DNA from: Arthrobacter sp. PM3
GTDB taxonomy: Bacteria > Actinomycetota > Actinomycetes > Actinomycetales > Micrococcaceae
Direction of reading: 5' to 3'
DNA: 64,000 nucleotides
NCBI RefSeq assembly: GCF_003352915.1
Contig: NZ_CP022314.1
Span: 531,397-595,396 of the forward strand
Part shown: one piece after another, positions 1 through 64,000 of the stretch
How positions within the stretch are numbered: position 1 is the first letter of the stretch
Layout of the letters: every line of letters begins with the position of its first letter
Program-made: the position numbers and the translations under genes
Notes under the pieces: model-generated
Seen by the model: the letters and a program-made list of their open reading frames with translations, nothing else
What the model was told of the DNA's origin: nothing
Database searches by the model: none

Positions 1-172
1 GGCCTGCCGCCGGGTTCGATCCGGGAGGCGCCGACGCAGCGGGACCCTGGTTCGGCCCAACGGTCGTCCTGTACAGGATAACGAGACCGATTCCCACGAC
101 CACTGCCACGGCAATCAGCGACGGAATGCCGATGGCCCAGAATTTAGTTGACTTGAATGCTGCACGCTTCAT
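1..172 (-). CDS. Membrane-anchored hypothetical protein, 5' part only (runs off window start)
   Basis: The minus strand opens at an ATG at 172-170 and stays open to base 1, giving 57 residues. The N-terminus is basic (MKRAAFKSTKFW) and is followed by one hydrophobic helix at about residues 13-34, then a Pro/Ala/Gly-rich stretch, as in a single-pass membrane protein with an extracytoplasmic tail. A purine-rich GGGAAGG lies 8 nt before the start. The rest of the gene is outside the window, so no family can be named. It is divergent from the NYN gene at 430 and may share the intervening regulatory region. Confidence 0.6.
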   Translation of the reverse strand, partial: MKRAAFKSTKFWAIGIPSLIAVAVVVGIGLVILYRTTVGPNQGPAASAPPGSNPAAG

Positions 173-265
173 GTGACGTGCCTTCCCGTCCTGCGGGTTC
201 CTGCCCGGGCGCCGCCGCCTCGGTGGCAGGCTCCGTCGCCGTCTTCGCCGTCGGCCCGCGGTTTA

Positions 266-281
266 TTGATGAATTCATCAA
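266..281. promoter_or_regulatory. 16-bp perfect palindrome, candidate operator between divergent genes
   Basis: TTGATGAATTCATCAA reads identically on both strands. It lies in the 257-bp divergent gap (173-429) between the partial membrane protein and the NYN gene and is AT-rich against a GC-rich background. Which regulator binds is unknown, and no regulator gene adjoins it. I see no other gene in this gap. Confidence 0.4.
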
Positions 282-429
282 CTTCTCAACAGCTTGCCCC
301 GGGCAACCACACGCGCGCAAGGGCCGGCGGCCGATCCACAGGGAAAACACACGGAAGTCACAGCGGGGGACGCGGCCTGGTGCCCGCAACATCTGGTGAG
401 CGCACGGCACTTACTGGCACACTGAGCCG

Positions 430-1692
430 ATGACCGAACCTCTCCCCCAGTCCCGAAGGCCCGGCATCCGTGCCGCAATGTTCGTTGACTTCGACAACGT
501 CTATATAGGCCTGCAGGCGCTGGACCCGGCGGCGGCCAAGAGGTTCGCCGAGGATCCCAAGCACTGGATGGACGCTCTGGCCGACGGCGGGGCCGGGGAA
601 ACCTCCCGGCGGTTCCTCATCCGCAACTGCTACCTGAACCCGGTGGTCTTCTCCAAGTACCGGACGTACTGGACCAGGGCAGGGTTCCGCGTGATCGACT
701 GCCCGTCCCTGACCCAGCGCGGCAAGAGCAGCACGGACATCAACCTGGTCCTGGACGCCGTCGACGCGCTCTCCGGGACCGGGAACATCGACGAGTTTTT
801 CGTCGCCTCCGCCGACGCGGACTTCACGTCCCTCGTTCAGCGGTTCCGGGCCGCGGACCGCATGACCACCGTGATCGCCGCCGGCGCCGTGGCCTTCGCC
901 TATCGCGAGATGGCCGACAGCGTGGTGGAATCCCATGACTTCGTGGCGATCCTCAACGGAACCGGTGCCGAGGCCGGCCGGCCGGTGCGGCGCGGCCAGC
1001 CCGCAGCCCCGTTCAGGACCGCCCCGGCCGCCTCCGGAGCGGCGGCCACGGCTGCCGAGGAAGTCCGCGCCCTGGTGCAGTCCGCACCGGGCCCGCTCAC
1101 CGGTGCCCTTGTGGCGCACCGGGCGCTCACGGCGGACCCGTCCCTCAAGACCGACTGGGGCGGCTACGGCAAGTTCGGCTCCTGGGTTGCGCAGGTCGGC
1201 CAGGGCATCGAATACGCGGCCACGCCACAGCCCGGCTGGGTGTGGGACGCCACCCGGTTCTCGCCGGATGACCTGCCGTCGCCGGCGGAGATCCGCCCGG
1301 CGATCGAGGATCAGATCACGCGCGTGACCGACATTCCCGCACTGTCCTCCGCCCAGTTCCGGCAGGTTTTCCTGTCGATGGAGTCGACGCTCCGCGAACG
1401 CCCGGTCAACCGCAGTGAACTGGCGCGCCTGGTCCGGGACGACTGCGTCGCGGCTGGAACCGCGGTGTCCCGGGCCGCCGTGAACTTCGTCATCCAGGGC
1501 CTGGGGTACGCGAATGTCCAGCTCAACGACGAGGTCACGGCCCCGGGCCTGGCGGCCGCGTGGCTGAAGAACGTGGAGGAACTCTGCCGGGTGGCCCTCA
1601 TCGAATTCGACGACGCCGAACGGCTCGCCTTGCGGCGGTGGGCAGGCGGCGGCCTCCTGGAGCCGGGCCCGGACGGCGACGGCGACCTGTAA
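430..1692 (+). CDS. NYN (PIN-like) domain protein, putative RNase/RNA-binding protein
   Basis: 420 residues. The N-terminal part is an NYN domain (LabA/limkain b1 group of PIN-like nucleases). Acidic positions fit a metal-binding active site: D20 and D22 in the VDFDN motif, D103 in STDINLVLDA, and D129/D131 in SADADF. A Pro/Ala-rich linker near residues 165-190 leads to a C-terminal half with winged-helix-like repeats at about 200-270 and 290-370, resembling the OST-HTH/LOTUS arrangement common in this family. It probably binds or cleaves RNA in the cytoplasm, but the substrate is unknown. The ATG at 430 places the VDFDN strand close to the N-terminus as is usual. It stands alone and converges on purU. 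Confidence 0.8.
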   Translation: MTEPLPQSRRPGIRAAMFVDFDNVYIGLQALDPAAAKRFAEDPKHWMDALADGGAGETSRRFLIRNCYLNPVVFSKYRTYWTRAGFRVIDCPSLTQRGKSSTDINLVLDAVDALSGTGNIDEFFVASADADFTSLVQRFRAADRMTTVIAAGAVAFAYREMADSVVESHDFVAILNGTGAEAGRPVRRGQPAAPFRTAPAASGAAATAAEEVRALVQSAPGPLTGALVAHRALTADPSLKTDWGGYGKFGSWVAQVGQGIEYAATPQPGWVWDATRFSPDDLPSPAEIRPAIEDQITRVTDIPALSSAQFRQVFLSMESTLRERPVNRSELARLVRDDCVAAGTAVSRAAVNFVIQGLGYANVQLNDEVTAPGLAAAWLKNVEELCRVALIEFDDAERLALRRWAGGGLLEPGPDGDGDL

Positions 1693-1700
1693 GGCCCGGC

Positions 1701-1741
1701 GCCGCCGTCGGGAATTCCCCCGAAGGGCGTCCGACGGCGGC
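1701..1741. terminator. Hairpin between convergent NYN gene and purU
   Basis: An 11-bp perfect inverted repeat, GCCGCCGTCGG (1701-1711) and CCGACGGCGGC (1731-1741), encloses a 19-nt loop with a small inner CCC/GGG pairing. It fills the 56-bp space between the two stop codons. No U-tract is evident, as is common in actinobacterial terminators. Confidence 0.6.
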
Positions 1742-1748
1742 ACGGAAC

Positions 1749-2645
1749 CTAGCGCAGCACCACCGTCCGGTTGCCGTGCAGGATGACGCGCCCCTCGCAG
1801 TGCCAGCGGACGGCGTTGGAGAGGGCCTTGCACTCGGTGTCGCGTCCGGCGGCGACGAGGTCGTCCGGCCCGTAAGTGTGGTCCACTTCCACCACCTGCT
1901 GGGCGATGATCGGCCCCTCATCGAGCTCCGCGTTGACGTAGTGCGCCGTGGCGCCGACGGTCTTGACGCCGCGGGCGTAGGCCTGGTGGTACGGCTTCGC
2001 GCCCTTGAAGCTGGGCAGGAACGAGTGGTGGATATTGATGGCCCGGCCGTCCAGCCTCCGGGTGAGGTCATCGCTGAGGACCTGCATGTAGCGGGCCAGC
2101 ACCACCAGTTCGACGTCCAGCCGGTCCACGAGGTCCAGGAGGCGTTCCTCGGCGGCCGGCTTGGTGTCCGCGGTGACGGGAATGTGGAAGAACGGGATGC
2201 CGTGCCATTCAACGGTGCGGCGGTGATCGGGGTGGTTGGACACGACGCCGACGATTTCGGCCGGCAGTTCGCCAACGCGGGCCCGGAACAGGAGATCGTT
2301 CAGGCAGTGCTCAAACTTGGACACCATGATCAGGACCCGGCGTTTGGTCCCGTGCCGGTGGAGCTCCCAGCGCATGCCGTACCTCTCGGCGACGGGTTCG
2401 AAGGCCTCCCGCAGCGCGTCGATCGTGGTCTCGTCCCCGGCGGAGCCGAAGTGGACCCGCATGAAGAAGTGGTGGTCCAGTTGGGAGTCGAACTGCTTGT
2501 TCTCGATGATGTCGCAGCCGTGCTCCAACAGGAAGCCGGACACGGCGTGCACGATCCCCGGGGATTCGGGGCAGTCGAGCGTCAGGACGTGCGCAACGGT
2601 GGTCGCGGGCACGACGGCGGGGCGTTCAGTCTGGGTGTCAGTCAT
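1749..2645 (-). CDS. purU: Formyltetrahydrofolate deformylase
   Basis: 298 residues, the usual length. PurU hydrolyses 10-formyl-THF to THF and formate. The N-terminus carries an ACT-type domain (about residues 14-95: VLTLDCPESPGIVHAVSGFL). The formyltransferase-type catalytic domain follows, with IHHSFLPSF (catalytic His) and GATAHYVNAELDEGPII (catalytic Asp). It is the last gene of the sarcosine operon and starts 3 nt after the sdaA stop. Its role here is probably to recycle THF from the one-carbon units that sarcosine oxidase and glycine/serine conversion load onto folate. Confidence 0.95.
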   Translation of the reverse strand: MTDTQTERPAVVPATTVAHVLTLDCPESPGIVHAVSGFLLEHGCDIIENKQFDSQLDHHFFMRVHFGSAGDETTIDALREAFEPVAERYGMRWELHRHGTKRRVLIMVSKFEHCLNDLLFRARVGELPAEIVGVVSNHPDHRRTVEWHGIPFFHIPVTADTKPAAEERLLDLVDRLDVELVVLARYMQVLSDDLTRRLDGRAINIHHSFLPSFKGAKPYHQAYARGVKTVGATAHYVNAELDEGPIIAQQVVEVDHTYGPDDLVAAGRDTECKALSNAVRWHCEGRVILHGNRTVVLR

Positions 2646-2648
2646 GGC

Positions 2649-4064
2649 TCAGCACTCGATCACATTCACGGCGAGTCCCCCTCGGGACGTCTCCTTGTAC
2701 TTGCTCTTCATGTCCGCTCCTGTCTCGCGCATGGTTTTGATGGCCTTGTCCAGTGATACTTTGTGGCTGCCGTCGCCGTGCAGAGCCAGCCGGGCGGCGT
2801 TGATGGCCTTCACGCTGGCGATGGCGTTCCGTTCGATGCAGGGGATCTGCACCAGGCCGCCCACGGGGTCGCAGGTCAGGCCGAGGTTGTGTTCGATGCC
2901 CACTTCGGCGGCGTTTTCCACCTGTTCCGGGGTTCCGCCCAGGACTTCGCAGAGCCCGGCGGCGGCCATGGAGCAGGCCGAGCCGACTTCCCCCTGGCAC
3001 CCGACCTCGGCCCCGGAGATGGAGGCGTTGATCTTGAAGAGGATGCCGACGGCGGCGGCCGCCAGGAGAAACCGGACGACGCCGTCGTCGTTGGCTCCCG
3101 GGACAAACTTGACGTAGTAGTGCAGCACGGCGGGGACGATCCCGGCGGCGCCGTTGGTGGGCGCCGTGACGATGCGGCCGCCGGCGGCGTTTTCCTCGTT
3201 GACCGCCAGGGCGAACAGGTTCACCCATTCCATGGCCAGCAGCGGATCGGCGGGCACCTGGGCGGGCGAGGCGGCGGCCGCCGCGGCCTGGGCGGACGCG
3301 GCGGACGCCGCCAGCGTCCGGAACAGGGACGGGGCGCGCCGGGTGACGTTGAGCCCGCCCGGCAGGATGCCCTCGGCGGAGCAGCCGTTCTCCACGCACT
3401 GGCGCATCACGGCCCAGAGGGCCAGGAGCTTCTCCCGGGTCTCCGCTTCGCTGCGCCACGCTCCCTCGTTGGCGAGCATGACATCGGAGATCGACATGTC
3501 CTCGCGGCGGCAGATGGCCAGGAGTTCGTCCGCGGTGGTGAAGGGGTACGGCAGGACGGTGGAGTCCTCCACCACCCGGTCGGTGCCGGAGGCGTCGCCG
3601 TCCACCACGAAGCCGCCGCCGACCGAGTAGTAGCTGCGCTCCTGGAGCACGGCGCCGGTGTGGTCCAGCGCCCGGAAGGTCATGCCGTTGGGGTGGGCGG
3701 GCAGTGACTTGCGGCGGTGCAGGACCACGTCCTCGTCCCAGTTGAAGTCGACGCGGTGGTCCCCGCCAAGCCGGAGCTCGGCGTCGAGGGCCGCGGCCGC
3801 CACCTGGTCATCGGCGGTTGCGGTGTCCACGGTCTCCGGGTCGAGGCCCTGGAGCCCCAGGACCACGGCTTTGTCCGAGCCGTGGCCCCGTCCGGTGGCG
3901 CCGAGGGAGCCGAACAATTCGGCCTGGACCCGGGTGGTGGAACTGAGCTGTCCGCCGGCTTTGAGCCCGTCGGCGAACAGTTTTGCTGCCCGCATCGGGC
4001 CGACCGTGTGGGATGAGGACGGCCCGATGCCAACAGAAAACAGGTCCAGGGCGCTGAGCGCCAT
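2649..4064 (-). CDS. sdaA: L-serine ammonia-lyase (iron-sulfur type)
   Basis: 471 residues, single-chain L-serine dehydratase converting serine to pyruvate and ammonia. The opening [23 protein letters not shown] and the later [17 protein letters not shown] are family signatures. Cysteines in [12 protein letters not shown] and in the [17 protein letters not shown] segment are placed to hold the [4Fe-4S] cluster. The ATG at 4064 overlaps the soxG stop (TGATG), so I prefer it to the longer in-frame extension. It closes the route sarcosine, glycine, serine, pyruvate. Confidence 0.95.
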
Positions 4065-4699
4065 CAGGGGACCTCGGGTGAGGCGTACTCCCGCATGGCG
4101 TCCAGGAGCCAGCGGCCGAGGAACTCCGCAAACGAGGCCCGCGGGAAGATCCGGTAGCTCTCCTCTGCGGTCTTCCACAGGATCGCCGGGATGCCGCCGA
4201 TTTCGGTGGCGAGCGCGGTCCCTGCTTTGAGGACGCGGGGGTGCAGGTCCAGGGCGCAGCCCTTTTCCAGCACGGCCCGGGCCCGCGGGCCGGAGAGCTC
4301 GAACGTGGTGCGGTTGGCGGAGAGGTCCACCACCTGGCCTTCGCCGTCACCGAGCGCATCGACGAGCGCGCCGGGAAGGGTTCCGCCCAGGCTTTCGTGG
4401 GCCTCGGCGGGTGCCACGAGGAGGAATTCCTCCGGGCCCAGCCACAGCACCGCGGTGTCGCCGCTGCCGCGCACCTCGCCGGACACCGTGGGCAGGCCGC
4501 CGGTGAGGGCACCCAGCCGCGCCCCGGCGTCGCCGGCCGGATTGGCCCGGAGCCCTGCCATGGTCAGGAACGGCACCTCACGCAGTTCCACGACGCCGGC
4601 GACGGAGCCGGCCGCGAAGGCCGCGCTCAGAACGGCGGCCGGGCTCTTCCGGAGAGTCTGGATCTTCTTGGAGTTTTCGAGTGCTGCGGTGTCAGCCAT
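4064..4699 (-). CDS. soxG: Sarcosine oxidase gamma subunit
   Basis: 211 residues from ATG 4699; a TTG 24 nt upstream is possible but less likely. It belongs to the SoxG family of heterotetrameric sarcosine oxidase, with a GcvT-like fold visible in [15 protein letters not shown] and [13 protein letters not shown]. The subunit helps assemble the alpha subunit and shape the folate-binding region. The start overlaps the soxA stop by 8 nt and the stop overlaps the sdaA start by 1 nt, implying translational coupling. Confidence 0.93.
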
Positions 4700-7640
4700 C
4701 TTTGCGGGTCCCTTCAGAGTCAAAAAGTACGGTTTCTGCGACCACGACGTCCACGAGCTCGTCGCCGGCGGCAGCCACCAGGGTTTCGCCGATCCGGTTG
4801 CGGCCGTTCTTGATCAGGGCCAGGGCGAAGGAGCGGCCCAGGGCGGCGCTGTGGTAGCTGGAGGTGACGAAGCCCTGCATCGGGACGGGTCCGTAGGCGG
4901 GGTTGACGGTGATGCCCTGTTCCACGAGCTGGGTGCCTTCCGGCAGCCGGATGGTCCCGTCGACCGGCAGGACGCTGACCAGGTGCTTCCGGTCGGTGCG
5001 GGCGGCGTCCGTGCGGGTGTAGGAGCGTTTGCCGATGAAGTCCTTGACCTTGGAGACCACCCAGTCCATGCCGGCATCCTGCGGGGTGACGGTCCCGTCG
5101 GTGTCCTGGCCGACGATCGGGTAGCCCTTCTCGGCCCGGAGCACGTGCATGGTTTCGGTGCCGTACGGGGTGATGTTGAACTCGGCCCCGGCCGCGGCCA
5201 CGGACTCCCAGGTGTTCAGCCCATACCAGGACGGGACGTTGATTTCGTAGGCGAGCTCGCCGGAGAACGAGATCCGGCAGATCCGGGCCTGCACGCCGGA
5301 GGCCAGCGTGGTTTCCCGGAAGGTCATGAACGGGAAGGCTTCGGCGTCGAGGCCGCCATCGGCCGCCAGCTCGGGGGCGAGTTTGGCGATCACGGCGCGT
5401 GACTTGGGTCCGACGACGGCGATCGTGGACCACTGCTCCGTGACGGAGGTGCAGTGCACATCCAGTTCGGGCCATTCGGTCTGCAGCCATTCCTCCAGCC
5501 AGTCCAGCACCTTCGCGGCGCCGCCGGTGGTGGTGGTCATGAAGAACCGGTCCTCGTCGAGGCGCAGGGTGACGCCGTCGTCGAAAATCATCCCGTCGGG
5601 GGTGCACATGACGCCGTAGCGGGCCGAACCGGGGGCGAGCTTCTTGAACGCGTTGGTGTAGATGCGGTTCAGGAACTCGCCCGCGTCCTTGCCGCGGATC
5701 TCGATCTTGCCCAGGGTGGTGGCGTCCATGAAGCCCACGGAGTCGCGGACGGCGGCGCATTCGCGCAGGACCGCGGTGTCCATGTCCTCGCCGTTCTGGG
5801 GGTAGTACCAGGGGCGCTTCCACTGACCGACGTCCTCGAAGAGGGCGCCCTGGGCGACGTGCCAGGGGTGGATGGAGGTCAGGCGGGCCGGGTCGAAGAG
5901 CTCCCCGCGCTGGCGGCCGGCGAGTGCGGCGAACGCCACGGGGGTGAAGGGAGCGCGGTACGCGGTGGTCCCGATTTCCCCGATGCCCGGTGTGGCGCCG
6001 GCGGGTGCGCCGGCCTGCTTGAGGGCGGCGGCGATCACGCCGATCGCGTTCACCCCGGAGGTCTTGCCCTGGTCGTTGGCGGTGCTGATCGAGGTGTAGC
6101 GCTTGACGTGTTCCACCGAGCGCATGCCGGCACCGGTGGAGCGCAGGACGTCGGCGACGGTCTGGTCGCGCTGGAAGTCGACGAAGTGGTGGTGCCACTC
6201 CCCCGGGGTGCCCTCCTGGCCGGGGACCAGCCAGAGCTGGCGGGTCGGGGCGGCGGCGCGCGGCGCTTCCGGGGTGGCCGGCTCGATGGTGGAGGCGAAG
6301 CCGGCGGCGATGGCCGCCGCGGCACCGGCGGAGATGCCTTCGGCGAGGCAGTCGGCGAGCTCGAAGCTGCCGCGGCCGGAGCCGGCCACCTGCTGGTTGG
6401 GGACGATGCTGGCGGGCACGAATGCTGCCAGGTCGTCATCCCAGCGCAGCTTGCCCTGCCGCTGGGAGTGCAGGTGGACCACCGGTGACCAGCCGCCGGA
6501 GACCGCCAGCAGGTCGCAGGCGATGTTTTCGATGCCCGAGGTGAGGTCGCCGGCGTCGTTGATGCTGCGGACGGTGACGCCGTCGATGCGTTCGGCGCCG
6601 GTGGTGTTGACGACGGCGCTGCCGATCAGCACCCGGGTGCCGGTCTCCGCCGTCGCGGCCGCCACGGCGCTCAGCTGCGGGCGGGCATCGACGACGGCTG
6701 CGACGCCAATGCCGGCGGCGCGGAGGTCCGCGGCCAGGGCGTAGGCGCTGTCGTTCGTGGTGCTGATGACCACGCGGGAACCGGCGGCGACGGCGTAGCG
6801 GTTAAGGTAGCTGCGGACGGCGGAAGCGAGCATGATGCCGGGGCGGTCGTTGTTCTCGAAGACCAGGGGGCGTTCGTGGGCGCCGGGGGCAAGGACCACC
6901 TGGGCGGCCCGGATGTGCCAGATCCGCTGCCGGGAGACACCGGGGGCGGCCGGGGTGGACAGGTGGTCGGTCCGGTTCTGCACCGCGATGACGTAGTTGG
7001 AGTCGTAGGAGCCGAAGGCGCTCGTGCGGTTCAGCACGGTGCATTCGGCCGCGGAGATCAGTTCGGCCTCGACATCGGCCACCCAGTCCAGGGCAGGCTT
7101 GCCTTCGATGCTGTCGGCAAGCTCCGGGGCGGTGGAACCGGAGAGCAGGGAGCCGCCGAGCTCGGGCTGGTCATCGATCAGGATGACGCGGGCGCCGGTG
7201 CGGACGGCTTCGCGGGCGGCGGCCAGGCCTGCCGGGCCGCCGCCGACCACCAGGACGTCGGTGTGGACGTACTTCTTGTCGTACTCGGCGCGGTCCTCGG
7301 CCGGGTCCAGCTTGCCCAGTCCGCTGAGCAGTTCGGCGCTGAGGCCGTCCACGAGGGTCACCGTGGTGGCCGGAATCATGGACTCCGCCACGTGGCCCGG
7401 GAACCGGGCGGCGATCTTGACCAGGGCGTTGGATTCCTCGACGCCGGCCGACATGATGCCGCGCGGCCGGTCCTCGTAGAGGGAGTTGCCCACCTGGTGC
7501 CGGCCGTTGGCCAGCAGGGCGGAGGCGAGGGTGTCGCCCGGGTGGCCCGTGTATTCGCGGCCGTCCAGGGTGAAGCGCCACGTGACGCTGCGGTCAATGC
7601 GTCCGCCGGCGCCAAGGCGCGCGGGCTGCTGAGCGGTCAT
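4692..7640 (-). CDS. soxA: Sarcosine oxidase alpha subunit
   Basis: 982 residues, typical for SoxA. The N-terminal ferredoxin-like fold (about 20-85, [15 protein letters not shown]) is followed by a dinucleotide-binding domain with [18 protein letters not shown] near residue 130 that holds NAD. The last roughly 400 residues are a GcvT-type aminomethyltransferase domain ([19 protein letters not shown]). With SoxB, SoxD and SoxG it oxidises sarcosine using O2 to glycine, H2O2 and 5,10-methylene-THF (or formaldehyde without folate). Its ATG overlaps the soxD stop as ATGA. Confidence 0.96.
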
Positions 7641-7951
7641 TTGGTGGTTCCTTCCGTGAGCACGGGGCTGGTGGCCGTGGCCGCCGGGCGGAGCTGGCCC
7701 ATCGGGTAGACGGCGTGGATGTCATAGGTGAGGGTGTCGCGGAGCATGTTGAACCATTGCCGGCAGCCGGTGCTGTGCTGCCAGCGCTCGGCGAACGCGC
7801 CCTTGGTGTTGTCCCGGTAGAACAGGTACTCGGCCCATTCCCGGTCCGTGAGTTCGGCGGGGTTTTCGGGGTAAGGCACGTGGGCCTGGCCGCCGTAGTG
7901 GAATTCGGTCTCGTCCCGGGGGCCGCAGTTGGGGCAGGGAATCAGGAGCAT
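7637..7951 (-). CDS. soxD: Sarcosine oxidase delta subunit
   Basis: 104 residues. Zinc ligands are visible at C6 and C9 (CPNCG), H59 and C63 (HSTGC), the arrangement known for SoxD. The ATG at 7951 gives a family-length protein starting [10 protein letters not shown]; the longer open frame upstream is out-of-frame shadow of soxB. It lies 14 nt after the soxB stop and overlaps soxA by 4 nt. Confidence 0.95.
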
Positions 7952-7965
7952 GTCCGGTCCTCTTT

Positions 7966-9186
7966 CTAGTGGGCCACGGCGGCGGCGCCGTGTTCGTCGA
8001 TCAGGGCGCCGGTTTCGAAGCGCTCGAGGGCAAAGGGCTTGTTGAGGTGGTGCGGGGCGCCGGTGGCGATCGTGTGCGCGAACGTCAGCCCGGCCGCCGG
8101 GGTGCCCTTGAAGCCGCCGGTTCCCCAGCCGCAGTTGACGAACATGTTCTCTACCGGGGTGGTGCCGACGATCGGGGAGGCGTCCATGGTGGTGTCCACG
8201 ATCCCGCCCCAGGTCCGCAGCACGTGGGCGCGGGCGAAGATCGGGAAGAGTTCGACGGCGGCGGCCATCTGCTGCTCGATCACATGGAAGGAGCCGCGCT
8301 GGCCGTAGCCGTTGTAGGAGTCGACGCCGGCGCCCATGACCAGTTCGCCCTTGTGCGCCTGGGAGACGTAGACGTGGACGTGGTTGGACATCACGACGGT
8401 GGGGTGGACGGGCTCGTGCAGTTCGGACACGAGCGCCTGGAGCGGGTGGGACTGGATGGGGAGCCGGAACCCGGCCATTTCGGCCAGCACCGAGCTGTGC
8501 CCGGCGGCGCAGAGACCGACCTTTTCGGTGTGGATGGTGCCGCGGTTGGTCTTGACGCCCACCACCCGGTTGCCGTCCTTGAGGAAGCCGGTGACTTCGC
8601 AGTTCTGGATGATGTCCACGCCGAGCTCGTCGCACTTGCGGGCGAACGCCCACGCGACGTGGTCGTGCTTGGCGATCCCGGCGCGCGGCTGGTAGGTGGC
8701 GCCCATGACCGGGTAGCGGATGTTGTCGCTGATGTTCAGGATGGGGCACAGTTCCTTGACCTGCTGCGGGTCCAGCCACTCGGCGTCGACGCCATTGAGC
8801 TTGTTGGCGCCGACCCGGCGGATGCTTTCACGCACGTCGCCCAGGGTGTGGGCGAGGTTCATGACGCCGCGCTGGCTGAACAGGAAGTCGTAGTCCAGTT
8901 CTTCGGGCAGGATTTCCCACAGCTTCAGGGCGTGCTCGTAGATCGCGGCGCTCTCGTCCCAGAGGTAGTTGGACCGGATGATCGTGGTGTTCCGGGCCAT
9001 GTTGCCGCCGGCGAGCCAGCCCTTTTCCAGGATGGCGATATTGGTCATTCCGTGGACCTTGGCCAGGTAGTACGCCGTCGCCAGTCCGTGGCCGCCGCCG
9101 CCGACAATCACGGCGTCGTAGGAGGACTTGGGCTCGGGGTTGCGCCAGAGGAACTCCGGGTGCTCCGGAAGGTGGTCGGTGCTCAT
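7966..9186 (-). CDS. soxB: Sarcosine oxidase beta subunit
   Basis: 406 residues, DadA/MnmC-type flavoprotein. The FAD-binding fold starts at residue 24 ([20 protein letters not shown]). [15 protein letters not shown] contains H174 and H176; the family attaches FMN covalently to a His here (His173 in the Corynebacterium enzyme), so H174 is the likely attachment residue. It oxidises sarcosine with non-covalent FAD and passes electrons to FMN and O2. Its ATG overlaps the glyA stop (ATGA). Confidence 0.96.
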
Positions 9187-10565
9187 TGTGCTGCTCCAAT
9201 CAGTTCTGCCTCAAGCGCCGTTGCCTGGGCGGTCGGTGCCTGCGCGGCGTTGGCCGGGTCGCCGGACAGGTGCGGGTAGAGGGGGAATTTGTCGGCCAGG
9301 GCGCTCACGCGGGCGCGCAGGCTGTCGGCGGTTTCGTCGCTGAGGTCGTTGTCCCGGGTCGTTGACTGCACCGCCGGGGCGGTCAGGGCCGCGGCGATGA
9401 TGTCGGCCACCTCGGTGAACTCCGCGGCGCCGAAGCCGCGGGTGGCCAGGGCCGGGGTGCCGATCCGCAGCCCGGAGGACACCATCGGCGGGCGGGGGTC
9501 GAACGGGACGGCGTTGCGGTTGACGGTGATGCCGATCCGGTGCAGCCGGTCTTCGGCCTGCTGCCCGTCCAGTTCCGAGTCGCGCAGGTCCACCAGGACC
9601 AGGTGCACATCCGTGCCGCCGTTGACCACGGTAATGCCGGCGGCGCCGACGTCGTCCTTCAGCAGCCGGGAGGCGATGATCTGCGCGCCTTCAAGCGTGC
9701 GCTCCTGGCGTTCCTTGAACGTCTCCGAGGCGGCGATCTTAAATGCCACGGCCTTGGCCGCGATCACGTGCTCCAGCGGACCGCCCTGCTGGCCGGGGAA
9801 CACGGCGGAGTTGATCTTGCGGGCGTACTCCTCCTTGCTCAGGATCACCCCGCCGCGCGGGCCCCCGAGCGTCTTGTGCGTGGTGGTGGTGACGACGTCG
9901 GCGTACGGGACCGGGTTGGGGTGCAGGCCCGCGGCGACGAGCCCGGCGAAGTGCGCCATGTCCACCATCAGGTAGGCGCCGACGAGGTCGGCGATGCGGC
10001 GGAACTCGGCGAAATCCAGCTGGCGGGAGTAGGCGGACCAGCCGGCCACGATCATCTTGGGACGGTGCTCGAGCGCCAGGGCCTCGACCTCGGCCATGTC
10101 CACGAGGTGGGTCTTCTCGCTCACGTGGTACGGAATGACGTTGTAAAGCTTGCCGGAAAAGTTGATGCGCATGCCGTGCGTCAGGTGCCCGCCGTGGGCC
10201 AGGGACAGGCCCATGATCGTGTCGCCCGGTTCCAGCAGGGCGAACATCGCGGCGGCGTTGGCCTGGGCGCCGGAGTGCGGCTGGACGTTCGCCGCTTCGG
10301 CGCCGAAGAGGGTCTTGATCCGGTCGATGGCGAGCTGTTCGATCACGTCGACGTGTTCGCAGCCGCCGTAGTAGCGCTTGCCCGGGTAACCCTCCGCGTA
10401 TTTGTTGGTCAGCACCGACCCCTGTGCCTCCATGACCCCTGCCGGGGCGAAGTTCTCGGAGGCGATCATCTCGAGGGTGGACTGCTGGCGTTTCAGTTCC
10501 CGTGCCACGGCCTGCGCGACTTCGGGATCGACGACGGAAAGTCGCTCGTTCAACTGCTCAACCAC
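9183..10565 (-). CDS. glyA: Serine hydroxymethyltransferase (sarcosine-operon copy)
   Basis: 460 residues, PLP enzyme interconverting glycine and serine with 5,10-methylene-THF. K231 in [13 protein letters not shown] is the Schiff-base lysine; [13 protein letters not shown] and HSGAQAN are further signatures. It starts at GTG 10565, preceded by AAAGGAG at good spacing. It is first in the sox operon, so it uses the glycine and methylene-THF made by SoxABDG to make serine for SdaA. A housekeeping glyA presumably lies elsewhere. Confidence 0.95.
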
Positions 10566-10581
10566 GGTTGCTCCTTTTGAA

Positions 10582-10628
10582 ATACCACTGTTGCTATGAC
10601 TGATATATCAGTGTGATGTCAATGGTAT
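10582..10628 (-). promoter_or_regulatory. Promoter and nested palindromic operator of the glyA-sox operon
   Basis: The minus strand has a consensus -35 TTGACA (10622-10617). Downstream of it sits a perfect 14-bp palindrome, ACTGATATATCAGT (10599-10612), exactly where the promoter spacer should be; the -10 (CATAGC at 18-nt spacing) is weak. An outer repeat, ATACCA (10582-10587) and TGGTAT (10623-10628), is almost concentric with the palindrome. The divergent GntR gene at 10709 is the obvious candidate repressor. Binding would occlude the promoter. Confidence 0.55.
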
Positions 10629-10708
10629 GATTGGGATCACATGAGAGTCAATAGCTGGAAGCCAAGTGAAAGCCGGCTTCCGCTGGGAACCCGGAACGGA
10701 GCCTAGCT

Positions 10709-11380
10709 GTGAACGCACTGACCGTCCTGCCGCCGGCAGAGGACGAGACCCTCTCCCAGGCGGAGGCCGCATACCGGCAACTGCGCGACAAGCTGATCAT
10801 GCTCGAAATCCGGCCGGGCGAGCCGATCAATGACGGACAGCTGGCGGCCGAGCTCGGCTTCGGCCGCACGCCGGTGCGTGAGGCGATCAAGCGGCTGGAA
10901 GTGGACCATCTGGTGGTTTCCTATCCGCGGCGCGGCACCTTCGCCACCACCGTGGACTTCACGGAACTGGCCGACGTCTCGGAGATCCGGGAACTGCTGG
11001 AGCCGCTGGCGGCGCGCCGGGCCGCAACCCGGGCCAACGCCGCCATGCGCCGCGAACTGCTCGACGTCGCCAAGACCATTGCGGAGCTGGATCCGAGCCC
11101 GGCACAGTCCCGGGAGCTCATGCGCTACGACCTGACGGTGCACCGCCTGATCTACCGGGCCGCGGCGAACCCGCACCTGGAAGACACCCTGATCCGCTAC
11201 GACAACCTGGCCACCCGGATCTGGTGCCTGGTCCTGGACAAGGTCCCCTCCGTCAGCGGGCACATCACCGAGCACGTCGAGCTGCTCAGGGCCGTGGCCG
11301 AAGGCGACGCGGACAAGGCCGCGGAGCTCGCCCTGCACCACGTCACGAGCTTCGAACAGACCATCCGCAAGGTCCTCTGA
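10709..11380 (+). CDS. GntR-family (FadR/FCD type) transcriptional regulator
   Basis: 223 residues. A winged helix-turn-helix at about residues 20-85 (AYRQLRDKLIMLEIRPGEPINDGQLAAELGFGRTPVREAIKRL) is followed by an FCD all-helical ligand domain with metal-type histidines (LTVHRLIYRAA, HITEHVELLRAV, LHHVTSF). It is transcribed divergently from glyA-sox with 143 bp between start codons and a palindromic operator in the gap. It likely senses sarcosine or a related methylamine intermediate and controls the sox operon. Start is GTG at 10709. Confidence 0.88.
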   Translation: MNALTVLPPAEDETLSQAEAAYRQLRDKLIMLEIRPGEPINDGQLAAELGFGRTPVREAIKRLEVDHLVVSYPRRGTFATTVDFTELADVSEIRELLEPLAARRAATRANAAMRRELLDVAKTIAELDPSPAQSRELMRYDLTVHRLIYRAAANPHLEDTLIRYDNLATRIWCLVLDKVPSVSGHITEHVELLRAVAEGDADKAAELALHHVTSFEQTIRKVL

Positions 11381-11441
11381 GGCACTTGAGGTGCCGAGAC
11401 CGCCGGAAACGTGCGGGGTCGCCGGAAGTTTGCGGCAAGAG

Positions 11442-11470
11442 GACGACGGCGGGAGGCTCCCGCCGTCGTC
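11442..11470. terminator. Strong bidirectional hairpin between GntR and AHSA1 genes
   Basis: A perfect inverted repeat with 13-bp arms, GACGACGGCGGGA (11442-11454) and TCCCGCCGTCGTC (11458-11470), and a 3-nt loop. AAGAG precedes it and TCTTCTTG follows it. It lies between convergent genes. The same 13-bp arms recur in the hairpin at 24824-24857. Confidence 0.75.
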
Positions 11471-11503
11471 TTCTTGCGTTGCGGTGTTGCGGTGCTGCGC
11501 TGC

Positions 11504-12001
11504 TCAGGCGTTGGCGTGTTCGGCGAGGATGGCGTCGACCTGGCCCAGCGCCTCCCGCATGCCCTCCTCCATGCCCATGGCGAGCATTTGTTCGAGCTGG
11601 TCCTCGTTTTCGAAGGTGGTGAGGACGGCCATCCGGGTGCGGCCGCCGAGGTCCTCCAGCGTTACGATGCCGTGCGCGGCGCCGTGGTCGCCGGTGGGGT
11701 TGCCGGCCTCGTCCGCGAATCCGTAGTCGAACTCCAGGCGGTGCGGGGCTTCGATGGTGGTGAACATCCACCAGCCGTGGCCTTTGTCGCCGTCCGGGCC
11801 CGTCATGTAGTAGGTGGCCTTGCCGCCGGGAACGAAGTCGTGCTGCACGAACGTGGCCGGCCAGGTGGGCGGGCCCCACCAGCGCTCGAGCTGGCGCGGA
11901 TCGGCCCAGACCTGCCAGACCCGCTCCACGCCGGCGTCGAACTCGGTGACGAAGGTGAGGCTCAGCGCCTCAAGATTCTTGACCGAACTGATGACTGTCA
12001 T
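11504..12001 (-). CDS. SRPBCC/AHSA1-type ligand-binding protein
   Basis: 165 residues of the AHSA1-like START superfamily. FDAGVERVWQVWADPRQLERWWGPPTWPATF is the typical N-terminal strand/helix, and the long C-terminal helix is EQMLAMGMEEGMREALGQVDAILAE. The biochemical role is unknown; such proteins bind hydrophobic ligands. It is encoded 12 nt after an ArsR repressor, a widespread pairing in actinobacteria, and has an AGGAAAGG ribosome site. Confidence 0.82.
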   Translation of the reverse strand: MTVISSVKNLEALSLTFVTEFDAGVERVWQVWADPRQLERWWGPPTWPATFVQHDFVPGGKATYYMTGPDGDKGHGWWMFTTIEAPHRLEFDYGFADEAGNPTGDHGAAHGIVTLEDLGGRTRMAVLTTFENEDQLEQMLAMGMEEGMREALGQVDAILAEHANA

Positions 12002-12013
12002 GATGAACCTTTC

Positions 12014-12397
12014 CTACTCCTTGCGCGATTCCGGTTTCCTTGCCTGTGTCCGCTCTGTTTCCCTGGCCGGTTCGGCGAGCAGGTCCGCGATCCTGCCGGC
12101 CCGCTGCCGCCAGACGTCCTCGTATTCATCGAGCAGGCGCCGGGCCTTCTGCAGTCCGCCGTGATCGGCCCGCACAATCTGCTCCCTTCCGCGCTTCTCC
12201 TTGGTGATGAGGGAGGCGCGTTCCAGCACCGCCACGTGCTTCTGCACCGCGGCGAAGCTCATGGCGTAGAGGGCGGCGAGCCCGGAGACCGAGGACTCCC
12301 CCGCCGTCACCCGCCGCACGATGTCCCGGCGGGTCGCATCGGCGAGCGCCTGGAAGAGGCGGTCAAGGTCTTCGTCACTTTGCTGATCTACAACCAT
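12014..12397 (-). CDS. ArsR-family repressor of the AHSA1 pair
   Basis: 127 residues. The ArsR/SmtB winged helix covers about residues 10-90 (LFQALADATRRDIVRRVTAGESSVSGLAALYAMSFAAVQKHVAVLERASLI), without the cysteine metal-box of metal sensors. The C-terminus is a charged tail. A 20-bp palindrome overlaps its own start codon, which predicts tight autoregulation. It is co-transcribed with the downstream SRPBCC gene. Confidence 0.88.
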   Translation of the reverse strand: MVVDQQSDEDLDRLFQALADATRRDIVRRVTAGESSVSGLAALYAMSFAAVQKHVAVLERASLITKEKRGREQIVRADHGGLQKARRLLDEYEDVWRQRAGRIADLLAEPARETERTQARKPESRKE

Positions 12398-12407
12398 TTG
12401 GTTGTAG
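12388..12407. promoter_or_regulatory. ArsR operator overlapping the arsR start codon
   Basis: CTACAACCATTTGGTTGTAG has perfect 9-bp arms around a TT centre. The ATG of the ArsR gene (12397-12395) lies inside it, so codons 1-4 (Met-Val-Val-Asp) are partly dictated by the operator. The mRNA leader would be very short or absent. Confidence 0.65.
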
Positions 12408-12602
12408 GATAGGCCGCGCCGCGGGGGCTGTCAATGGTGCGCGACGCCCCGCTTACCGGCCCCGATCCGCCTCCCGCGGCCCTTCCTGCGCCCTCCCGTC
12501 CCCTCCCGCTCGCGACTTCGCCGGAATGCGCCCAAATCGCCGGAAGCTCTCGGCGAACTCGGCAGCTTCCCGCGAACTCGGCGGCAGAGGCATGCCGCGC
12601 GG

Positions 12603-12608
12603 TAGCGT
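12603..12608 (+). promoter_or_regulatory. -10 box of a leaderless MOSC transcript
   Basis: TAGCGT matches TANNNT and lies 6 nt before the ATG at 12615, where the transcription start would coincide with the start codon. No Shine-Dalgarno complement is in between except a GGTGGG run immediately before the codon. Confidence 0.5.
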
Positions 12609-12614
12609 GGTGGG

Positions 12615-13187
12615 ATGACGGCCAGCTACAGATACGACGTCGAGATCCTCCACCTGCTCGTATCCCCGGCGCACGCCTACTTCGGCCGGGCGCGCGAGGG
12701 GGCGGCCGACGTCCCCACCGCCGACGCCGACCAGGTGACGCTGGTGGCGGGCAAGGGGATCGTCGGCGACCGGTTCTTCGGCAAGGCCGCGCACATGGAC
12801 GCCGCCGTCACCGTGTTCGCCGCCGAGGCACTCGAAGCGATCGCTGCCGAGCTGGGAACGGCGCCCCTGGACCCGCTGCTGACGCGCCGCAATGTGGTCA
12901 TCCGGGGCGCGGAACTGGCACCGCTGCTCGGACACGACTTCGTGCTGGAGTCCCGGGGAGAGCGGGTGGGGCTCAAGGCCGGTCGGCCGGCCCATCCCTG
13001 CGCCTGGATGGACGCGATGCTCGCCCCGGGCGCCCACAAAGCCATGCGCGGCCGGGGCGGGCTGCGTTGCGGGGTGCTGTCCGACGGCGTCCTGCACCGC
13101 GGACCGGCAGTGCTGATCAGCCCCGTGCCGCTCGATCCCGGCCGCGCAGGCGACGCGACCGTACTGCGCCCTTCGCGCCTGCCCTAA
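12615..13187 (+). CDS. MOSC domain-containing protein
   Basis: 190 residues. The MOSC (molybdenum cofactor sulfurase C-terminal) beta-barrel is recognisable from the GKGIVGDRFFGK opening, AVTVFAAEALEAI, RRNVVIRGAEL and the Cys-containing HPCAWMDAML and GLRCGVLSDG. The family includes stand-alone proteins handling sulfur or N-hydroxylated substrates; the substrate here is unknown. The likely leaderless start fixes the N-terminus. It converges with the MFS gene. Confidence 0.85.
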   Translation: MTASYRYDVEILHLLVSPAHAYFGRAREGAADVPTADADQVTLVAGKGIVGDRFFGKAAHMDAAVTVFAAEALEAIAAELGTAPLDPLLTRRNVVIRGAELAPLLGHDFVLESRGERVGLKAGRPAHPCAWMDAMLAPGAHKAMRGRGGLRCGVLSDGVLHRGPAVLISPVPLDPGRAGDATVLRPSRLP

Positions 13188-13192
13188 GCTGC

Positions 13193-13218
13193 GCGGCTGG
13201 GGTTAGTCGTCCAGCCGC
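13193..13218. terminator. Hairpin at the MOSC/MFS convergent junction
   Basis: GCGGCTGG (13193-13200) and CCAGCCGC (13211-13218) form an 8-bp stem with a 10-nt loop that contains the stop codon of the MFS gene. Only 15 bp separate the two coding regions. Confidence 0.45.
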
Positions 13219-14381
13219 ACGCCGCGGAGCAGCAGGAGTGTCCCGCCGACCGCACCGGCGGACGCCAGGAAGACTCCGGCCGCCCCGAACCCTGCCGCGA
13301 CGATGCCGATGACACTCGGCAGGACCACCTGGCCCACCCTGTTGCCGGCGAGCCGCAGGGCCAGCGCCCGGCCGCGTTGCCCGGCCGGTGCTTGCGCGGA
13401 CAGCCACGACATGGTGAGGGGCTGGCCGATGCCGAGCCCCAGCCCCAGGACGGCCATCACGATGAACAAGGTCCAGGCCGGCATGGGAATTGCCGCCACC
13501 GCCAAGGCGCCCGTGGACAGGACAAGGCTGAGCACCATCAGTCTCATGCGCCCCAGTTTCCGGGACATCTGCCCCAGAATGATGCGGGACACCATGGAAA
13601 ACACGGCGCGGGTGGTGAGCATGAGGCCGACCGTCGCCGCCGTCAGCCCGCGTTCGGATCCGAGCGCGGGGAGGTAAACCGTGGTCAGGTCCACCACGGC
13701 CAGGACGGTGGCGCTGGTGCCCAGCGCCCGGGCTACCCCGGGGGTCTTCAGCAGCGACACGACGCCGCCTTTGCCGCCGTCGTCCGAGGACGCCTTCCGC
13801 TTGCGGCTGCTGACATTTGCCGAGACGCCGAAGGTGGTGACGAAGAGCACCAGGCTCATGCAGACGGAGAGGAAGAAGATCGCCTGGGTGTCGGGACGGA
13901 CGGAGGCGCCTCCGACCAGGGATATCGCGAGCGGCCCCAACGCCTGCCCCAGGGAGGCCGCGAAGGTCAGGTACCCGAAGGCCGAGTCCAGCCGGGATGC
14001 GACAGCGTTGTTGGCCACCACGGCCTGTTGTCCCACTACGCAGGCCAGCTGGCCGGCGCCGAGGAGCGCGGTTCCGATGACCAGGGCGGATATCGACGAG
14101 CCCCAGAACAACAGGTATGTTGAACACGCAAGAACGACGGCGGACCCGATCGCCATGAGCCGGCGCTCACCCAAGCGGTCCACGAGGCCGCCGGTCGGGA
14201 CGGCGAGCAGCAGCGGAAAGACGGCATAGCTGGCAGCCAGGACGCCCAGGGCATACCCGGGAACGTCGAGCTCGAGCGCCCGGTAGGTGGCGGCCGGCCG
14301 GACCAGGAAGGTCACGGCCTGGATCAGTGCCGAATGGATCAGGAGGGCCGCGGACGAGCGGCGGCCCAGGTCACCGATCAT
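13203..14381 (-). CDS. Major facilitator superfamily transporter
   Basis: 392 residues with about 12 hydrophobic helices. MFS signatures are visible: GLVDRLGERRLMAIGSAV between helices 2 and 3, and the equivalent ILGQMSRKLGRMRLMVLSLVLS in the second half. A charged central loop (SSRKRKASSDDGGK) separates the halves. The ATG at 14381 overlaps the stop of the upstream GntR gene (ATGA), so repressor and transporter are coupled. Direction and substrate cannot be told; the neighbouring regulator suggests uptake or export of a carboxylate. Confidence 0.85.
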   Translation of the reverse strand: MIGDLGRRSSAALLIHSALIQAVTFLVRPAATYRALELDVPGYALGVLAASYAVFPLLLAVPTGGLVDRLGERRLMAIGSAVVLACSTYLLFWGSSISALVIGTALLGAGQLACVVGQQAVVANNAVASRLDSAFGYLTFAASLGQALGPLAISLVGGASVRPDTQAIFFLSVCMSLVLFVTTFGVSANVSSRKRKASSDDGGKGGVVSLLKTPGVARALGTSATVLAVVDLTTVYLPALGSERGLTAATVGLMLTTRAVFSMVSRIILGQMSRKLGRMRLMVLSLVLSTGALAVAAIPMPAWTLFIVMAVLGLGLGIGQPLTMSWLSAQAPAGQRGRALALRLAGNRVGQVVLPSVIGIVAAGFGAAGVFLASAGAVGGTLLLLRGVRLDD

Positions 14382-15043
14382 GTGATAACAAGGCTGCTGC
14401 CCGAGATGGCACGCAGCGCCTCGTCCCGGGCACCAATGACGTGGTCGAAGGCGATCCTCGCGGCCTTTTCCGGGTCGTCCGCGGCCACCGCCTCCACGAG
14501 AATGCGGTGTTCGGCCAGGGCCCGGTCCCGCCGCTCCTGAGTGTTGTTGGTGAAGTGGCGGTAGCGCTCCATCTGGCTGGCGATCTGGTCGTGGAAGCGC
14601 TGGGACCAGGAATTCCCGTCGATCTCGGCGATCTTGTCGTGCAGCGACTTGCCGTGATTCATCGCGTCGTCGGCGAACTTCACCATGGCGGCATTGCGTT
14701 CGACGATCCCCCGGAGCGTTTCGATGTCGGCGGGTGTCGCCTTCGCGCACGCCCCGCGGGCCATCAGTGATTCGATCGCCGCGCGCACCTCGTACAGCTC
14801 CGAAATCGCCGCCGCATCCAGCACGGGCACCAGCACACCCCCTGTGGGCTGCTGCTCCAAAAGACTCTCCGAAATGAGCCGCCGGATGGCCTCCCGTAAC
14901 GGGGTGCGGCTCACTTGCAGCGCGGCAGCCATTGCGGGCTCGTAGATGCGCGTCCCCGGTTTGAGCTCAAGACTCAGAATCTGCCGTTTCAGCTCCGCAT
15001 ACACCAGGTGCGCCCCGGTGTTCCGGGCAGGTGCATATGCCAT
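14378..15043 (-). CDS. GntR-family (FCD type) regulator
   Basis: 221 residues from ATG 15043, with GGAAGG 8 nt upstream. Winged HTH at about 15-80 (VYAELKRQILSLELKPGTRIYEPAMAAALQVSRTPLREAIRRLI) and an FCD domain with conserved acidic/His positions (LHDKIAEIDGN, LAEHRILVEAV). It is co-transcribed with the MFS gene and lies divergent from the FAD monooxygenase. A TTGTATACAA palindrome upstream of its start is a textbook FadR/VanR-type site. It may control both the transporter and the monooxygenase. Confidence 0.87.
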   Translation of the reverse strand: MAYAPARNTGAHLVYAELKRQILSLELKPGTRIYEPAMAAALQVSRTPLREAIRRLISESLLEQQPTGGVLVPVLDAAAISELYEVRAAIESLMARGACAKATPADIETLRGIVERNAAMVKFADDAMNHGKSLHDKIAEIDGNSWSQRFHDQIASQMERYRHFTNNTQERRDRALAEHRILVEAVAADDPEKAARIAFDHVIGARDEALRAISGSSLVIT

Positions 15044-15071
15044 GTCGCGCCTTCCGCCGTTAGCTACATAC

Positions 15072-15089
15072 TTGTATACAACTATACAA
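15072..15089. promoter_or_regulatory. GntR operator with an extra half-site
   Basis: The perfect palindrome TTGTATACAA (15072-15081) is followed by a direct half-site TATACAA (15083-15089). It lies about 30 bp upstream of the GntR start and about 190 bp upstream of the monooxygenase start, in the only AT-rich patch of this gap. It matches the ATTGTATACAAT-like sites of FCD-type GntR proteins. Confidence 0.65.
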
Positions 15090-15279
15090 AGAGCAGGGTC
15101 CATGTCGCGGTGGGCTCGTAATTCGGGTGATCGTGCAGGAGGTTCCGGGGGCGGGACCGGGTTTCCGGAAGAAAGTGCATCCCCTGCCACTTCCAAGGTA
15201 TCGCGCCGCCGGGGGCTTGCGGCAAGGCCCCCGGCATGCCGGATACTGGGCGTTCGGTGCCGAGGTGAGCGGGGAAGAT

Positions 15280-16761
15280 ATGCACGATGTGGTGATTGTC
15301 GGGAGCGGCCCGACGGGGATGATGCTGGCGGGCGAGCTGCGGCTGGCGGGTGCCGACGTCGTGGTCCTCGAGCGGCGCGAGTCGCAGGACCTGACGGGCT
15401 CGCGCGGCGGCGGTATCCACTCCCGCACCATTGAGCTGCTTGACCAGCGCGGCATCGCCGGCCGGTTCCTCGCCGAAGGCAAAACGATGCAGGCGGCCAC
15501 GTTCGGCGGCACGGCGCTCGACCTGAGCCGCCTGCCCACGCGCCATCCGTACACGCTGGCACTTTTCCAGAACCACATCGAACGGCTGCTGCTCCAGTGG
15601 GCCGGGGAACTGGGCGTGCCGGTCCGGCACGGCACGGAGGTCACCGGCGTCGCACACTCCGACGCCGGCGTCGACGTTCAGCTCGCGGCCGCCGGACCGC
15701 TGCGGGCCCGGTATGTGGTGGGCGCGGACGGCGGCCGCAGTGTTTTGCGGCGCGCGGCCGACATCGGGTTCGCCGGCCCGGACGCGACGCGCAGCAGCCT
15801 CATCGCCGAAGTGGAGGTGACCGGGGAACTTCCGAAGGCCGGCAAGATTGACAGTCGCGGCGTCCACGGGCTCCACGCGATGGGCGACGGCACGGTGCGC
15901 GTCGTGGTGACCGAGGCGGAGCTGGGTCCGGCCACCGAGCCCACCCTGGCGGAGCTGCGGCGGGCGCTGGTCGAGGTGTTCGGCACGGACTTCGGCGTGC
16001 ACAGCCCCCGGTGGTTGTCGCGGTTCACGGACGCCACCCGGCAGGCGGTGTCCTATCGCGAAGGCCGGGTGCTGCTGGCCGGCGACGCCGCGCACGTGCA
16101 CTCCCCGACGGGCGGACTCGGCATCGGCCTGGGACTGCAGGACGCCGTCAACCTCGGCTGGAAGCTCGGGCAGGTGGTGCTGGGCATCTCGGGTGAGGAG
16201 CTGCTGGACACCTACCATGCGGAGCGGCACCCGGCCGGGGCGCGGGCGCTGAAGTACACGATGGCGCAGTCGCTGTTCCAGAAGGCGGACCCGCGGCAGG
16301 AGGCGCTGCGCGACCTGCTCGACGAGGTCCTGCGCGTCGACGGCGCGGGCACCCCGATCGCTGCACTGATCACCGGGCTGGACGTCGCGTACGACCTCGG
16401 CGCGGGCCACCCGCTGCTGGGGCGCCGGATGCCGGACCTTGACATCGTCACCCCCGATGGGCCGGTGCGGGTGTTCGAGCTGCTGCACCAGGCCCGGCCG
16501 GTGCTATTGGAGTTCGGCGGGCCGGAGCTGGACGCCGCCGCCTGGACCGGCCCTGCGCAGACCGGCCCTGCACAGACCGGCCGGGTCCGGCATGTCCAGG
16601 CAAAGTACGACGGCGCGTGGGAGCTTCCGGTGCTGGGCGAGGTGGCCGCGCCCACGGCCGTCCTTGTGCGCCCCGACGGCTACGTCGCGTGGGTCGGCGA
16701 AGACTCGGCCGGGGGGCTCACCGAGGCCCTGGCCACCTGGTGCGGCACGGCAGCCCGGTAG
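15280..16761 (+). CDS. FAD-dependent aromatic-type monooxygenase (PheA/TfdB/rifampicin-monooxygenase group)
   Basis: 493 residues from ATG 15280, which has GGGGAAG upstream. The N-terminal GxGxxG is VGSGPTGMMLAGELRLAGADVVVLERR; VGADGGRS is the central DG motif; GDAAHVHSPTGGLGIGLGLQDAVNLGWKL is the second FAD motif. A thioredoxin-like C-terminal domain (about 390-490) is as in phenol hydroxylases. It would hydroxylate an aromatic or antibiotic-like compound with NAD(P)H and O2; the substrate is unknown. A 15-bp tandem repeat (16546-16575) adds two TGPAQ units in the C-terminal domain. Confidence 0.85.
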   Translation: MHDVVIVGSGPTGMMLAGELRLAGADVVVLERRESQDLTGSRGGGIHSRTIELLDQRGIAGRFLAEGKTMQAATFGGTALDLSRLPTRHPYTLALFQNHIERLLLQWAGELGVPVRHGTEVTGVAHSDAGVDVQLAAAGPLRARYVVGADGGRSVLRRAADIGFAGPDATRSSLIAEVEVTGELPKAGKIDSRGVHGLHAMGDGTVRVVVTEAELGPATEPTLAELRRALVEVFGTDFGVHSPRWLSRFTDATRQAVSYREGRVLLAGDAAHVHSPTGGLGIGLGLQDAVNLGWKLGQVVLGISGEELLDTYHAERHPAGARALKYTMAQSLFQKADPRQEALRDLLDEVLRVDGAGTPIAALITGLDVAYDLGAGHPLLGRRMPDLDIVTPDGPVRVFELLHQARPVLLEFGGPELDAAAWTGPAQTGPAQTGRVRHVQAKYDGAWELPVLGEVAAPTAVLVRPDGYVAWVGEDSAGGLTEALATWCGTAAR

Positions 16762-16797
16762 CGCGCTTGCCGCCTGCCGGCGCCCCTGCGGACGGCG

Positions 16798-17439
16798 TCA
16801 GCCCGGGGACGAACCTTGTTGCTGCAGCGATCCGCGCGCCGCGCCGACCATCCCCTCCACTGCCCGGGCGATGTGAACGCCGCGTTCCTTGACACCGTCC
16901 CAGCGCACCAGGGCCTGGGCGTTCAGCCCGTCGATCATCCCCAGGATCTGCCAGGCCACGGATGCCGCATCAGAGGTTTCGAAGTCGTGGGCCGCCACAC
17001 CGGCCTCAACCACGCCCTGCAGCATGGCCTGCCACGCGTCCATCTGGTCGCGGACGCACTCCGCCAAGGCCTCGTTGCGCCGGCCCATGGTCCAGGCGTC
17101 CACCCAGATCGCCGTGACGTCCAGGCGGCTGCCGTCCAGCAGGGTGTCCAGGAGGTAGGCAAGCTGCCCCGGCGCGGACGGTATCCGGTCCACGGCCGCC
17201 TGCACCTCGGCCGTTTCGGCCGCGACGATGCCGGTGAACGTCGACGCCACAAGCTCCTCCACATTGGGCTGGTAGTGGGCCACAAGCCCGGAGGCGACCC
17301 CCACCCTGGCCGCCACATTGCGCAGCGTGATCGAACCGAGCCCCTGCTCGAGGGCAATATTCCGGGCGGCCTCTGAAATTTCACTGGCGCGCTCCCCCGG
17401 TGCCTTTCGGACGGCGCGCTTCCTCTGAGTGGTTGACAT
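16798..17439 (-). CDS. TetR-family regulator divergent from agmatine deiminase
   Basis: 213 residues from ATG 17439; a GTG directly before it is possible. The TetR HTH is at about 15-60 (ISEAARNIALEQGLGSITLRNVAARVGVASGLVAHYQPNVEELV), followed by a ligand domain resembling BetI-type C-terminal domains. No Shine-Dalgarno is visible; TAGACT (17453-17448) ends 8 nt before the ATG, consistent with a leaderless transcript. The operator palindrome at 17469-17488 sits just upstream and between it and the catabolic genes, so it probably represses both directions. Confidence 0.85.
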   Translation of the reverse strand: MSTTQRKRAVRKAPGERASEISEAARNIALEQGLGSITLRNVAARVGVASGLVAHYQPNVEELVASTFTGIVAAETAEVQAAVDRIPSAPGQLAYLLDTLLDGSRLDVTAIWVDAWTMGRRNEALAECVRDQMDAWQAMLQGVVEAGVAAHDFETSDAASVAWQILGMIDGLNAQALVRWDGVKERGVHIARAVEGMVGAARGSLQQQGSSPG

Positions 17440-17468
17440 CACGTAACAGTCTAGAGTAATTTTTTGCT

Positions 17469-17488
17469 TATTGATCGGTTGATCAATA
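17469..17488. promoter_or_regulatory. TetR operator between the regulator and the agmatine deiminase operon
   Basis: TATTGATCGGTTGATCAATA has perfect 8-bp arms and a 4-nt centre. It lies in the 133-bp divergent gap, close upstream of the regulator's presumed -10. Arms of this length and spacing are typical for TetR dimers. Confidence 0.6.
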
Positions 17489-17572
17489 GTGATTCGGCTT
17501 CGGCCGCAGGGCGTCCCTCATTGAGGAGGAGACCGACGGCGTCGAAGCAGGAAAGACAAAGGAGCCCTTCCC

Positions 17573-18616
17573 ATGGCATGGAGAATGCCCGCTGAAACCG
17601 CACCCCACGACCGCACCTGGATGGCGTTTCCCCGCACCGGGCTGACCTTGGGCGATGACCCCGCGTCGGCCGAGGAGGCCTACGCGGCCTGGACGGCCGT
17701 CGCCCTCGCGGTGGCCGAATTCGAGCCGGTCACCATGGTGGTGGATCCCAGCGAGCGGCAGCGCGCCGCCGACATGCTGGGCAGCGGCATCGAACGGCTT
17801 GAAACCCCGCTCGATGAATACTGGATGCGCGATGTCGGGCCGACGTTCGTCGTCGACGACGAACGCCCCGGCGTGCTCGGCGCGGTGGACTGGGTCTTCA
17901 ACGGCTGGGGCGCGCCGAAGTGGGCTGAATGGGAGAAGAGCGCCGGGATGGCACGCTTCGTGGCCGAAAAGTCCGGTGCGGAGCTCGTCAGCTCGCTGCT
18001 GGTCAACGAGGGCGGTGCCATCCACGTCGACGGCGAGGGCACCGTGCTGGTGACCGAAACCGTGCAGCTGGACCCGGGCCGGAACCCGTACGCGGACAAA
18101 GCCCGCGTCGAGGCGGAACTGGCACGCACCATCGGCGCCCGCAAGGCCGTCTGGGTCCCGCGCGGCCTGACCCGCGACTACGAGGACATGGGTACCCGCG
18201 GCCACATCGATATGGTGGCCACCCTGTCCTCTCCGGGCCAGGTCCTGCTGCACACCCAGACCAACCCGGAACACCCCGACTTCGAGGTCAGCCGCACCCT
18301 GCAGGCGTTCCTCGAAACCCAGACGGACGCCGCGGGAAGGCCGTTCCGGATCCGCCAGTTGCCGGCGCCGGAGACATTGCGCGACGAGGAAGGCTACGTG
18401 GACTGGAGCTACGTCAACCACCTTGTGGTCAACGGCGGCGTGATCGCCTGCGGGTACGGCGAAGCGCGGGCCGACGCGGTGGCCGCGGAAATCCTCGCCG
18501 AGGCATACCCCGGACGCCGCGTGGTGACCGTGGACGCCCGCCCGATCCTGGCCCGCGGCGGGGGCATCCACTGCATCACCCAGCAGCAGCCCACGCTCGA
18601 CCGGACGGTGGCGTGA
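17573..18616 (+). CDS. aguA: Agmatine deiminase
   Basis: 347 residues of the agmatine deiminase/porphyromonas-type peptidylarginine deiminase family. Signatures are MPAETAPHDRTWMAFP at the start, YWMRDVGPTFVV (substrate carboxy-guanidine pocket), GHIDMVA (catalytic His) and GGGIHCITQQQP with catalytic C334 near the end. It hydrolyses agmatine to N-carbamoylputrescine and ammonia in the cytoplasm. It heads a two-gene operon with the amidase (TGATG overlap). Confidence 0.9.
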   Translation: MAWRMPAETAPHDRTWMAFPRTGLTLGDDPASAEEAYAAWTAVALAVAEFEPVTMVVDPSERQRAADMLGSGIERLETPLDEYWMRDVGPTFVVDDERPGVLGAVDWVFNGWGAPKWAEWEKSAGMARFVAEKSGAELVSSLLVNEGGAIHVDGEGTVLVTETVQLDPGRNPYADKARVEAELARTIGARKAVWVPRGLTRDYEDMGTRGHIDMVATLSSPGQVLLHTQTNPEHPDFEVSRTLQAFLETQTDAAGRPFRIRQLPAPETLRDEEGYVDWSYVNHLVVNGGVIACGYGEARADAVAAEILAEAYPGRRVVTVDARPILARGGGIHCITQQQPTLDRTVA

Positions 18617-20337
18617 TGACGGGCTTCGACGTCGTCGAGGCGTCCATCGCCCAACTGCGTGCCGCCCTGGAGTCCGGCCGGGCCAGCAGCGAGGAACTCA
18701 CCCGGGCCTACCTTGACCGCATCGATACGTACGACACCAGCGGCATCAAGCTGAACGCGCTCGTCGTCATGAACCCCGATGCGCTGAAGGAGGCCCGGGC
18801 CTCCGACGAGCGCCGGGCTGAAGGCAGGACGCTCGGCCCGCTGGACGGCATCCCGTACACGGCCAAGGACAGCTATCTGGCGAAGGGCCTCACCGCGGCA
18901 GCCGGTTCGCCTGCCTTCGAGCACCTCGTGGCACAGCGCGACGCGTTCACCATCGAACGCCTGCGGGCAGCCGGCGCGGTGCTGATCGGCCTGACCAATA
19001 TGCCGCCGATGGCCAACGGCGGCATGCAGCGCGGCGTCTACGGACGGGCCGAGAGCCCCTACAACGCCGATTTCCTCACGGCGGCATTCGGCTCCGGTTC
19101 CTCCAACGGGTCGGGAACCGCGACGGCGGCAAGCTTCGCGGCCTTCGGCCTCGGGGAGGAGACGTGGTCCAGCGGGCGTGCGCCGGCGTCGAACAACGCG
19201 CTGTGCGCGTACACGCCCTCGCGCGGGGTCATTTCCGTCCGCGGCAACTGGCCCCTGGTGCCCACTATGGATGTCGTGGTGCCGCACACGCGTTCCATGG
19301 CGGACCTGCTCGAAGTACTTGACGTGATCGTGGCCGACGACGCCAACACGCGCGGCGACTTCTGGCGTGTGCAGCCGTGGGTGGAGATCCCGGCCGCCTC
19401 GTCGCTGCGCCCGTCGTCCTACCCTGCGCTGGCGCCGGCAGATGCCCGCGCGGCACAGTCGGTATTGAAGGGCAAGCGGCTCGGCGTGCCGGCCATGTAC
19501 GTTAACGCCGACCCGGACGCCGGTACCGGAGAGACGCCCGGTATCGGCGGACAGACCGGCCGGCGCATCCACACCCGCGGCTCGGTGATGGAACTGTGGG
19601 AAGCGGCACGGCGCGATCTTGAGGCGGCCGGCGCCGAGGTTGTCCTGGTCGATTTTCCTGTCGTGTCCAACTACGAAGGGGACCGGCCCGGGGCACCCAC
19701 CATCGCCACGCGCGGCCTGGTGAGCCCGGAATACCTGCAGCGGGAAATCGTGGATCTCTCCGTCTGGGCCTGGGAAGACTTCCTCGCGGCAAACGGCGAC
19801 CCCGCACTGAACAGCCTGGCTGCCGTGGACGGCGCAACGATCTTCCCGCACCCGGACGGCGCGCTCCCGGACCGCTACACCGGCTTTGATGACGACATCG
19901 CCCACTACCCGGAACACATCCGCGAGCACGGTGCGCCATCATTGACGGACATCCCGCATCTGGAAGGCGGCCTGCGCGGGCTGGAAGAGACCCGCCGCGT
20001 TGACCTGGAGGACTGGATGGACAGGCTCGGACTCGACGCAGTGCTGTTCCCCGCCGCCGCGGACGTCGGACCTGCGGACATGGACGTCAACGAGGCCTCG
20101 GCCGATCTGGGCTGGCGCAACGGCGTCTGGGTCGCCAACGGCAACCTCGTGCCGCGACACCTGGGTATCCCGACCGTCACCGTGCCGATGGGCACCATGT
20201 CCGACACCGGCATGCCCGTGGGCCTGACCATCGCGGGCCGGGCCTACGACGACGTCGCCCTGCTGAGCCTGGCCGCGGCTTTTGAGGCAACGGGTTCGCG
20301 CCGGACCCCTCCCCCGCGGACGCCCCGTCTGGGCTGA
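18616..20337 (+). CDS. Amidase-signature (AS) family hydrolase
   Basis: 573 residues. The Ser-cisSer-Lys triad can be placed at K84 (YTAKDSYL), S162 (SGSSNGSG) and S186 (ETWSSGRAPAS); the 24-residue spacing of the serines matches the family. The usual GGS around the nucleophile reads SSG, a known variant subgroup. It is translationally coupled to agmatine deiminase, so N-carbamoylputrescine is a plausible substrate, although that step is normally done by an unrelated nitrilase-type amidase (AguB). The ATG at 18616 follows from the overlap. Confidence 0.85.
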   Translation: MTGFDVVEASIAQLRAALESGRASSEELTRAYLDRIDTYDTSGIKLNALVVMNPDALKEARASDERRAEGRTLGPLDGIPYTAKDSYLAKGLTAAAGSPAFEHLVAQRDAFTIERLRAAGAVLIGLTNMPPMANGGMQRGVYGRAESPYNADFLTAAFGSGSSNGSGTATAASFAAFGLGEETWSSGRAPASNNALCAYTPSRGVISVRGNWPLVPTMDVVVPHTRSMADLLEVLDVIVADDANTRGDFWRVQPWVEIPAASSLRPSSYPALAPADARAAQSVLKGKRLGVPAMYVNADPDAGTGETPGIGGQTGRRIHTRGSVMELWEAARRDLEAAGAEVVLVDFPVVSNYEGDRPGAPTIATRGLVSPEYLQREIVDLSVWAWEDFLAANGDPALNSLAAVDGATIFPHPDGALPDRYTGFDDDIAHYPEHIREHGAPSLTDIPHLEGGLRGLEETRRVDLEDWMDRLGLDAVLFPAAADVGPADMDVNEASADLGWRNGVWVANGNLVPRHLGIPTVTVPMGTMSDTGMPVGLTIAGRAYDDVALLSLAAAFEATGSRRTPPPRTPRLG

Positions 20338-20388
20338 GCCGCCCGGTCCGGCAACGAGATCAATCGCGCACCCCGGACCGTGCGCCAA

Positions 20389-20418
20389 AAGGCGCCCCGG
20401 CATATGCCGGGGCGCCTT
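20389..20418. terminator. 30-bp perfect palindromic terminator
   Basis: Bases 20389-20418 form a perfect palindrome with a GGCGCCCCGG core arm and CATATG centre, flanked by AAAA upstream and TTCT downstream. It lies between the convergent amidase and TetR genes and would terminate in both directions. Confidence 0.85.
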
Positions 20419-20468
20419 CTGCGTCGGGGACCGACGCACCGGACCTGTTCTTCGACCGCAGTTAGGTT

Positions 20469-21062
20469 TCAGCTCCTGCCGGCGACGGCGGAACCATGTG
20501 CGGCGGTGAGTGAGTTGATCGCCGTCGTCACCAGTGAACGCGCGTGATCCGTGCTGATGAACCCGTTGAGCCAGCGGCCGGAGATCCCTTCCACCAAACA
20601 GGTGAGGATCTCCGCGGTGACGGCGGCCTCCTCCTGGCTCGTCCCGTCGGTGGCGGCCACCAGGGCGCGGGCGATCTCCCGGTTCCACTCCGCCGTTGTC
20701 CGGGAAAGCGGTTCCGCCAGTTCCTGTTCGAAGATGGAGCAGGCCCGGAGCTCGTTCCACGCCACCGAATTCCGGCGGACGTCGACGTCGTCCTTGATCT
20801 CGTCCAGGAGCAGGTGCCTGAAGTGCCGGGCGGGGTCGCCGGCTTCGGGGGACGCGGGGGCGGCGTCGTCCTTGCCCACCTGCTTGTTGATGTGGTCAAG
20901 CGTCGCGGCAAGCAGGCCGGCCCGGTCGGTGAAGTGGTAGTACAGGAGGCCTGGTGAAACTCCGGCCTCGGCAGCCACATCATTGACCCGCATTCCGCGG
21001 ACGCCGCTCCTGGCGATGCACGTCGTGGCGGCGTTGAGGATCCTGGCTAGTTTTTCACTCAT
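20469..21062 (-). CDS. TetR-family regulator, co-transcribed with NCS1 permease
   Basis: 197 residues from ATG 21062, overlapping the permease stop by 8 nt. HTH at about 8-50 (ILNAATTCIARSGVRGMRVNDVAAEAGVSPGLLYYHFTDRAGLL). The ligand domain contains LVEGISGRWLNGFIS. As the second gene of the operon it probably provides feedback control through the palindrome at 22624-22641 in the operon promoter. Longer in-frame extensions upstream are unlikely because they run through the permease gene. Confidence 0.87.
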   Translation of the reverse strand: MSEKLARILNAATTCIARSGVRGMRVNDVAAEAGVSPGLLYYHFTDRAGLLAATLDHINKQVGKDDAAPASPEAGDPARHFRHLLLDEIKDDVDVRRNSVAWNELRACSIFEQELAEPLSRTTAEWNREIARALVAATDGTSQEEAAVTAEILTCLVEGISGRWLNGFISTDHARSLVTTAINSLTAAHGSAVAGRS

Positions 21063-22569
21063 GGTTTGACAGTAATACGTCCTCAGCTTCAGCCTGAGCC
21101 GGCTCCACCGCAGCAGCGGTTTCGGGCCACAGCCGCAGGGCCAGCAGGTAACCTGCCGCTGCGACGATCGTGGATCCGAGGAAGCTGAGGTCGATTCCCC
21201 CGGCGAGCTGCGAGAGCGGGCCGGTATACAGGGACGTGTCGGTGGCCAGCAGACCGAAGACCGATCCGATGGCCCAGGGAGCGACGGCACGCAGGTTCCA
21301 GCCGTTGTTGAACCAGTACCGGCCGCGGGGGCCGTTCGCGCGGAACAGCTGGAGGTCCCCGGCGTGGTACTTGCCGCGGCGGGCGATCAGGAAACCCAGG
21401 ACGTTGATGGCCACCCAGGGGCCGGCGAATCCGTTGAGCACCAGCGTCATGGCGGTGATGGAGTCCACGGCGTTGAACACGAAGACGCCAAGGTACAGCA
21501 GGCCGACGGCGATCACCGACGTGATGAGCGTGGTGTGGATGCGGCGCAGCCGCGGGAAGAGGGCTTCGAGGTCCAGCCCGCTGGCGTAGAGATTGAGTAC
21601 CCCCTGGCCGAGTCCGCCGGCCAGCGCGATGATCAGGATGGGCAGCAGATACCAGACCGGCGCGGCGCGCACTAGGTCCGCAACGTAGGAGCCGCCGAGC
21701 TCCGGAATCGCCGCGGCCGTGAAGGCGCCGAAGAGGGCCGTGACAAAAAGCCCCAGGAACACGCCGAGGCAGGTGGCGCCAGCCACGGAACGGTCCGAGT
21801 GTCGCTTTCGAGAGACGCGCCGGCTGTAGTCGCCCAGGGTGGGCGCGTAGGACAGCGGACCTCCGACGGAAATGACGGCGGCCAGGATCCAGGTGGGCCA
21901 GAAATCGCCCAGAAGGTAGTCGGTGTGGGCGGAGGTTGGGCTGAACGTGGGGGCGAAGGCGACGACGCCGAGGAGCAGCAGAATGCCGACCACCGGGGCG
22001 ACGAATCTCTGCATCGCCACCACCGTGCCGTGGCCGAAGAGCGCCACCAGGACGATTTCCACGGAGATCACGGCGTAGCCGATGGCCAAGGTGGTGCCGT
22101 CGACGGGCACGCCCAGCAACCGCTCGGCGGCGGCAACCAGCGCGTCGCCCGAGGTCCAGACGGCGATGGCGGCGTAGGCCAGCGCGAACAGCAGTGTCAA
22201 TGCCGAGCCGATCAACCTTCCGCGCGTGCCGAAGTGCGCGGCGCTGGAAACGGTGTTGTTGGTCCCGGTCCGCGGTCCCAGGAGTGCCATCGGGCCAATC
22301 AGGGCCGTACCGACGATGAGGCCGGCCAGACTGGCCGTCACTGCCCCAATGAAGTTCAGGCCGAAGGTTATGGGAAGCCAGCCGAAAACGATGACAGAGA
22401 AGGCGAAGTTGCCGCCGAAGAAGACGGTGAACAGGTTCCGGGGGCGGGAGGTGCGTTGTTCGTCGGGAATGAGTTCAATGCCGGCCGACTCGATGCGGCC
22501 AAAACGGTCCTTGTGCGCGGATGCGGCACCGGCGGGATCCGCGTCTTTGCGAATGCGCGTGCTGATCAT
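21055..22569 (-). CDS. NCS1-family nucleobase/hydantoin/allantoin-type permease
   Basis: 504 residues, about 12 membrane helices. Family signs are FGRIESAGIELIPDEQRTSRPRNLFTVFFGGNFAFSVIVFGWLP at the N-terminus and LSYAPTLGDYSRRV. Start at ATG 22569 with AAAGG upstream; an earlier in-frame start adds an implausible His-rich leader. It imports a nitrogenous ring compound such as cytosine, a purine, allantoin or hydantoin by cation symport. The neighbouring deiminase/amidase operon suggests a shared nitrogen-scavenging theme but not the substrate. Confidence 0.88.
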   Translation of the reverse strand: MISTRIRKDADPAGAASAHKDRFGRIESAGIELIPDEQRTSRPRNLFTVFFGGNFAFSVIVFGWLPITFGLNFIGAVTASLAGLIVGTALIGPMALLGPRTGTNNTVSSAAHFGTRGRLIGSALTLLFALAYAAIAVWTSGDALVAAAERLLGVPVDGTTLAIGYAVISVEIVLVALFGHGTVVAMQRFVAPVVGILLLLGVVAFAPTFSPTSAHTDYLLGDFWPTWILAAVISVGGPLSYAPTLGDYSRRVSRKRHSDRSVAGATCLGVFLGLFVTALFGAFTAAAIPELGGSYVADLVRAAPVWYLLPILIIALAGGLGQGVLNLYASGLDLEALFPRLRRIHTTLITSVIAVGLLYLGVFVFNAVDSITAMTLVLNGFAGPWVAINVLGFLIARRGKYHAGDLQLFRANGPRGRYWFNNGWNLRAVAPWAIGSVFGLLATDTSLYTGPLSQLAGGIDLSFLGSTIVAAAGYLLALRLWPETAAAVEPAQAEAEDVLLSNHE

Positions 22570-22623
22570 GGCAAGCCTTTCGTGAGCTACATCATGGTGA
22601 TGCATTGCATCAACCATAAGTTC

Positions 22624-22641
22624 TGACTGAATTTTCAGTCA
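22624..22641. promoter_or_regulatory. TetR-type operator upstream of the NCS1 permease
   Basis: TGACTGAATTTTCAGTCA has perfect 8-bp arms around TT. It is 55 bp upstream of the permease start, in an AT-rich promoter stretch that reads TTGACTGAAAATTCAG on the minus strand, so the palindrome overlaps a TTGACT -35-like element. The TetR gene of this operon is the likely ligand. Confidence 0.6.
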
Positions 22642-22681
22642 ATCCATTCCGTCGCACAAGCTTCCAGTTTTGGCCTGGCTG

Positions 22682-24670
22682 CTATCCGGTTCCCGCGGGT
22701 CCGCGTGCCTCCTGCGGTGTCCGGTCCCGCAGCCACGGGATCAGGCCGCCGGCGAGGAGCATCTCAATCTGGCGTGGCGAGAGGTTGTGCCGGACGGCGT
22801 AGTCCTCGTTCCGGGTCCGGTTGCGCACGTGGATGTTGTTTCCTGTCACGAGGGCGTCCCGCAGCCCTGTCAGCAGGAGCACATCGCCTTGCCGGATGCG
22901 GTCGTGATCGCCCGCATCCGCGAACTCCAGCGCCAGCACCCCGAAGTTGGCCAGGTTCTGCCAGTGGATTCGCGCGAAGGAGACGGCCAGCACCACCCGC
23001 AACCCGAGGAACCGTGGCGTGATGGCGGCGTGCTCCCGCGAGGACCCCTGGCCGTAGTTCGCGCCGGCAACCACCATGTGGCCGGACGTGTCCCGGGTCC
23101 CGCGGGCCCGTTCGGGATAGGTTTCGTCGATTTGGGCGAAGGTGAATTCGGCCAGCTTCGGGATGTTGCTGCGGTAGGGCAAGGCGCGCGCCCCGGCCTG
23201 CAGGATCTCGTCGGTGGAGACGTCATCACCCAGGGCCAGCGCGACGGGCGCCTCGATCCGGTCGGCGAGCGGTTCGAACACCGGGAGCGAGGCGATGTTT
23301 TCACCCTTGACCAGGGTCACCCGGGCGGCTTCCTCCGGAGGCAGCGGCTCCTCCAGCATCGAGGTGTTCACGTTCGACACCGCGGGCAGGTCGAGCGCGG
23401 GATACTCCAAACCGAACAGTCCCGTCAGGTCCCTGGGGTCGGTGATCGTTCCCGTCAGGGCGGCGGCCGCCGCCGTCTCGGGTGAACACAGGTATACCGA
23501 GTCTTCCTCGGTACCGGAACGGCCCGGAAAATTGCGCGGCATGGTGCGCAGGCTGTTGGTCCCGTGCGCCGGCGCCTGGCCCATCCCGATGCAGCCCATG
23601 CAGCCGGTCTGATGCAGCCGTGCACCCGCACGGATCAGGTCAAAAGTGGCACCCATTTTCGTCAGGTCCTGCAGGATCTGCCGCGAACTTGGATTGACGT
23701 CGAACGACACCCCGGGGTGGGACTGCCGTCCCTTGACGATGGCGGCCACAATCGCGAAGTCCCGCAGCCCGGGATTCGCTGATGAGCCGATCACCACCTG
23801 CGCCACCGGCCTCCCCGCGACCTCCCGAACCGGGACCACATTTCCCGGCGAACTGGGGAGCGCGATGAGCGGCTCGATCGCGGAGAGGTCGATCTCCTCG
23901 GTCACATCGTAGGTGGCGTCGGCATCGGCAAGGAGCTCGGTGAAGCCGCCTTCCCGCTGCTCGGACCGCAGGAACGCCCAGACCTGGTCATCGGCCGGGA
24001 AGACCGTGCTGGTCGCCCCCAGTTCGGCGCCCATGTTTGCGATCACATGCCGGTCCATCGCGGTCAGCGTCGCCAGCCCGGGACCAAAGTACTCAAGGAT
24101 CCGGTTCTTGCCGCCCTTCACCCCGTGCCGGCGCAGCATTTCGAGAATGACGTCCTTGGCGCTCGTCCACGGCGGCAGACTACCGGTGAGCCGCACGCCC
24201 CAGATCTCCGGCATCTTGAGGTAGAGCGGCTCACCCGCAATGGCCGCGGCCACCTCGGTGCCGCCGACGCCGATGGCGAGCATCCCGAGCGAACCCGCAG
24301 CCGGGGTGTGGCTGTCCGCGCCGACCAAGGTCTTGCCCGGCACGCCGAAACGCTGCATGTGGGTCGGATGGGACACCCCGTTGCCGGCCTTCGAATACCA
24401 CAGGCCGAACCGGCGACACGCGGACCGAAGAAAATCATGGTCCTCGGCGTTCCTGCTGTCGGCCTGCAACAGGTTGTGGTCGACGTACTGCACGGACACT
24501 TCGGCGCGTGTCCGGTCGAGCCCGAGCGCTTCCAGTTCAAGCATGACCAGGGTTCCGGTCGCATCCTGGGTCAGTGTCTGGTCGACGCGCAGACCGATCT
24601 CAGACCCCGGAATCATGCCGCCCGTCACCAGATGGGACGCGATGAGCTTCTGCGCGACGTTGTATGCCAC
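22682..24670 (-). CDS. Aconitase-superfamily hydratase (Aquifex-type, ~660 residues)
   Basis: 662 residues from GTG 24670, preceded by AAGGA. The [4Fe-4S] ligands are visible in LHQTGCMGCIGMGQ (two Cys) and VYLCSPETAAA. Substrate-loop motifs are LVGADSHTPAAGSLGMLAIGVGG and GANYGQGSSREHAAITPRFLG in the C-terminal swivelling domain. The length matches the compact single-chain putative aconitase family rather than the ~900-residue AcnA that actinobacteria use in the TCA cycle, so the substrate may be citrate/isocitrate or a homologous acid. It stands alone with no leuCD partner. Confidence 0.88.
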   Translation of the reverse strand: MAYNVAQKLIASHLVTGGMIPGSEIGLRVDQTLTQDATGTLVMLELEALGLDRTRAEVSVQYVDHNLLQADSRNAEDHDFLRSACRRFGLWYSKAGNGVSHPTHMQRFGVPGKTLVGADSHTPAAGSLGMLAIGVGGTEVAAAIAGEPLYLKMPEIWGVRLTGSLPPWTSAKDVILEMLRRHGVKGGKNRILEYFGPGLATLTAMDRHVIANMGAELGATSTVFPADDQVWAFLRSEQREGGFTELLADADATYDVTEEIDLSAIEPLIALPSSPGNVVPVREVAGRPVAQVVIGSSANPGLRDFAIVAAIVKGRQSHPGVSFDVNPSSRQILQDLTKMGATFDLIRAGARLHQTGCMGCIGMGQAPAHGTNSLRTMPRNFPGRSGTEEDSVYLCSPETAAAAALTGTITDPRDLTGLFGLEYPALDLPAVSNVNTSMLEEPLPPEEAARVTLVKGENIASLPVFEPLADRIEAPVALALGDDVSTDEILQAGARALPYRSNIPKLAEFTFAQIDETYPERARGTRDTSGHMVVAGANYGQGSSREHAAITPRFLGLRVVLAVSFARIHWQNLANFGVLALEFADAGDHDRIRQGDVLLLTGLRDALVTGNNIHVRNRTRNEDYAVRHNLSPRQIEMLLAGGLIPWLRDRTPQEARGPAGTG

Positions 24671-24823
24671 GATGGATTTCCTTAACTCAAGGGCGATGAG
24701 CAACCCCGAGCCAACAACGAACCGGCCGCCGGGGCAGTCCCTTACTCCAAAACTAGCCCCCTCCATGCGGCGGGAACAGACACCGGCTCCCATTGATCCC
24801 GCAGGACCAGTGACAAAAGCACG

Positions 24824-24857
24824 GCGGACGACGGCGGGAACTCCCGCCGTCGTCCGC
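24824..24857. terminator. Strong perfect hairpin, shares arms with the one at 11442
   Basis: 16-bp arms, GCGGACGACGGCGGGA (24824-24839) and TCCCGCCGTCGTCCGC (24842-24857), with ACAAAAGC before it. The inner 13 bp equal those of the hairpin at 11442-11470. It lies in the 308-bp divergent gap between the aconitase and VanY-like genes, where no convergent transcripts need stopping, so it may be a repeat element or an attenuator. Apart from this and the repeat at 24893, I see nothing else in the gap. Confidence 0.6.
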
Positions 24858-24892
24858 ATGCGTCGGGTGCATCTGGGGCCCGGACATTCTCG

Positions 24893-24934
24893 CCGAGTCA
24901 GCACGGACCCTCGACTCGGGCCGTGCTGACTCGG
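24893..24934. repeat. 14-bp inverted repeat upstream of VanY-like gene
   Basis: CCGAGTCAGCACGG (24893-24906) and CCGTGCTGACTCGG (24921-24934) are perfect arms around a 14-nt loop. The loop contains CGACTCGG, related to the arm sequence. It ends 44 nt before the GTG of the peptidase gene, so it could be a leader hairpin or an operator. Confidence 0.55.
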
Positions 24935-24978
24935 TAAAGTTCCGCCAACTGTTCCGGATAGTTTTCCTGGAGGCGACG

Positions 24979-25662
24979 GTGCTCAAGAGAACGGTACTCA
25001 GAAGAATCAGCAGGATGACAGGTGCCGTGGCGGGCCTGGTGCTTGCGCTCGGCATGGCGTCCCCTTCGGTGCCGGCAGTTGCCGCGACCGGCTACGACAT
25101 CGATTCCGCCTCCAGCCTGCAGGTGGTGGTCAACAAGCACAGACCCCTGAACCCGGCGTCGTACGTGCCGTCGCAGCTGGTCCGGGTCCAAGGCGAACTG
25201 TTGCAGGCGCAGGCCGCGAACGCCTATAAACAGTTCTCCAAAGCCGCCAAGGCCGCCGGGGTGAACGTCATCCCGATCAGCGGCTACCGTTCGTACAGCC
25301 AGCAGGCCAGCCTCTATAACAGCTACGTGAACCAATACGGACAGGCGACGGCGGATACCATCGCCGCCAGGCCCGGGTACAGCGAACACCAGACCGGCCT
25401 GGCGATCGACATCGGCAACGCCAGCGGAACGTGTGCCCTGGAAGCCTGCTTCGCCACGACACCGGCCGGCATGTGGGCCGCCCAGCATGGCCGGGAGTAC
25501 GGTTTCATCATTCGCTATCCGGACGGTGCCGACGCCATCACCGGCTACACCTACGAACCATGGCATCTGCGCTACGTGGGACCGGCCCTCGCCGGAAAAA
25601 TCACCGGCAGCATGACCCTCGAGGGCTACTTCGGCCTGGAAGCGGCCCCGGGCTACCTCTGA
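24979..25662 (+). CDS. Secreted D-alanyl-D-alanine carboxypeptidase (VanY/M15B family)
   Basis: 227 residues. A Sec signal peptide covers about 1-37 (basic start, VAGLVLALGMAS, VPAVAA cleavage region). The LAS/M15 zinc motif is SEHQTGLAID (H137, D144), and the catalytic/zinc pair EPWH gives E193 and H196. VPISGYRSYSQQASLYNSY is also typical. It trims the D-Ala terminus of peptidoglycan stem peptides outside the membrane. It starts at GTG 24979 with TGGAGG upstream and is monocistronic, with a hairpin behind it. Confidence 0.92.
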   Translation: MLKRTVLRRISRMTGAVAGLVLALGMASPSVPAVAATGYDIDSASSLQVVVNKHRPLNPASYVPSQLVRVQGELLQAQAANAYKQFSKAAKAAGVNVIPISGYRSYSQQASLYNSYVNQYGQATADTIAARPGYSEHQTGLAIDIGNASGTCALEACFATTPAGMWAAQHGREYGFIIRYPDGADAITGYTYEPWHLRYVGPALAGKITGSMTLEGYFGLEAAPGYL

Positions 25663-25733
25663 CAGCGGGCTACCTCTAATAGGGCTCCCGGGGCCAGCGG
25701 ACCAAACCGGGACTTCATTTATTTTCACGACAC

Positions 25734-25758
25734 GGGCCCTGCCGCGCACGCAGGGCCC
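25734..25758 (+). terminator. Terminator after VanY-like gene
   Basis: GGGCCCTGC (25734-25742) and GCAGGGCCC (25750-25758) form a 9-bp GC stem with a 7-nt loop, followed by CGTCTTCGT. It is 72 nt after the stop codon and before the etf operon. Confidence 0.7.
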
Positions 25759-25830
25759 CGTCTTCGTAGACTCAATGGTGATTCGCCATGTCTCCGCCGT
25801 GGCGACATGCCGCCACAGGAAGAGCCGTCG

Positions 25831-26607
25831 ATGAAGATTGTCGTTTTAGTGAAGGAAGTCCCGGACACGTACGGGGACCGAAAACTGAACCTGGAAACGG
25901 GCCTCGCCGATCGGGATGCCAGCGAAACAGTCATTGACGAGATCGGTGAGCGGTCCCTGGAGCTGGCCCTGACGTACGCCGACGCCAACGAGGGCACCGA
26001 CGTCGCCGTCCTCTCCGCGGCACCCGAAAGTGCCACGGCAACCATCCGCAAGGGGCTGGCGATGGGCGCGGCGAGCGCCACCCACGTCTGCGACGACGCG
26101 CTGCGGGGTGCGGACCTTGGCCTGACTGCCGAAACCCTGGCAGCGGCGATCCGCCGCATGGGCTTTGACCTGGTGATCACCGGCAATGTCTCCACCGACG
26201 GATCGGCCGGCATGATGCCCGCGATGCTTGCTGAACTGCTCGACGTACCCCACGCCACCGGCCTCAGCTCCGTCCAGATCAGCGACGGCGCCGTCTCCGG
26301 CACCAGGCCGGTCGAATCCGGCGTCCAGACGGTGTCGGCAGACCTGCCGGCGGTCATTTCGATTACTGAAGCCCTCCCGGGGCCGCGGTTCCCCAACTTC
26401 AAAGGCATCATGGCGGCGAAGAAGAAGCCCCTTGAGGTGCTGACCCTCGCCGACCTCGGGATCTCGGCCGAAGACCCGGACGCGGCCCGGTCGATCATGC
26501 TGACGGTTGCGGAGAAGCCGCCGCGCGCGGCGGGCGTGAAGATCGTAGACGAGGGCGACGCCGGCGAGAAGCTCGCCGACTTCCTGGTAGAGAACCGACT
26601 GGCGTAA
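25831..26607 (+). CDS. etfB: Electron transfer flavoprotein beta subunit
   Basis: 258 residues from ATG 25831 (AGGAAG upstream), beginning [20 protein letters not shown] as ETF beta proteins do. The AMP-binding-type motif [23 protein letters not shown] is present. With EtfA it forms a soluble heterodimer that collects electrons from flavin dehydrogenases. It heads a three-gene operon etfB-etfA-cytochrome b. Confidence 0.93.
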
Positions 26608-26618
26608 GGAGCAACGAC

Positions 26619-27602
26619 ATGACTGAATATCCTCGTGACGCGATCCTCGTCGTCGTCGAAACCGGGGCTTCCGGTGAACTTGAAAAGGCTGCGGCCGGGC
26701 TCTTCGGTGCTGCCGCCGCGGTGGGCACGCCCGTTGCTCTGGTCCTGGCCGCGCCCGACGCCGGGAGCGCCGCCGCCGCGGAGGCCGCAGCCCTTGGTGC
26801 TGCCCACGTCCTGATCGCGGAGACTGCGGATCCGTCCGCGCTCGGGGTGCCGGGCGTGGACGCGCTGGCCGCCGCCGCGGAGCAGGTGCAGCCGGACGCG
26901 ATCCTGATTTCGCACTCGGTCAACGGGCGCGACCTCGCGGGCCGGTACGCCGCCCGTTCGCGGGCGGCGGTTTCCGTCGATGCGGTCGGTGTCTCACGCG
27001 ACGACGAGGGCGTGGTGGCCCACCACTCCGTCTACGGCGGCGCATACAACGTCACGTCCACGGCAACGTTCGGGGCGCCGGTCATCACCGTCCGCCAGGG
27101 CTCCATCGAGGCGCGCGCCACGGCCCAGCCACCGGCGTCGGAGACCCTGGCGGTGACGCCCTCCGGGAAGCGGTCCGCCCGGATCGACGCGTTCGAGGAG
27201 GCGGCCGCCACCACGGCACGGCCGGAGCTGCGGGGCGCCGCGAAGGTTGTCGCGGGCGGCCGGGGCCTCGGGTCGGAGGAACAGTTCGCCCTGGTCGGGC
27301 AGCTCGCCGACACGCTCGGTGCCGCCGTCGGCGCGTCGCGGGCCGCCGTGGACGCGGGCTATATTCCGCAGGCGCACCAGGTGGGCCAGACCGGCGTGTC
27401 CGTGTCGTCCCAGCTGTACATCGCGCTGGGCATTTCCGGCGCGATCCAGCACCGGGCAGGCATGCAGACCGCCAAAACGATCGTCGCCATCAACAAGGAT
27501 GCCGACGCGCCGATCTTCGAGATCGCCGACTTTGGTGTGGTCGGTGACCTCTTCCAGGTGGTCCCCCAGCTGATCAGCGCGCTCGAGGCCCGGAAGAAGT
27601 AG
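26619..27602 (+). CDS. etfA: Electron transfer flavoprotein alpha subunit
   Basis: 327 residues. The C-terminal FAD domain is clear: [61 protein letters not shown] and [17 protein letters not shown]. The N-terminal domain is Ala-rich and degenerate. It is encoded 11 nt after etfB and 2 nt before the cytochrome b gene. Confidence 0.93.
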
Positions 27603-27604
27603 CG

Positions 27605-29320
27605 ATGGCAACTCAGTCCCGGTCCCTTCGGCGGGGCCTGCCGCGCGTGCCGGGCGGCGAACCCTGGCCGCCCGCGGGCGAGGCGCCCGCCCGCTTCGTT
27701 TCGGCCCCCGTTGCCGCACCCGCTGCCGCCGCTGCGGTTCCGCAGGAAACAGCAGCGGATACGACGGCGGTGTCCCCGCCGGCCGCTGCCGCGAAGGTTC
27801 CTGCCGCGACCGTTGCCGCGGTGGACGCCCCGACTCTGAACGCCTCCGCTCCTAACGCTGCCGCGGCGCCGCGGCAGCTTCGCCGCGGCCTGCCCCGGGT
27901 GCCGGGCGGCGAGCCGTGGCCGCCCGCCGGCACAGCTCCGGTATCGGTGGCGGCCCGTACCGGGGCTCCCGCCGCAACCGCAATGCCGACGGCGGCCGTG
28001 CCTGACTCACTCGTTCCAGCAGGTCCTGCTGGGACAGCAGCGCCGGAAGTGGCGCCGTCGGCCGTTGCTCCGGTCGCTGCATCCGCCACGCCCGCCGTAC
28101 CGGCATCGGGAGCCACGGCCCTTCGCCGCGGGCTCCCCCGCGTCCCCGGCGGGGAACCGTGGCCCCCGGCGGGCCTGGCTCCGGTGCGCGCCGCGGCCCC
28201 CGGCCCCGAACCCGCGGTGCAAGCCGAACCCGAACCCGCGGTGCAGGCCGGGCCCGAACCCGCTGTCCAAGAAATTGTTCCCGTCGCCAGCGCGGCGGAA
28301 ACCGTCACCGCGGTCGAGCCGAGTGTGCCTCTTCCCCCTGCCGCCCCGGCGCCGGCGGCATCGCCCGTCGCGGAACCATACGCCACTCAAGAGCCCGCGA
28401 TGCCGAAGGCCGAGGCCAAGCTGTACGGTTCACGCACCCTGGGCCAGTGGATCAAGCTGGTGGTGCTCATCGCGGCCGGCTCGGTGGCCGCCGCCGGCAT
28501 CCTGGTGCTCGCCGCCCGCGGTGTGACCACGCTGCCGGGGGTCCCGGAGTTCCTCAGCCGCTACCCCGGCGTGTACGACCTTCCGGCGGCGGCCGAGCCC
28601 GGCTTCCCGTGGTGGGCGCAGTGGGCGCACTTCTTCAACTTCTTCCTGATGGCGCTCATCATCCGCTCCGGCTACCAGGTGCGTACCCAGCAGAAGCCGC
28701 CGGCATACTGGACGCCGAAGCGCGGCGGCAAGAAGATCAGCATCAACCTGTGGCTGCACCAGTGCCTCGACATTCTGTGGCTGGTCAACGGGCTGATCTT
28801 TGTGGTGCTGCTGTTGGCCTCCGGCCGCTGGATGCGGCTCGTGCCGACAAGCTGGGAGGTGTTCCCGAATGCTCTCTCCGCGCTCCTGCAGTACATGACG
28901 CTCGACTGGCCCGTGGAGTCCGGCTGGACGAACTACAACAGCCTGCAGCAGCTCATGTACTTCATCGTGGTGTTCATCGCGGCCCCGCTAGCGGCGATTA
29001 CGGGTGTGCGGATGAGCGAGTTCTGGCCGAAGAACGCCAAAACGCTGAGCAGGATCTACCCGGTGGAGGTTGCACGCGCGATCCACTTCCCCACGATGTT
29101 GTTCTTCGTGCTGTTCATCCTCGTCCACGTGTTCCTGGTGTTCGCCACCGGTGCGCTGCGCAACCTGAACCACATGTTCGGCGGCTCCGACGAGGTGAAC
29201 TGGACCGGCTTCTGGCTCTTTGCGGCCGCCATCGCCGTCACGGCGGCCGCGTGGTACGCCGCCCGCCCGATCGTCCTCGCACCGATCGCGAAGCTATTCG
29301 GGCAGGTGAGCAGCCGGTAG
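27605..29320 (+). CDS. Cytochrome b561/FdnI-type membrane protein with repeat-bearing N-terminus
   Basis: 571 residues. Residues 1-270 are a low-complexity Ala/Pro region carrying three near-identical 18-residue motifs (8-25, 92-109, 173-190). From about 280 a b-type cytochrome domain follows, with helices near 283-303, 340-355, 385-405, 448-468, 495-515 and 535-555. Candidate haem ligands are H342, H385, H494 and H508. It resembles the gamma subunit of formate dehydrogenase (FdnI/cytochrome b561 superfamily). Being 2 nt behind etfA, it may pass electrons from ETF to menaquinone, in place of the usual ETF-quinone oxidoreductase, which is absent here. That role is inference. Confidence 0.8.
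27626..28174 (+). repeat. Three copies of an 18-residue motif in the cytochrome b N-terminus
   Basis: [18 protein letters not shown] is encoded at 27626-27679, 27878-27931 and 28121-28174, identical in all three as protein. The codons differ (for example CGG/CGC and GTG/GTC choices), so the protein motif and not the DNA is conserved. Spacers of about 63-66 residues are Ala/Pro/Val-rich and dissimilar. This pattern suggests selected binding motifs on a flexible tether. Confidence 0.8.
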
Positions 29321-29465
29321 GCCCATCGTGTCGGAGGGACTCCACGCCCGGGAGGCGTTTCGACCCTAGAGTGGGGTCGGCTTCCCGTGTCCCGATGGAG
29401 CCTCCGCGTGGAGCGTGTATCGGCCTGAGGTAGGCTCTCTCCATCATTGGCTAATTGGGGGGACC

Positions 29466-29786
29466 ATGAACAAGCGTATGAAAATCTGTGTTGCCGTCCT
29501 GGCGCTCACGCCGCTGCTGGCATTGGGAGTGTCTACCGCTTTCGGTTCGGCGGCTTCGGTTCCGGCTGCTACGTCTGCCGGCGGACCGGATCATCCCGAG
29601 TGCTACAACGAGACCAGACTCAACGACCCGAACGACTTCTGCTACCGGACGATCGGCCCGTGGAACAGCATCAAGTCCAGCGATGAAGAAGTCCGCGCCA
29701 TCATGTCCATTGATCGCATGGTTGAGGCAGGCAAAACTGTCCAAGAAATCCGGCGCTACTACCCGGAATACTCTCCTACTAAGTAG
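29466..29786 (+). CDS. Small secreted protein of unknown function
   Basis: 106 residues. A Sec signal peptide is clear: NKRMKICVAVLALTPLLALGVSTAFGSA. The mature part has two cysteines (PECYNETRLNDPNDFCYR) and an acidic helical C-terminus ending YYPEYSPTK. I recognise no family. A GGGGGG ribosome site lies 3 nt before the ATG. It is monocistronic; a weak 6-bp hairpin (29361-29379) separates it from the cytochrome gene. Confidence 0.65.
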   Translation: MNKRMKICVAVLALTPLLALGVSTAFGSAASVPAATSAGGPDHPECYNETRLNDPNDFCYRTIGPWNSIKSSDEEVRAIMSIDRMVEAGKTVQEIRRYYPEYSPTK

Positions 29787-29870
29787 GGCGACGTGAGCCC
29801 TCGGAATTGCCGGGCCGAGTGGGCTGAGGACCAGTCCTAAGCATTGGGGTACGAATGGGCCACGGTGCGC

Positions 29871-30398
29871 TCACCACCCCGCCGTGCCCGGGCCCCCCTT
29901 GAACGGGCCAACGATCTGCGAAGTGATCCAACCGCCGTAGAAGTCTCCCTCTTGGGAGGTCACCTGTTCGCCGTCGACTTCGCAGGAATCCATGTGGCGC
30001 GGGTACAGGGCCACCCGGGTGCTGAGCGCCTCGAAGCCGCGGGTGGGTTGCGGGTAGGTCCACCCGGCCCGGGGAACGGCGACTCCGCCGGCGACGACGT
30101 CGAAGTAATGGGCCTCCCCCTTGAACTCGCAGAAGGTGGTGCCCCCGACCGGGACGAGCACACCCGGAGGGAACGCGTCCAAGGGCAAGTAGTAGACGGG
30201 GGGATGACTGGTTTCCAGGACGCGCACTGCATCAGTGGTATCGGCAATCACCTGCCCACCAAGCCGCACGATGATCCGTTCGGATCGCGGCTCGACCTTC
30301 GGGGGCCGGGGATAGTCCCACACCGATTCCTGGCCTGCCGCGAGTTTGACGGGCCGGGGGCGCCGAAAGAAGCCAGAGAGACTGCGCTCAGGAGTCAT
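29871..30398 (-). CDS. DUF427 family protein
   Basis: 175 residues from ATG 30398. The DUF427 core is visible in SHPPVYYLPLDAFPPGVL, FCEFKGEAHYFDVV and the C-terminal FYGGWITSQIVGPFKGGPGTAGW. The family is a small beta-fold with no assigned function, common in actinobacteria and fungi. It is divergent from the phospholipase D-like gene with a 111-bp gap. Confidence 0.85.
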   Translation of the reverse strand: MTPERSLSGFFRRPRPVKLAAGQESVWDYPRPPKVEPRSERIIVRLGGQVIADTTDAVRVLETSHPPVYYLPLDAFPPGVLVPVGGTTFCEFKGEAHYFDVVAGGVAVPRAGWTYPQPTRGFEALSTRVALYPRHMDSCEVDGEQVTSQEGDFYGGWITSQIVGPFKGGPGTAGW

Positions 30399-30509
30399 GT
30401 TTCCATGCTCCCACTTCGGCCGGGAGGATCGGTCCGCACATTCGTAGGCTATTTTGGAGACCGGACACCGGCGGTCTGGCCCCGGGTCCCGGCCCGAAAG
30501 AAGGATTGA

Positions 30510-32117
30510 GTGGACAGTGAAGCTGGCACGTGGTTCCTGAGCCGCGCTGAGCGGGGAAACCTTGCTACGGACGTGCACGCGGGCGGTGCCGGGTCGCTGT
30601 CGTGGTCGGAGGGCAACCTCGTGCGGCCCCTGATTCATGGCGCGGCCTACTTCGCCCGGCTTCACGAGGAACTGACGGACCTGCAGGCGGGAGACCGGGT
30701 GTGGTTCACGGACTGGCGTGGCGACGCCGATGAGCGGCTGCTGCCGGATGGACCGTCGATTGGCGACGTGCTCGCCGGGTTGGCCCGCGCGGGAGTGGAA
30801 GTGCGGGGCCTGGTCTGGAGATCCCATGGTCAGCGCGTATCCGCCCCGATCAGCGGCCGGTCCAACCAGCGCTTGGGCCGTGAAATCAACGACGCCGGCG
30901 GAGAGGTGCTGCTGGATCAGCGGGTACGAATGTTCGGCTCCCATCACCAGAAGATGGTTGTCATCCGCCGTCGTGACAATCCCTCGCGGGACGTCGCGTT
31001 CGTTGGCGGGATCGACCTCTCCCACAGCCGCCGGGACGACGCCGACCACGCCGGAGACCCGCAGGCGGTGGACATGGATCCCCGCTACGGGAAGCGGCCG
31101 CCGTGGCACGACGCCGCCCTCGAGCTGCGGGGTCCCGTGGTGGCGGATGTGCTGGCCGTGTTCGCCGAGCGGTGGAACGACCCCCATCCCCTGGACCGGC
31201 GCACCCCGTACCGGATGCTGCTGCAGCGCCTCGCCCGCATGCCCCGGCACCCCAAGCCGCTGCCCACTGCCGTGCCGCCGCCCCCGCCGGCGGGACCGCA
31301 CGCCGTGCAACTGCTGCGCACCTACGGAGTGAAGCGCCCGCCGTTTCCGTTCGCGCCCCGCGGCGAGCGCAGCGTCGCGCGCGCTTACGCGAAAGCCTTC
31401 GCCCGCGCCCGTTCGCTGATCTACATCGAGGACCAGTATTTGTGGTCGACCGAGGTTGCCGCGGGAATTGCGGACGCACTCGAGCGGAATCCCGAACTGA
31501 ACGTGATCGCCGTCGTGCCCCGCTATCCCGATTCCGACGGCCCCATCGCCGGGCCGGCCAGCCGGATCGGGCAGCTGCGTGCCCTCAGAATGCTGCGCCG
31601 GGTGGCGCCGGACAGGGTCGGCGTGTTCGACCTCGAGAATAAAGCCGGAACGCCGATCTACGTCCACGCCAAAATCTGCGTCATCGACGACATCTGGTTT
31701 ACCTGCGGCTCGGACAACTTCAACCGCCGGTCCTGGACCACCGACAGCGAGCTCACCTGCGCCGTGCTGGACACCAGTGCGGCTAACCCGGAGCGGCCAG
31801 GCGCCGGGCCGGACGCGTCCCGGTCGCTGGCGCGCGGGCTCCGGCGGCAACTCTGGGCGGAACACCTGGGCGTGGATCCGAATGATCCCCGGCTCCAGGA
31901 CCCGGCAGCCGGGCTCCAGCTGTGGAAGACCACCGCCGACGCCCTCGACCACTGGCACGCAAGCGGCAACCGCTCGGCCCGCCCCGCTGGGCACGTCCGC
32001 CACCACACTCCGGAACCCGTGCCGTCCATCCAGCGGCTCTGGGCGGATCCGATCCGGCGCCTCATCGTGGACCCGGACGGCCGCCCCCGCAGGCTGCGCG
32101 GCACCGACCGGTTCTAG
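30510..32117 (+). CDS. Phospholipase D-like protein (cardiolipin synthase/PLD superfamily)
   Basis: 535 residues from GTG 30510 with AAGGA upstream. The second HKD motif is complete: H386, K388, D393 in HAKICVIDD, followed by GSDNFNRRS. The first, SHHQKMVVIRRRDN, has H146 and K148 but R153 where Asp is expected, with D156 nearby. No signal peptide or membrane segment is evident. A proline-rich linker (about 247-263) joins the halves. It may hydrolyse or transfer phosphatidyl groups, or act on another phosphodiester. Its stop overlaps that of the convergent SRPBCC gene. Confidence 0.83.
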   Translation: MDSEAGTWFLSRAERGNLATDVHAGGAGSLSWSEGNLVRPLIHGAAYFARLHEELTDLQAGDRVWFTDWRGDADERLLPDGPSIGDVLAGLARAGVEVRGLVWRSHGQRVSAPISGRSNQRLGREINDAGGEVLLDQRVRMFGSHHQKMVVIRRRDNPSRDVAFVGGIDLSHSRRDDADHAGDPQAVDMDPRYGKRPPWHDAALELRGPVVADVLAVFAERWNDPHPLDRRTPYRMLLQRLARMPRHPKPLPTAVPPPPPAGPHAVQLLRTYGVKRPPFPFAPRGERSVARAYAKAFARARSLIYIEDQYLWSTEVAAGIADALERNPELNVIAVVPRYPDSDGPIAGPASRIGQLRALRMLRRVAPDRVGVFDLENKAGTPIYVHAKICVIDDIWFTCGSDNFNRRSWTTDSELTCAVLDTSAANPERPGAGPDASRSLARGLRRQLWAEHLGVDPNDPRLQDPAAGLQLWKTTADALDHWHASGNRSARPAGHVRHHTPEPVPSIQRLWADPIRRLIVDPDGRPRRLRGTDRF

Positions 32118-32650
32118 GCCAGCGAGCATGGTGCGGTGAGGTCTGCGGCCAGCTGCAGGTAGGCGGGATGGAGTTCCTGCCACCGTACCAGCGCGTCACA
32201 GCGCTCACTGCCGGCGAGGTAGGCCGCGAGATCCTCGACGTGGATCTGGTCCCCCGCCCCGTAGGCGGCGATTTGCCCCAGGGGCATGCCGCGGTCCTCG
32301 ATGACCAAGACGGTTTGTTCCCCGGCGGAGTTCAGCGTCACCTCGAAGACGCCGTCCGGTTCGTCCGGGGACGTGGTCAGCAACAGCAGCCGCTGCGGGG
32401 CCCGGCACACGTCCACGTGGCACGTGCCTTCCCATCCGCTGGCGAAGAAGTGTGCGCGGAAGTCACCGCGTTCGCGGAGGTCGCCGTCGACTACGCCGAG
32501 CCAGCGGGCGAGCCGGCCGGGATCGGTGAGGGCTGACCACAGGTCCTCGGCATCGGCGTCGAACCGATGTTCAAGTCGCACGACGCCCTTGCCGTTCTCT
32601 GCTCGCAATGAGCCCAGTACGTGCAGGCTCCCGGGTGAGTTGGTGGTCAT
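32114..32650 (-). CDS. SRPBCC/AHSA1-type protein
   Basis: 178 residues from ATG 32650 with GAAGGAG upstream. The START-like signature is VVRLEHRFDADAEDLWSALTDPGRLARWLGVVDGDL. The helix AYLQLAADL ends the fold. The function is unknown. It runs with the SnoaL-like gene behind a truncated sigma factor remnant on the same strand. The last codon shares the CTAG at 32114-32117 with the phospholipase D-like gene, so both genes stop on overlapping TAGs. Confidence 0.8.
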   Translation of the reverse strand: MTTNSPGSLHVLGSLRAENGKGVVRLEHRFDADAEDLWSALTDPGRLARWLGVVDGDLRERGDFRAHFFASGWEGTCHVDVCRAPQRLLLLTTSPDEPDGVFEVTLNSAGEQTVLVIEDRGMPLGQIAAYGAGDQIHVEDLAAYLAGSERCDALVRWQELHPAYLQLAADLTAPCSLA

Positions 32651-32696
32651 GGGTGCTCCTTCGGTCACGCTTACTGCGTTCGGTCTCGGACTATGT

Positions 32697-33074
32697 TCAG
32701 GGCCTCATGGAGTTCAAGGCCGCATTGACGGGGGCGAAGGCGACGCGATCCAGAACAAGTTCAATCTCGCGGATCTTGCCTGAGCTGATGCTGAGCAGCT
32801 CGATGCACCTCACTGAACCGGCAGGGGTGTCGGTGACAAAGTCGTACACAACGCAGGCACGGTCCTGCACGGTGAAGATCTCCCGGATCTCGTTGCGGAC
32901 CAACACCGGCAGAAGGCGGTTGAGTGCCGCGGTCCACCCGGCCATGTCGAGACTCGCGCCGGCGAACGTGGCCGCCAGATCCTCGGCGAGCAGGTTTTCA
33001 ACGGCGTCCAAATCGTGCGAGCCAACGGCCTCGATGTAGGAGCGTGCGATCCCTTCGACACTGTAGTCCGGCAT
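32697..33074 (-). CDS. SnoaL-like/NTF2-superfamily protein
   Basis: 125 residues with the NTF2-like start (VEGIARSYIEAVGSHDLDAVENLLAEDLAATF) and alternating strands to LVLDRVAFAP. This fold includes isomerases, ligand-binding proteins and sensor domains of ECF41 sigma factors. AAGGG lies upstream of the ATG at 33074. It may form an operon with the SRPBCC gene 46 nt downstream. Confidence 0.8.
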   Translation of the reverse strand: MPDYSVEGIARSYIEAVGSHDLDAVENLLAEDLAATFAGASLDMAGWTAALNRLLPVLVRNEIREIFTVQDRACVVYDFVTDTPAGSVRCIELLSISSGKIREIELVLDRVAFAPVNAALNSMRP

Positions 33075-33242
33075 GCGAGATCCCTTCTTGAGCGGCGGAC
33101 GGTCTGTCCCGGAACCCTGGGCAAACCGGGACCGTGCGCGTGGTCACAGTTCCCAGAGCCTAGCGGCCCGGGACTGCGTCCGGAAGCCCGCGCCCGGATT
33201 CGAACGACACCGGGCGCCCTTCCAGCGGACATGGCATCCAGC

Positions 33243-33974
33243 TCACGGAGCCAGCCGGTCGCGGCGGCGCGTGAGCTCAGCGGCCTCGGCCGAGTTGCCC
33301 GCCAGCCCGATGGCCTTGTCATAAGCCACCCGGGACTCCGGGAAACGGCCGAGCCTCCGCAGCAGGTCGGCGCGGGTGGCGCGGTAGGCGTGATACCCGG
33401 CCAGGTCGAGTTCGAGGCGGTCGACGGCGGCGAGCGCCACCTCCGGCCCGTCCAGCTCGGCGACGGCGATGGCCCGGTTGAGCGCGACGACCGGTAACGG
33501 GTCGAGGCTAACCAGCTGGTCGTAGAGGGCGACGACCTGTGACCAGTCGGTGTCGCGGATGTCGCTGGCAGAGGTGTGAACGGCATTGATCGCCGCGAGG
33601 ATCTGGTAGCGGCCCGGCTTCATTCCGGACGCCAGCCGTTCCCGCACCAGGCGGTGGCCTTCGGCGATCAGCACCGCATCCCACGATCCCCGGTCCTGTT
33701 CATCCAGGGTGACGAGGCCACCGCCTGCCGAAATCCGGGCGGCACGGTGGGCCTCCGTGAGGAGCATCAGGGCCAGCAGTCCGGCCACCTCGCCGTCGTC
33801 CGGCATGAGGGCGCGGAGCAGCCGGGTGAGCCGGATGGCCTCGGCGGTGAGGTCGGCGCGGACCGGGTCCGTGCCAGGGCCGGTCGCCAGATAGCCCTCA
33901 TTGAAAATCAGGTAGAGCACGGCGAGCACGCCGGAGATCTGGGCCTCCCACCAGCGCTTTCCGGGGCTTATCAT
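33243..33974 (-). pseudogene. 5'-truncated ECF42-type sigma factor (C-terminal DUF6596/TPR domain only)
   Basis: 243 residues matching the C-terminal domain of ECF42-like sigma factors: GVLAVLYLIFNEGYLATG, LTAEAIRLTRLLRALMPDD, GLLALMLLTEAHRAARI, RYQILAAINAVHTSA and RAIAVAELDGPEVALAAVD. A complete protein is about 400 residues and starts with sigma-2 and sigma-4 domains. Here the homology begins within 15 residues of the only ATG, and the upstream 75 bp carry no sigma sequence before the HAD gene starts. So the DNA-binding half is missing, and the usual DGPF/YCII partner gene is not next to it. It is a remnant or a free-standing C-domain. Confidence 0.75.
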
Positions 33975-34049
33975 CCCTATGGAGCGGGTCGGATTCGGCC
34001 CGGCTCGCCGCGGACACCCCGCCCGCCCTCAACGTAAGGTGGTCCAGCA

Positions 34050-34769
34050 GTGGCAACAGGCTCAAAATCCGTGAAGAAGCGCGGCGTGCTTTTCGACGTC
34101 GACGGGACACTGATTGACTCAAGCTATTTCCATGCCCTGGCGTGGTGGCAGGCGTTCCGGCGGGAGGGCCTGGACATCCAGGTCTCCGCCATCCACCGCT
34201 GCGTGGGTATGGGCGGCGACAAGCTCATCGAACATCTGGTGCCCGGGTGCGCCGAGGACGTGCAGGAAGACCTGAAATCCGCGCACGGGGCCGTGTTCTC
34301 CACATTCTGGCCGTCCCTGCGGCCCTTCGACGCTGCGCGGGACCTGCTTGCCGCGTGCTCCGGCGCCGGGCTGGCCGTGGGGTTGGCATCGTCAGCGCAG
34401 GCGCGCGACCTGGACGTCAGCCGCCGCCTCCTGGACGCCGGCACGTCCATCGATGCCTGGACCAGCTCCAACGACGCCGAGGAAAGCAAGCCCGCCCCGG
34501 ATATTCTCCTTGCCTGCCTGGAGAAGCTTGACCTCAGCCCGGAGGACGTCGTCTTTGTTGGCGATGCCGTCTGGGATGTAAAGGCGGCCGCGGCCATCGG
34601 CGTTCCCGCCATCGCGCTCACTTGCGGCGGAATCAGCGAAGCCGAACTGCGCGAAGCCGGTGCCGCAGAGGTGTACGAGAACCCGCGGCACCTCTTGGAG
34701 AACTTTCCGGACAGCGCGCTCGGAAAGCTGAGTTCCCGGGAGTCTGCCGTCCGGCCCCCGGGCTTCTAA
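34050..34769 (+). CDS. HAD-superfamily hydrolase (phosphoglycolate phosphatase-like)
   Basis: 239 residues. Motif I is GVLFDVDGTLIDS (nucleophile Asp and the +2 Asp), motif II GLASSAQ, motif III K in EESKPAPDI, and motif IV FVGDAVWDVKAA. A helical cap lies between motifs I and II. It is a small-molecule phosphatase, substrate unknown. It starts at GTG 34050, with AAGG 11 nt upstream, and lies divergent from the truncated sigma gene. Confidence 0.88.
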   Translation: MATGSKSVKKRGVLFDVDGTLIDSSYFHALAWWQAFRREGLDIQVSAIHRCVGMGGDKLIEHLVPGCAEDVQEDLKSAHGAVFSTFWPSLRPFDAARDLLAACSGAGLAVGLASSAQARDLDVSRRLLDAGTSIDAWTSSNDAEESKPAPDILLACLEKLDLSPEDVVFVGDAVWDVKAAAAIGVPAIALTCGGISEAELREAGAAEVYENPRHLLENFPDSALGKLSSRESAVRPPGF

Positions 34770-34773
34770 GCGG

Positions 34774-35079
34774 TCAGCCCGCGCCCTGGCCCTCGCGGGC
34801 CGTCTCCTCCAGAATCCTGGCGGTCGGCGCCGCCGTCATCAGCTGGCCCAGTACCTCGGGTTTGTCCCACACCTCGCTGCGCAGCCGTTCCAGGAAGACA
34901 GTTGCGGCGTCCTTGGTGTCGAAGTCAAGGAGCACGGCCACGCTGTTCTGCTCCTCTGTATCGCGGAACAGGCGGACGGACCGGGCGCCTGAGGCGGCGC
35001 GGCCCGCGGGATCGGTGTCGAAGACTTTCTTGAAGGCCTCGTAGTCCCGGACCGGGTAGCTAATCTGCAGGGTGAACAT
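34774..35079 (-). CDS. Small dimeric alpha/beta-barrel (ABM-like) protein
   Basis: 101 residues. MFTLQISYPVRDYEAFKKVFDTDP, SVRLFRDTEEQNSVAVLLDFD and AATVFLERLRSEVW outline the ferredoxin-like beta-alpha-beta fold of the antibiotic biosynthesis monooxygenase superfamily. No active-site residues are diagnostic. A GGAAAGGA ribosome site lies upstream of ATG 35079. It converges with the HAD gene with a 4-nt gap. Confidence 0.65.
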   Translation of the reverse strand: MFTLQISYPVRDYEAFKKVFDTDPAGRAASGARSVRLFRDTEEQNSVAVLLDFDTKDAATVFLERLRSEVWDKPEVLGQLMTAAPTARILEETAREGQGAG

Positions 35080-35170
35080 CGTCGTTCCTTTCCCTCGGAC
35101 CTATTTCAGGGACCACGATAGGCCGTCCGGCGTCAGCCCGGTAGGGCCGGAAGGGTGCTCTCCGCCCCGT

Positions 35171-37174
35171 CTACTGCGCCCAATCGTCGTCGCTGTAAGC
35201 CCGCCCGCGGAAGTGGGCGCGGAGGTACTCCCCCACCACGGCGGCGCCCAGGTCCCCGGCCTCGGGCGACACCACCCGGCCGTCGATCCGGCGGGCCATC
35301 CGCTGGATGAACCGTTCCAGGCCCGGGTCATCGCCCAGCCGGAAGAACGTGGCCTGCGTGCCGGCACGCCCCAGCCGGTCCAGCTCGGCCACCGTGACGC
35401 GGATGGTTTCCGGGTCCGGCGGCCAGGAGAACCACGACTCGCCGTCGGCCAGCAGGTGCGCGGTGGGTTCGCCGTCGGTCACCACCAGAAGGACCGGCTG
35501 CATGGAGGGGTGCTGCCGGAAGAACCGGCCGGCCAGCAGCAGCCCGTGGTGCAGGTTGGTGCCCTGCTCCCGCAGAGCCGGCAGGGCAGTGAGCTCGCCG
35601 ATGTCCGTGGTCTGGGCGTAGCGGCCGAAGGTGATCAGCTGCAGCCGGTCGCCGCGGAACCGGGTGCTGACGAGGTGGTGCAGCGCGAGCGCGGTGCGTT
35701 TCATCGGCACCCAGCGCCCCTCGGCGGCCATCGAGAAAGAGACGTCCGCGAGGAGGACGACGGCGGCCTGGGTGCGGGCCTCTGTTTCGGTCACCTCGAT
35801 GTCGTCCACCGCGAGGCGCAGGCCGTGGCGCGGGTCGCCGCCGTCGGCGATGGTGCGGCGGATCGCGTTGGTGATGGTGCGGGTGACGTCCCACGGTTCG
35901 GCGTCGCCGAACTCCCACGGCCGGCTGGAGCCGGTGTGCTCCCCCGCCGCCCCGGCAACGCGCGTGTCCCGGCGGCCCTGCCGGCCGGAGAGCTGTTTGG
36001 CCGTGTCCCGCAGCAGGGACCTCCCGAGCCGACGCATGGCCTGCGGGGACAGCCGGAGGTCGCCGTCGGCACCGCGCCGGAGGTAGCCGCCGTCGTGCAT
36101 GGCCCGCTCAATCTCCGCGAGGGTGCGGGCGTTCACGGCGGCATGCTGTCCGAGCTGGCGGGCGAGGGCGTCGAGGTCGAGGTCGTCCAGGCGTGAGCCG
36201 TTATAGGCCTGGGAGAGCTGTTCGGCGAGCTCATCGAGTTCGGCGATGTCCTGGAGCACGCCGGTGCCGTCACCAAGTCCAAGGCCCTGCTCCCCGTCGA
36301 AGCGTTCGGAACCGGACCAGTCCTCGCCGGGGCGCAGAGCCTGCAGGTTGGCGTCGAGCTGGCCCAGCTGTGCCATCAGCCCGGGCGAGCCGAACGCCTG
36401 CGAGGAGAGCCGCATCAGCTCTTCGCGTTGTTCGGCGGACATGGAGTTCAGGAGCCGCTGGGCGGCGGCCGCGCGCTGGGCCAGCGCGTCGATCAGCTCC
36501 TCCACCGATTGCGGATTCTCCGGGAAGTGCTGGCCGTGCTTGGCCATGAAGTCGTGGAAGTCCTCGTCGGTGTCCTCGCCGCGCCGGTGTTTCTCGAGGA
36601 GCTCGTTGAGGTCCTGCAGCATTTCGCTGACGGCCGCACGGTCCTCGTCCGTGGCGTTCTCGAGGGCTTCCTTCATCCCGGCGAACCGCTGGTCCAGGAT
36701 TTCGCGGCCCAGCAGGTCCTTGATGCGCTCGTAGGCTTCCCGGGCGGTGCTGGACTGCCAGTCGTAGGAGGCGAGTTCGTTGACCGCGGCCGCCGTGGAG
36801 CGGGGCAGGTTCTGCAGCTGCATCTCCCGGAAGGCGCGGTCGGTGTTGTCCATCATGGCGTCACGGGCGAGCTGTTTGCGCTCCTCCAGCACCGCGGTGT
36901 CGAGCAGTTTCTGGACCTCGTTGAGCGTGCCGTCCAGGTTGTGGCGGTTCAGCAGTTCATTGCGCCGCTGCTGGACCCGGAGGGCGAGGTCGTCGAGTCC
37001 TTCCCGGTTGCGGCCGCCGCGGCGCAGGAACTCCTGCAGGGCGTGCCGGGGCGAGTAGCCGGCCATGACGTCCTCGGCGACGGCGTCCAGCGCCTCCGCC
37101 AGGTCCACCGGCGGCGCCAGTGGATCCGGTCCTCCCGTGTACCGGCCGTACCGGGACCGGTGGTGGGTGCTCAT
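35171..37174 (-). CDS. VWA-domain protein partnered with an AAA ATPase
   Basis: 667 residues. The N-terminal two-thirds is highly charged and helical (EERKQLARDAMMDNTDRAFREMQLQ, MLQDLNELLEKHRRGEDTDEDFHDF), like the N-domains of VWA proteins that work with MoxR/CoxD-type ATPases. The VWA domain begins near residue 460, with the MIDAS motif DVSFS at about 475 (DxSxS) and a later VVTDGEPTA. It is 23 nt downstream of the ATPase gene. The pair probably forms a chelatase-like remodelling machine acting on an unknown client. Confidence 0.85.
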   Translation of the reverse strand: MSTHHRSRYGRYTGGPDPLAPPVDLAEALDAVAEDVMAGYSPRHALQEFLRRGGRNREGLDDLALRVQQRRNELLNRHNLDGTLNEVQKLLDTAVLEERKQLARDAMMDNTDRAFREMQLQNLPRSTAAAVNELASYDWQSSTAREAYERIKDLLGREILDQRFAGMKEALENATDEDRAAVSEMLQDLNELLEKHRRGEDTDEDFHDFMAKHGQHFPENPQSVEELIDALAQRAAAAQRLLNSMSAEQREELMRLSSQAFGSPGLMAQLGQLDANLQALRPGEDWSGSERFDGEQGLGLGDGTGVLQDIAELDELAEQLSQAYNGSRLDDLDLDALARQLGQHAAVNARTLAEIERAMHDGGYLRRGADGDLRLSPQAMRRLGRSLLRDTAKQLSGRQGRRDTRVAGAAGEHTGSSRPWEFGDAEPWDVTRTITNAIRRTIADGGDPRHGLRLAVDDIEVTETEARTQAAVVLLADVSFSMAAEGRWVPMKRTALALHHLVSTRFRGDRLQLITFGRYAQTTDIGELTALPALREQGTNLHHGLLLAGRFFRQHPSMQPVLLVVTDGEPTAHLLADGESWFSWPPDPETIRVTVAELDRLGRAGTQATFFRLGDDPGLERFIQRMARRIDGRVVSPEAGDLGAAVVGEYLRAHFRGRAYSDDDWAQ

Positions 37175-37197
37175 GGCCCTCCCGTCCTCAGCCGTAT

Positions 37198-38586
37198 TTA
37201 GCCGTAGATGGTGGCCTCGTCGTCGGACTCCTTGGAGATCCGCCGGGCGAGGTAGAGGCCTTCCAGGGCAAGTTCGACGGCGGCGGCGCGCTGCCCGTCG
37301 TTGTCCGCCCCCAGGCGCTCACTGATGTCGTCGTAGAGCCGGGATCCGTTGAGGGCCGGCAGGTTTTCAAGGAACTCCCGCGCGGTGACCAGTTCCCCGG
37401 TGGTCACGGTGGCCGAGCCAGCGAGCGCGGCGACGAGCGGGCCCATGTCGAGGCCGTGGAAGTGCGCCCGCACGGCTTCCGCGGTGGCCATGCGCAGGAG
37501 GTGGTCCAGGATGTCCTGTTCCCGGCCTTCCTCCCCGGATTCGAACTCGATCTTGCCCGCGAGCACGTCCACGGCGGCGTCGAGGTCGATGATCCGGGCG
37601 ACGGCGTCGACCTCCCCGCGCACACTGGCCCGGCGCAAGGCCGCGGCGGCGACGGTTTCGGCGCCGGCGATCGCGAACCGCGCGGACACCCCTGAGGTCT
37701 GGTTGATCGCCGGGGACTGCCGCAGCGCCCGGGTGTAGCGGGCCAGGATCTCGAGGATGACGGGCGGGACGCCGGCCACCAGGTGCCCCTCCTGCCGGAT
37801 GACGGCGACCTCGTCGTCGAGCTCAATCGGGTAGTGGGTGCGGATCTCGGCGCCGAAGCGGTCCCGCAGCGGCGTGATGATCCGGCCGCGGTTCGTGTAG
37901 TCCTCGGGGTTCGCGGATGCGACCACCAGGACGTCCAGGGGCAGGCGCAGCACGTAGCCGCGGATCTGGATGTCGCGCTCCTCCATCACGTTGAGCATGG
38001 AGACCTGGATCCGCTCGGCGAGGTCGGGGAGTTCGTTGATGGCGATGATGCCGCGGTTGGAGCGCGGGACCAGGCCGTAGTGGATGGTCTCCGGGTCCCC
38101 GAGGCGGCGGCCCTCGGCCACCCTCATCGGGTCGACGTCGCCAATCAGGTCCGCGACGGAGGTGTCCGGCGTCGCGAGCTTCTCGACGTACCGTTCGGAG
38201 CGGTGCCGCCACGCCACCCGGAGCCTGTCCCCTTCGGTGAGGGCGCGGGCGCGGGAGTGTTCGGTGATGGGCTCATACGGGTGTTCGTTCAGTTCCGAAT
38301 CCTCGATCACCGGCGACCACTCGTCCAGCAGCCCGGCCAGGGTGCGCAGGAGCCGGGTCTTGCCCTGTCCGCGTTCGCCGAGCAGGACGACGTCGTGCCC
38401 GGCGAGCAGCGCCCGCTCCAGCTGGGGCAGCACGGTCCGGCTGAAGCCGTACATCCCGGGCCAGGGGTCGCGGCCGGCGGCGAGCGCGGCCAGCAGGTTG
38501 TCGCGGATTTCGCGGCGCAGATCCTTGTGCACGTGGCCGGAGGCACGCAGTTCACCAACGGTGAAGATATCGGGGCGATCACTCAC
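37198..38586 (-). CDS. Magnesium-chelatase-like (MoxR/RavA group) AAA ATPase
   Basis: 462 residues. Walker A is LLGERGQGKTRLL near residue 72; the Walker B position reads GIIAINELPDL, with Asn in place of the first acidic residue, a feature of this actinobacterial family. Sensor 1 is VVASANPEDYTNRGRIITPLRDRFGAEI. The C-terminal helical lid includes SGVSARFAIAGAETVAAAALRRA. It starts at GTG 38586. GGAGGG abuts the GTG too closely to work as a ribosome site, but TACCGT lies 6 nt upstream, so a leaderless transcript is likely. Upstream in-frame extension shows no homology. Confidence 0.87.
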   Translation of the reverse strand: MSDRPDIFTVGELRASGHVHKDLRREIRDNLLAALAAGRDPWPGMYGFSRTVLPQLERALLAGHDVVLLGERGQGKTRLLRTLAGLLDEWSPVIEDSELNEHPYEPITEHSRARALTEGDRLRVAWRHRSERYVEKLATPDTSVADLIGDVDPMRVAEGRRLGDPETIHYGLVPRSNRGIIAINELPDLAERIQVSMLNVMEERDIQIRGYVLRLPLDVLVVASANPEDYTNRGRIITPLRDRFGAEIRTHYPIELDDEVAVIRQEGHLVAGVPPVILEILARYTRALRQSPAINQTSGVSARFAIAGAETVAAAALRRASVRGEVDAVARIIDLDAAVDVLAGKIEFESGEEGREQDILDHLLRMATAEAVRAHFHGLDMGPLVAALAGSATVTTGELVTAREFLENLPALNGSRLYDDISERLGADNDGQRAAAVELALEGLYLARRISKESDDEATIYG

Positions 38587-38592
38587 CCCTCC

Positions 38593-38598
38593 ACGGTA
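38593..38598 (-). promoter_or_regulatory. -10 box of the leaderless AAA/VWA operon
   Basis: TACCGT on the minus strand (TANNNT) is separated by 6 nt from GTG 38586, the same geometry as at 12603, 49533 and 56676. Confidence 0.5.
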
Positions 38599-38731
38599 AT
38601 CCCCGATCGGGCGGGGATCGAGGGATTTTTTGAGATTCCTGCGCGCCGGGGCGGCGCAGGAGAGCTGTCCGGGGTCCCCGGGCCAAGCTTGCGAGGCATG
38701 GGGTAGACGGCGAGCGATACGCTTGATGTTG

Positions 38732-39421
38732 ATGGTTGCAGCAACTGCGCCGGCAGCGCCGGCACCAGGGCCTTCATCGGAAGGGTCCTCCTCCGAGCGG
38801 CAGGGCACGCTCCTGCTGCTGGTGCGCCATGGGGAGACGCCGACGACGGGTACGGTCCTGCCGGGGCGGGCCCCGGGACTACACCTGTCGGACCGGGGCC
38901 GGGCCCAGGCCGAGCGGGTCGCGGAAAGGCTCGCGGGTTTGACCGTCGACGCCGTCTATTCCTCGCCGCTGGAGCGCGCCCGGGAAACGGCGGAGCCGAC
39001 GGCGGCCCGGACGGGACTGGACCTGACCCACCACGCCGGGCTGCTGGAGTGCGATTTCGGCGAGTGGACCGGGTCCGCGATCGCAACCCTCGCGGCCCTG
39101 CCGGAATGGCACACCGTGCAGCACAGCCCGTCGTTCTTCCGCTTCCCGGGCGGCGAAAGCTTCACCGAGATGCAGGCACGCATTGTCGAAGCGCTGGACG
39201 CGCTGCGCGCCGCCCACGCCGGCGGCGTCATCGTGTGCTTCTCCCACGCCGACCCCATCAAGGCCGCCGTCGCCCGCGCCCTGGGAACGCACCTGGACCT
39301 CTTCCAGAGGATTGTCATCAGCCCGGGCTCGGTGTCCGCCATTTCCTTTGTGGAGGGCCAGGCGCCGGCGGTTCTCATGGTGAATTCGACGTCGGAGCCG
39401 CTGAGCGGGCTGCGGGCGTGA
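38732..39421 (+). CDS. Histidine phosphatase, MSMEG_4193 family
   Basis: 229 residues. The phosphohistidine motif is LLLVRHGETPTTG, with SSPLERARETAEP, a C-terminal-half FSHADPIKAAVARALG (second catalytic His) and GLHLSDRGRAQAERVAERL. These are signatures of the MSMEG_4193 subfamily, usually called probable phosphomutases. The start is uncertain: ATG 38726 and 38732 are both in frame; I take 38732 because TACGCT (38718-38723) lies 8 nt before it and no Shine-Dalgarno exists. It is followed by an SCO1664-type gene, the usual actinobacterial partner. Confidence 0.85.
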   Translation: MVAATAPAAPAPGPSSEGSSSERQGTLLLLVRHGETPTTGTVLPGRAPGLHLSDRGRAQAERVAERLAGLTVDAVYSSPLERARETAEPTAARTGLDLTHHAGLLECDFGEWTGSAIATLAALPEWHTVQHSPSFFRFPGGESFTEMQARIVEALDALRAAHAGGVIVCFSHADPIKAAVARALGTHLDLFQRIVISPGSVSAISFVEGQAPAVLMVNSTSEPLSGLRA

Positions 39422-39434
39422 CGCGGGGCAGCCG

Positions 39435-40136
39435 GTGTCCGGCCGCGAGCTGACCCTGCTCACCGGGGGCCGGGTGGAACTGATCGGGCTCATCCCGCGC
39501 AGCAGCAACGAGACCTTCCTGGTCCAGGTCGCCTGCGGGGACGACGCCGCGTATGCGGTCTACAAGCCGGAGGCCGGGGAGCGGCCGCTGTCCGATTTCG
39601 AGCCCGGGCTCTACAAGCGGGAGCGTGCCGCCTATCTGCTCAGCGAGTCACTGGCGTGGGGACTTGTGCCGCCGACGGTCATCCGCGATGACGCACCCTT
39701 GGGGGTCGGGTCGCTGCAGTGGTTCATCGACTGCGACTTCCAGGAGCACTACTTCACGCTGTTCGCCGACGCTCCCGAGACCCACCGCGAGCTGGCCCGG
39801 ATGGCCTTGTTCGATTACGTCGCCAACAACACCGACCGCAAGAGCGGCCACGTGCTGCGCGGCGACGACGGCCGGATCTGGGGGATCGACAACGGACTGT
39901 GCTTCTCGGCCGCCTTCAAACTGCGCACCGTGATCTGGGACTTCGCCGGCGACCCCATCCCCGATGCCCTGCTCGAGGACATCGCCCCGCTCGCCGACGC
40001 CGTACCTCCCGCGGTCGCCGAGCTCCTCGACGACGACGAAGTCACCGCCCTGCGGCGCCGCGTGCAACGTCTGCTGCAGACAGGGGTGCTGCCGGTTGAC
40101 CGCACCGGCATGCGCTACCCGTGGCCGCTCGTGTAG
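39435..40136 (+). CDS. SCO1664 family protein (PI3/4-kinase-like fold)
   Basis: 233 residues from GTG 39435. Family signs are GLIPRSSNETFLVQV, YAVYKPEAGERPLSDFEPGLYKRERAAYLLSE, the kinase-like MALFDYVANNTDRKSGHVLR (catalytic-loop type D and N) and IWGIDNGLCFSAAFKLRTVIWDF (metal-binding D). The family is a distant PI3/4-kinase relative of unknown substrate found next to MSMEG_4193-type phosphatases. Its last 22 bp overlap the GH91 gene on the other strand. The DUF3090 gene that often completes this cluster is not here. Confidence 0.83.
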   Translation: MSGRELTLLTGGRVELIGLIPRSSNETFLVQVACGDDAAYAVYKPEAGERPLSDFEPGLYKRERAAYLLSESLAWGLVPPTVIRDDAPLGVGSLQWFIDCDFQEHYFTLFADAPETHRELARMALFDYVANNTDRKSGHVLRGDDGRIWGIDNGLCFSAAFKLRTVIWDFAGDPIPDALLEDIAPLADAVPPAVAELLDDDEVTALRRRVQRLLQTGVLPVDRTGMRYPWPLV

Positions 40137-41506
40137 GTGCCGGCGTCTTCGGGTTCGCGTACCTCGGGGACACCGACCGAAGGGGTGGCCCGGAAGGCGT
40201 TGACAGCCCTGTCCGCGCTAACTTGGCCGTCACGCCCGGAATCGAGGATCGAGTTCCCTGCCGACTCCGCATCGACCATGACGGCGGTAACCGCGAGGCC
40301 GGCCGAAGCCTCGGTGGTCAGCAGGGCGTCCACCTGAGCCGAGAAGCAGGAGTCACTCGATTTGGCATGAACGTCCATTGCGACGACGTGGTTGTTGGAG
40401 ATGAAGTTGCCTGTGCCCGCGGTCAGCCGGATGATGACGGGCGCCGCACCTGGCGGCCGGATGCTCTGCGAGTCGATGACCTCGGAGAAGTGGTTGCCGA
40501 TCACGGAGTTGTTGCTGCCCTCGACGCGGAGAAGCCCGTAGAGATCGTCCAGTCCGTTATCGACTCCCAGGAAGGGCGTCCAGGGCTCGTGGTCACGCAG
40601 GAAGTGATTTGTGGCCACCAGGTTTTCCGAGCTGTCCGCGGCAAGCACCACCATCCCGGGGTAGAACGAATGCAAGCGGTTGTTGGTGACGCTTGAGCGC
40701 GTGACGCCGTTGAAATGGACGCTGCTCGCACCCCGGGGGAAGACGTTGTTCGCGGTCACCAGGAGCCCGCCGTGGTTCTCGGCGTAGATCGAGTGGCCCT
40801 TGAAGCCTGCCCCGATCAGGTTGTCGGTGATCTTTGATGCCTGTCCCCACCCGCGCAACTCAATGCAGCTCCCGCATTCAGCGACGAAGTTGTCGTGAAT
40901 GGAAAGCGCGTCGGCTTTGTAGATGGTGAGAGCGTTCTCGAGGTAGACGAACCCCATGCCGTTGATGCGAAACGAGTCATTGGCGTCTGCGACATAGATT
41001 CCGGTCTTGCCGTTAACGTAGGTGTTCTCCGGATGCATCCCCGAGCCGTCCGGGTTGAAGTGCAACCCGTCGATGCAGAAGTTGGAGAATTCGACCGAGC
41101 TGATCCGTGGGTTCCCGCTTCGCGCAACATAGAAGGCGGCTCCCTTGGCTTCCTCCCCGTCTTCGCCGCGTGGAATGTCGACCAGGATGCGGCTCCCTCC
41201 GGGCCACAGCTCATGCAGGTCGGGCCATTCGTCTTCTGGAACGTTGAACCGGATGCTCGACGACGTAAAGCCGTGTCCCGAGCCATAGATCCTGAGGAAG
41301 CTGACGTCGATCAGCACCTGCGTGCGGAGGTGGTAGTCACCCGGCGGAACATAGATCACTGCTCCAGGCTTTCCGCCGCTGTTGGCATCGGTGGCGGTCT
41401 GCCGGTCCTTGATGTCGGCGATGATGCTGTTGATGACTTCACCGACGTCCTCGAACGGGTTGCCGACAGGCCATGTGGTCACGTCGTAGTAGTTCTTGCT
41501 AGACAT
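40115..41506 (-). CDS. GH91 enzyme: difructose-anhydride hydrolase or inulin fructotransferase
   Basis: 463 residues of the GH91 right-handed beta-helix family, starting NYYDVTTWPVGNP. D205 and E216 are 11 apart in LSIHDNFVAECGSCIELRGW, the spacing of the catalytic pair recalled for Bacillus inulin fructotransferase (D233/E244) and Arthrobacter chlorophenolicus DFA-III hydrolase (D207/E218). There is no signal peptide: the enzyme domain begins at residue 5, whereas Arthrobacter inulin fructotransferases are secreted. It is last in an operon with an ABC sugar importer, GH32 and fructokinase. So I favour a cytoplasmic hydrolase opening imported difructose dianhydride to a fructose disaccharide. 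The exact linkage (DFA I or III) cannot be read from sequence. Confidence 0.85.
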   Translation of the reverse strand: MSSKNYYDVTTWPVGNPFEDVGEVINSIIADIKDRQTATDANSGGKPGAVIYVPPGDYHLRTQVLIDVSFLRIYGSGHGFTSSSIRFNVPEDEWPDLHELWPGGSRILVDIPRGEDGEEAKGAAFYVARSGNPRISSVEFSNFCIDGLHFNPDGSGMHPENTYVNGKTGIYVADANDSFRINGMGFVYLENALTIYKADALSIHDNFVAECGSCIELRGWGQASKITDNLIGAGFKGHSIYAENHGGLLVTANNVFPRGASSVHFNGVTRSSVTNNRLHSFYPGMVVLAADSSENLVATNHFLRDHEPWTPFLGVDNGLDDLYGLLRVEGSNNSVIGNHFSEVIDSQSIRPPGAAPVIIRLTAGTGNFISNNHVVAMDVHAKSSDSCFSAQVDALLTTEASAGLAVTAVMVDAESAGNSILDSGRDGQVSADRAVNAFRATPSVGVPEVREPEDAGTYTSGHG

Positions 41507-41533
41507 AGGTTCTTCCCTTTGTGTTGTGGTTTC

Positions 41534-42493
41534 TCAGGGGGATGAAAAAGCGACCGGCTGATGCTCCGGGAGTTCCGCCTGCAGTTCCTCTGACGTTGGG
41601 GGCTGGGCGCCTGCACGGCGCACCGTGATGGCCGCTGCTTTGGAGGCCATGCGGCCCAGCGACTCCAGCACCGACGGCGCCAGCCCATCCGCCCCGCGCA
41701 TGAGGAGACCGTAGATCAGGGCAGACATGTACGAGTCCCCGGCCCCAATGGTGTCGACCACGGCAGACTGGACTGAGGGAACGGCCACCCGCGTGCCTGC
41801 CGTAGTCAGCAGGGATCCCTCGGCCCCAATGGTGACGGCGACGAGTCCGGCCCCAAGGTCAAGGATCCGTTGTGAGATATCTTCCAGGGACAGCCGCGGA
41901 TAGAGCCACCGTGCGTCCTCGTCGCTGAGCTTAACGACCTCTGTGAACGGGACGAGTTCCTCGAAGAGGGTTTTTGCCTCAAACTGGCTGCCGAGCAGTG
42001 CGGGTCGGATGTTGGGGTCGTATGTGACCACGCAGCGCTCATGTGATTGCTCGAGAAGCTCTCGTACTGCCGCCGCGCCCGGCGCCAGGAAGGTAGCGAT
42101 CGACCCGGTGTGCAGCACTTTGGGAAGGGTCGCCGGGGCGATCCGCGGGAGGTCCCAGCGGATGTCGAAGTCGTACTGGGCTGAACCATCGGACGCCAGG
42201 ACAGCAGTCGCCGTAGCGGTTCGGCCACGGCCCTTGGAACCGGGCAACAGGCTAACCCCGGCGCCTCGAAGGTGCTTCTCGATGGCGGTGGCGTGGTGGT
42301 CGTCGCCGATTGAGGTCAACAATGCGGTGTCCGCACCGAGCCGCCCCAGCCCGTAGGCAACGTTGGCGGGTGAACCGCCGGGGTGCTCCACGGTGCCCCG
42401 GGGGGAGACAACGATGTCCACGAGGGCCTCACCGATCACGAGGACATCGTTGCCGGATGCGGGATCAGCGGCGGCGTGCTGGGCTGTCGGCAT
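41534..42493 (-). CDS. PfkB-family fructokinase (DFA operon copy)
   Basis: 319 residues. Signatures are VIGEALVDIV, HPGGSPANVAYGLGRLG, VTYDPNIRPALLG and the anion-hole/catalytic VVDTIGAGDSYMSALI with D253. It phosphorylates fructose released by the GH32 enzyme. AGGAAGG lies upstream of ATG 42493, which follows the GH32 stop by 11 nt. By eye about two thirds of its residues match the second copy at 58554. Confidence 0.92.
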   Translation of the reverse strand: MPTAQHAAADPASGNDVLVIGEALVDIVVSPRGTVEHPGGSPANVAYGLGRLGADTALLTSIGDDHHATAIEKHLRGAGVSLLPGSKGRGRTATATAVLASDGSAQYDFDIRWDLPRIAPATLPKVLHTGSIATFLAPGAAAVRELLEQSHERCVVTYDPNIRPALLGSQFEAKTLFEELVPFTEVVKLSDEDARWLYPRLSLEDISQRILDLGAGLVAVTIGAEGSLLTTAGTRVAVPSVQSAVVDTIGAGDSYMSALIYGLLMRGADGLAPSVLESLGRMASKAAAITVRRAGAQPPTSEELQAELPEHQPVAFSSP

Positions 42494-42504
42494 TCTGGAC
42501 CTTC

Positions 42505-44085
42505 CTAGTTAATTGTTGAGACCGTGAGGTTGTGTACTGTTGCCGAGCCTCCCGAGACCGAGAGCCAGTTCTCGCGGCTTTCAGGGCTTGGGAAGATCAG
42601 ATCGGTCAGGACCGCCTTGCCGCCTTGGGCAAACACTTCCACCGAGCAGTGATCCACCACGATGAGCAGCTTCAGCACTCCATTTTCCAGCTCAACCGGT
42701 GCGGACTCTACCGAAGCGAATTTCCCGTGGAAGCGAGTGTTTCCTGATTCGCTGCGGTCCAGGATGAGTTGGGCGGTGGCTGTGCTGTAGCCAAGAACCG
42801 TACCCTCGGCCCCGTCACTGCTTCCGAAGAGCCGGAAATCAACACGTTCAGCGGTTCCGGGCAGGATCTCCGCCTCGATGATCTGAGCGGTACCAGGTAC
42901 CCCGTCCGGCAACCGCAGAGACGAGTTTCGCAGCTCGAAGTTGCCTGCATTCATCTGGTCCGTGGCTGCAGGCAGGCCTTCTCCTGCGCCGGGATCTGCG
43001 AGGACCGGTTTCTGGATCAGACGGGCGGCGCCGTCGACTGCTGTGAGGCGCACTTCGCGGGCGAGGGTCATCGAGGACCGCCAGGGGTCGGTGGGCAGCT
43101 CGTTGGCGTAGTCCCAGTTGTTCATCCAGCCGATGATGATGCGCCGGCTATCCGGGGTGTTGCTGAAGGATACGGAGGCGTAGCAGTCGCGTCCCCAGTC
43201 CAGCCACAGGCATTGCTGCAGGGCTGCAGGGGCCGCCTCGGGGTCGAGGGAAGCCAGTCCTTCGGGCGCCGCGAGCGAGCCATCATCCGGGGTGAACCGG
43301 ACGCCGTCGAAGTTCCCCACGAAGTATTGGCCGCCGGAGCCCCCTGCCACGGCGCCTGGATTGACGTTGACGATCAGTACCCATTTGATGTTGGCCGGGT
43401 CCCCGTCCACCGCCAGGGGAAAGAGATCGGGGCATTCCCATTCGCCGGCGTCGGCATTGGCCGGGCCGAAGTCGCTCAGAAAGTCCCAGGACTTGAGGTC
43501 GTCCGAACGGTAAATGACCACCTTTTGGTGTTGGGCTTCGACGGCGACCATGACCCAGCAGGAACCGTGGTCCCCTTGATAGCGGAAGACTTTGGGATCG
43601 CGGAAGTGCGCGGAGTTCCGGGTGAGGACAGGGTTTCCCTCGTATTTTCGCCACGTCATGCCTGCGTCTGTGCTGAAGGCCAGAGACTGGGCCTGGGTGC
43701 CGCTGTGTTCGGACGCGGCTTTGTAGGCACTGGTGTAGATGGCCACCAGGGCAGGCGCCCCCGCCGTGCCGAAACCGGACGTGTTGCCGTGGTCCACCAC
43801 GACGCTCCCCGAGAAGATGTCCTCTGTCTCATCGCAGGCAATGGCAACAGGGTGTTCCGTCCAGTACAGCAAATCGGGGGAGGTGGCGTGGCCCCAGGAC
43901 ATGTTGCCCCAGACGTTGCCGTACGGGTTGTTCTGGAAAAAGAGGTGGTACAGACCGTCGTGGAAAACGAGGCCATTGGGATCGTTGAGCCAGGTATCCC
44001 TTGCCGTGAAATGGATGGCGGGCCGGAACCTGGAGGTCCCTGCCAGGGCTGTTTCCGGGCGTGCGGCATCAAGGCGACTGGACAT
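42505..44085 (-). CDS. GH32 beta-fructofuranosidase/exo-fructanase, cytoplasmic (DFA operon copy)
   Basis: 526 residues. Catalytic residues: D35 in WLNDPNG (nucleophile), D163 in FRDPKVF (transition-state stabiliser) and E217 in WECPD (acid/base). The five-blade propeller is followed by the usual beta-sandwich (VDHCSVEVFAQGGKAVLTDLIFP). No signal peptide, so it acts on imported short oligosaccharides such as inulobiose. AAAGGAA lies upstream of ATG 44085. Confidence 0.93.
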   Translation of the reverse strand: MSSRLDAARPETALAGTSRFRPAIHFTARDTWLNDPNGLVFHDGLYHLFFQNNPYGNVWGNMSWGHATSPDLLYWTEHPVAIACDETEDIFSGSVVVDHGNTSGFGTAGAPALVAIYTSAYKAASEHSGTQAQSLAFSTDAGMTWRKYEGNPVLTRNSAHFRDPKVFRYQGDHGSCWVMVAVEAQHQKVVIYRSDDLKSWDFLSDFGPANADAGEWECPDLFPLAVDGDPANIKWVLIVNVNPGAVAGGSGGQYFVGNFDGVRFTPDDGSLAAPEGLASLDPEAAPAALQQCLWLDWGRDCYASVSFSNTPDSRRIIIGWMNNWDYANELPTDPWRSSMTLAREVRLTAVDGAARLIQKPVLADPGAGEGLPAATDQMNAGNFELRNSSLRLPDGVPGTAQIIEAEILPGTAERVDFRLFGSSDGAEGTVLGYSTATAQLILDRSESGNTRFHGKFASVESAPVELENGVLKLLIVVDHCSVEVFAQGGKAVLTDLIFPSPESRENWLSVSGGSATVHNLTVSTIN

Positions 44086-44124
44086 GTCTGGCGTTCCTTT
44101 TGGGAAGTGGAAGGGGCTGGCTGC

Positions 44125-45168
44125 CTAGTGCCGGGGAGCCGTGACGGAGTCGCGGCGCACCAGGGGGCAGTTCAGAATGGTCGGGTGAATCGCCATGAGG
44201 GTAAGGTCGGTCTTCCCCTCAACGGCGTCAATCAGGTGCTCGGTGGCCCAGGCACCCATCTCGTAGTGCGGCAGGGCGACGGTGGTGAGGCCCGGGTGGA
44301 GGTTGGCGGCGATCAGTTCCTGGTCATCGAAGCCGACGACGGAAAGGTCGGCGGGGATGGCAAGTCCCAACTCCGCAGCGGCGCGGTAGGCTCCCATCGC
44401 CATGCGGTCGTTGTAGCAGAACAAACCGGTGGGCCGGTCCTCTCGTGCCAGGATCCGCCTCGCCGCTTCATAGCCGCCCTGCACCTCGGAGACGTCGGAC
44501 TCGACAGGTGCCGCGTCGCCGTCGAGCCCTGCTTCAGTCAGCGTGTCCCGGAAGGCCTGGAGCCGCTGACGCGTTGCGGGAACATCATCGGTGTTGTTGA
44601 TGAAGCCCACCCGGGTGTGGCCCGCTTCGAGGAGCGCGCCCACGGCGGCGCGCGCACCGCCTTCCTCGTCCGGGATCACGGCTGTGATGTTTCCGCCCGT
44701 GGCCACCGAGTCGACCAAAACGGAGGGCACGCTGCCGAGGTTGGCCGGCAGCTCCACGTTGCGGTGGTACATGGTGGCGTAGAGGATCCCGTCCACCCGG
44801 TGTTCCAGGAGGGCCTCCACGTCGGCTTGCCGCGATTCGAGGCTGGCCGAGCCCGGGGTGTTGATGATCATGAGGTTGTACCCTCGGGCTTTGGCGGCCT
44901 CGTCAGCGCCGAGGATGATCCGGCCGGCGTGGGGCGTGGTCGCGATGTCCTCGCTGATGAACCCGATCATGCCCGAACGTTGGGTGCGAAGGGCCTGCGC
45001 CAGCCGGTTCGGCCCGTAGCCGAGCCGCTGGGCCGCTTCCTGGACCCGTTCCCTCGTCTCTGCTCCGACCCGGGCGTAGACGACGTCATTGAGGACGTGG
45101 GAGACCGTCGTCACAGAGACGCCGGCCGCGGCGGCCACGTCCTTGATACCGATGTTCTTGTTGCTCAT
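44125..45168 (-). CDS. LacI-family repressor of the DFA/fructan operon
   Basis: 347 residues from ATG 45168; a GTG three codons earlier is in frame but lacks spacing to its AAGGA. HTH and hinge: IGIKDVAAAAGVSVTTVSHVLNDVVYARVGAETRERVQEAAQRLGYGPNRLAQALRT. Periplasmic-binding-type effector domain follows (GLFCYNDRMAMGAYRAAAELGLAIPADLSVVGFDDQEL). It lies inside the operon it presumably controls, through the palindromes at 48584-48601 and 48622-48631. The effector is likely the imported saccharide or a breakdown product. Confidence 0.9.
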   Translation of the reverse strand: MSNKNIGIKDVAAAAGVSVTTVSHVLNDVVYARVGAETRERVQEAAQRLGYGPNRLAQALRTQRSGMIGFISEDIATTPHAGRIILGADEAAKARGYNLMIINTPGSASLESRQADVEALLEHRVDGILYATMYHRNVELPANLGSVPSVLVDSVATGGNITAVIPDEEGGARAAVGALLEAGHTRVGFINNTDDVPATRQRLQAFRDTLTEAGLDGDAAPVESDVSEVQGGYEAARRILAREDRPTGLFCYNDRMAMGAYRAAAELGLAIPADLSVVGFDDQELIAANLHPGLTTVALPHYEMGAWATEHLIDAVEGKTDLTLMAIHPTILNCPLVRRDSVTAPRH

Positions 45169-45295
45169 CTCTCCCACGTCCTTATGGTTGGTGATGCTCT
45201 TGAGGGTCCGCGTCTACTCGTAGGCTACCGAGGAATCGTCCACTCCCCTGTGCCACGCCGTGAGGCGGGCCGTTTGGCTGCCGGAATTCCATGTT

Positions 45296-46249
45296 CTACC
45301 CCTTGACGGCGCCGAGTGTCATGCCTGCGACGATCTTGCGCTGCAAGATCAGCGTGAGGAGGATGACCGGGATCGAGTACACGGCCGCGAGCGCCGTCAT
45401 GGATCCCCAGTCCAGCCCGAACTGGGTCTGGAAGTTCGCAATCACCACGGGTGTGGTCTGCGAGCGGATGGCCGTCATGAGGAGGGCGAAAAGGAACTCG
45501 TTCCAGGAGGCCAGGAAGGCGAAGATCGCGGTGACTGCGATGCCGCCGGACACCACCGGGATCACCACCCGCCACAGGGCGCCGAGCCGGCTGCATCCGT
45601 CCACCGTGGCTGCCTCTTCCAGGTCGTTGGGAACGGCCTCGAAGAAGCTGGACATCAGCCAGATCGAGAGCGGCAACGAAATCGTGGTGTGGGCGATGGA
45701 CAGGGCGATGGGCGTGTCAGCGAGTCCCGCCGTCGCCATCATGGAGGCGAGGGGGATGCCGATGGCGACCGGCGGCACCATCCGGGTCACAAGAGCCGCC
45801 ATAATGAACACCCGGCCGCTTGGCGTTTTGTAACGGGTGATGCCGTAAGCGGCCGGCACGGCCAGTCCGAGAGACAGGATCGTGCTGATGACCGCCGTCT
45901 GGACGCTGTTGATGAAGGAGGCCAGAACTCCGTTGCGGCCCAGGGCGTTGGTGTAGTTCTCCAGCGTCCATTCCTTGGGAAGGATCGTGGGCGGCACGGC
46001 GATGGTGTCGATCGGCGTCTTGAAGGAGGTGAACAGCAGGTACAGGAACGGAAAACCGTAGAGGACCATGGCGGCTGCAAGAAGGATCCACAGCAACGCG
46101 CGGGTGCTGCGTTTGCCCGCTTCCAGGCCTTCGCGGTTCACACCCCGGCGCTTGCGGGCGCCGGCAGGCGTGGTGGTCGGCACAGAGCTAACGGCAGGCA
46201 CTGCAGGTGCCTTCCCGCCGTCGGCCCTGGTTTGTTCGGCGACGCGCAT
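45296..46249 (-). CDS. ABC sugar permease, MalG type (CUT1)
   Basis: 317 residues from ATG 46249, overlapping the previous stop (TGATG). A ~55-residue cytoplasmic Ala/Pro/Arg-rich extension precedes six helices. The EAA loop for ATPase contact is DLEEAATVDGCSRLGALWRVVIPVV. It is the second membrane subunit of the operon's importer. No ATPase gene is present, as usual for actinobacterial CUT1 systems that share one MsiK-type ATPase. A 127-bp gap before lacI shows nothing notable. Confidence 0.9.
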   Translation of the reverse strand: MRVAEQTRADGGKAPAVPAVSSVPTTTPAGARKRRGVNREGLEAGKRSTRALLWILLAAAMVLYGFPFLYLLFTSFKTPIDTIAVPPTILPKEWTLENYTNALGRNGVLASFINSVQTAVISTILSLGLAVPAAYGITRYKTPSGRVFIMAALVTRMVPPVAIGIPLASMMATAGLADTPIALSIAHTTISLPLSIWLMSSFFEAVPNDLEEAATVDGCSRLGALWRVVIPVVSGGIAVTAIFAFLASWNEFLFALLMTAIRSQTTPVVIANFQTQFGLDWGSMTALAAVYSIPVILLTLILQRKIVAGMTLGAVKG

Positions 46250-47136
46250 CAGTTGTCCTTTCCTGGCCGCCAAATGGTGGCCACCGCGAAGAACGCGACA
46301 GCGAGCATCGCGACAAGGTAGATGGTGCCCATGGCGCTGGCCAGTCCAGGATCGCCGAAGCGGATCATGGTCCGGTAGATCAGCAGGCTCATGGTTTCGG
46401 AAGCCGACTGGGGGCCGCCGTTGGTCTGGATCAGGATGGTGTCGAAGGCGCGGGCTGCGTCGATGCCGCGCACCACCAATGCCACGGCGATAACGGGGCG
46501 CAGGAGCGGCAGGATGATGCTGAAGAGCAGCGTCGGGGCCTTGGCGCCGTCGAGCCGGGCCGCCTCGATGAGGTCACCGGGAATGTTCTGGAGTCCGGCA
46601 AACAGCACCAGGCACATGAAGGAAGTGGTGAGCCAGATGTCCGGGACGGCCACGGAGAAGAGGACGATGCCCGGGTCGGACAGCCAGCCGATCTGGTTGG
46701 GGTTTTGCAGGATGCCGGCCTGGTGCAGGAGGGTGCCGATGAGGCCGAAGTTGTCGATCATGAGGAACTTCCACAGCAGGCCCGCGACGATGGGCGCGAT
46801 CATCAGCGGGTACAGGAACACTGTCCGCCAGATCTCGGACTTGCGCCCCAGGGTGGTGAATAGCAAGGCCATGCCCAGGCCCAGGGCAAACTCGAGCGTA
46901 ACCACCACCAAGGTGTAGGCGAGAGTGCGCCAGCCCGCACCTATGAAAGCCTCCGAGGTGAAGGCCCGAACGTAATTATCCAGGCCCACGAAGGCGCGGG
47001 GACCGCCGGCGATCGGCGAGATCTTGAAGAAGCTGTCTGCCACGAGGCGGAACAGCGGGTAGGCCACGAATACTGCCAGGAACAAGGCCGCCGGGGCCAT
47101 GAGGTACAGGGCGAAGCGGCGATCGGAGATACGCAC
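46249..47136 (-). CDS. ABC sugar permease, MalF type (CUT1)
   Basis: 295 residues starting at GTG 47136, six helices, with the EAA loop DLIEAARLDGAKAPTLLFSIILPLLRPV. The periplasmic segment between helices 1 and 2 (FFKISPIAGGPRAFVGLDNYVRAF) is typical. It pairs with the MalG-type subunit downstream. Confidence 0.9.
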   Translation of the reverse strand: MRISDRRFALYLMAPAALFLAVFVAYPLFRLVADSFFKISPIAGGPRAFVGLDNYVRAFTSEAFIGAGWRTLAYTLVVVTLEFALGLGMALLFTTLGRKSEIWRTVFLYPLMIAPIVAGLLWKFLMIDNFGLIGTLLHQAGILQNPNQIGWLSDPGIVLFSVAVPDIWLTTSFMCLVLFAGLQNIPGDLIEAARLDGAKAPTLLFSIILPLLRPVIAVALVVRGIDAARAFDTILIQTNGGPQSASETMSLLIYRTMIRFGDPGLASAMGTIYLVAMLAVAFFAVATIWRPGKDN

Positions 47137-47160
47137 GGTTTTCTCTTCCGCTGGTTGGGG

Positions 47161-47216
47161 CCGCGGCCGGCACCGCCGTTGCTGACGGTGCCGCGCTGGC
47201 AGGGTGCCGGCCGCGG
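47161..47216. terminator. Long hairpin between binding-protein and permease genes
   Basis: Perfect 14-bp arms, CCGCGGCCGGCACC (47161-47174) and GGTGCCGGCCGCGG (47203-47216), enclose 28 nt that hold a smaller CCGT/ACGG pairing. It starts 5 nt after the binding-protein stop. Such hairpins reduce read-through and protect the 3' end, so the binding protein is made in excess of the permeases. Confidence 0.65.
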
Positions 47217-47221
47217 AGTCT

Positions 47222-48502
47222 TTACTTGAGGAGGTCCTGGATCTGCTTCTTCGCGTCGGCCAGGAGAGCGGTGGAGTCGCCGCCCGCTACGGCCTTTTGC
47301 AGCAGGGGAACCAGGACGGTGTCCACGATCTGCTGCCATTTGGCAGTGGCAGGCCGCGTGGCGGTTGCCTGGCCCTTGAGGGTTTCGATGAGCGGCTTGA
47401 AGCTCTCGTAGCCCGGCTTGTCCTGGTACTTCTCGAAGGCCGAGATGCGGGCGGCCAGGCCTAGGCTGGATTCGATGCCGAGGTCATTGTGGTCATAGGC
47501 GCACTTGACGAACTTCTTGGCAGCATCGCTGTTCTTGGTTGCCTTGGGCACGGAGAGGTACCAGGGGCCGGGAACACCGGCCACCCCGGCAGTGCCGCCG
47601 ATCATCGGAGCGGCGCCGACCTTGCCGGCAACCGGGGAATCTTTGGGGATCTGCCGGTAGGCGTGGGCCCAGAACCGGGTCATCGCAGTCTTGCCCTGGT
47701 TGAACAGGTTCTGCGCTGCTGCCCAGTCCACCTGAGCGGCGCCGGGAGGGGCCGACTTGGCCAGGCTGGTGTAGAAGTCGAGGGCTTCCTTGTGCGCGGC
47801 GTTGTCAATCACGACGTTGTTGTTCGCATCGAGGACCATCGGGGAACCGGCCTGGAGGACATGGGCCAGCCATTCGGTTTCGACGCCACCCTTCACGTCA
47901 GTGCCGTACATGCCGTCCTTCGTGAAGAACTCGGAGATGTCCTGGTATTGCTTCCAGGTGGTCGGCGCGGCGAGGTCGTAACCGTACTTGGTCTTGAAGT
48001 CGGCCTTGTTCTTGGCGTCCTCGAACAGGTCCTTGCGGTACAGGATGATTTCGGAGTTGGTCCAGGCCGGCATGCCGATGAAGTGCCCGTCCACGTTCGC
48101 TTCCTTCACGAGCGCGGGGAAGATGTCCTTCTTCGCGTCGTCGGTGAAGAGTTCGTCAATGGGCTGGACCGCGTCCTTGAAGCTGGGAAGCCAGACGGAG
48201 TCCAGCGCGGCGACGTCGAAGGAAACGTTGCCGGAGGAGAACTCGCTGGAGAGCCTGTTGAACATGCCGTCGTAGGGCAGTTCGACGAAGTTGACGTCAA
48301 CGCCCGTGTCCTTCTTGCACTGTTCGGCAATGCCTGTCAGTTCGGCATGGCCACCCGCCTCGACGAGGACGTTGACGGTGCTCGCGGCGCTACCCGGCGT
48401 TGCAGCCGGGCCCCCCGCGCCGCAGGCGGTTGCTGCCAGAAGCACCGCGGTGGACAGCCCGCCGAGGGCGGCGATCCGGGAAATCGTGGTTCGAGAAGAC
48501 AT
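47222..48502 (-). CDS. Extracellular sugar-binding lipoprotein (DFA/fructan importer)
   Basis: 426 residues. Lipoprotein signal with lipobox LAATAC, modified Cys at 27. The mature part is a family 1 binding protein (ELTGIAEQCKKDTGVDVNFVELPYDGMFNRLSSEF, GNVSFDVAALDSVWLPSF, MPAWTNSEIILYRKDLF, VGAAPMIGG). It captures the substrate outside the membrane for the MalFG-type permeases. AAGGGAG lies before ATG 48502. First gene of the seven-gene operon. Confidence 0.92.
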   Translation of the reverse strand: MSSRTTISRIAALGGLSTAVLLAATACGAGGPAATPGSAASTVNVLVEAGGHAELTGIAEQCKKDTGVDVNFVELPYDGMFNRLSSEFSSGNVSFDVAALDSVWLPSFKDAVQPIDELFTDDAKKDIFPALVKEANVDGHFIGMPAWTNSEIILYRKDLFEDAKNKADFKTKYGYDLAAPTTWKQYQDISEFFTKDGMYGTDVKGGVETEWLAHVLQAGSPMVLDANNNVVIDNAAHKEALDFYTSLAKSAPPGAAQVDWAAAQNLFNQGKTAMTRFWAHAYRQIPKDSPVAGKVGAAPMIGGTAGVAGVPGPWYLSVPKATKNSDAAKKFVKCAYDHNDLGIESSLGLAARISAFEKYQDKPGYESFKPLIETLKGQATATRPATAKWQQIVDTVLVPLLQKAVAGGDSTALLADAKKQIQDLLK

Positions 48503-48583
48503 CGCTGTCGACTCCCTTTCTTTGGACGGAATCTACGGTTGGGTGGGGCTTGGGACACTTCAAGTCTGAGTGAAAAACCGTTT

Positions 48584-48601
48584 TGCCAAATCGACTTGGC
48601 A
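48584..48601. promoter_or_regulatory. LacI-type operator at the DFA operon start site
   Basis: TGCCAAATCGACTTGGCA is palindromic at 16 of 18 positions and centred on CG, as LacI/GalR operators are. It sits where transcription should begin, just downstream of the -10 (ACAGTA on plus, 48604-48609). Confidence 0.65.
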
Positions 48602-48603
48602 TC

Positions 48604-48633
48604 ACAGTAGAGCCGCCGTCGGACACGTGTCAA
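48604..48633 (-). promoter_or_regulatory. Promoter of the DFA operon with a second palindrome over the -35
   Basis: On the minus strand, TTGACA (48633-48628) and TACTGT (48609-48604) are separated by 18 nt. The perfect 10-bp palindrome GACACGTGTC (48622-48631) overlaps the -35 and looks like a second CG-centred LacI half-match. The rest of the 352-bp gap (48503-48854) holds the AAGGGAG leader on this side and the PadR promoter on the other. Confidence 0.55.
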
Positions 48634-48780
48634 GCGTCACGTCGAACATTGCGCGAGCCCTGGACCGCACGATTGCGGCCGCCCTGGTCTGAACCGTTGT
48701 CTGGCGAAGAATCCTTTTGGCGTGTTACGGCAACGCACCGCACAGATCTCTCGCCCACCCCCTTGCCCTCCGACACTCTC

Positions 48781-48790
48781 CGATATATCG
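48781..48790. promoter_or_regulatory. CGATATATCG palindrome, candidate PadR operator
   Basis: A 10-bp perfect palindrome followed by TTAACTATCG, so GATATATCGTTAACTATC forms a broader imperfect repeat. It is 65 bp upstream of the PadR start in an otherwise GC-rich region. Autoregulation is inferred. Confidence 0.45.
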
Positions 48791-48854
48791 TTAACTATCG
48801 CCGAAGGATCGGTGGTACCAGCAGAACTTTATTCAACGGAAGGAAGATGCCGCT

Positions 48855-49460
48855 ATGAAAGGCATTTACGACGACAAATTTTCCGGCGGCGGACCCGCCG
48901 ACGGACGTTTCGGGCGTGGGCGGAGCCGGCGCGGACCCCACGGGCATGGCGGCTTCGGCCCGGGCCGCGGCTTCGGCCCAGGATTCGGGCCGGGCTTCGG
49001 CCCCGGATTCGGCCCCGGTGGTCCCCGCCGCGCCAGCAAGGGGGACGTCCGTGCGGCGATTCTCTCCCTCCTGGCCGAAGCACCCTCCAACGGCTACGGC
49101 CTGATCAAGACCATCGCGGAGAAGACCTCGGGCGCCTGGCGGCCCAGCCCGGGCTCCGTGTACCCGACGCTGCAGCAACTCGTCGACGAGGACCTGATCG
49201 CCCCCGAAGGCGACGGACGGCGCACCGAGTTCACGCTCACCGACGCCGGCCGGGAGTACGTCGCTGCCCACGCCGAGGAACTGGATAACGCCTGGAATAC
49301 CGAGGGCCAAGGATCCGGTGCCGCGTTCCACCAGAGCGTGGCCAAGCTCATGGGCGTCATTCACCAGTTCCGCTTCTCCGCGACTGAGGATCAGCGCGCC
49401 GCCGCGATCGAAAAGATGGACGAGACCCGCCGCGCTCTCTACCTCATCCTCGCTGACTAG
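48855..49460 (+). CDS. PadR-family regulator with a Gly/Phe/Pro-rich N-terminal extension
   Basis: 201 residues. The PadR winged helix runs from about 60 to 140 (GDVRAAILSLLAEAPSNGYGLIKTIAEKTSGAWRPSPGSVYPTLQQLVDEDLIAPEGDGRRTEFTLTDAGREYV), followed by a C-terminal dimerisation helix. The first 58 residues are a disordered segment with GFGP units repeated five times, a feature of one actinobacterial PadR subgroup. The signal and targets are unknown; a palindrome upstream suggests autoregulation. It precedes the lipoprotein/ECF operon on the same strand by 84 bp. Confidence 0.87.
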   Translation: MKGIYDDKFSGGGPADGRFGRGRSRRGPHGHGGFGPGRGFGPGFGPGFGPGFGPGGPRRASKGDVRAAILSLLAEAPSNGYGLIKTIAEKTSGAWRPSPGSVYPTLQQLVDEDLIAPEGDGRRTEFTLTDAGREYVAAHAEELDNAWNTEGQGSGAAFHQSVAKLMGVIHQFRFSATEDQRAAAIEKMDETRRALYLILAD

Positions 49461-49488
49461 CAGCACGGTGCGGACCTGGGATACCTCA

Positions 49489-49505
49489 CGTCACACAACG
49501 TGACG
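49489..49505. terminator. Weak hairpin after padR
   Basis: CGTCAC (49489-49494) and GTGACG (49500-49505) form a 6-bp stem with a 5-nt loop, 28 nt after the padR stop. It could be a weak terminator or an operator for the following leaderless gene; its strength is low. Confidence 0.35.
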
Positions 49506-49532
49506 GCAGCCTGATCCGAGCAGGCCACGTCC

Positions 49533-49538
49533 TACCCT
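49533..49538 (+). promoter_or_regulatory. -10 box of the leaderless lipoprotein/ECF operon
   Basis: TACCCT lies 6 nt before GTG 49545, and no Shine-Dalgarno is present. The distance leaves no room for a cobalamin riboswitch within the transcript. Confidence 0.5.
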
Positions 49539-49544
49539 TGACAG

Positions 49545-50102
49545 GTGACTTTGACCAAAATCCGCACCGCCGCCGCGAGCTCCCTCGCCGCCGCAGGTCT
49601 CCTGTTTACCCTCGCCGCCTGTTCCACGCCGGCCGCCACCCAGCCCACCACCTCCGCACCGGCTTCCACGGCGGCAGCTTCAGCCAGCGCTGCCGCCGAG
49701 CCCTGCGCCGGCGTGAAGGTCATCACCGATTCGGCCTCCCTGAAGCAGGCCGCCGCTGATACGTCCGTATGCGTGCCCGTGGACGGGCCGACTCTCGCGT
49801 CCAAGGTCCTCGCGGACGCCAAGATCAAGACCGAGGGCACCGCCGCCTACCCCACGGAACTGGTGTGCCGCGTGAACGGCGTACCCGCCGCAGACCTTGA
49901 CATCGCCCACAAGGGCGGCACGTACCGGGAAGACTGCAGCAAGATGCCCGCCGCGTTCGCCTACTGGTCCCTGTGGGTCAAGCCGGCCGCCGGCGCCTGG
50001 GCCTACGCGCAGGAAGGCCTCGGCACCCTGAAGGTCAGCCCGGGCGAGAGCCTGGAACTGCTCTTCACGGTCGACGACGCCCCGTCCGCACCCGCAGCAT
50101 GA
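49545..50102 (+). CDS. Lipoprotein with transcobalamin-like (DUF4430) C-terminus
   Basis: 185 residues. Lipobox FTLAAC gives a lipid-modified Cys26, followed by an Ala/Thr/Ser tether to about residue 52. The C-terminal FAYWSLWVKPAAGAWAYAQEGLGTLKVSPGESLELLFTV resembles the DUF4430 beta-domain of intrinsic factor/transcobalamin proteins. It overlaps the ECF transporter start by 4 nt (ATGA). I infer that it captures a ligand, probably cobalamin, at the surface for that transporter. Confidence 0.75.
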   Translation: MTLTKIRTAAASSLAAAGLLFTLAACSTPAATQPTTSAPASTAAASASAAAEPCAGVKVITDSASLKQAAADTSVCVPVDGPTLASKVLADAKIKTEGTAAYPTELVCRVNGVPAADLDIAHKGGTYREDCSKMPAAFAYWSLWVKPAAGAWAYAQEGLGTLKVSPGESLELLFTVDDAPSAPAA

Positions 50103-53029
50103 CCTTTCGACCCGCGCCGTTACGTGCAGGGGCGGCTCTCGCCGCCGTCTTCATCGCGGCGCGGGTCGTCTACCGAATCCTCTTCAACGGGGCGGGCACC
50201 GGGGAACCGGTTCTGCTGAACCTGCCGCCGGTGCCGCTGCCTCCCCCGTTCGCCCATGTGGTCCTCCTCGGTCCGGTCACGGCGCCCGGCCTCTGGGCTG
50301 CCGTCCTGTCCGCCGTGCCGATCGCCGCGATGATCCTCGGCTTCGGCCTGCTCAACGCCTGCGTCGACGTGGCCCGCGGCTTCCGGCACCTGGCCCGCGG
50401 CGGCCCCCTGCAGGGCACCGCCCGGACGCTCGTGGTGGCGTGGGCGGCGCTTCCGGCGCTCTCCGACGCCGTCTCCTCCGTACGCCTGGCGTTCCGGCTG
50501 CGGGGCGAACGCTTCGGAGCCCGAGCGCTGGTCCCCGTGCTCGAGCGCACCCTCGAACATGCCGGCCGCGTGGCCGCGGCCCTGGAATTGCGCGGCTTCG
50601 GCAGCCGCGCAGCCCACCAGCCCGCGGCCGACGCCGATGCACCGGTTCTCGTCCGGGACGCCCAGTTCCGCATTGGTGACGCACGGGTGCGCGTCACCGG
50701 ATTCACGCCCCCGGGCGGCTCAATCACGGTCATCACGGGGCCGACCGGCTCCGGCAAGTCCACGATCCTGCGCGGCATCGCGGGGCTGCTCTCCCATGTG
50801 GACGGCGGGGACATCTCCGGCACGGTGCGCGTCGCCGGGACGGACCGTGCCGCCACGCCGCCGCGCGATACCGCGCGCCGGATCGGCGTCGTCCTGCAGA
50901 ACCCCCGCACCGCCTTCGCCGCCACCCGGGTCCGGGACGAAATCGCTCTCGCACTCGAGCTGCGCGGCGTGGCGGCCGGCCCCGCCAAGATCCGGGCGCT
51001 GGACGCCGCGGAAAGAATCGGCGTGACAGCCCTGCTGGACCGGAACCTCAGCACCCTCTCGGCCGGTGAGGCAACGCTCGTGGCCATCGCCGCCGCCGTC
51101 GTGGACCACCCGGCCCTGCTCCTGGTTGACGAACCCCTCGCCGACCTCGACACCGCGGCCCGCGGACGCGTCATCGCAGTGCTCCACGCCCTCGCCCGCG
51201 ACGAGGGTGTCTGCGTCATCGTGGCGGAGCACCGGGCGGAAGCGCTCGTCCCCGTCGCCGACGCCTGGTGGACCCTCGACGGCGGCGCCCTGGTGCCGGG
51301 CATCGCGCCGACCCCACCGGCCGCTTCAGCCCCGGCTGCTGCCCACCCGATGCCCGTTCCGGACACGGAGCACGCGCCCGTGCTGACCGCGACAAGCCTC
51401 GCGGTACACCGTGCGGGCAAGCCGCTGGTGCGTGAGGCTTCGCTGACCCTGCACCGCGGTGAAGTGGTCGCCCTGGTGGGGCCGAACGGGGCCGGGAAGT
51501 CGTCCCTCCTGGTGGCGCTTGCCTTGGGACAGGGCACACCAGGTGACAGCGCGGCCGAGACAAAGACGCTCGACGGCGGCCGCGTCGCCCTCGTCCCGGA
51601 TGCCTCCGACGACCTTTTCACGAGGGACACGGTCGCGGCAGAGCTTCGAGCGGCCGAACGACGCCGGGACCGCACATCCCATCGTTCAAGCTGGCGTCGT
51701 TCAAACCGGCACCGCCCGGGGACTGAGCATGTCCCGCCCATGTCCGCGGAAGCGCGCCTTGGACGCCTTCGGGGCGACGTCCGGATGCCGATCGGCCACG
51801 AGCACCCGCGGGACCTCTCCGCCGGGGAGCGCAGAATCCTGGCGATTGCGCTGCAGACCATGGACGATCCCCAGGTTCTCCTGATCGACGAGCCGACCCG
51901 CGGGCTCGATGCCGAGGCACGCACGGCGGTCGCGGCGGCGCTGCGGGCCGCGGCGGAAGACGGCGCGGCGGTCCTGATCGCCACCCACGACCTCGATTTT
52001 GCCCGCGGCCTCGGCGCCCGGATCCTCCCGATGTGCGACGGCGTCGCCCCCTCGTCTGTGGCCGAAACTGTCACAGCCGGGGCCAGCACAGCGCGAAGCA
52101 CCACAACGCAACCTGTCGCCGCACGCAGCGTCACGACACTGCCCGTTGCGGGGCCGCGGCTCCCCGGCCGGCAGCCGGAGAATCCCGGCGCGGCAGTGAA
52201 AGCCCCCCGCATCCGGCTGCCCCGGGGCGTGGAGTTCGCAGTGCTCGCTGCCGCGAACCTGGTGGCCCTGGCCGCGTTCTGCTGGCCGCTGCTCGCAGCA
52301 GCCCTCCCGGGGGACGCCGCCGCGGCCCTCCCCTACGCGGCCATGGCCATCGCGCCGGTTGCCGCGGTCGCCGTCGTGGTTTCCCTGGACGGCTCGGTCC
52401 GCTCCGCGCACACGGTGGCGCTGCTCGGCGTGCTGGCCGCCATCGGCTCGGCCGTGCGGGTGGCCAGCACCGGCGTCGGCGGTGTGGAGGCGGTCTTTAT
52501 CCTGCTGATCCTGGCCGGCCGCGCCTTCGGTGCCCGTTTCGGCCTGCTCCTCGGCGCGGCCACCATCGCCGTGTCGAGCGTCGTGTGGGGCGGCATTGGG
52601 CCCTGGACGCCGTTCCAGATCTTCGCCTGCGCGTGGGTGGGCGCCGGGGCGGGCCTGCTCCCCCGCCGGGTGCGCGGCAAAGCCGAGCTATGGATGCTGT
52701 GCGGCTACGGGGCGCTGGCGTCCTACGCGTTCGGCCTGCTGACCAACCTGTGGTTCTGGCCGTTCGCGGTCGGCGCCGGCACCGGCATCTCCTACGTGCC
52801 CGGCGCGCCCCTGTCCACCAACCTCAGCAGCTTCCTGCTCTACTCGCTCCTGACCTCGACCGCCGGATGGGACACGCTCCGTGCCATCACGACGATCGTC
52901 GGCATCACCCTGGTGGGGCGGGCCATTCTCGCCGCCCTCCGGCGGGTGAAGCCGGTCACCAGCCAGGGAGGGCAGGTCGCCCAGGCCCAACCCAGCCAGG
53001 ACAGGGACCGGCTTCAACTCACACCTTGA
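50099..53029 (+). CDS. Single-chain ECF transporter, fused T-A-A-S modules (putative cobalamin importer)
   Basis: 976 residues. Module order: EcfT-like membrane domain at 1-185 (ending LELRGFGSR); ATPase 1 with Walker A GPTGSGKST near 214, LSAGEA signature and LLLVDEPLADLD; ATPase 2 with Walker A GPNGAGKSS near 460, LSAGERR signature and VLLIDEPTRGLD; and an S-component of about six helices from 700 to the end (NLVALAAFCWPLLAAALPG, GRAFGARFGLLLGAATIAVSS). ATPase 2 has Asp where the Q-loop Gln is expected (VPDASDD) and an Arg/His/Ser-rich insert near 525-550. Coupled to the DUF4430 lipoprotein and convergent with metH, it probably imports cobalamin. Its 3' end overlaps metH by 11 bp. Confidence 0.85.
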   Translation: MTFRPAPLRAGAALAAVFIAARVVYRILFNGAGTGEPVLLNLPPVPLPPPFAHVVLLGPVTAPGLWAAVLSAVPIAAMILGFGLLNACVDVARGFRHLARGGPLQGTARTLVVAWAALPALSDAVSSVRLAFRLRGERFGARALVPVLERTLEHAGRVAAALELRGFGSRAAHQPAADADAPVLVRDAQFRIGDARVRVTGFTPPGGSITVITGPTGSGKSTILRGIAGLLSHVDGGDISGTVRVAGTDRAATPPRDTARRIGVVLQNPRTAFAATRVRDEIALALELRGVAAGPAKIRALDAAERIGVTALLDRNLSTLSAGEATLVAIAAAVVDHPALLLVDEPLADLDTAARGRVIAVLHALARDEGVCVIVAEHRAEALVPVADAWWTLDGGALVPGIAPTPPAASAPAAAHPMPVPDTEHAPVLTATSLAVHRAGKPLVREASLTLHRGEVVALVGPNGAGKSSLLVALALGQGTPGDSAAETKTLDGGRVALVPDASDDLFTRDTVAAELRAAERRRDRTSHRSSWRRSNRHRPGTEHVPPMSAEARLGRLRGDVRMPIGHEHPRDLSAGERRILAIALQTMDDPQVLLIDEPTRGLDAEARTAVAAALRAAAEDGAAVLIATHDLDFARGLGARILPMCDGVAPSSVAETVTAGASTARSTTTQPVAARSVTTLPVAGPRLPGRQPENPGAAVKAPRIRLPRGVEFAVLAAANLVALAAFCWPLLAAALPGDAAAALPYAAMAIAPVAAVAVVVSLDGSVRSAHTVALLGVLAAIGSAVRVASTGVGGVEAVFILLILAGRAFGARFGLLLGAATIAVSSVVWGGIGPWTPFQIFACAWVGAGAGLLPRRVRGKAELWMLCGYGALASYAFGLLTNLWFWPFAVGAGTGISYVPGAPLSTNLSSFLLYSLLTSTAGWDTLRAITTIVGITLVGRAILAALRRVKPVTSQGGQVAQAQPSQDRDRLQLTP

Positions 53030-56000
53030 AGTACTTCGCCTCCGGGTGGTGGAACACGAACGCGTCGGTGGACTGCTCGGGGTGCAGCATCAGCTCATCA
53101 CTCAGGACCACGCCCATCCGCTCCGGACGCAGCAGTTCCGTCACCTTGCGGCGGTCCTCCATGTCCGGGCACGCCGGGTAGCCGAGCGAGAACCGTGCGC
53201 CGCGGTAGTCCAACTTGAACAAGCCGGCCTTGTCCTTCGGCTCCTCGGCCGCGAACCCCAGCTCGGAACGGATGCGTGCGTGCCAGAACTCCGCCAGCGC
53301 CTCGGTCAGCTGCATGACCAAGCCGTTGAGCTCGTAGTAGTCCCGGTAGTGGTTCCCCTTGAACAGCTCGGCCGTCACCTCATCGATCTTGTTGCCGGCG
53401 GTGACCAGCTGCACCGGCAGGACGTCGATCTGCCCCGATTCGCGCGAGCGCACAAAGTCCGCGAGGCACAGGTGCCGGTCCCGGCGCTGGCGCGGGAAGT
53501 CGAAACGCAGCCGCTCGGTGCCGATCGGACCGTCTGATCCGCCGTCGGGGGCGAGCAGGCCCGGGGTGCCGAGGACGCCGTCGCGGTCCTCGCCGTGGTG
53601 CAGCACCACCACCTGTTCCCCTTCGGAGACCACCGGGAAGTAGCCGTACGCGACCGACGCGTCGAGCATGCCCTCGCCGAGGATGCGGTCCAGCCAGTAC
53701 CGCAGGCGCGGCCGGCCCTCGCGTTCCACGAGCTCCTCGTAAGAGGCGCCGTCCTCGCCGCGGCCGGGCTTGAGCCCCCACTGCCCCATGAAGGTGGCGC
53801 GTTCGTCGAGGAACGTAGCGTAGTCGTGGAGCGCGACGCCGCGCACAATGCGCGTGCCCCAGTACGGCGGCGACGGCACGCGGTTGTCGGTGGCGACGTC
53901 GGAACGGCCGGGCATCGCCTCCGGCTCGGTGACCGTGAACTTCGGCCCTCCCTTATGGATCCGCTTCTTCAGCGGCGGAAGGCCGACGGCGTCGGGATCG
54001 GCGCCGCGGGCCACCTGCACCAGGGGTTCCATGAGTGTCAGGCCCTCAAAGGCGTCCTTGGCGTACCTGACGGTGCCTTCAAACTGCTCCGCAAGGTCCT
54101 GCTCCACGTAGGCGCGGGTCAGGGCTGCGCCGCCGAGGATGATTGGCCACTTCTTCGCGAGCCCCCGGGACTGCAGTTCGGCGAGGTTCTCCTTCATCAC
54201 CACCGTGGACTTCACGAGCAGGCCCGACATGCCGATCACGTCCGCGTCGTGCTCTTCGGCCGCGGCAATGATCTCGGCGATCCCCTGCTTGATGCCGATG
54301 TTGACCACTTTGTAGCCGTTGTTGGTGAGGATGATGTCCACCAGGTTCTTGCCGATATCGTGCACATCGCCGCGCACGGTGGCGATCACCATGGTGCCCT
54401 TGCCCGACGCATCCGACTTCTCCATGTGCGGCTCGAGCAAAGCCACCGCGTTCTTCATCACCTCGGCGGACTGCAGCACGAAGGGCAGCTGCATTTCGCC
54501 CGCGCCGAAGCGCTCACCCACAACTTTCATGCCTTCGAGCAGCTGGTCGTTGATGATGCCGAGCGGGGTCATGCCCTCGGCCCGCGCCAGGTCGAGGTCC
54601 TCTTCAAGGCCCTTGCCCTCGCCGTCGATGATGCGCCGCTGCAGGCGTTCGCCGGTGGGCAGCGCCGCGAGTTCCGCGGCGCGCTGGTCCTTCAGCGCTG
54701 CGGTGTCGACGCCGGCGAACAGGTCCAGCATGCTGGCCAGGGGATCGTACGTGACGTTGCCGTCGGCGTCGTATTCGCGGCGGTCCCAGACGAGGTCCAG
54801 GGCCACCTTGCGCTGCTCCTCCGGCAGTGAGGCGAGCGGCACGATCTTGGCGGCGTCGATGATGCCGCTGGTCAGGCCCGCCTGCACGGCCTCGTGCAGG
54901 AACACCGAGTTCAGGACCATGCGCGCCGCCGGGTTCAGGCCGAAGGACACGTTGGAGACGCCGAGGGTGGTCTGGATGCCGGGGTACTTCGTGGTGATCT
55001 GGCGGATGGCCTCGATCGTTTCGATGCCGTCCCGGCGGGTTTCTTCCTGGCCGGTGGCGATGGGGAACGTGAGGGCGTCAACGATGATGTCCTCGACGCA
55101 CATCCCCCATTCGCCCACCAGGGCGTCGACGAGGCGCGAGGCGATGGCCACCTTACCGTCGGTGGTGCGGGCCTGGCCGTGCTCGTCGATGGTCAGGGCG
55201 ATCACGGCCGTGCCGTGTTCCTTCACGAGCGGCATGATGCGCGCGAAGCGGCTGTCCGGGCCGTCGCCGTCCTCGTAGTTGACGGAGTTGACCACCGGGC
55301 GTCCGCCGATGAGTTCGAGCCCGGCCCGCAGGACGGGCGGTTCGGTGGAGTCGATGACGAGCGGGAGCGTGGAGGCCGACGCGAAACGTGAGACGACCTC
55401 CTTGATGTCGGCCGCGCCGTCGCGCCCCACGTAGTCGATGCAGACGTCGAGCAGGTGTGCGCCGACGCGGACCTGCTCACGGGCGATATCGACGCAGTCG
55501 TCCCAGCGCTCTTCCAGCATCGCCTGGCGGAACGCCTTCGAACCGTTCGCGTTGGTGCGCTCGCCAATGGCGAGGTACGCGGACTCCTGGTCGAAATTCA
55601 CGTGGTGGTAGAGGGACGCGATGCCTGCTTCACGCTCGGTGGGGAGGCGTTCGCCGTCGGCGCCCCTCCCGCCGCTGGTGACGGCCACGCTGTCGCGCAA
55701 GGGCGCAAGACGTTCGACGACGGCGGCCATGTGCTCCGGCGTCGTACCGCAACACCCGCCGACGAGCCCCAGGCCGAATTCCCGCACGAACTGCTCGTGC
55801 GCGGCGGCGAGTTCGGTGGGTGATAGCGGATAGTGCGCGCCGTTGGCGCCAAGGATCGGCAGGCCGGCGTTGGGCATGCAGGCGATCGCGACGGAGGACT
55901 GCTTGGACAGGTGGCGCAGGTGCTCGCTCATCTCGTCCGGGCCGGTGGCGCAGTTCAGGCCGATGGCGTCGACGCCGAGCGGCTCCAGCGCCGTGAGCGC

Positions 56001-56669
56001 GGCGCCGATCTCGGAGCCCATCAGCATAGTGCCCGTGGTTTCCACGGTCACCTCGACGAAGATGGGGAGCCGGATGCCGCGGGCCACGATCGCCTGCTTG
56101 CAGCCGTTGACGGCGGCCTTGGTCTGCAGGAGGTCCTGGCTGGTCTCGATGAGGAAGGCATCCGCTCCCCCGTCGATGAGGCCCTCGGCCTGCAGGGCGA
56201 AGGTCTGCTTGAGGTAGTCGTAGCTGGTGTGCCCGAGGCTGGGGAGCTTGGTGCCCGGTCCCATCGAGCCCAGGACCCACCGCATCCGTCCGTCGGTTTT
56301 CTCCGCCGCCTCGGCGCGCTCCCTGGCGATCTCCGCGCCCTTGCGGGCGAGCTCCTCAATCCGGCTGTCGATGCCGTAGTCGGAGAGGTTGGACCAGTTC
56401 GCGCCGAAGGTGTTGGTTTCGACCGCGTCGATGCCCGTGGCGAAGTAGGCATCGTGGATGTCCCCGATGACGTCCGGGCGGGTGTCGTTGAGGATCTCGT
56501 TGCAGCCCTCCAGGTTCTGGAAGTCGGCCTCGAGCGAGAGTTCCCGGCCCTGCAGCATGGTGCCCATCGCCCCGTCGGCAATGACCACCCGGTGGTTCAC
56601 CGCATCCAGGAGCGCCTGGGCGCGTGCAGGACGGGGGACGGATTCGATGTCGAGCGCATAACGAGGCAT
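53019..56669 (-). CDS. metH: Cobalamin-dependent methionine synthase
   Basis: 1216 residues, full length. Order: homocysteine domain with zinc motif GGCCGTTPEH near 307; pterin-binding domain (SKAFRQAMLEERWDDCVDIAREQVRVGAHLLDVCIDYVGRDG, VIDSTEPPVLRAGLE); cobalamin cap and B12 domain with DVHDIGKNLV near 766 (axial His); and a C-terminal S-adenosylmethionine activation domain ending with the HPEAKYF segment. It transfers methyl from 5-methyl-THF to homocysteine. The ATG at 56669 is preceded at 6 nt by TAGTCT and no Shine-Dalgarno, so it is probably leaderless. Confidence 0.96.
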   Translation of the reverse strand: MPRYALDIESVPRPARAQALLDAVNHRVVIADGAMGTMLQGRELSLEADFQNLEGCNEILNDTRPDVIGDIHDAYFATGIDAVETNTFGANWSNLSDYGIDSRIEELARKGAEIARERAEAAEKTDGRMRWVLGSMGPGTKLPSLGHTSYDYLKQTFALQAEGLIDGGADAFLIETSQDLLQTKAAVNGCKQAIVARGIRLPIFVEVTVETTGTMLMGSEIGAALTALEPLGVDAIGLNCATGPDEMSEHLRHLSKQSSVAIACMPNAGLPILGANGAHYPLSPTELAAAHEQFVREFGLGLVGGCCGTTPEHMAAVVERLAPLRDSVAVTSGGRGADGERLPTEREAGIASLYHHVNFDQESAYLAIGERTNANGSKAFRQAMLEERWDDCVDIAREQVRVGAHLLDVCIDYVGRDGAADIKEVVSRFASASTLPLVIDSTEPPVLRAGLELIGGRPVVNSVNYEDGDGPDSRFARIMPLVKEHGTAVIALTIDEHGQARTTDGKVAIASRLVDALVGEWGMCVEDIIVDALTFPIATGQEETRRDGIETIEAIRQITTKYPGIQTTLGVSNVSFGLNPAARMVLNSVFLHEAVQAGLTSGIIDAAKIVPLASLPEEQRKVALDLVWDRREYDADGNVTYDPLASMLDLFAGVDTAALKDQRAAELAALPTGERLQRRIIDGEGKGLEEDLDLARAEGMTPLGIINDQLLEGMKVVGERFGAGEMQLPFVLQSAEVMKNAVALLEPHMEKSDASGKGTMVIATVRGDVHDIGKNLVDIILTNNGYKVVNIGIKQGIAEIIAAAEEHDADVIGMSGLLVKSTVVMKENLAELQSRGLAKKWPIILGGAALTRAYVEQDLAEQFEGTVRYAKDAFEGLTLMEPLVQVARGADPDAVGLPPLKKRIHKGGPKFTVTEPEAMPGRSDVATDNRVPSPPYWGTRIVRGVALHDYATFLDERATFMGQWGLKPGRGEDGASYEELVEREGRPRLRYWLDRILGEGMLDASVAYGYFPVVSEGEQVVVLHHGEDRDGVLGTPGLLAPDGGSDGPIGTERLRFDFPRQRRDRHLCLADFVRSRESGQIDVLPVQLVTAGNKIDEVTAELFKGNHYRDYYELNGLVMQLTEALAEFWHARIRSELGFAAEEPKDKAGLFKLDYRGARFSLGYPACPDMEDRRKVTELLRPERMGVVLSDELMLHPEQSTDAFVFHHPEAKYFKV

Positions 56670-56675
56670 ATCAAC

Positions 56676-56681
56676 AGACTA
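56676..56681 (-). promoter_or_regulatory. -10 box of leaderless metH
   Basis: TAGTCT on the minus strand ends 6 nt before the ATG. The rest of the 287-bp gap (56670-56956) shows no riboswitch-like conserved elements and no gene. Confidence 0.5.
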
Positions 56682-56956
56682 CGTGCGGGGCCCTGTGCGG
56701 GGCGCTGTGTTGCGTCTGTGCTACGGCCGGGGCGGGCTTCCTGGGACCCTCCGTGGGGCTCGGCCGCGGGGGTGCGCACCGCCCGACAATGCCTAAAGCT
56801 GATAGCGGAGACTATGACAAATTGAACTCTGCGCATCTCGTCAGATGAATCCACGGGCGTGTCATGTGTCCTGCGCTGCGCGGAAGAACTCTTCGCGGGG
56901 TAAGGTTCGATCCGAATCTAGGACGTTGACTCAGGTCAGCAGGTCAATGGGGGGAA

Positions 56957-57565
56957 ATGAAAAGAGCAGCACGCAAACTTGTGGGAGTGGCTCTGGCTGT
57001 CCCGATTCTTCTCGGTGGATTCGCTATTCCGGCTGACGCCGCAGTCCTGCCAGCACCGCCGAGTTCTGCTAATGGCAAGACCCCCTCTCAGATCGACAAG
57101 ACGTTTGCCTCTGTCCGGGCCAAGCACCCGTTCCTGGGCGCGGCGTCCGGCAGCGTTATTTGGTATTCGATGGGCGCCGTCAAGACTTACAAGGGCGGTG
57201 CCATCGTCTGGAGCATATGGTTTGGCACGAAAATCATCACATCTGCCGGTATGCGCGATGCCTATCTTCGGCTGGGAGGACCCGACGGGATTGGCCTGCC
57301 GACTTCCGCAGAGACCAAGCTCAAGGGAGGGACGATCCAATCCTTCACAATCGGCGATCTCTACTGGTCGCCGAAGGGCGGCGCTCACATGGTTGCCAGC
57401 GAGATTCCTTGGAAGGGCCTGGGCGGGGTGAAGGGGCGGCTGGGCTACCCAACGTCGGACAAAATCAACAACGGAGCCAACCGCTGGTTCCAAAAGTTCG
57501 AGGGCGGCATGATTTACACAGACTGGTTCGCCCGCTCCCCCTACAAGATTGTCTACAAGAAGTAG
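56957..57565 (+). CDS. Secreted LGFP-repeat protein
   Basis: 202 residues with a Sec signal peptide (ARKLVGVALAVPILLGGFAIPADAA). The mature part has LGFP-type repeats: HPFLGAASGSVIWYSMGAVKTYKGGAIVWS, LGGPDGIGLPTSAETKLKGGTIQSFTIGDLYWSPKGGAHMV and KGRLGYPTSDKINNGANRWFQKFEGGMIYTD. LGFP repeats attach proteins to the actinobacterial cell wall. No catalytic domain is joined, so it may be a free wall-binding or scaffold protein. A GGGGGGAA ribosome site precedes ATG 56957. Confidence 0.83.
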   Translation: MKRAARKLVGVALAVPILLGGFAIPADAAVLPAPPSSANGKTPSQIDKTFASVRAKHPFLGAASGSVIWYSMGAVKTYKGGAIVWSIWFGTKIITSAGMRDAYLRLGGPDGIGLPTSAETKLKGGTIQSFTIGDLYWSPKGGAHMVASEIPWKGLGGVKGRLGYPTSDKINNGANRWFQKFEGGMIYTDWFARSPYKIVYKK

Positions 57566-57628
57566 CTGCAACACGGCCGCCAGCAGACTCGTGTAGGTCT
57601 CCGAAGGGTGCAGCCTACGAGGTCATGA

Positions 57629-58010
57629 TCAAGGACGCGTGGCCGGCATTGGTCCTGGACGGAACGGAGGCGGACGATCCGTTCTGGATCGCCCGCCTCC
57701 GTCCGCCCCACATGGACCGAGCGCTAGCTTAGGAACGAGTGTTTCCGGGTCCAGCGCAACGTCGGAAACGGTCTGAACGAACCGCTTAATGCGTGGGTCT
57801 GCGTTGGGGCCGAACACCGATCCAGGCAGCCCCTGCTGGCATACAGCACCGTCTTCCATGAACACGACCCCGTCTGCAACGTCGCGGCCCAGCTTCATTT
57901 CGTGGGTGAGGATCACCATGGTCGTCAGTCCCTGCTGGCTCGGGCCTCGGAGCACGACTCGCCGACGCTGCTGTTCCACCTGGTTGTGAGTACTGGATCT
58001 CGGCAGGGGT
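57629..58010 (-). pseudogene. Remnant of an amino-acid ABC transporter ATPase (GlnQ/HisP type)
   Basis: In one frame, residues corresponding to 57931-57770 read LTTMVILTHEMKLGRDVADGVVFMEDGAVCQQGLPGSVFG, the H-loop and C-terminal part of polar amino-acid ATPases. Just upstream (57990-58010) the D-loop equivalent (RDPVLTTRW) is in another frame, so at least one frameshift has occurred, and Walker A and the signature motif are not recognisable. The reading frame also runs past the normal end. It is a decayed fragment, with no permease gene nearby. Confidence 0.6.
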
Positions 58011-58248
58011 TCTCCGGCCCAGCCCGGTGGCCGCAGCCGAACCGCTCGAGCATCCTCGCGCCGAGGCGCGACCGGAGACGTTCAACCGGCTGGCGCGCGG
58101 CTTCCCGACGGCCGGTGCACTGCGCTTGAAGCGCACCGTGGAGCCACCGAAATGCGGACATGTCCGCGAGGGTCAAACACGGCCTCGTGCGTGTTCGTCC
58201 AGTTGGAGTACACCCCAACCTGACGTCAGACCCGTCTCCCGATGGCTG

Positions 58249-58510
58249 TCAGGATAGGGTGGAAATCGCTATTTTTGGGCACAGCCGTGAGAATGTCATA
58301 GATTTCAACCTGACAACCCTCCGATGCGATATCAGGCCAGCCGCGGCCCGATGCCACCCGCTCAGCGAAAGCTCGCAATCGGGATAAAAGTCGCGGTATG
58401 CAGGGTCGAGAAACTGAAACGGGGCCAGGTTCGGTCCGCCATCGCCGATGTGTTCGTTCGTGGCCAAGAGATCTTGGTACTGGTCGCGCTGAAAGCAACG
58501 CCGTCCGCAA
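58249..58510 (-). pseudogene. Remnant of a MmyB-type XRE regulator ligand domain
   Basis: One frame (58467-58370) reads GGPNLAPFQFLDPAYRDFYPD, matching the conserved PNL.RF.FLDP.ARDFYPDWE segment of the MmyB-like ligand domain. The continuation (LRAFAERVASGRGWPD) is in a second frame, so there is a frameshift and the N-terminal HTH is gone. It is part of a 988-bp degraded stretch (57566-58553); the rest shows no gene I can support. Confidence 0.5.
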
Positions 58511-58553
58511 TCCGCGGCGCGGGCAAGGCAGATGAGCTGAGTCCGCTCTGTGG

Positions 58554-59489
58554 CTAAGGCGCAGGCTGCAGTTGGGTTTGGAGTTCTTCCAGCGTCGGAG
58601 GGTTTGCGCCCGGGCGCCGCACGGTGATGGCGGCGGCCATGGAGGCTGTGCGGCCCAGCTGTTCCAGGACGGCCGGCGCGAAGCCGTCGGTCCCGCGGGT
58701 CAGGAGGCCCAGGATCAGGGCTGCCATGTACGAGTCTCCGGCGCCTATCGTGTCAGCGACCCTGGATTTCACGGACGGAACGTTCAGCTGTGCCGCATGT
58801 GTGGCGAGCAGTGAACCCTGGGCGCCTTGGGTGATGACGGCCAGCCCGGCACCCAGCCCCAGCAGGTGCGCCGCGGTGTCCTCCAGATCCTTCCGGGGGT
58901 AGAGCCAGTGCGCGTCCTCGTCGCTGAGCTTGACGACGTCCGTCAGCTGAACGAGGTCTTCGAAGATGGCCGCTGCCTCGGCGTGGCTGCCGAGCAGGGC
59001 GGGCCTGATGTTGGGGTCATAGGTGATCGTGCATTCGTGGCGGCACTGCTGCAGGAATGATTTGACCGCGCCTGCCCCCGGTGCGAGAAAGGTGGCGATC
59101 GACCCGGTGTGCAGGACCTTCGGGCTGCAGGCGGGAGCGACCGGCTCCAGTGCCCAGGATATGTCGAAGTCGTAGGCGGCGGATCCGTCCGGGGCAAGCG
59201 TTGCTGTCGCCGACGCGGTTCTGCCCAGGGAATAGGAGCCGGGCAGGAGGGTGACGCCGGCACTGTGCAGGTGCTTTTCGATGGCGGCGCCGTGTGCGTC
59301 GTCGCCAATGGCGGTCAGCAGCCCGGTAGCGACGCCGAGCCGGCCAAGCCCGTAGGCGACGTTGGCGGGTGAGCCGCCAGGGTATTCGATCGTCCCCTCG
59401 GGCGAGGTGACGACGTCGATGAGCGCTTCTCCGACGACCACGACGTCCAGAAACGGCCGGGCTGGCCCGGGGGCCTCTAAATCGTGCAT
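58554..59489 (-). CDS. PfkB-family fructokinase (second fructan module)
   Basis: 311 residues. VVVVGEALIDVV, YPGGSPANVAYGLGRLG, ITYDPNIRPALLG and VADTIGAGDSYMAALI show a ribokinase-fold fructokinase with catalytic Asp near 252. It is a close paralogue of the copy at 41534. It is the last gene of the second fructan operon, 123 bp after GH32. Confidence 0.92.
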   Translation of the reverse strand: MHDLEAPGPARPFLDVVVVGEALIDVVTSPEGTIEYPGGSPANVAYGLGRLGVATGLLTAIGDDAHGAAIEKHLHSAGVTLLPGSYSLGRTASATATLAPDGSAAYDFDISWALEPVAPACSPKVLHTGSIATFLAPGAGAVKSFLQQCRHECTITYDPNIRPALLGSHAEAAAIFEDLVQLTDVVKLSDEDAHWLYPRKDLEDTAAHLLGLGAGLAVITQGAQGSLLATHAAQLNVPSVKSRVADTIGAGDSYMAALILGLLTRGTDGFAPAVLEQLGRTASMAAAITVRRPGANPPTLEELQTQLQPAP

Positions 59490-59567
59490 GTCATGTCTCT
59501 CTTCAGGTGGGGTTCCGGGCCCGGGGTCGTGAACGCGAGCCCACGCCGGCGGGTGTGCTCGCGCCGT

Positions 59568-59590
59568 GGGGTCGGCGGGACCCCGACCCC
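59568..59590. terminator. Intergenic hairpin between GH32 and fructokinase
   Basis: GGGGTCGG (59568-59575) and CCGACCCC (59583-59590) form an 8-bp stem with a 7-nt loop; a second, imperfect GCGAGC/GCTCGC stem lies next to it at 59535-59562. They may act as processing or partial termination sites within the operon. Confidence 0.5.
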
Positions 59591-59612
59591 TGGACCGGCA
59601 ATCCCTGGACTG

Positions 59613-61121
59613 TTATGCGTATTGAGTAACACTTAGGCTGTCGATGGTTGCCGTGCCCCCGGTGGCGTAGAGCGAGACCTCGGTGCTGGTGGCGGCCGGG
59701 AAGATCAATTCGGTCAGGGTCACCTGGCCTTCCTGGGCGAACACCTCCACGGAGCAGCGGTCCACATAGACGGTGATCTCGTAGGATCCGTCCGTCGTCC
59801 GGATCGGGGCGGTGTCGATCGACGCGAAGGATCCGTGGAAGTCGGTTTGCCCGGATTCCCTTCGGTCGACGACGATACGGCCTTCCGTGGGCCGGAGGCC
59901 GATGCGGGTTCCCTCCGCTTCCCCGCCGCGGACAATCAGGCCGCATTCCTCGGCTGTTCCCGGCGTGACGGTGAGCTCAATACGTTGGACACTGCCTGCT
60001 GCACCGTCCAGGACGTGCCGGCCGTCAGATAATTCGATCGCCGCGAGGCTGAATGACGGGGTCTGCACAGCGTGGGGGGCCCGCTCCCCTGCGGCCTGCT
60101 GCACCAGCCGCCAACTCCCATCCACGCTCTTCAGGGACACTTCACGGACCAGTGACATGGGACTGCGCCACGGCGAGGTGGGGATCTCGTTGGCGTATTC
60201 CCAGTTGTTCATCCACGCGATCATGAGGCGTCGGTCATCTGGAACGTCGCTGAACGAGACGGCCGCGTAGTAGTCCCGGCCCCAGTCGAGCCACTGGTAC
60301 TCGCCCAGCCTGTCGGGGTCTTGCGGGCCGTCGGTGACCGTGGTGGCTGAGGTGAACGTGGTTCCGTCGAAGTCTCCGACGAAATACTGCCCGGCCGAAC
60401 CGCCGTTGGGGCCGCCGGGGTTGAGGTTAACGGTCAGGACCCACTTAAGGTTTTCCGGGTCGCCGTCGACAGGCAGCGGGAAGAGGTCCGGGCATTCCCA
60501 GACGCCGCCGGTCGCATTCGCCGGACCGAAAGTGCTCAATAGCTCCCAGTCCTTGAGGTCGAGGGATTTGTAGAGGACGACTTCGAAGTCTTTGGCTTCG
60601 ACGGCCACCATGACCCAGTAGCTGCCGGCGTCGCCGTCGTAGCGGAAGACCTTGGGGTCGCGGAACTCGGCGGATTCCCGGTTCAACACCGGGTTTCCGG
60701 TGTATTTGGTCCAGGTGTGGCCGCCGTCGAGGCTGAAGGCCAGGGACTGGGCCTGGATGCCGTGGTGTGCGGAGGCAGTCTTGTAGGCGCTGGTATAGAC
60801 GGCCACCAGCGGCGCGGCTGCTCCGGTGCCGAATCCGCTGGTGTTCTCGCGGTCGTAGACGATGCTGCCGGAGAAGATGTCTTCAAATTCGTTACAGGCG
60901 ATGGCGACGGGGTGCTCGGTCCAGGTCAGCAGGTCTGTGGAGGTGGCGTGGCCCCACGACATGTTTCCCCAGACGTTGTCCAGCGGGTTGTTCTGGTAGT
61001 AGAGGTGGTAGACGCCGTCGTGAAAAATCAGGCCGTTGGGGTCATTCAGCCAGGTGTTGCGGGCTGCGTAGTGCAGGGCCGGTCGGAAGGTCTCGGCTGT
61101 CGTGGCGGTCGCGGCAGTCAT
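59613..61121 (-). CDS. GH32 beta-fructofuranosidase/exo-fructanase, cytoplasmic (second module)
   Basis: 502 residues. Catalytic D27 (WLNDPNG), D155 (FRDPKVF) and E209 (WECPD) are intact, and the beta-sandwich includes VDRCSVEVFAQEGQVTLTELIFP. No signal peptide. It is clearly homologous along its whole length to the copy at 42505 but not identical, so the two arose by older duplication or separate acquisition. It works on oligosaccharides delivered by the LplBC-type transporter upstream. Confidence 0.93.
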   Translation of the reverse strand: MTAATATTAETFRPALHYAARNTWLNDPNGLIFHDGVYHLYYQNNPLDNVWGNMSWGHATSTDLLTWTEHPVAIACNEFEDIFSGSIVYDRENTSGFGTGAAAPLVAVYTSAYKTASAHHGIQAQSLAFSLDGGHTWTKYTGNPVLNRESAEFRDPKVFRYDGDAGSYWVMVAVEAKDFEVVLYKSLDLKDWELLSTFGPANATGGVWECPDLFPLPVDGDPENLKWVLTVNLNPGGPNGGSAGQYFVGDFDGTTFTSATTVTDGPQDPDRLGEYQWLDWGRDYYAAVSFSDVPDDRRLMIAWMNNWEYANEIPTSPWRSPMSLVREVSLKSVDGSWRLVQQAAGERAPHAVQTPSFSLAAIELSDGRHVLDGAAGSVQRIELTVTPGTAEECGLIVRGGEAEGTRIGLRPTEGRIVVDRRESGQTDFHGSFASIDTAPIRTTDGSYEITVYVDRCSVEVFAQEGQVTLTELIFPAATSTEVSLYATGGTATIDSLSVTQYA

Positions 61122-61203
61122 GAAGGTGACGTCTCATTTCGTGGCAGGTCGGGTCCATGCAGGTCCTTGTGAGGATGCCGCAGGGGGATGAATGGGGCGG
61201 GCA

Positions 61204-61228
61204 GGGCCGGCTCGGATGGCGCCGGCCC
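61204..61228. terminator. Hairpin after the binding-protein gene (second module)
   Basis: GGGCCGGC (61204-61211) and GCCGGCCC (61221-61228) with a 9-nt loop, 17 nt past the binding-protein stop. Its position parallels the hairpin at 47161-47216 in the first operon. Confidence 0.55.
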
Positions 61229-61245
61229 CCACCCGTTCCCGGTAG

Positions 61246-62853
61246 TTAGGAGTTCTTCTTGTAGCGGTCGTAGGCCTGCTGGTAGACCTCGATCATTTTC
61301 TCGACGCCGATGTTCTTGAGCTGGGTGACGTAGCCGTCCCATTCCTGCTCAATTCCTCCGGAGACGATCCACTTGGCGACGTTCTGCTTGACCAGCGAGG
61401 CGCTGTCGGTCTCGATACTGCTGATCTGCTGGAGTTCGTCGGCGGACAGTGCCACCGCGGGGTAGCCGTCGTTGCCCGCGAAGGGCTTGTAGTTCTCGTT
61501 GACGGTCTTCTGTCGCTCGGCCGCGCGCGGTTCGGGAGCGACGACGGTCTTGAAGTTCTCCGCGGTGTTGGCCTTCGGGCCGCCCGGGGCAACCTTCTGG
61601 CGGCGTTCGCCTTCGCTGGTTCCGGCGGGGGCCGGGATCTGGATCAGCAGCCCGTTGGCGTCCTTCTTCAAAGTCTCACCGATCGGTCCCCAGTTGGCCT
61701 GGGCGGACTGGATGGGATCGTAGAGATTGTCGGCCCAGCGCATGGTCGCGGCGGGGTATTTGTCGGCCCGGGTGATGGCGAAGGCGCCGCGGGCGATTTC
61801 CTGGTTGTTGGACTGGCTCGCGATACGCTTGCCGTCCACGCCCTGGAGCACGGGGACAAGGGCGTAGTCCTTGGCGCGCTCTGCACCGACCATCTCGGGG
61901 ATTTCCCACCAGGCGAACGCGCCGAGATTTTCCGTGGCCGCTTTGCCCTTGGCGAGGTAGGCCTTGTCGTCCTGGGAGAAGGATTCCGGGTCGATCAGGC
62001 CTTCCTGGTACCACTGGTGCAGGGTCTGGATGGCTTTTTTGTAGCCGTCCTGGGTGGGGGTGAAGATGACTTTGTTGTCCTGGACGATGCGGTGGTCCAT
62101 GTTGTCAGGTACCCCGCCGAGGGCCGCGATCAGGTCAACGATGTCTCCGCACCAGGAGCCGGGCATGAAGCTCAGCGGGATGGTTTTGCCTGTCCCGGAC
62201 GCGTCCCGGGTCTTGAACACGAGCAGGGCGTCGTGGAATTCAGCGATGGTCTTGGGCATGGGGATGTTGAGCTTTTGCAGCCATGTGGTGTTGATGGCGA
62301 TTTCGTTGGGGAACTGGACCAGGCCGAGTTCTTCCACGGACGGGAGGGAGTAGATGTGTCCGTCGGAGGAAGTGATCGCCGCCTTGATATCGGGCCGTGC
62401 CGCGAGCAGCTTGGAGAGGTTGGGCGCGTTCTTTTCAATGAGGTTCTCCAGCGGGATCAGCGTGCCGCTGGCGGAGTACGTTGCGATTTCGGCATCCGTC
62501 AGGCCGCTGTTGAAGAACGCGTCGGGAAGGTCCCCGCTGGCCAGGATGAGGTTCTTCTTTTCCTGGAAGACCGTCTCGGGCAGGTTCTGCCAGTCGATGT
62601 GGATGTTGGTGTCCTTTTCCCAGTTCTTCACCACGGTCATGGTGTTGTAGTCCGGTGCCAGGGCCGTTTTCGTCCCCGAGAACTTCAGGGTCAGCTGCTT
62701 GCTGACGATCGGGAAGCCGGTCGCCTGGTACCCGTAGTCAGCGGAGGCGTCTGCGGCCTCCGGGGAGCCGGAATTGCCGCCGGAGCAGGCGGTGAACGCC
62801 AGTGTTCCGGTCAGGAGGGCGCCAAGGACGGCGTATTTGCGGCTGATTGCCAT
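61246..62853 (-). CDS. Large sugar-binding lipoprotein (LplA/LipO type, second fructan module)
   Basis: 535 residues from ATG 62853, which has AGGA at proper spacing; an ATG two codons earlier is also in frame. Lipobox LAFTAC places the modified Cys at 23. The mature protein is a large family 1 binding protein (NTMTVVKNWEKDTNIHIDWQNLP, LASGDLPDAFFNSGLTDAEIATY, GHIYSLPSVEELG), over 100 residues longer than the one at 47222 and of a different subgroup. Such proteins usually bind longer oligosaccharides. Confidence 0.92.
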   Translation of the reverse strand: MAISRKYAVLGALLTGTLAFTACSGGNSGSPEAADASADYGYQATGFPIVSKQLTLKFSGTKTALAPDYNTMTVVKNWEKDTNIHIDWQNLPETVFQEKKNLILASGDLPDAFFNSGLTDAEIATYSASGTLIPLENLIEKNAPNLSKLLAARPDIKAAITSSDGHIYSLPSVEELGLVQFPNEIAINTTWLQKLNIPMPKTIAEFHDALLVFKTRDASGTGKTIPLSFMPGSWCGDIVDLIAALGGVPDNMDHRIVQDNKVIFTPTQDGYKKAIQTLHQWYQEGLIDPESFSQDDKAYLAKGKAATENLGAFAWWEIPEMVGAERAKDYALVPVLQGVDGKRIASQSNNQEIARGAFAITRADKYPAATMRWADNLYDPIQSAQANWGPIGETLKKDANGLLIQIPAPAGTSEGERRQKVAPGGPKANTAENFKTVVAPEPRAAERQKTVNENYKPFAGNDGYPAVALSADELQQISSIETDSASLVKQNVAKWIVSGGIEQEWDGYVTQLKNIGVEKMIEVYQQAYDRYKKNS

Positions 62854-62931
62854 GGTCATTCCTATTCTGAGCTGTGGTTTTCCGGCTCTGGCGGCTGCCG
62901 CCGGGGCCGGGTGATGCGAGGGGAGTTGTTG

Positions 62932-63891
62932 CTATTTCACGGCGCCGATCATGGCGCCCTTGGTGAAGTGCTTCTGCATGAATGGCAGGGCAATCATCAG
63001 CGGCAGGCTCGAGACGACGATCATGGCGTACTTGGTGAGCTCTGCGATCCTTTGCGCTGCGGCGTAGGACTGGATGTCTCCTCCGGTGGTTCCGGTGGAT
63101 GAAACATCGGATTGGATGAGGATGTTGCGCAGCACGAGCTGCAGCGGGTACTTGGTGTCATCGTTCAGGAAGATCAGTGCGTCGAAGAACGAGTTCCACT
63201 GCGCCACGACGTGGATCATGATCATGAGCATGATCAGGGGTTTGGACAGCGGCAGGACCATCTTGAAGAAGAACTTGAAGTCGGTCGCCCCGTCCATCTG
63301 GGCAGCTTCACGCAGCTCATTCGGGATGGTGTGTTCGAAGAAGGAACGGGCGATGATCAGGTTCCAGACTCCGACGGCGCCGGGAAGCACGACGGCCCAG
63401 ATGGTGTTGAGCATGCCCAGGTCGCGGACAACCAGGTACTTGGTGATGAGGCCGCCGTCGAAGAACATGGTGATCACAAACAGGAGCATCAGAAATTTCC
63501 GGCCCGGCATGTCCTTGCGGGACAGTGCGTAGGCACCGCAGAGGATCGTGCTGACACTGATGGCGGTCCCCAGGACGGTGTAGATCAGCGTGTTGCCCAG
63601 GCCGTTCCAGATCCGGCTGTCCGCGAAAATCCGCTGGTAACCCTCCAGGGTCACCCCGGAAGGGAACAGCCAGACCTTGCCCTCATAGATCGCGTTTGGA
63701 TCGCTGACGGACGCGATCACGATGAAGTAGAGAGGGTAGACGACAGCGAGGATGGACAAAAGCAGGATGGCGGTGGCGGTGACGTTGAAGACCCGGTCGC
63801 CGTACCTGTCTCTCAGCGTTTGCCTGGGGCGGACCTGATTGAGGGTCTGCTTCGGAGCGTCGGTAGTGCGGTGGTTGGTAATCAAAGACAT
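62932..63891 (-). CDS. ABC sugar permease, LplC/YtcP type
   Basis: 319 residues with six helices and the EAA loop ELREAAQMDGATDFKFFFKMVLPLSKP. IASVSDPNAIYEGKVWLFPSGVTLEGYQRIF is typical of the LplC group. It lies 7 nt after the preceding permease gene and 78 nt before the binding-protein gene. Confidence 0.92.
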   Translation of the reverse strand: MSLITNHRTTDAPKQTLNQVRPRQTLRDRYGDRVFNVTATAILLLSILAVVYPLYFIVIASVSDPNAIYEGKVWLFPSGVTLEGYQRIFADSRIWNGLGNTLIYTVLGTAISVSTILCGAYALSRKDMPGRKFLMLLFVITMFFDGGLITKYLVVRDLGMLNTIWAVVLPGAVGVWNLIIARSFFEHTIPNELREAAQMDGATDFKFFFKMVLPLSKPLIMLMIMIHVVAQWNSFFDALIFLNDDTKYPLQLVLRNILIQSDVSSTGTTGGDIQSYAAAQRIAELTKYAMIVVSSLPLMIALPFMQKHFTKGAMIGAVK

Positions 63892-63898
63892 GTCGGCA

Positions 63899-64000
63899 TC
63901 ACCACAGGGTCGCTTGGTTGGCCCGGCGCGCCACTGTGTTGAAGAAGAGCAGCAGCGCCAGGTTGAGGACGGAGTTGAACAGGCCGATCGCGGCCGAGTA
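63899..64000 (-). CDS. ABC sugar permease, LplB type, C-terminal end only
   Basis: The last 33 codons of a permease: YSAAIGLFNSVLNLALLLFFNTVARRANQATLW then TGA. The AIGLFNSV...NTVARR...LW ending is characteristic of LplB-type subunits. The gene continues beyond the window edge. Confidence 0.85.
   Translation of the reverse strand, partial: YSAAIGLFNSVLNLALLLFFNTVARRANQATLW

What the first reader, a model, noticed from the sequence alone, without database searches (positions are those of the whole stretch)
40115..48502. A complete operon for cytoplasmic use of a difructose dianhydride
Seven co-oriented genes encode a binding protein, two permeases, LacI, GH32, fructokinase and a GH91 enzyme that lacks a signal peptide. 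Known Arthrobacter inulin fructotransferases are secreted and make difructose anhydride outside the cell. The present arrangement instead fits uptake of the dianhydride, cleavage by GH91 (D205/E216), hydrolysis by GH32 and phosphorylation of fructose. The substrate assignment is inference; the gene order and missing signal are seen directly.
Basis: partly seen in the sequence, partly recalled or inferred. Interest (0 to 1): 0.75.

Follow-up and report, generated by a model that had tools for sequence, protein, structure and literature searches.

The report
Soil bacterium's difructose-anhydride eating operon
A set of seven genes lets this soil bacterium import a ring-shaped fructose disaccharide (difructose anhydride III) and cut it to fructose inside the cell; the pathway is already known, but this strain appears unable to make the sugar itself and so probably lives on what others make.

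Summary
The operon is real, at the stated coordinates. Its GH91 enzyme is a DFA-III hydrolase (DFA-IIIase), not a secreted inulin fructotransferase (IFT): 822 bits to crystallised A. chlorophenolicus DFA-IIIase versus 357-369 for DFA-III-forming IFTs and 280 for a DFA-I-forming enzyme; DFA-IIIase lid present, no room for a signal peptide; groups with 80 DFA-IIIases. Corrections: the catalytic pair is D199/E210, not D205/E216; the operon lacks a transporter ATPase. Cytoplasmic DFA-IIIase feeding a fructosidase is published for Arthrobacter, a like gene cluster for Blautia (PMC4640833, PMC8605356, PMC11538131): a new member of a known kind. Added here: the binding-protein gene is in 48 of 48 family genomes with DFA-IIIase and 1 of 347 without; a double LacI-type operator behind a TTGACA element is conserved in 51 of 51 close upstream regions, window included; this genome has no second GH91 match. 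Only 10 of the 48 genomes carry an IFT with a signal-like N-terminus, so most carriers, this one included, look like consumers of DFA III they cannot make outside the cell. No assay was run.

The parts
47222..48502 (-). ABC transporter substrate-binding lipoprotein (SBP_bac_1), predicted DFA III receptor
   Evidence: orthologue in 48 of 48 family genomes with DFA-IIIase, 1 of 347 without
46249..47136 (-). ABC permease 1 (BPD_transp_1)
   Evidence: homologue within 9 kb in 65 of 65 full-flank loci
45296..46249 (-). ABC permease 2 (BPD_transp_1); ATG start at 46249 preferred, TGATG overlap with permease 1
44125..45177 (-). LacI-family regulator, predicted to control the operon
   Evidence: homologue within 9 kb in 65 of 65 full-flank loci
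42505..44085 (-). GH32 beta-fructosidase, no signal peptide visible; nearest solved structure exo-inulinase 8i12 (574 bits)
   Evidence: signal judged by eye
41534..42493 (-). PfkB-family sugar kinase, predicted fructokinase
   Evidence: best NCBIfam model fructokinase, 108.8 bits, below its 450-bit cut-off
40115..41506 (-). GH91 DFA-III hydrolase; D199/E210 catalytic pair, lid about residues 377-407, C387
48571..48601 (-). double overlapping LacI-type operator TGCCAAGTCGATTTGGCAAAACGGTTTTTCA
   Evidence: at most 5 mismatches to the consensus in 51 of 51 close upstream regions (window included), 0 in resampled sequence; the 18-bp right half is unique in the genome at up to 1 mismatch
48604..48633 (-). 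promoter: TTGACA (48633-48628), 18 nt, TACTGT (48609-48604), running into the operator
   Evidence: exact TTGACA within 50 nt upstream of the operator in 51 of 51 close upstream regions, resampled expectation 0.75; the generic sigma-70 scan reported no promoter here

Best explanation
This is a LacI-controlled DFA III utilisation operon. The binding protein and two permeases, powered by an ATPase encoded elsewhere, import DFA III. Cytoplasmic GH91 DFA-IIIase opens it reversibly to inulobiose; the cytoplasmic GH32 splits inulobiose into two fructoses, pulling the unfavourable equilibrium; the PfkB kinase phosphorylates fructose. LacI sits on a double operator next to the promoter and is presumably released by DFA III or a breakdown product. 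Shown here by sequence: gene content, family, lid, catalytic residues, absence of signal on the GH91, co-occurrence, operator conservation. Inferred: substrate of the transporter, which ATPase serves it, inducer, flux. Because the genome has no other GH91 match, the strain probably consumes DFA III made by other organisms.
For: PDB comparison 822 bits to DFA-IIIase versus 357-369 for DFA-III-forming and 280 for DFA-I-forming enzymes (type of 8hsn/8hui from its title). Lid stretch of 37 residues in window and 80 of 80 DFA-IIIases; 11 residues in 34 of 37 other GH91, the other three (3, 10 and 11 residues) being truncated, divergent or out of frame there. DFA-IIIases including window and P. aurescens TC1 fall on one side of one branch, SH-aLRT 100; the TC1 gene is presumably AAur_0696, whose 95.57%-identical homologue in SK8.001 was assayed (PMC4640833). 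AF2 model matches 5zla_B and 5zku_F with TM 0.91/0.95. Open frame leaves no room for a signal. SBP orthologue in 48 of 48 genomes with DFA-IIIase, 1 of 347 without. GH32 nearest to exo-inulinase. One UgpC/MsiK-type ATPase over the family cut-off (478 against 432 bits) lies elsewhere in the genome; a full-length close relative of it (76% identity) lies beside the operon in 1 of 80 named loci. Published enzyme chemistry: PMC11538131 and PMC4640833 (sections read), PMC8605356 (passages).
Against: No biochemical or expression data for this strain. The lid is low-confidence in the model (pLDDT 53-55 at residues 381-400), so closure over the active site is not confirmed. Blautia DFA-IIIase also acts on nystose, GF4 and inulin (PMC11538131), so the imported cargo could include inulo-oligosaccharides. 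G225 carries the transporter with a lidless GH91 and no DFA-IIIase. A GH32 was not detected with the window's in 10 of 65 loci (a shorter GH32-like enzyme stands there in 5 of 6 inspected) and no PfkB in 32 of 65. Kinase and GH32 score below NCBIfam cut-offs.
Confidence: 0.88

Rival explanations
1. The operon is mainly for inulobiose and short inulo-oligosaccharides; the transporter imports these and the GH91 only deals with them or with DFA III formed inside.
For: The Blautia DFA-IIIase also acts on GF3, GF4 and inulin, said to be like the A. chlorophenolicus enzyme, and its kcat/Km is higher on inulobiose than on DFA III (PMC11538131). The GH32 is of exo-inulinase type.
Against: For such cargo GH32 alone would do, yet the binding protein is found only with a GH91: 49 orthologues in 395 genomes, 48 with DFA-IIIase and 1 with a lidless GH91.
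Confidence: 0.12
2. The GH91 is an inulin fructotransferase that makes DFA III outside the cell.
For: Same family; the lid-deleted A. chlorophenolicus enzyme is reported to behave as an IFT (PMC11538131).
Against: Lid present, no signal, in the DFA-IIIase group, less than half the bit score to IFTs.
Confidence: 0.02
3. The substrate is another dianhydride such as DFA I.
For: The DFA I cluster of Bifidobacterium dentium has a similar layout (LacI, GH32, ABC transporter; PMC8605356, passages).
Against: That cluster uses a DUF2961 enzyme, not a GH91; Blautia DFA-IIIase did not hydrolyse DFA I (PMC11538131, data not shown there). DUF2961 gave no match in this genome, but its control rang nowhere, so that absence is not shown.
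Confidence: 0.04

Closest known systems
DFA-IIIase of Arthrobacter chlorophenolicus A6 (PDB 5zks, 5zku, 5zla)
   Same: About 82% identity over about 440 structural alignment columns, same lid and C387, same fold
   Different: Window enzyme has an 18-residue C-terminal tail (446-463); activity not assayed
DFA III degradation clusters of Blautia species (PMC11538131, sections read)
   Same: GH91 DFA-IIIase, GH32, ABC transporter genes, in two strains a sugar kinase; proposed uptake then cytoplasmic degradation
   Different: Blautia is a gut Lachnospiraceae genus; no regulator or operator is described in the sections I read; the window cluster has a LacI gene and no ATPase
Inulin-via-DFA III pathway of Arthrobacter sp. 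H65-7, A. ureafaciens and P. aurescens SK8.001 (PMC4640833 sections, PMC8605356 passages)
   Same: Intracellular DFA-IIIase, then beta-fructofuranosidase
   Different: Those strains also have an extracellular IFT; the window genome has no second GH91 match
DFA I cluster of Bifidobacterium dentium (DUF2961 enzyme, PMC8605356 passages)
   Same: LacI, GH32, ABC transporter, enzymes without secretion signal; no GH91 IFT in that genome either
   Different: Unrelated anhydride-opening enzyme family and a different isomer

Membership tests
GH91 DFA-III hydrolase (DFA-IIIase) | Sequence in the DFA-IIIase group rather than with IFTs | tested here: met
   the tree is a quick IQ-TREE run, unrooted, and groups were first labelled by identity over 70% to the window
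GH91 DFA-III hydrolase (DFA-IIIase) | Extra lid region near the C-terminus | tested here: met
   window and 80 of 80 DFA-IIIases have it; lid-deleted 5zky aligns with 377-407 missing
GH91 DFA-III hydrolase (DFA-IIIase) | Catalytic Asp and Glu (D207/E218 in A. aurescens) | tested here: met
   D199/E210, invariant in 117 of 117 other GH91 rows; exact match to published numbering not confirmed
GH91 DFA-III hydrolase (DFA-IIIase) | No signal peptide | tested here: met
   open frame 472 codons for 463 residues
GH91 DFA-III hydrolase (DFA-IIIase) | Hydrolyses DFA III to inulobiose | not testable with these tools
   needs an enzyme assay
Inulin fructotransferase (DFA-III-forming) | Secreted and lidless, as in L064 (844 bits to 9j4i, twin-arginine-like N-terminus) | tested here: not met
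Carbohydrate ABC importer (CUT1 layout) | Binding protein, two permeases, own or shared ATPase | tested here: inconclusive
   SBP and two permeases met; no ATPase in the operon, one candidate elsewhere in the genome, its use unproven

The most novel reading that the evidence does not exclude
The operon marks a consumer guild: most carriers, this strain among them, are dedicated scavengers of DFA III that other bacteria make from inulin. Dependence is one-way: in 395 family genomes, 38 of 48 DFA-IIIase carriers lack an IFT with a signal-like N-terminus and 21 of 48 have no other GH91 match at all, while all 10 genomes found with such an IFT also have the DFA-IIIase, and a full-length lidless GH91 without DFA-IIIase was found in 1 genome (the search query was the DFA-IIIase). 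Cyclising inulin would then not keep the sugar private, and a transporter plus DFA-IIIase cassette that may move between genomes (lower GC, different neighbours) is the cheater's tool.
Probability: 0.45. Interest if true: 0.5.

Novelty: new member of a known kind. Interest (0 to 1): 0.32.

Why it matters
It names the likely DFA III transporter, a candidate inulobiose-splitting GH32 and a concrete operator for the LacI regulator in Arthrobacter-type bacteria; PMC4640833 (2015) says the inulobiose-splitting enzyme was not yet identified there. It makes a simple ecological test possible: whether strains without inulin fructotransferase live on the DFA III of strains with it. DFA III is made on an industrial scale (PMC11538131, introduction), so its consumers may matter for process losses.

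Tried and rejected
One search covered a wrongly guessed Pfam family (DUF3737) and a family (BNR_2) that proved irrelevant. One search (DUF2961) found nothing but its control rang nowhere, so I draw no absence from it. The generic promoter scan reported no promoter; the promoter claim rests on conservation. My first, strict operator pattern matched 47 of 78 upstream regions; the composite consensus, written from those same sequences, fits 51 of 51 close regions (window included) within 5 mismatches and 22 of 27 distant ones within 9; the control was first-order resampling, 20 per region, 0 matches. The 18-bp operator pattern with 1 mismatch allowed also matched once in its reversed control, so one weak match in a genome is expected by chance; the site here has 0 mismatches. 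I looked for a remnant of a divergent GH91 or secreted GH32 beside the operon and found none. I looked for an empty insertion site in 12 relatives chosen from the 61 genomes: 12 of 12 keep the left neighbours (AAA, HisPhos, SCO1664) and lack the operon there, but they do not show the window's right neighbours apart from one weak 28% ABC match in L167, so no exact empty site is shown. Horizontal arrival is therefore only suggested: operon GC is 63.8% against 68.2% in the rest of the window, but the window's right end is equally low (63.5%). The AF2 model does not test lid closure.

Limits of counts: the 395 genomes are an even draw from a larger family, at most 4 candidates were scored per genome, and the same handles recur. 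The named-locus scan kept the best 80 of 105. Of the 48 DFA-IIIases, 30 were checked for premature stops (the window and the 29) and all 30 are open to at least residue 444; the other 18 were not checked. Of 51 genomes with a GH91 match, 3 were not counted as DFA-IIIase carriers: G225 (lidless only), G327 (fragment), G171 (weak short matches). Neighbour counts take any homologue over 60 bits within 9 kb, not only genes in the same operon. Signal peptides were judged by eye and by a twin-arginine pattern, not by a predictor. The tree is unrooted, SH-aLRT only, and its program flagged long branches.
Full report
What is there. Seven minus-strand genes at 40115-48502 encode, in order of transcription, a binding lipoprotein, two permeases, a LacI regulator, a GH32 enzyme, a PfkB kinase and a GH91 enzyme. 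The window lies in a single-contig genome of 4.35 Mb, at C1:531397-595396. The genes are closely spaced, the last two gaps being 11 and 27 nt.

The GH91 enzyme is a DFA-IIIase. Its best PDB match is A. chlorophenolicus DFA-IIIase (822 bits, residues 1-445), then the C387A mutant and the lid-deleted form; DFA-III-forming IFTs score 357-369 bits and 8hsn 280; one search gives the title of 8hsn/8hui as DFA I-forming inulin lyase. In an alignment with 80 DFA-IIIases and 37 other GH91 proteins from the named loci, the lid stretch is 37 residues in the window and in all 80. It is 11 residues in 34 of 37 others; the remaining three (3, 10 and 11 residues) are a truncated protein, a divergent one and one that leaves the family's frame. 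The tree (quick method, unrooted) puts the 81 DFA-IIIases on one side of one branch with SH-aLRT 100. It includes P. aurescens TC1, whose gene (presumably AAur_0696; I did not see a locus tag) is 95.57% identical in DNA to that of strain SK8.001, an assayed DFA-IIIase without signal peptide (PMC4640833; abstract, sections 3, 17, part of 19 and passages). The open frame allows at most 9 more N-terminal residues. The AlphaFold2 model (mean pLDDT 85.3, 35 sequences) matches 5zla_B and 5zku_F with TM-scores 0.91/0.95; the lid itself is low-confidence.

The rest of the operon. The GH32 shows no signal and is nearest to an exo-inulinase, suitable for the beta-2,1 bond of inulobiose. The kinase's best NCBIfam model is fructokinase, far below its cut-off. 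No ATPase is encoded; the genome has one UgpC/MsiK-type ATPase over the family cut-off, far from the operon, and a close relative of it (76% identity) lies beside the operon in 1 of 80 named loci (65 of these have 9 kb on both sides). That it serves this transporter is inference from the known sharing of such ATPases in actinobacteria (recalled).

Association. In 65 named loci with at least 9 kb on both sides, homologues of SBP, both permeases and LacI are present within 9 kb in 65, a GH32 detectable with the window's in 55, a PfkB in 33. In 395 genomes of the family, 48 have a full-length DFA-IIIase (71-100% identity). Orthologues of the binding protein (56-100% identity, at least 507 bits) occur in 49 genomes, with a gap down to 100 bits for the next match: all 48 carriers plus G225. 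G225 has the ABC genes, LacI, a large GH32 and a lidless GH91 instead. This strict pairing argues that the transporter's cargo needs a GH91, hence DFA III rather than plain inulo-oligosaccharides.

Regulation. The region upstream of the SBP gene carries TGCCAAGTCGATTTGGCAAAACGGTTTTTCA at 48601-48571: two overlapping LacI-type palindromes. Within 5 mismatches of the consensus it is present in 51 of 51 upstream regions with SBP identity of at least 75%, window included, and within 9 mismatches in 22 of 27 others; resampled upstream regions gave 0. An exact TTGACA lies within 50 nt upstream in 51 of 51 (32-33 nt in the five printed), with TACTGT 18 nt after it in the window. The operator thus starts 2 nt after the -10 element and would block transcription start. 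In the whole genome the 18-bp right half occurs once at up to 1 mismatch, here with none (the reversed control also gave one match), so the regulator seems dedicated to this operon.

Producer or consumer. The genome has no other GH91 match. Of the 48 carriers (on regions fetched): 10 have an IFT-like GH91 with a twin-arginine-like N-terminus; 10 have a signal-less lidless GH91 of about 401 residues; 3 have other signal-less lidless forms; 1 a truncated one; 3 only remnants; 21, the window's included, no other match. The nearest relative by SBP (G393, 96%) keeps only a 53-residue remnant of the lidless gene at the divergent position. The simplest reading is that this strain uses DFA III made by others, or formed abiotically. 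Other GH32 enzymes in the genome (6 in all; one with a hydrophobic N-terminus, nearest to an endolevanase) may give access to other fructans.

Origin. The operon's GC is 63.8% against 68.2% in the rest of the window, and homologues of its neighbours (HisPhos, SCO1664, PadR) were found beside the operon in none of the 80 named loci. In 12 of 12 chosen relatives AAA-HisPhos-SCO1664 are present without the operon. This fits horizontal arrival, but the window's right end is equally low in GC and no exact empty site was found.

What is known. The two-step intracellular pathway in Arthrobacter (DFA-IIIase, then beta-fructofuranosidase) and the three-stage scheme of extracellular synthesis, uptake and intracellular degradation are stated in PMC4640833 and PMC11538131 (sections read) and PMC8605356 (passages). 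PMC11538131 describes the same kind of gene content in Blautia, with growth tests and enzyme assays. I searched the library five times. The three papers I opened describe no Arthrobacter operon with this transporter and operator in the parts I read; that is a statement about those searches and parts only, and most subscription papers are not held. The finding is therefore a well-supported new member of a known kind, with useful added detail on transporter, operator and distribution.

Noticed in passing
window 58554-63891 (-): A second fructan-type operon: PfkB kinase (69% identical to the first), GH32 (59% identical), a 537-aa binding lipoprotein without Pfam match and a permease; it reaches the end of the window, and a LacI gene lies beyond (L155:2267-3316)..
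   Followed up: partly
L037:2756-3961 (-), L015:4903-6108 (-), also L007, L019, L027, L035, L042, L050, L053, L056, L077: A class of lidless GH91 proteins of about 401 aa with an in-frame stop 4 codons upstream, hence no signal peptide, divergent from the DFA-IIIase operon; in L015, L019, L027, L035, L037, L042, L050, L056 and L077 the next gene is a GH32 with a signal-like N-terminus. The L037 protein is about equally far from IFT and lid-deleted DFA-IIIase structures (468 and 438 bits); some relatives are labelled DFA-I-forming IFT by sources. What a cytoplasmic lidless GH91 does is unclear.
   Followed up: partly
L039:8101-9081, L062:11421-12389, L074:8932-9951: In loci where the usual GH32 was not detected the operon holds a 320-340 aa enzyme with a weak GH32 N-terminal match (65-82 bits) and no C-terminal domain; a candidate different inulobiose hydrolase. 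Seen in 5 of 6 such loci inspected, three run against Pfam..
   Followed up: partly
G225, L157:8900-18625: The only family genome of 395 with the transporter's binding protein but no DFA-IIIase; it has the lidless GH91 instead..
   Followed up: partly
window 40115-40170 (-): GH91 has an 18-residue tail beyond the conserved end; its last 22 bp overlap the 3' end of the convergent SCO1664-family gene (39435-40136), perhaps a junction effect.
   Followed up: no
L154:1265-1684, L152:1718-2014, L153:1204-1524: Remnants of the lidless GH91 gene in genomes with a full-length DFA-IIIase, suggesting repeated loss..
   Followed up: partly
G000:C1:2310732-2311658 (L123:985-2955): GH32 with an N-terminal hydrophobic stretch, nearest to endolevanase LevB1 and levan fructotransferase..
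   Followed up: partly
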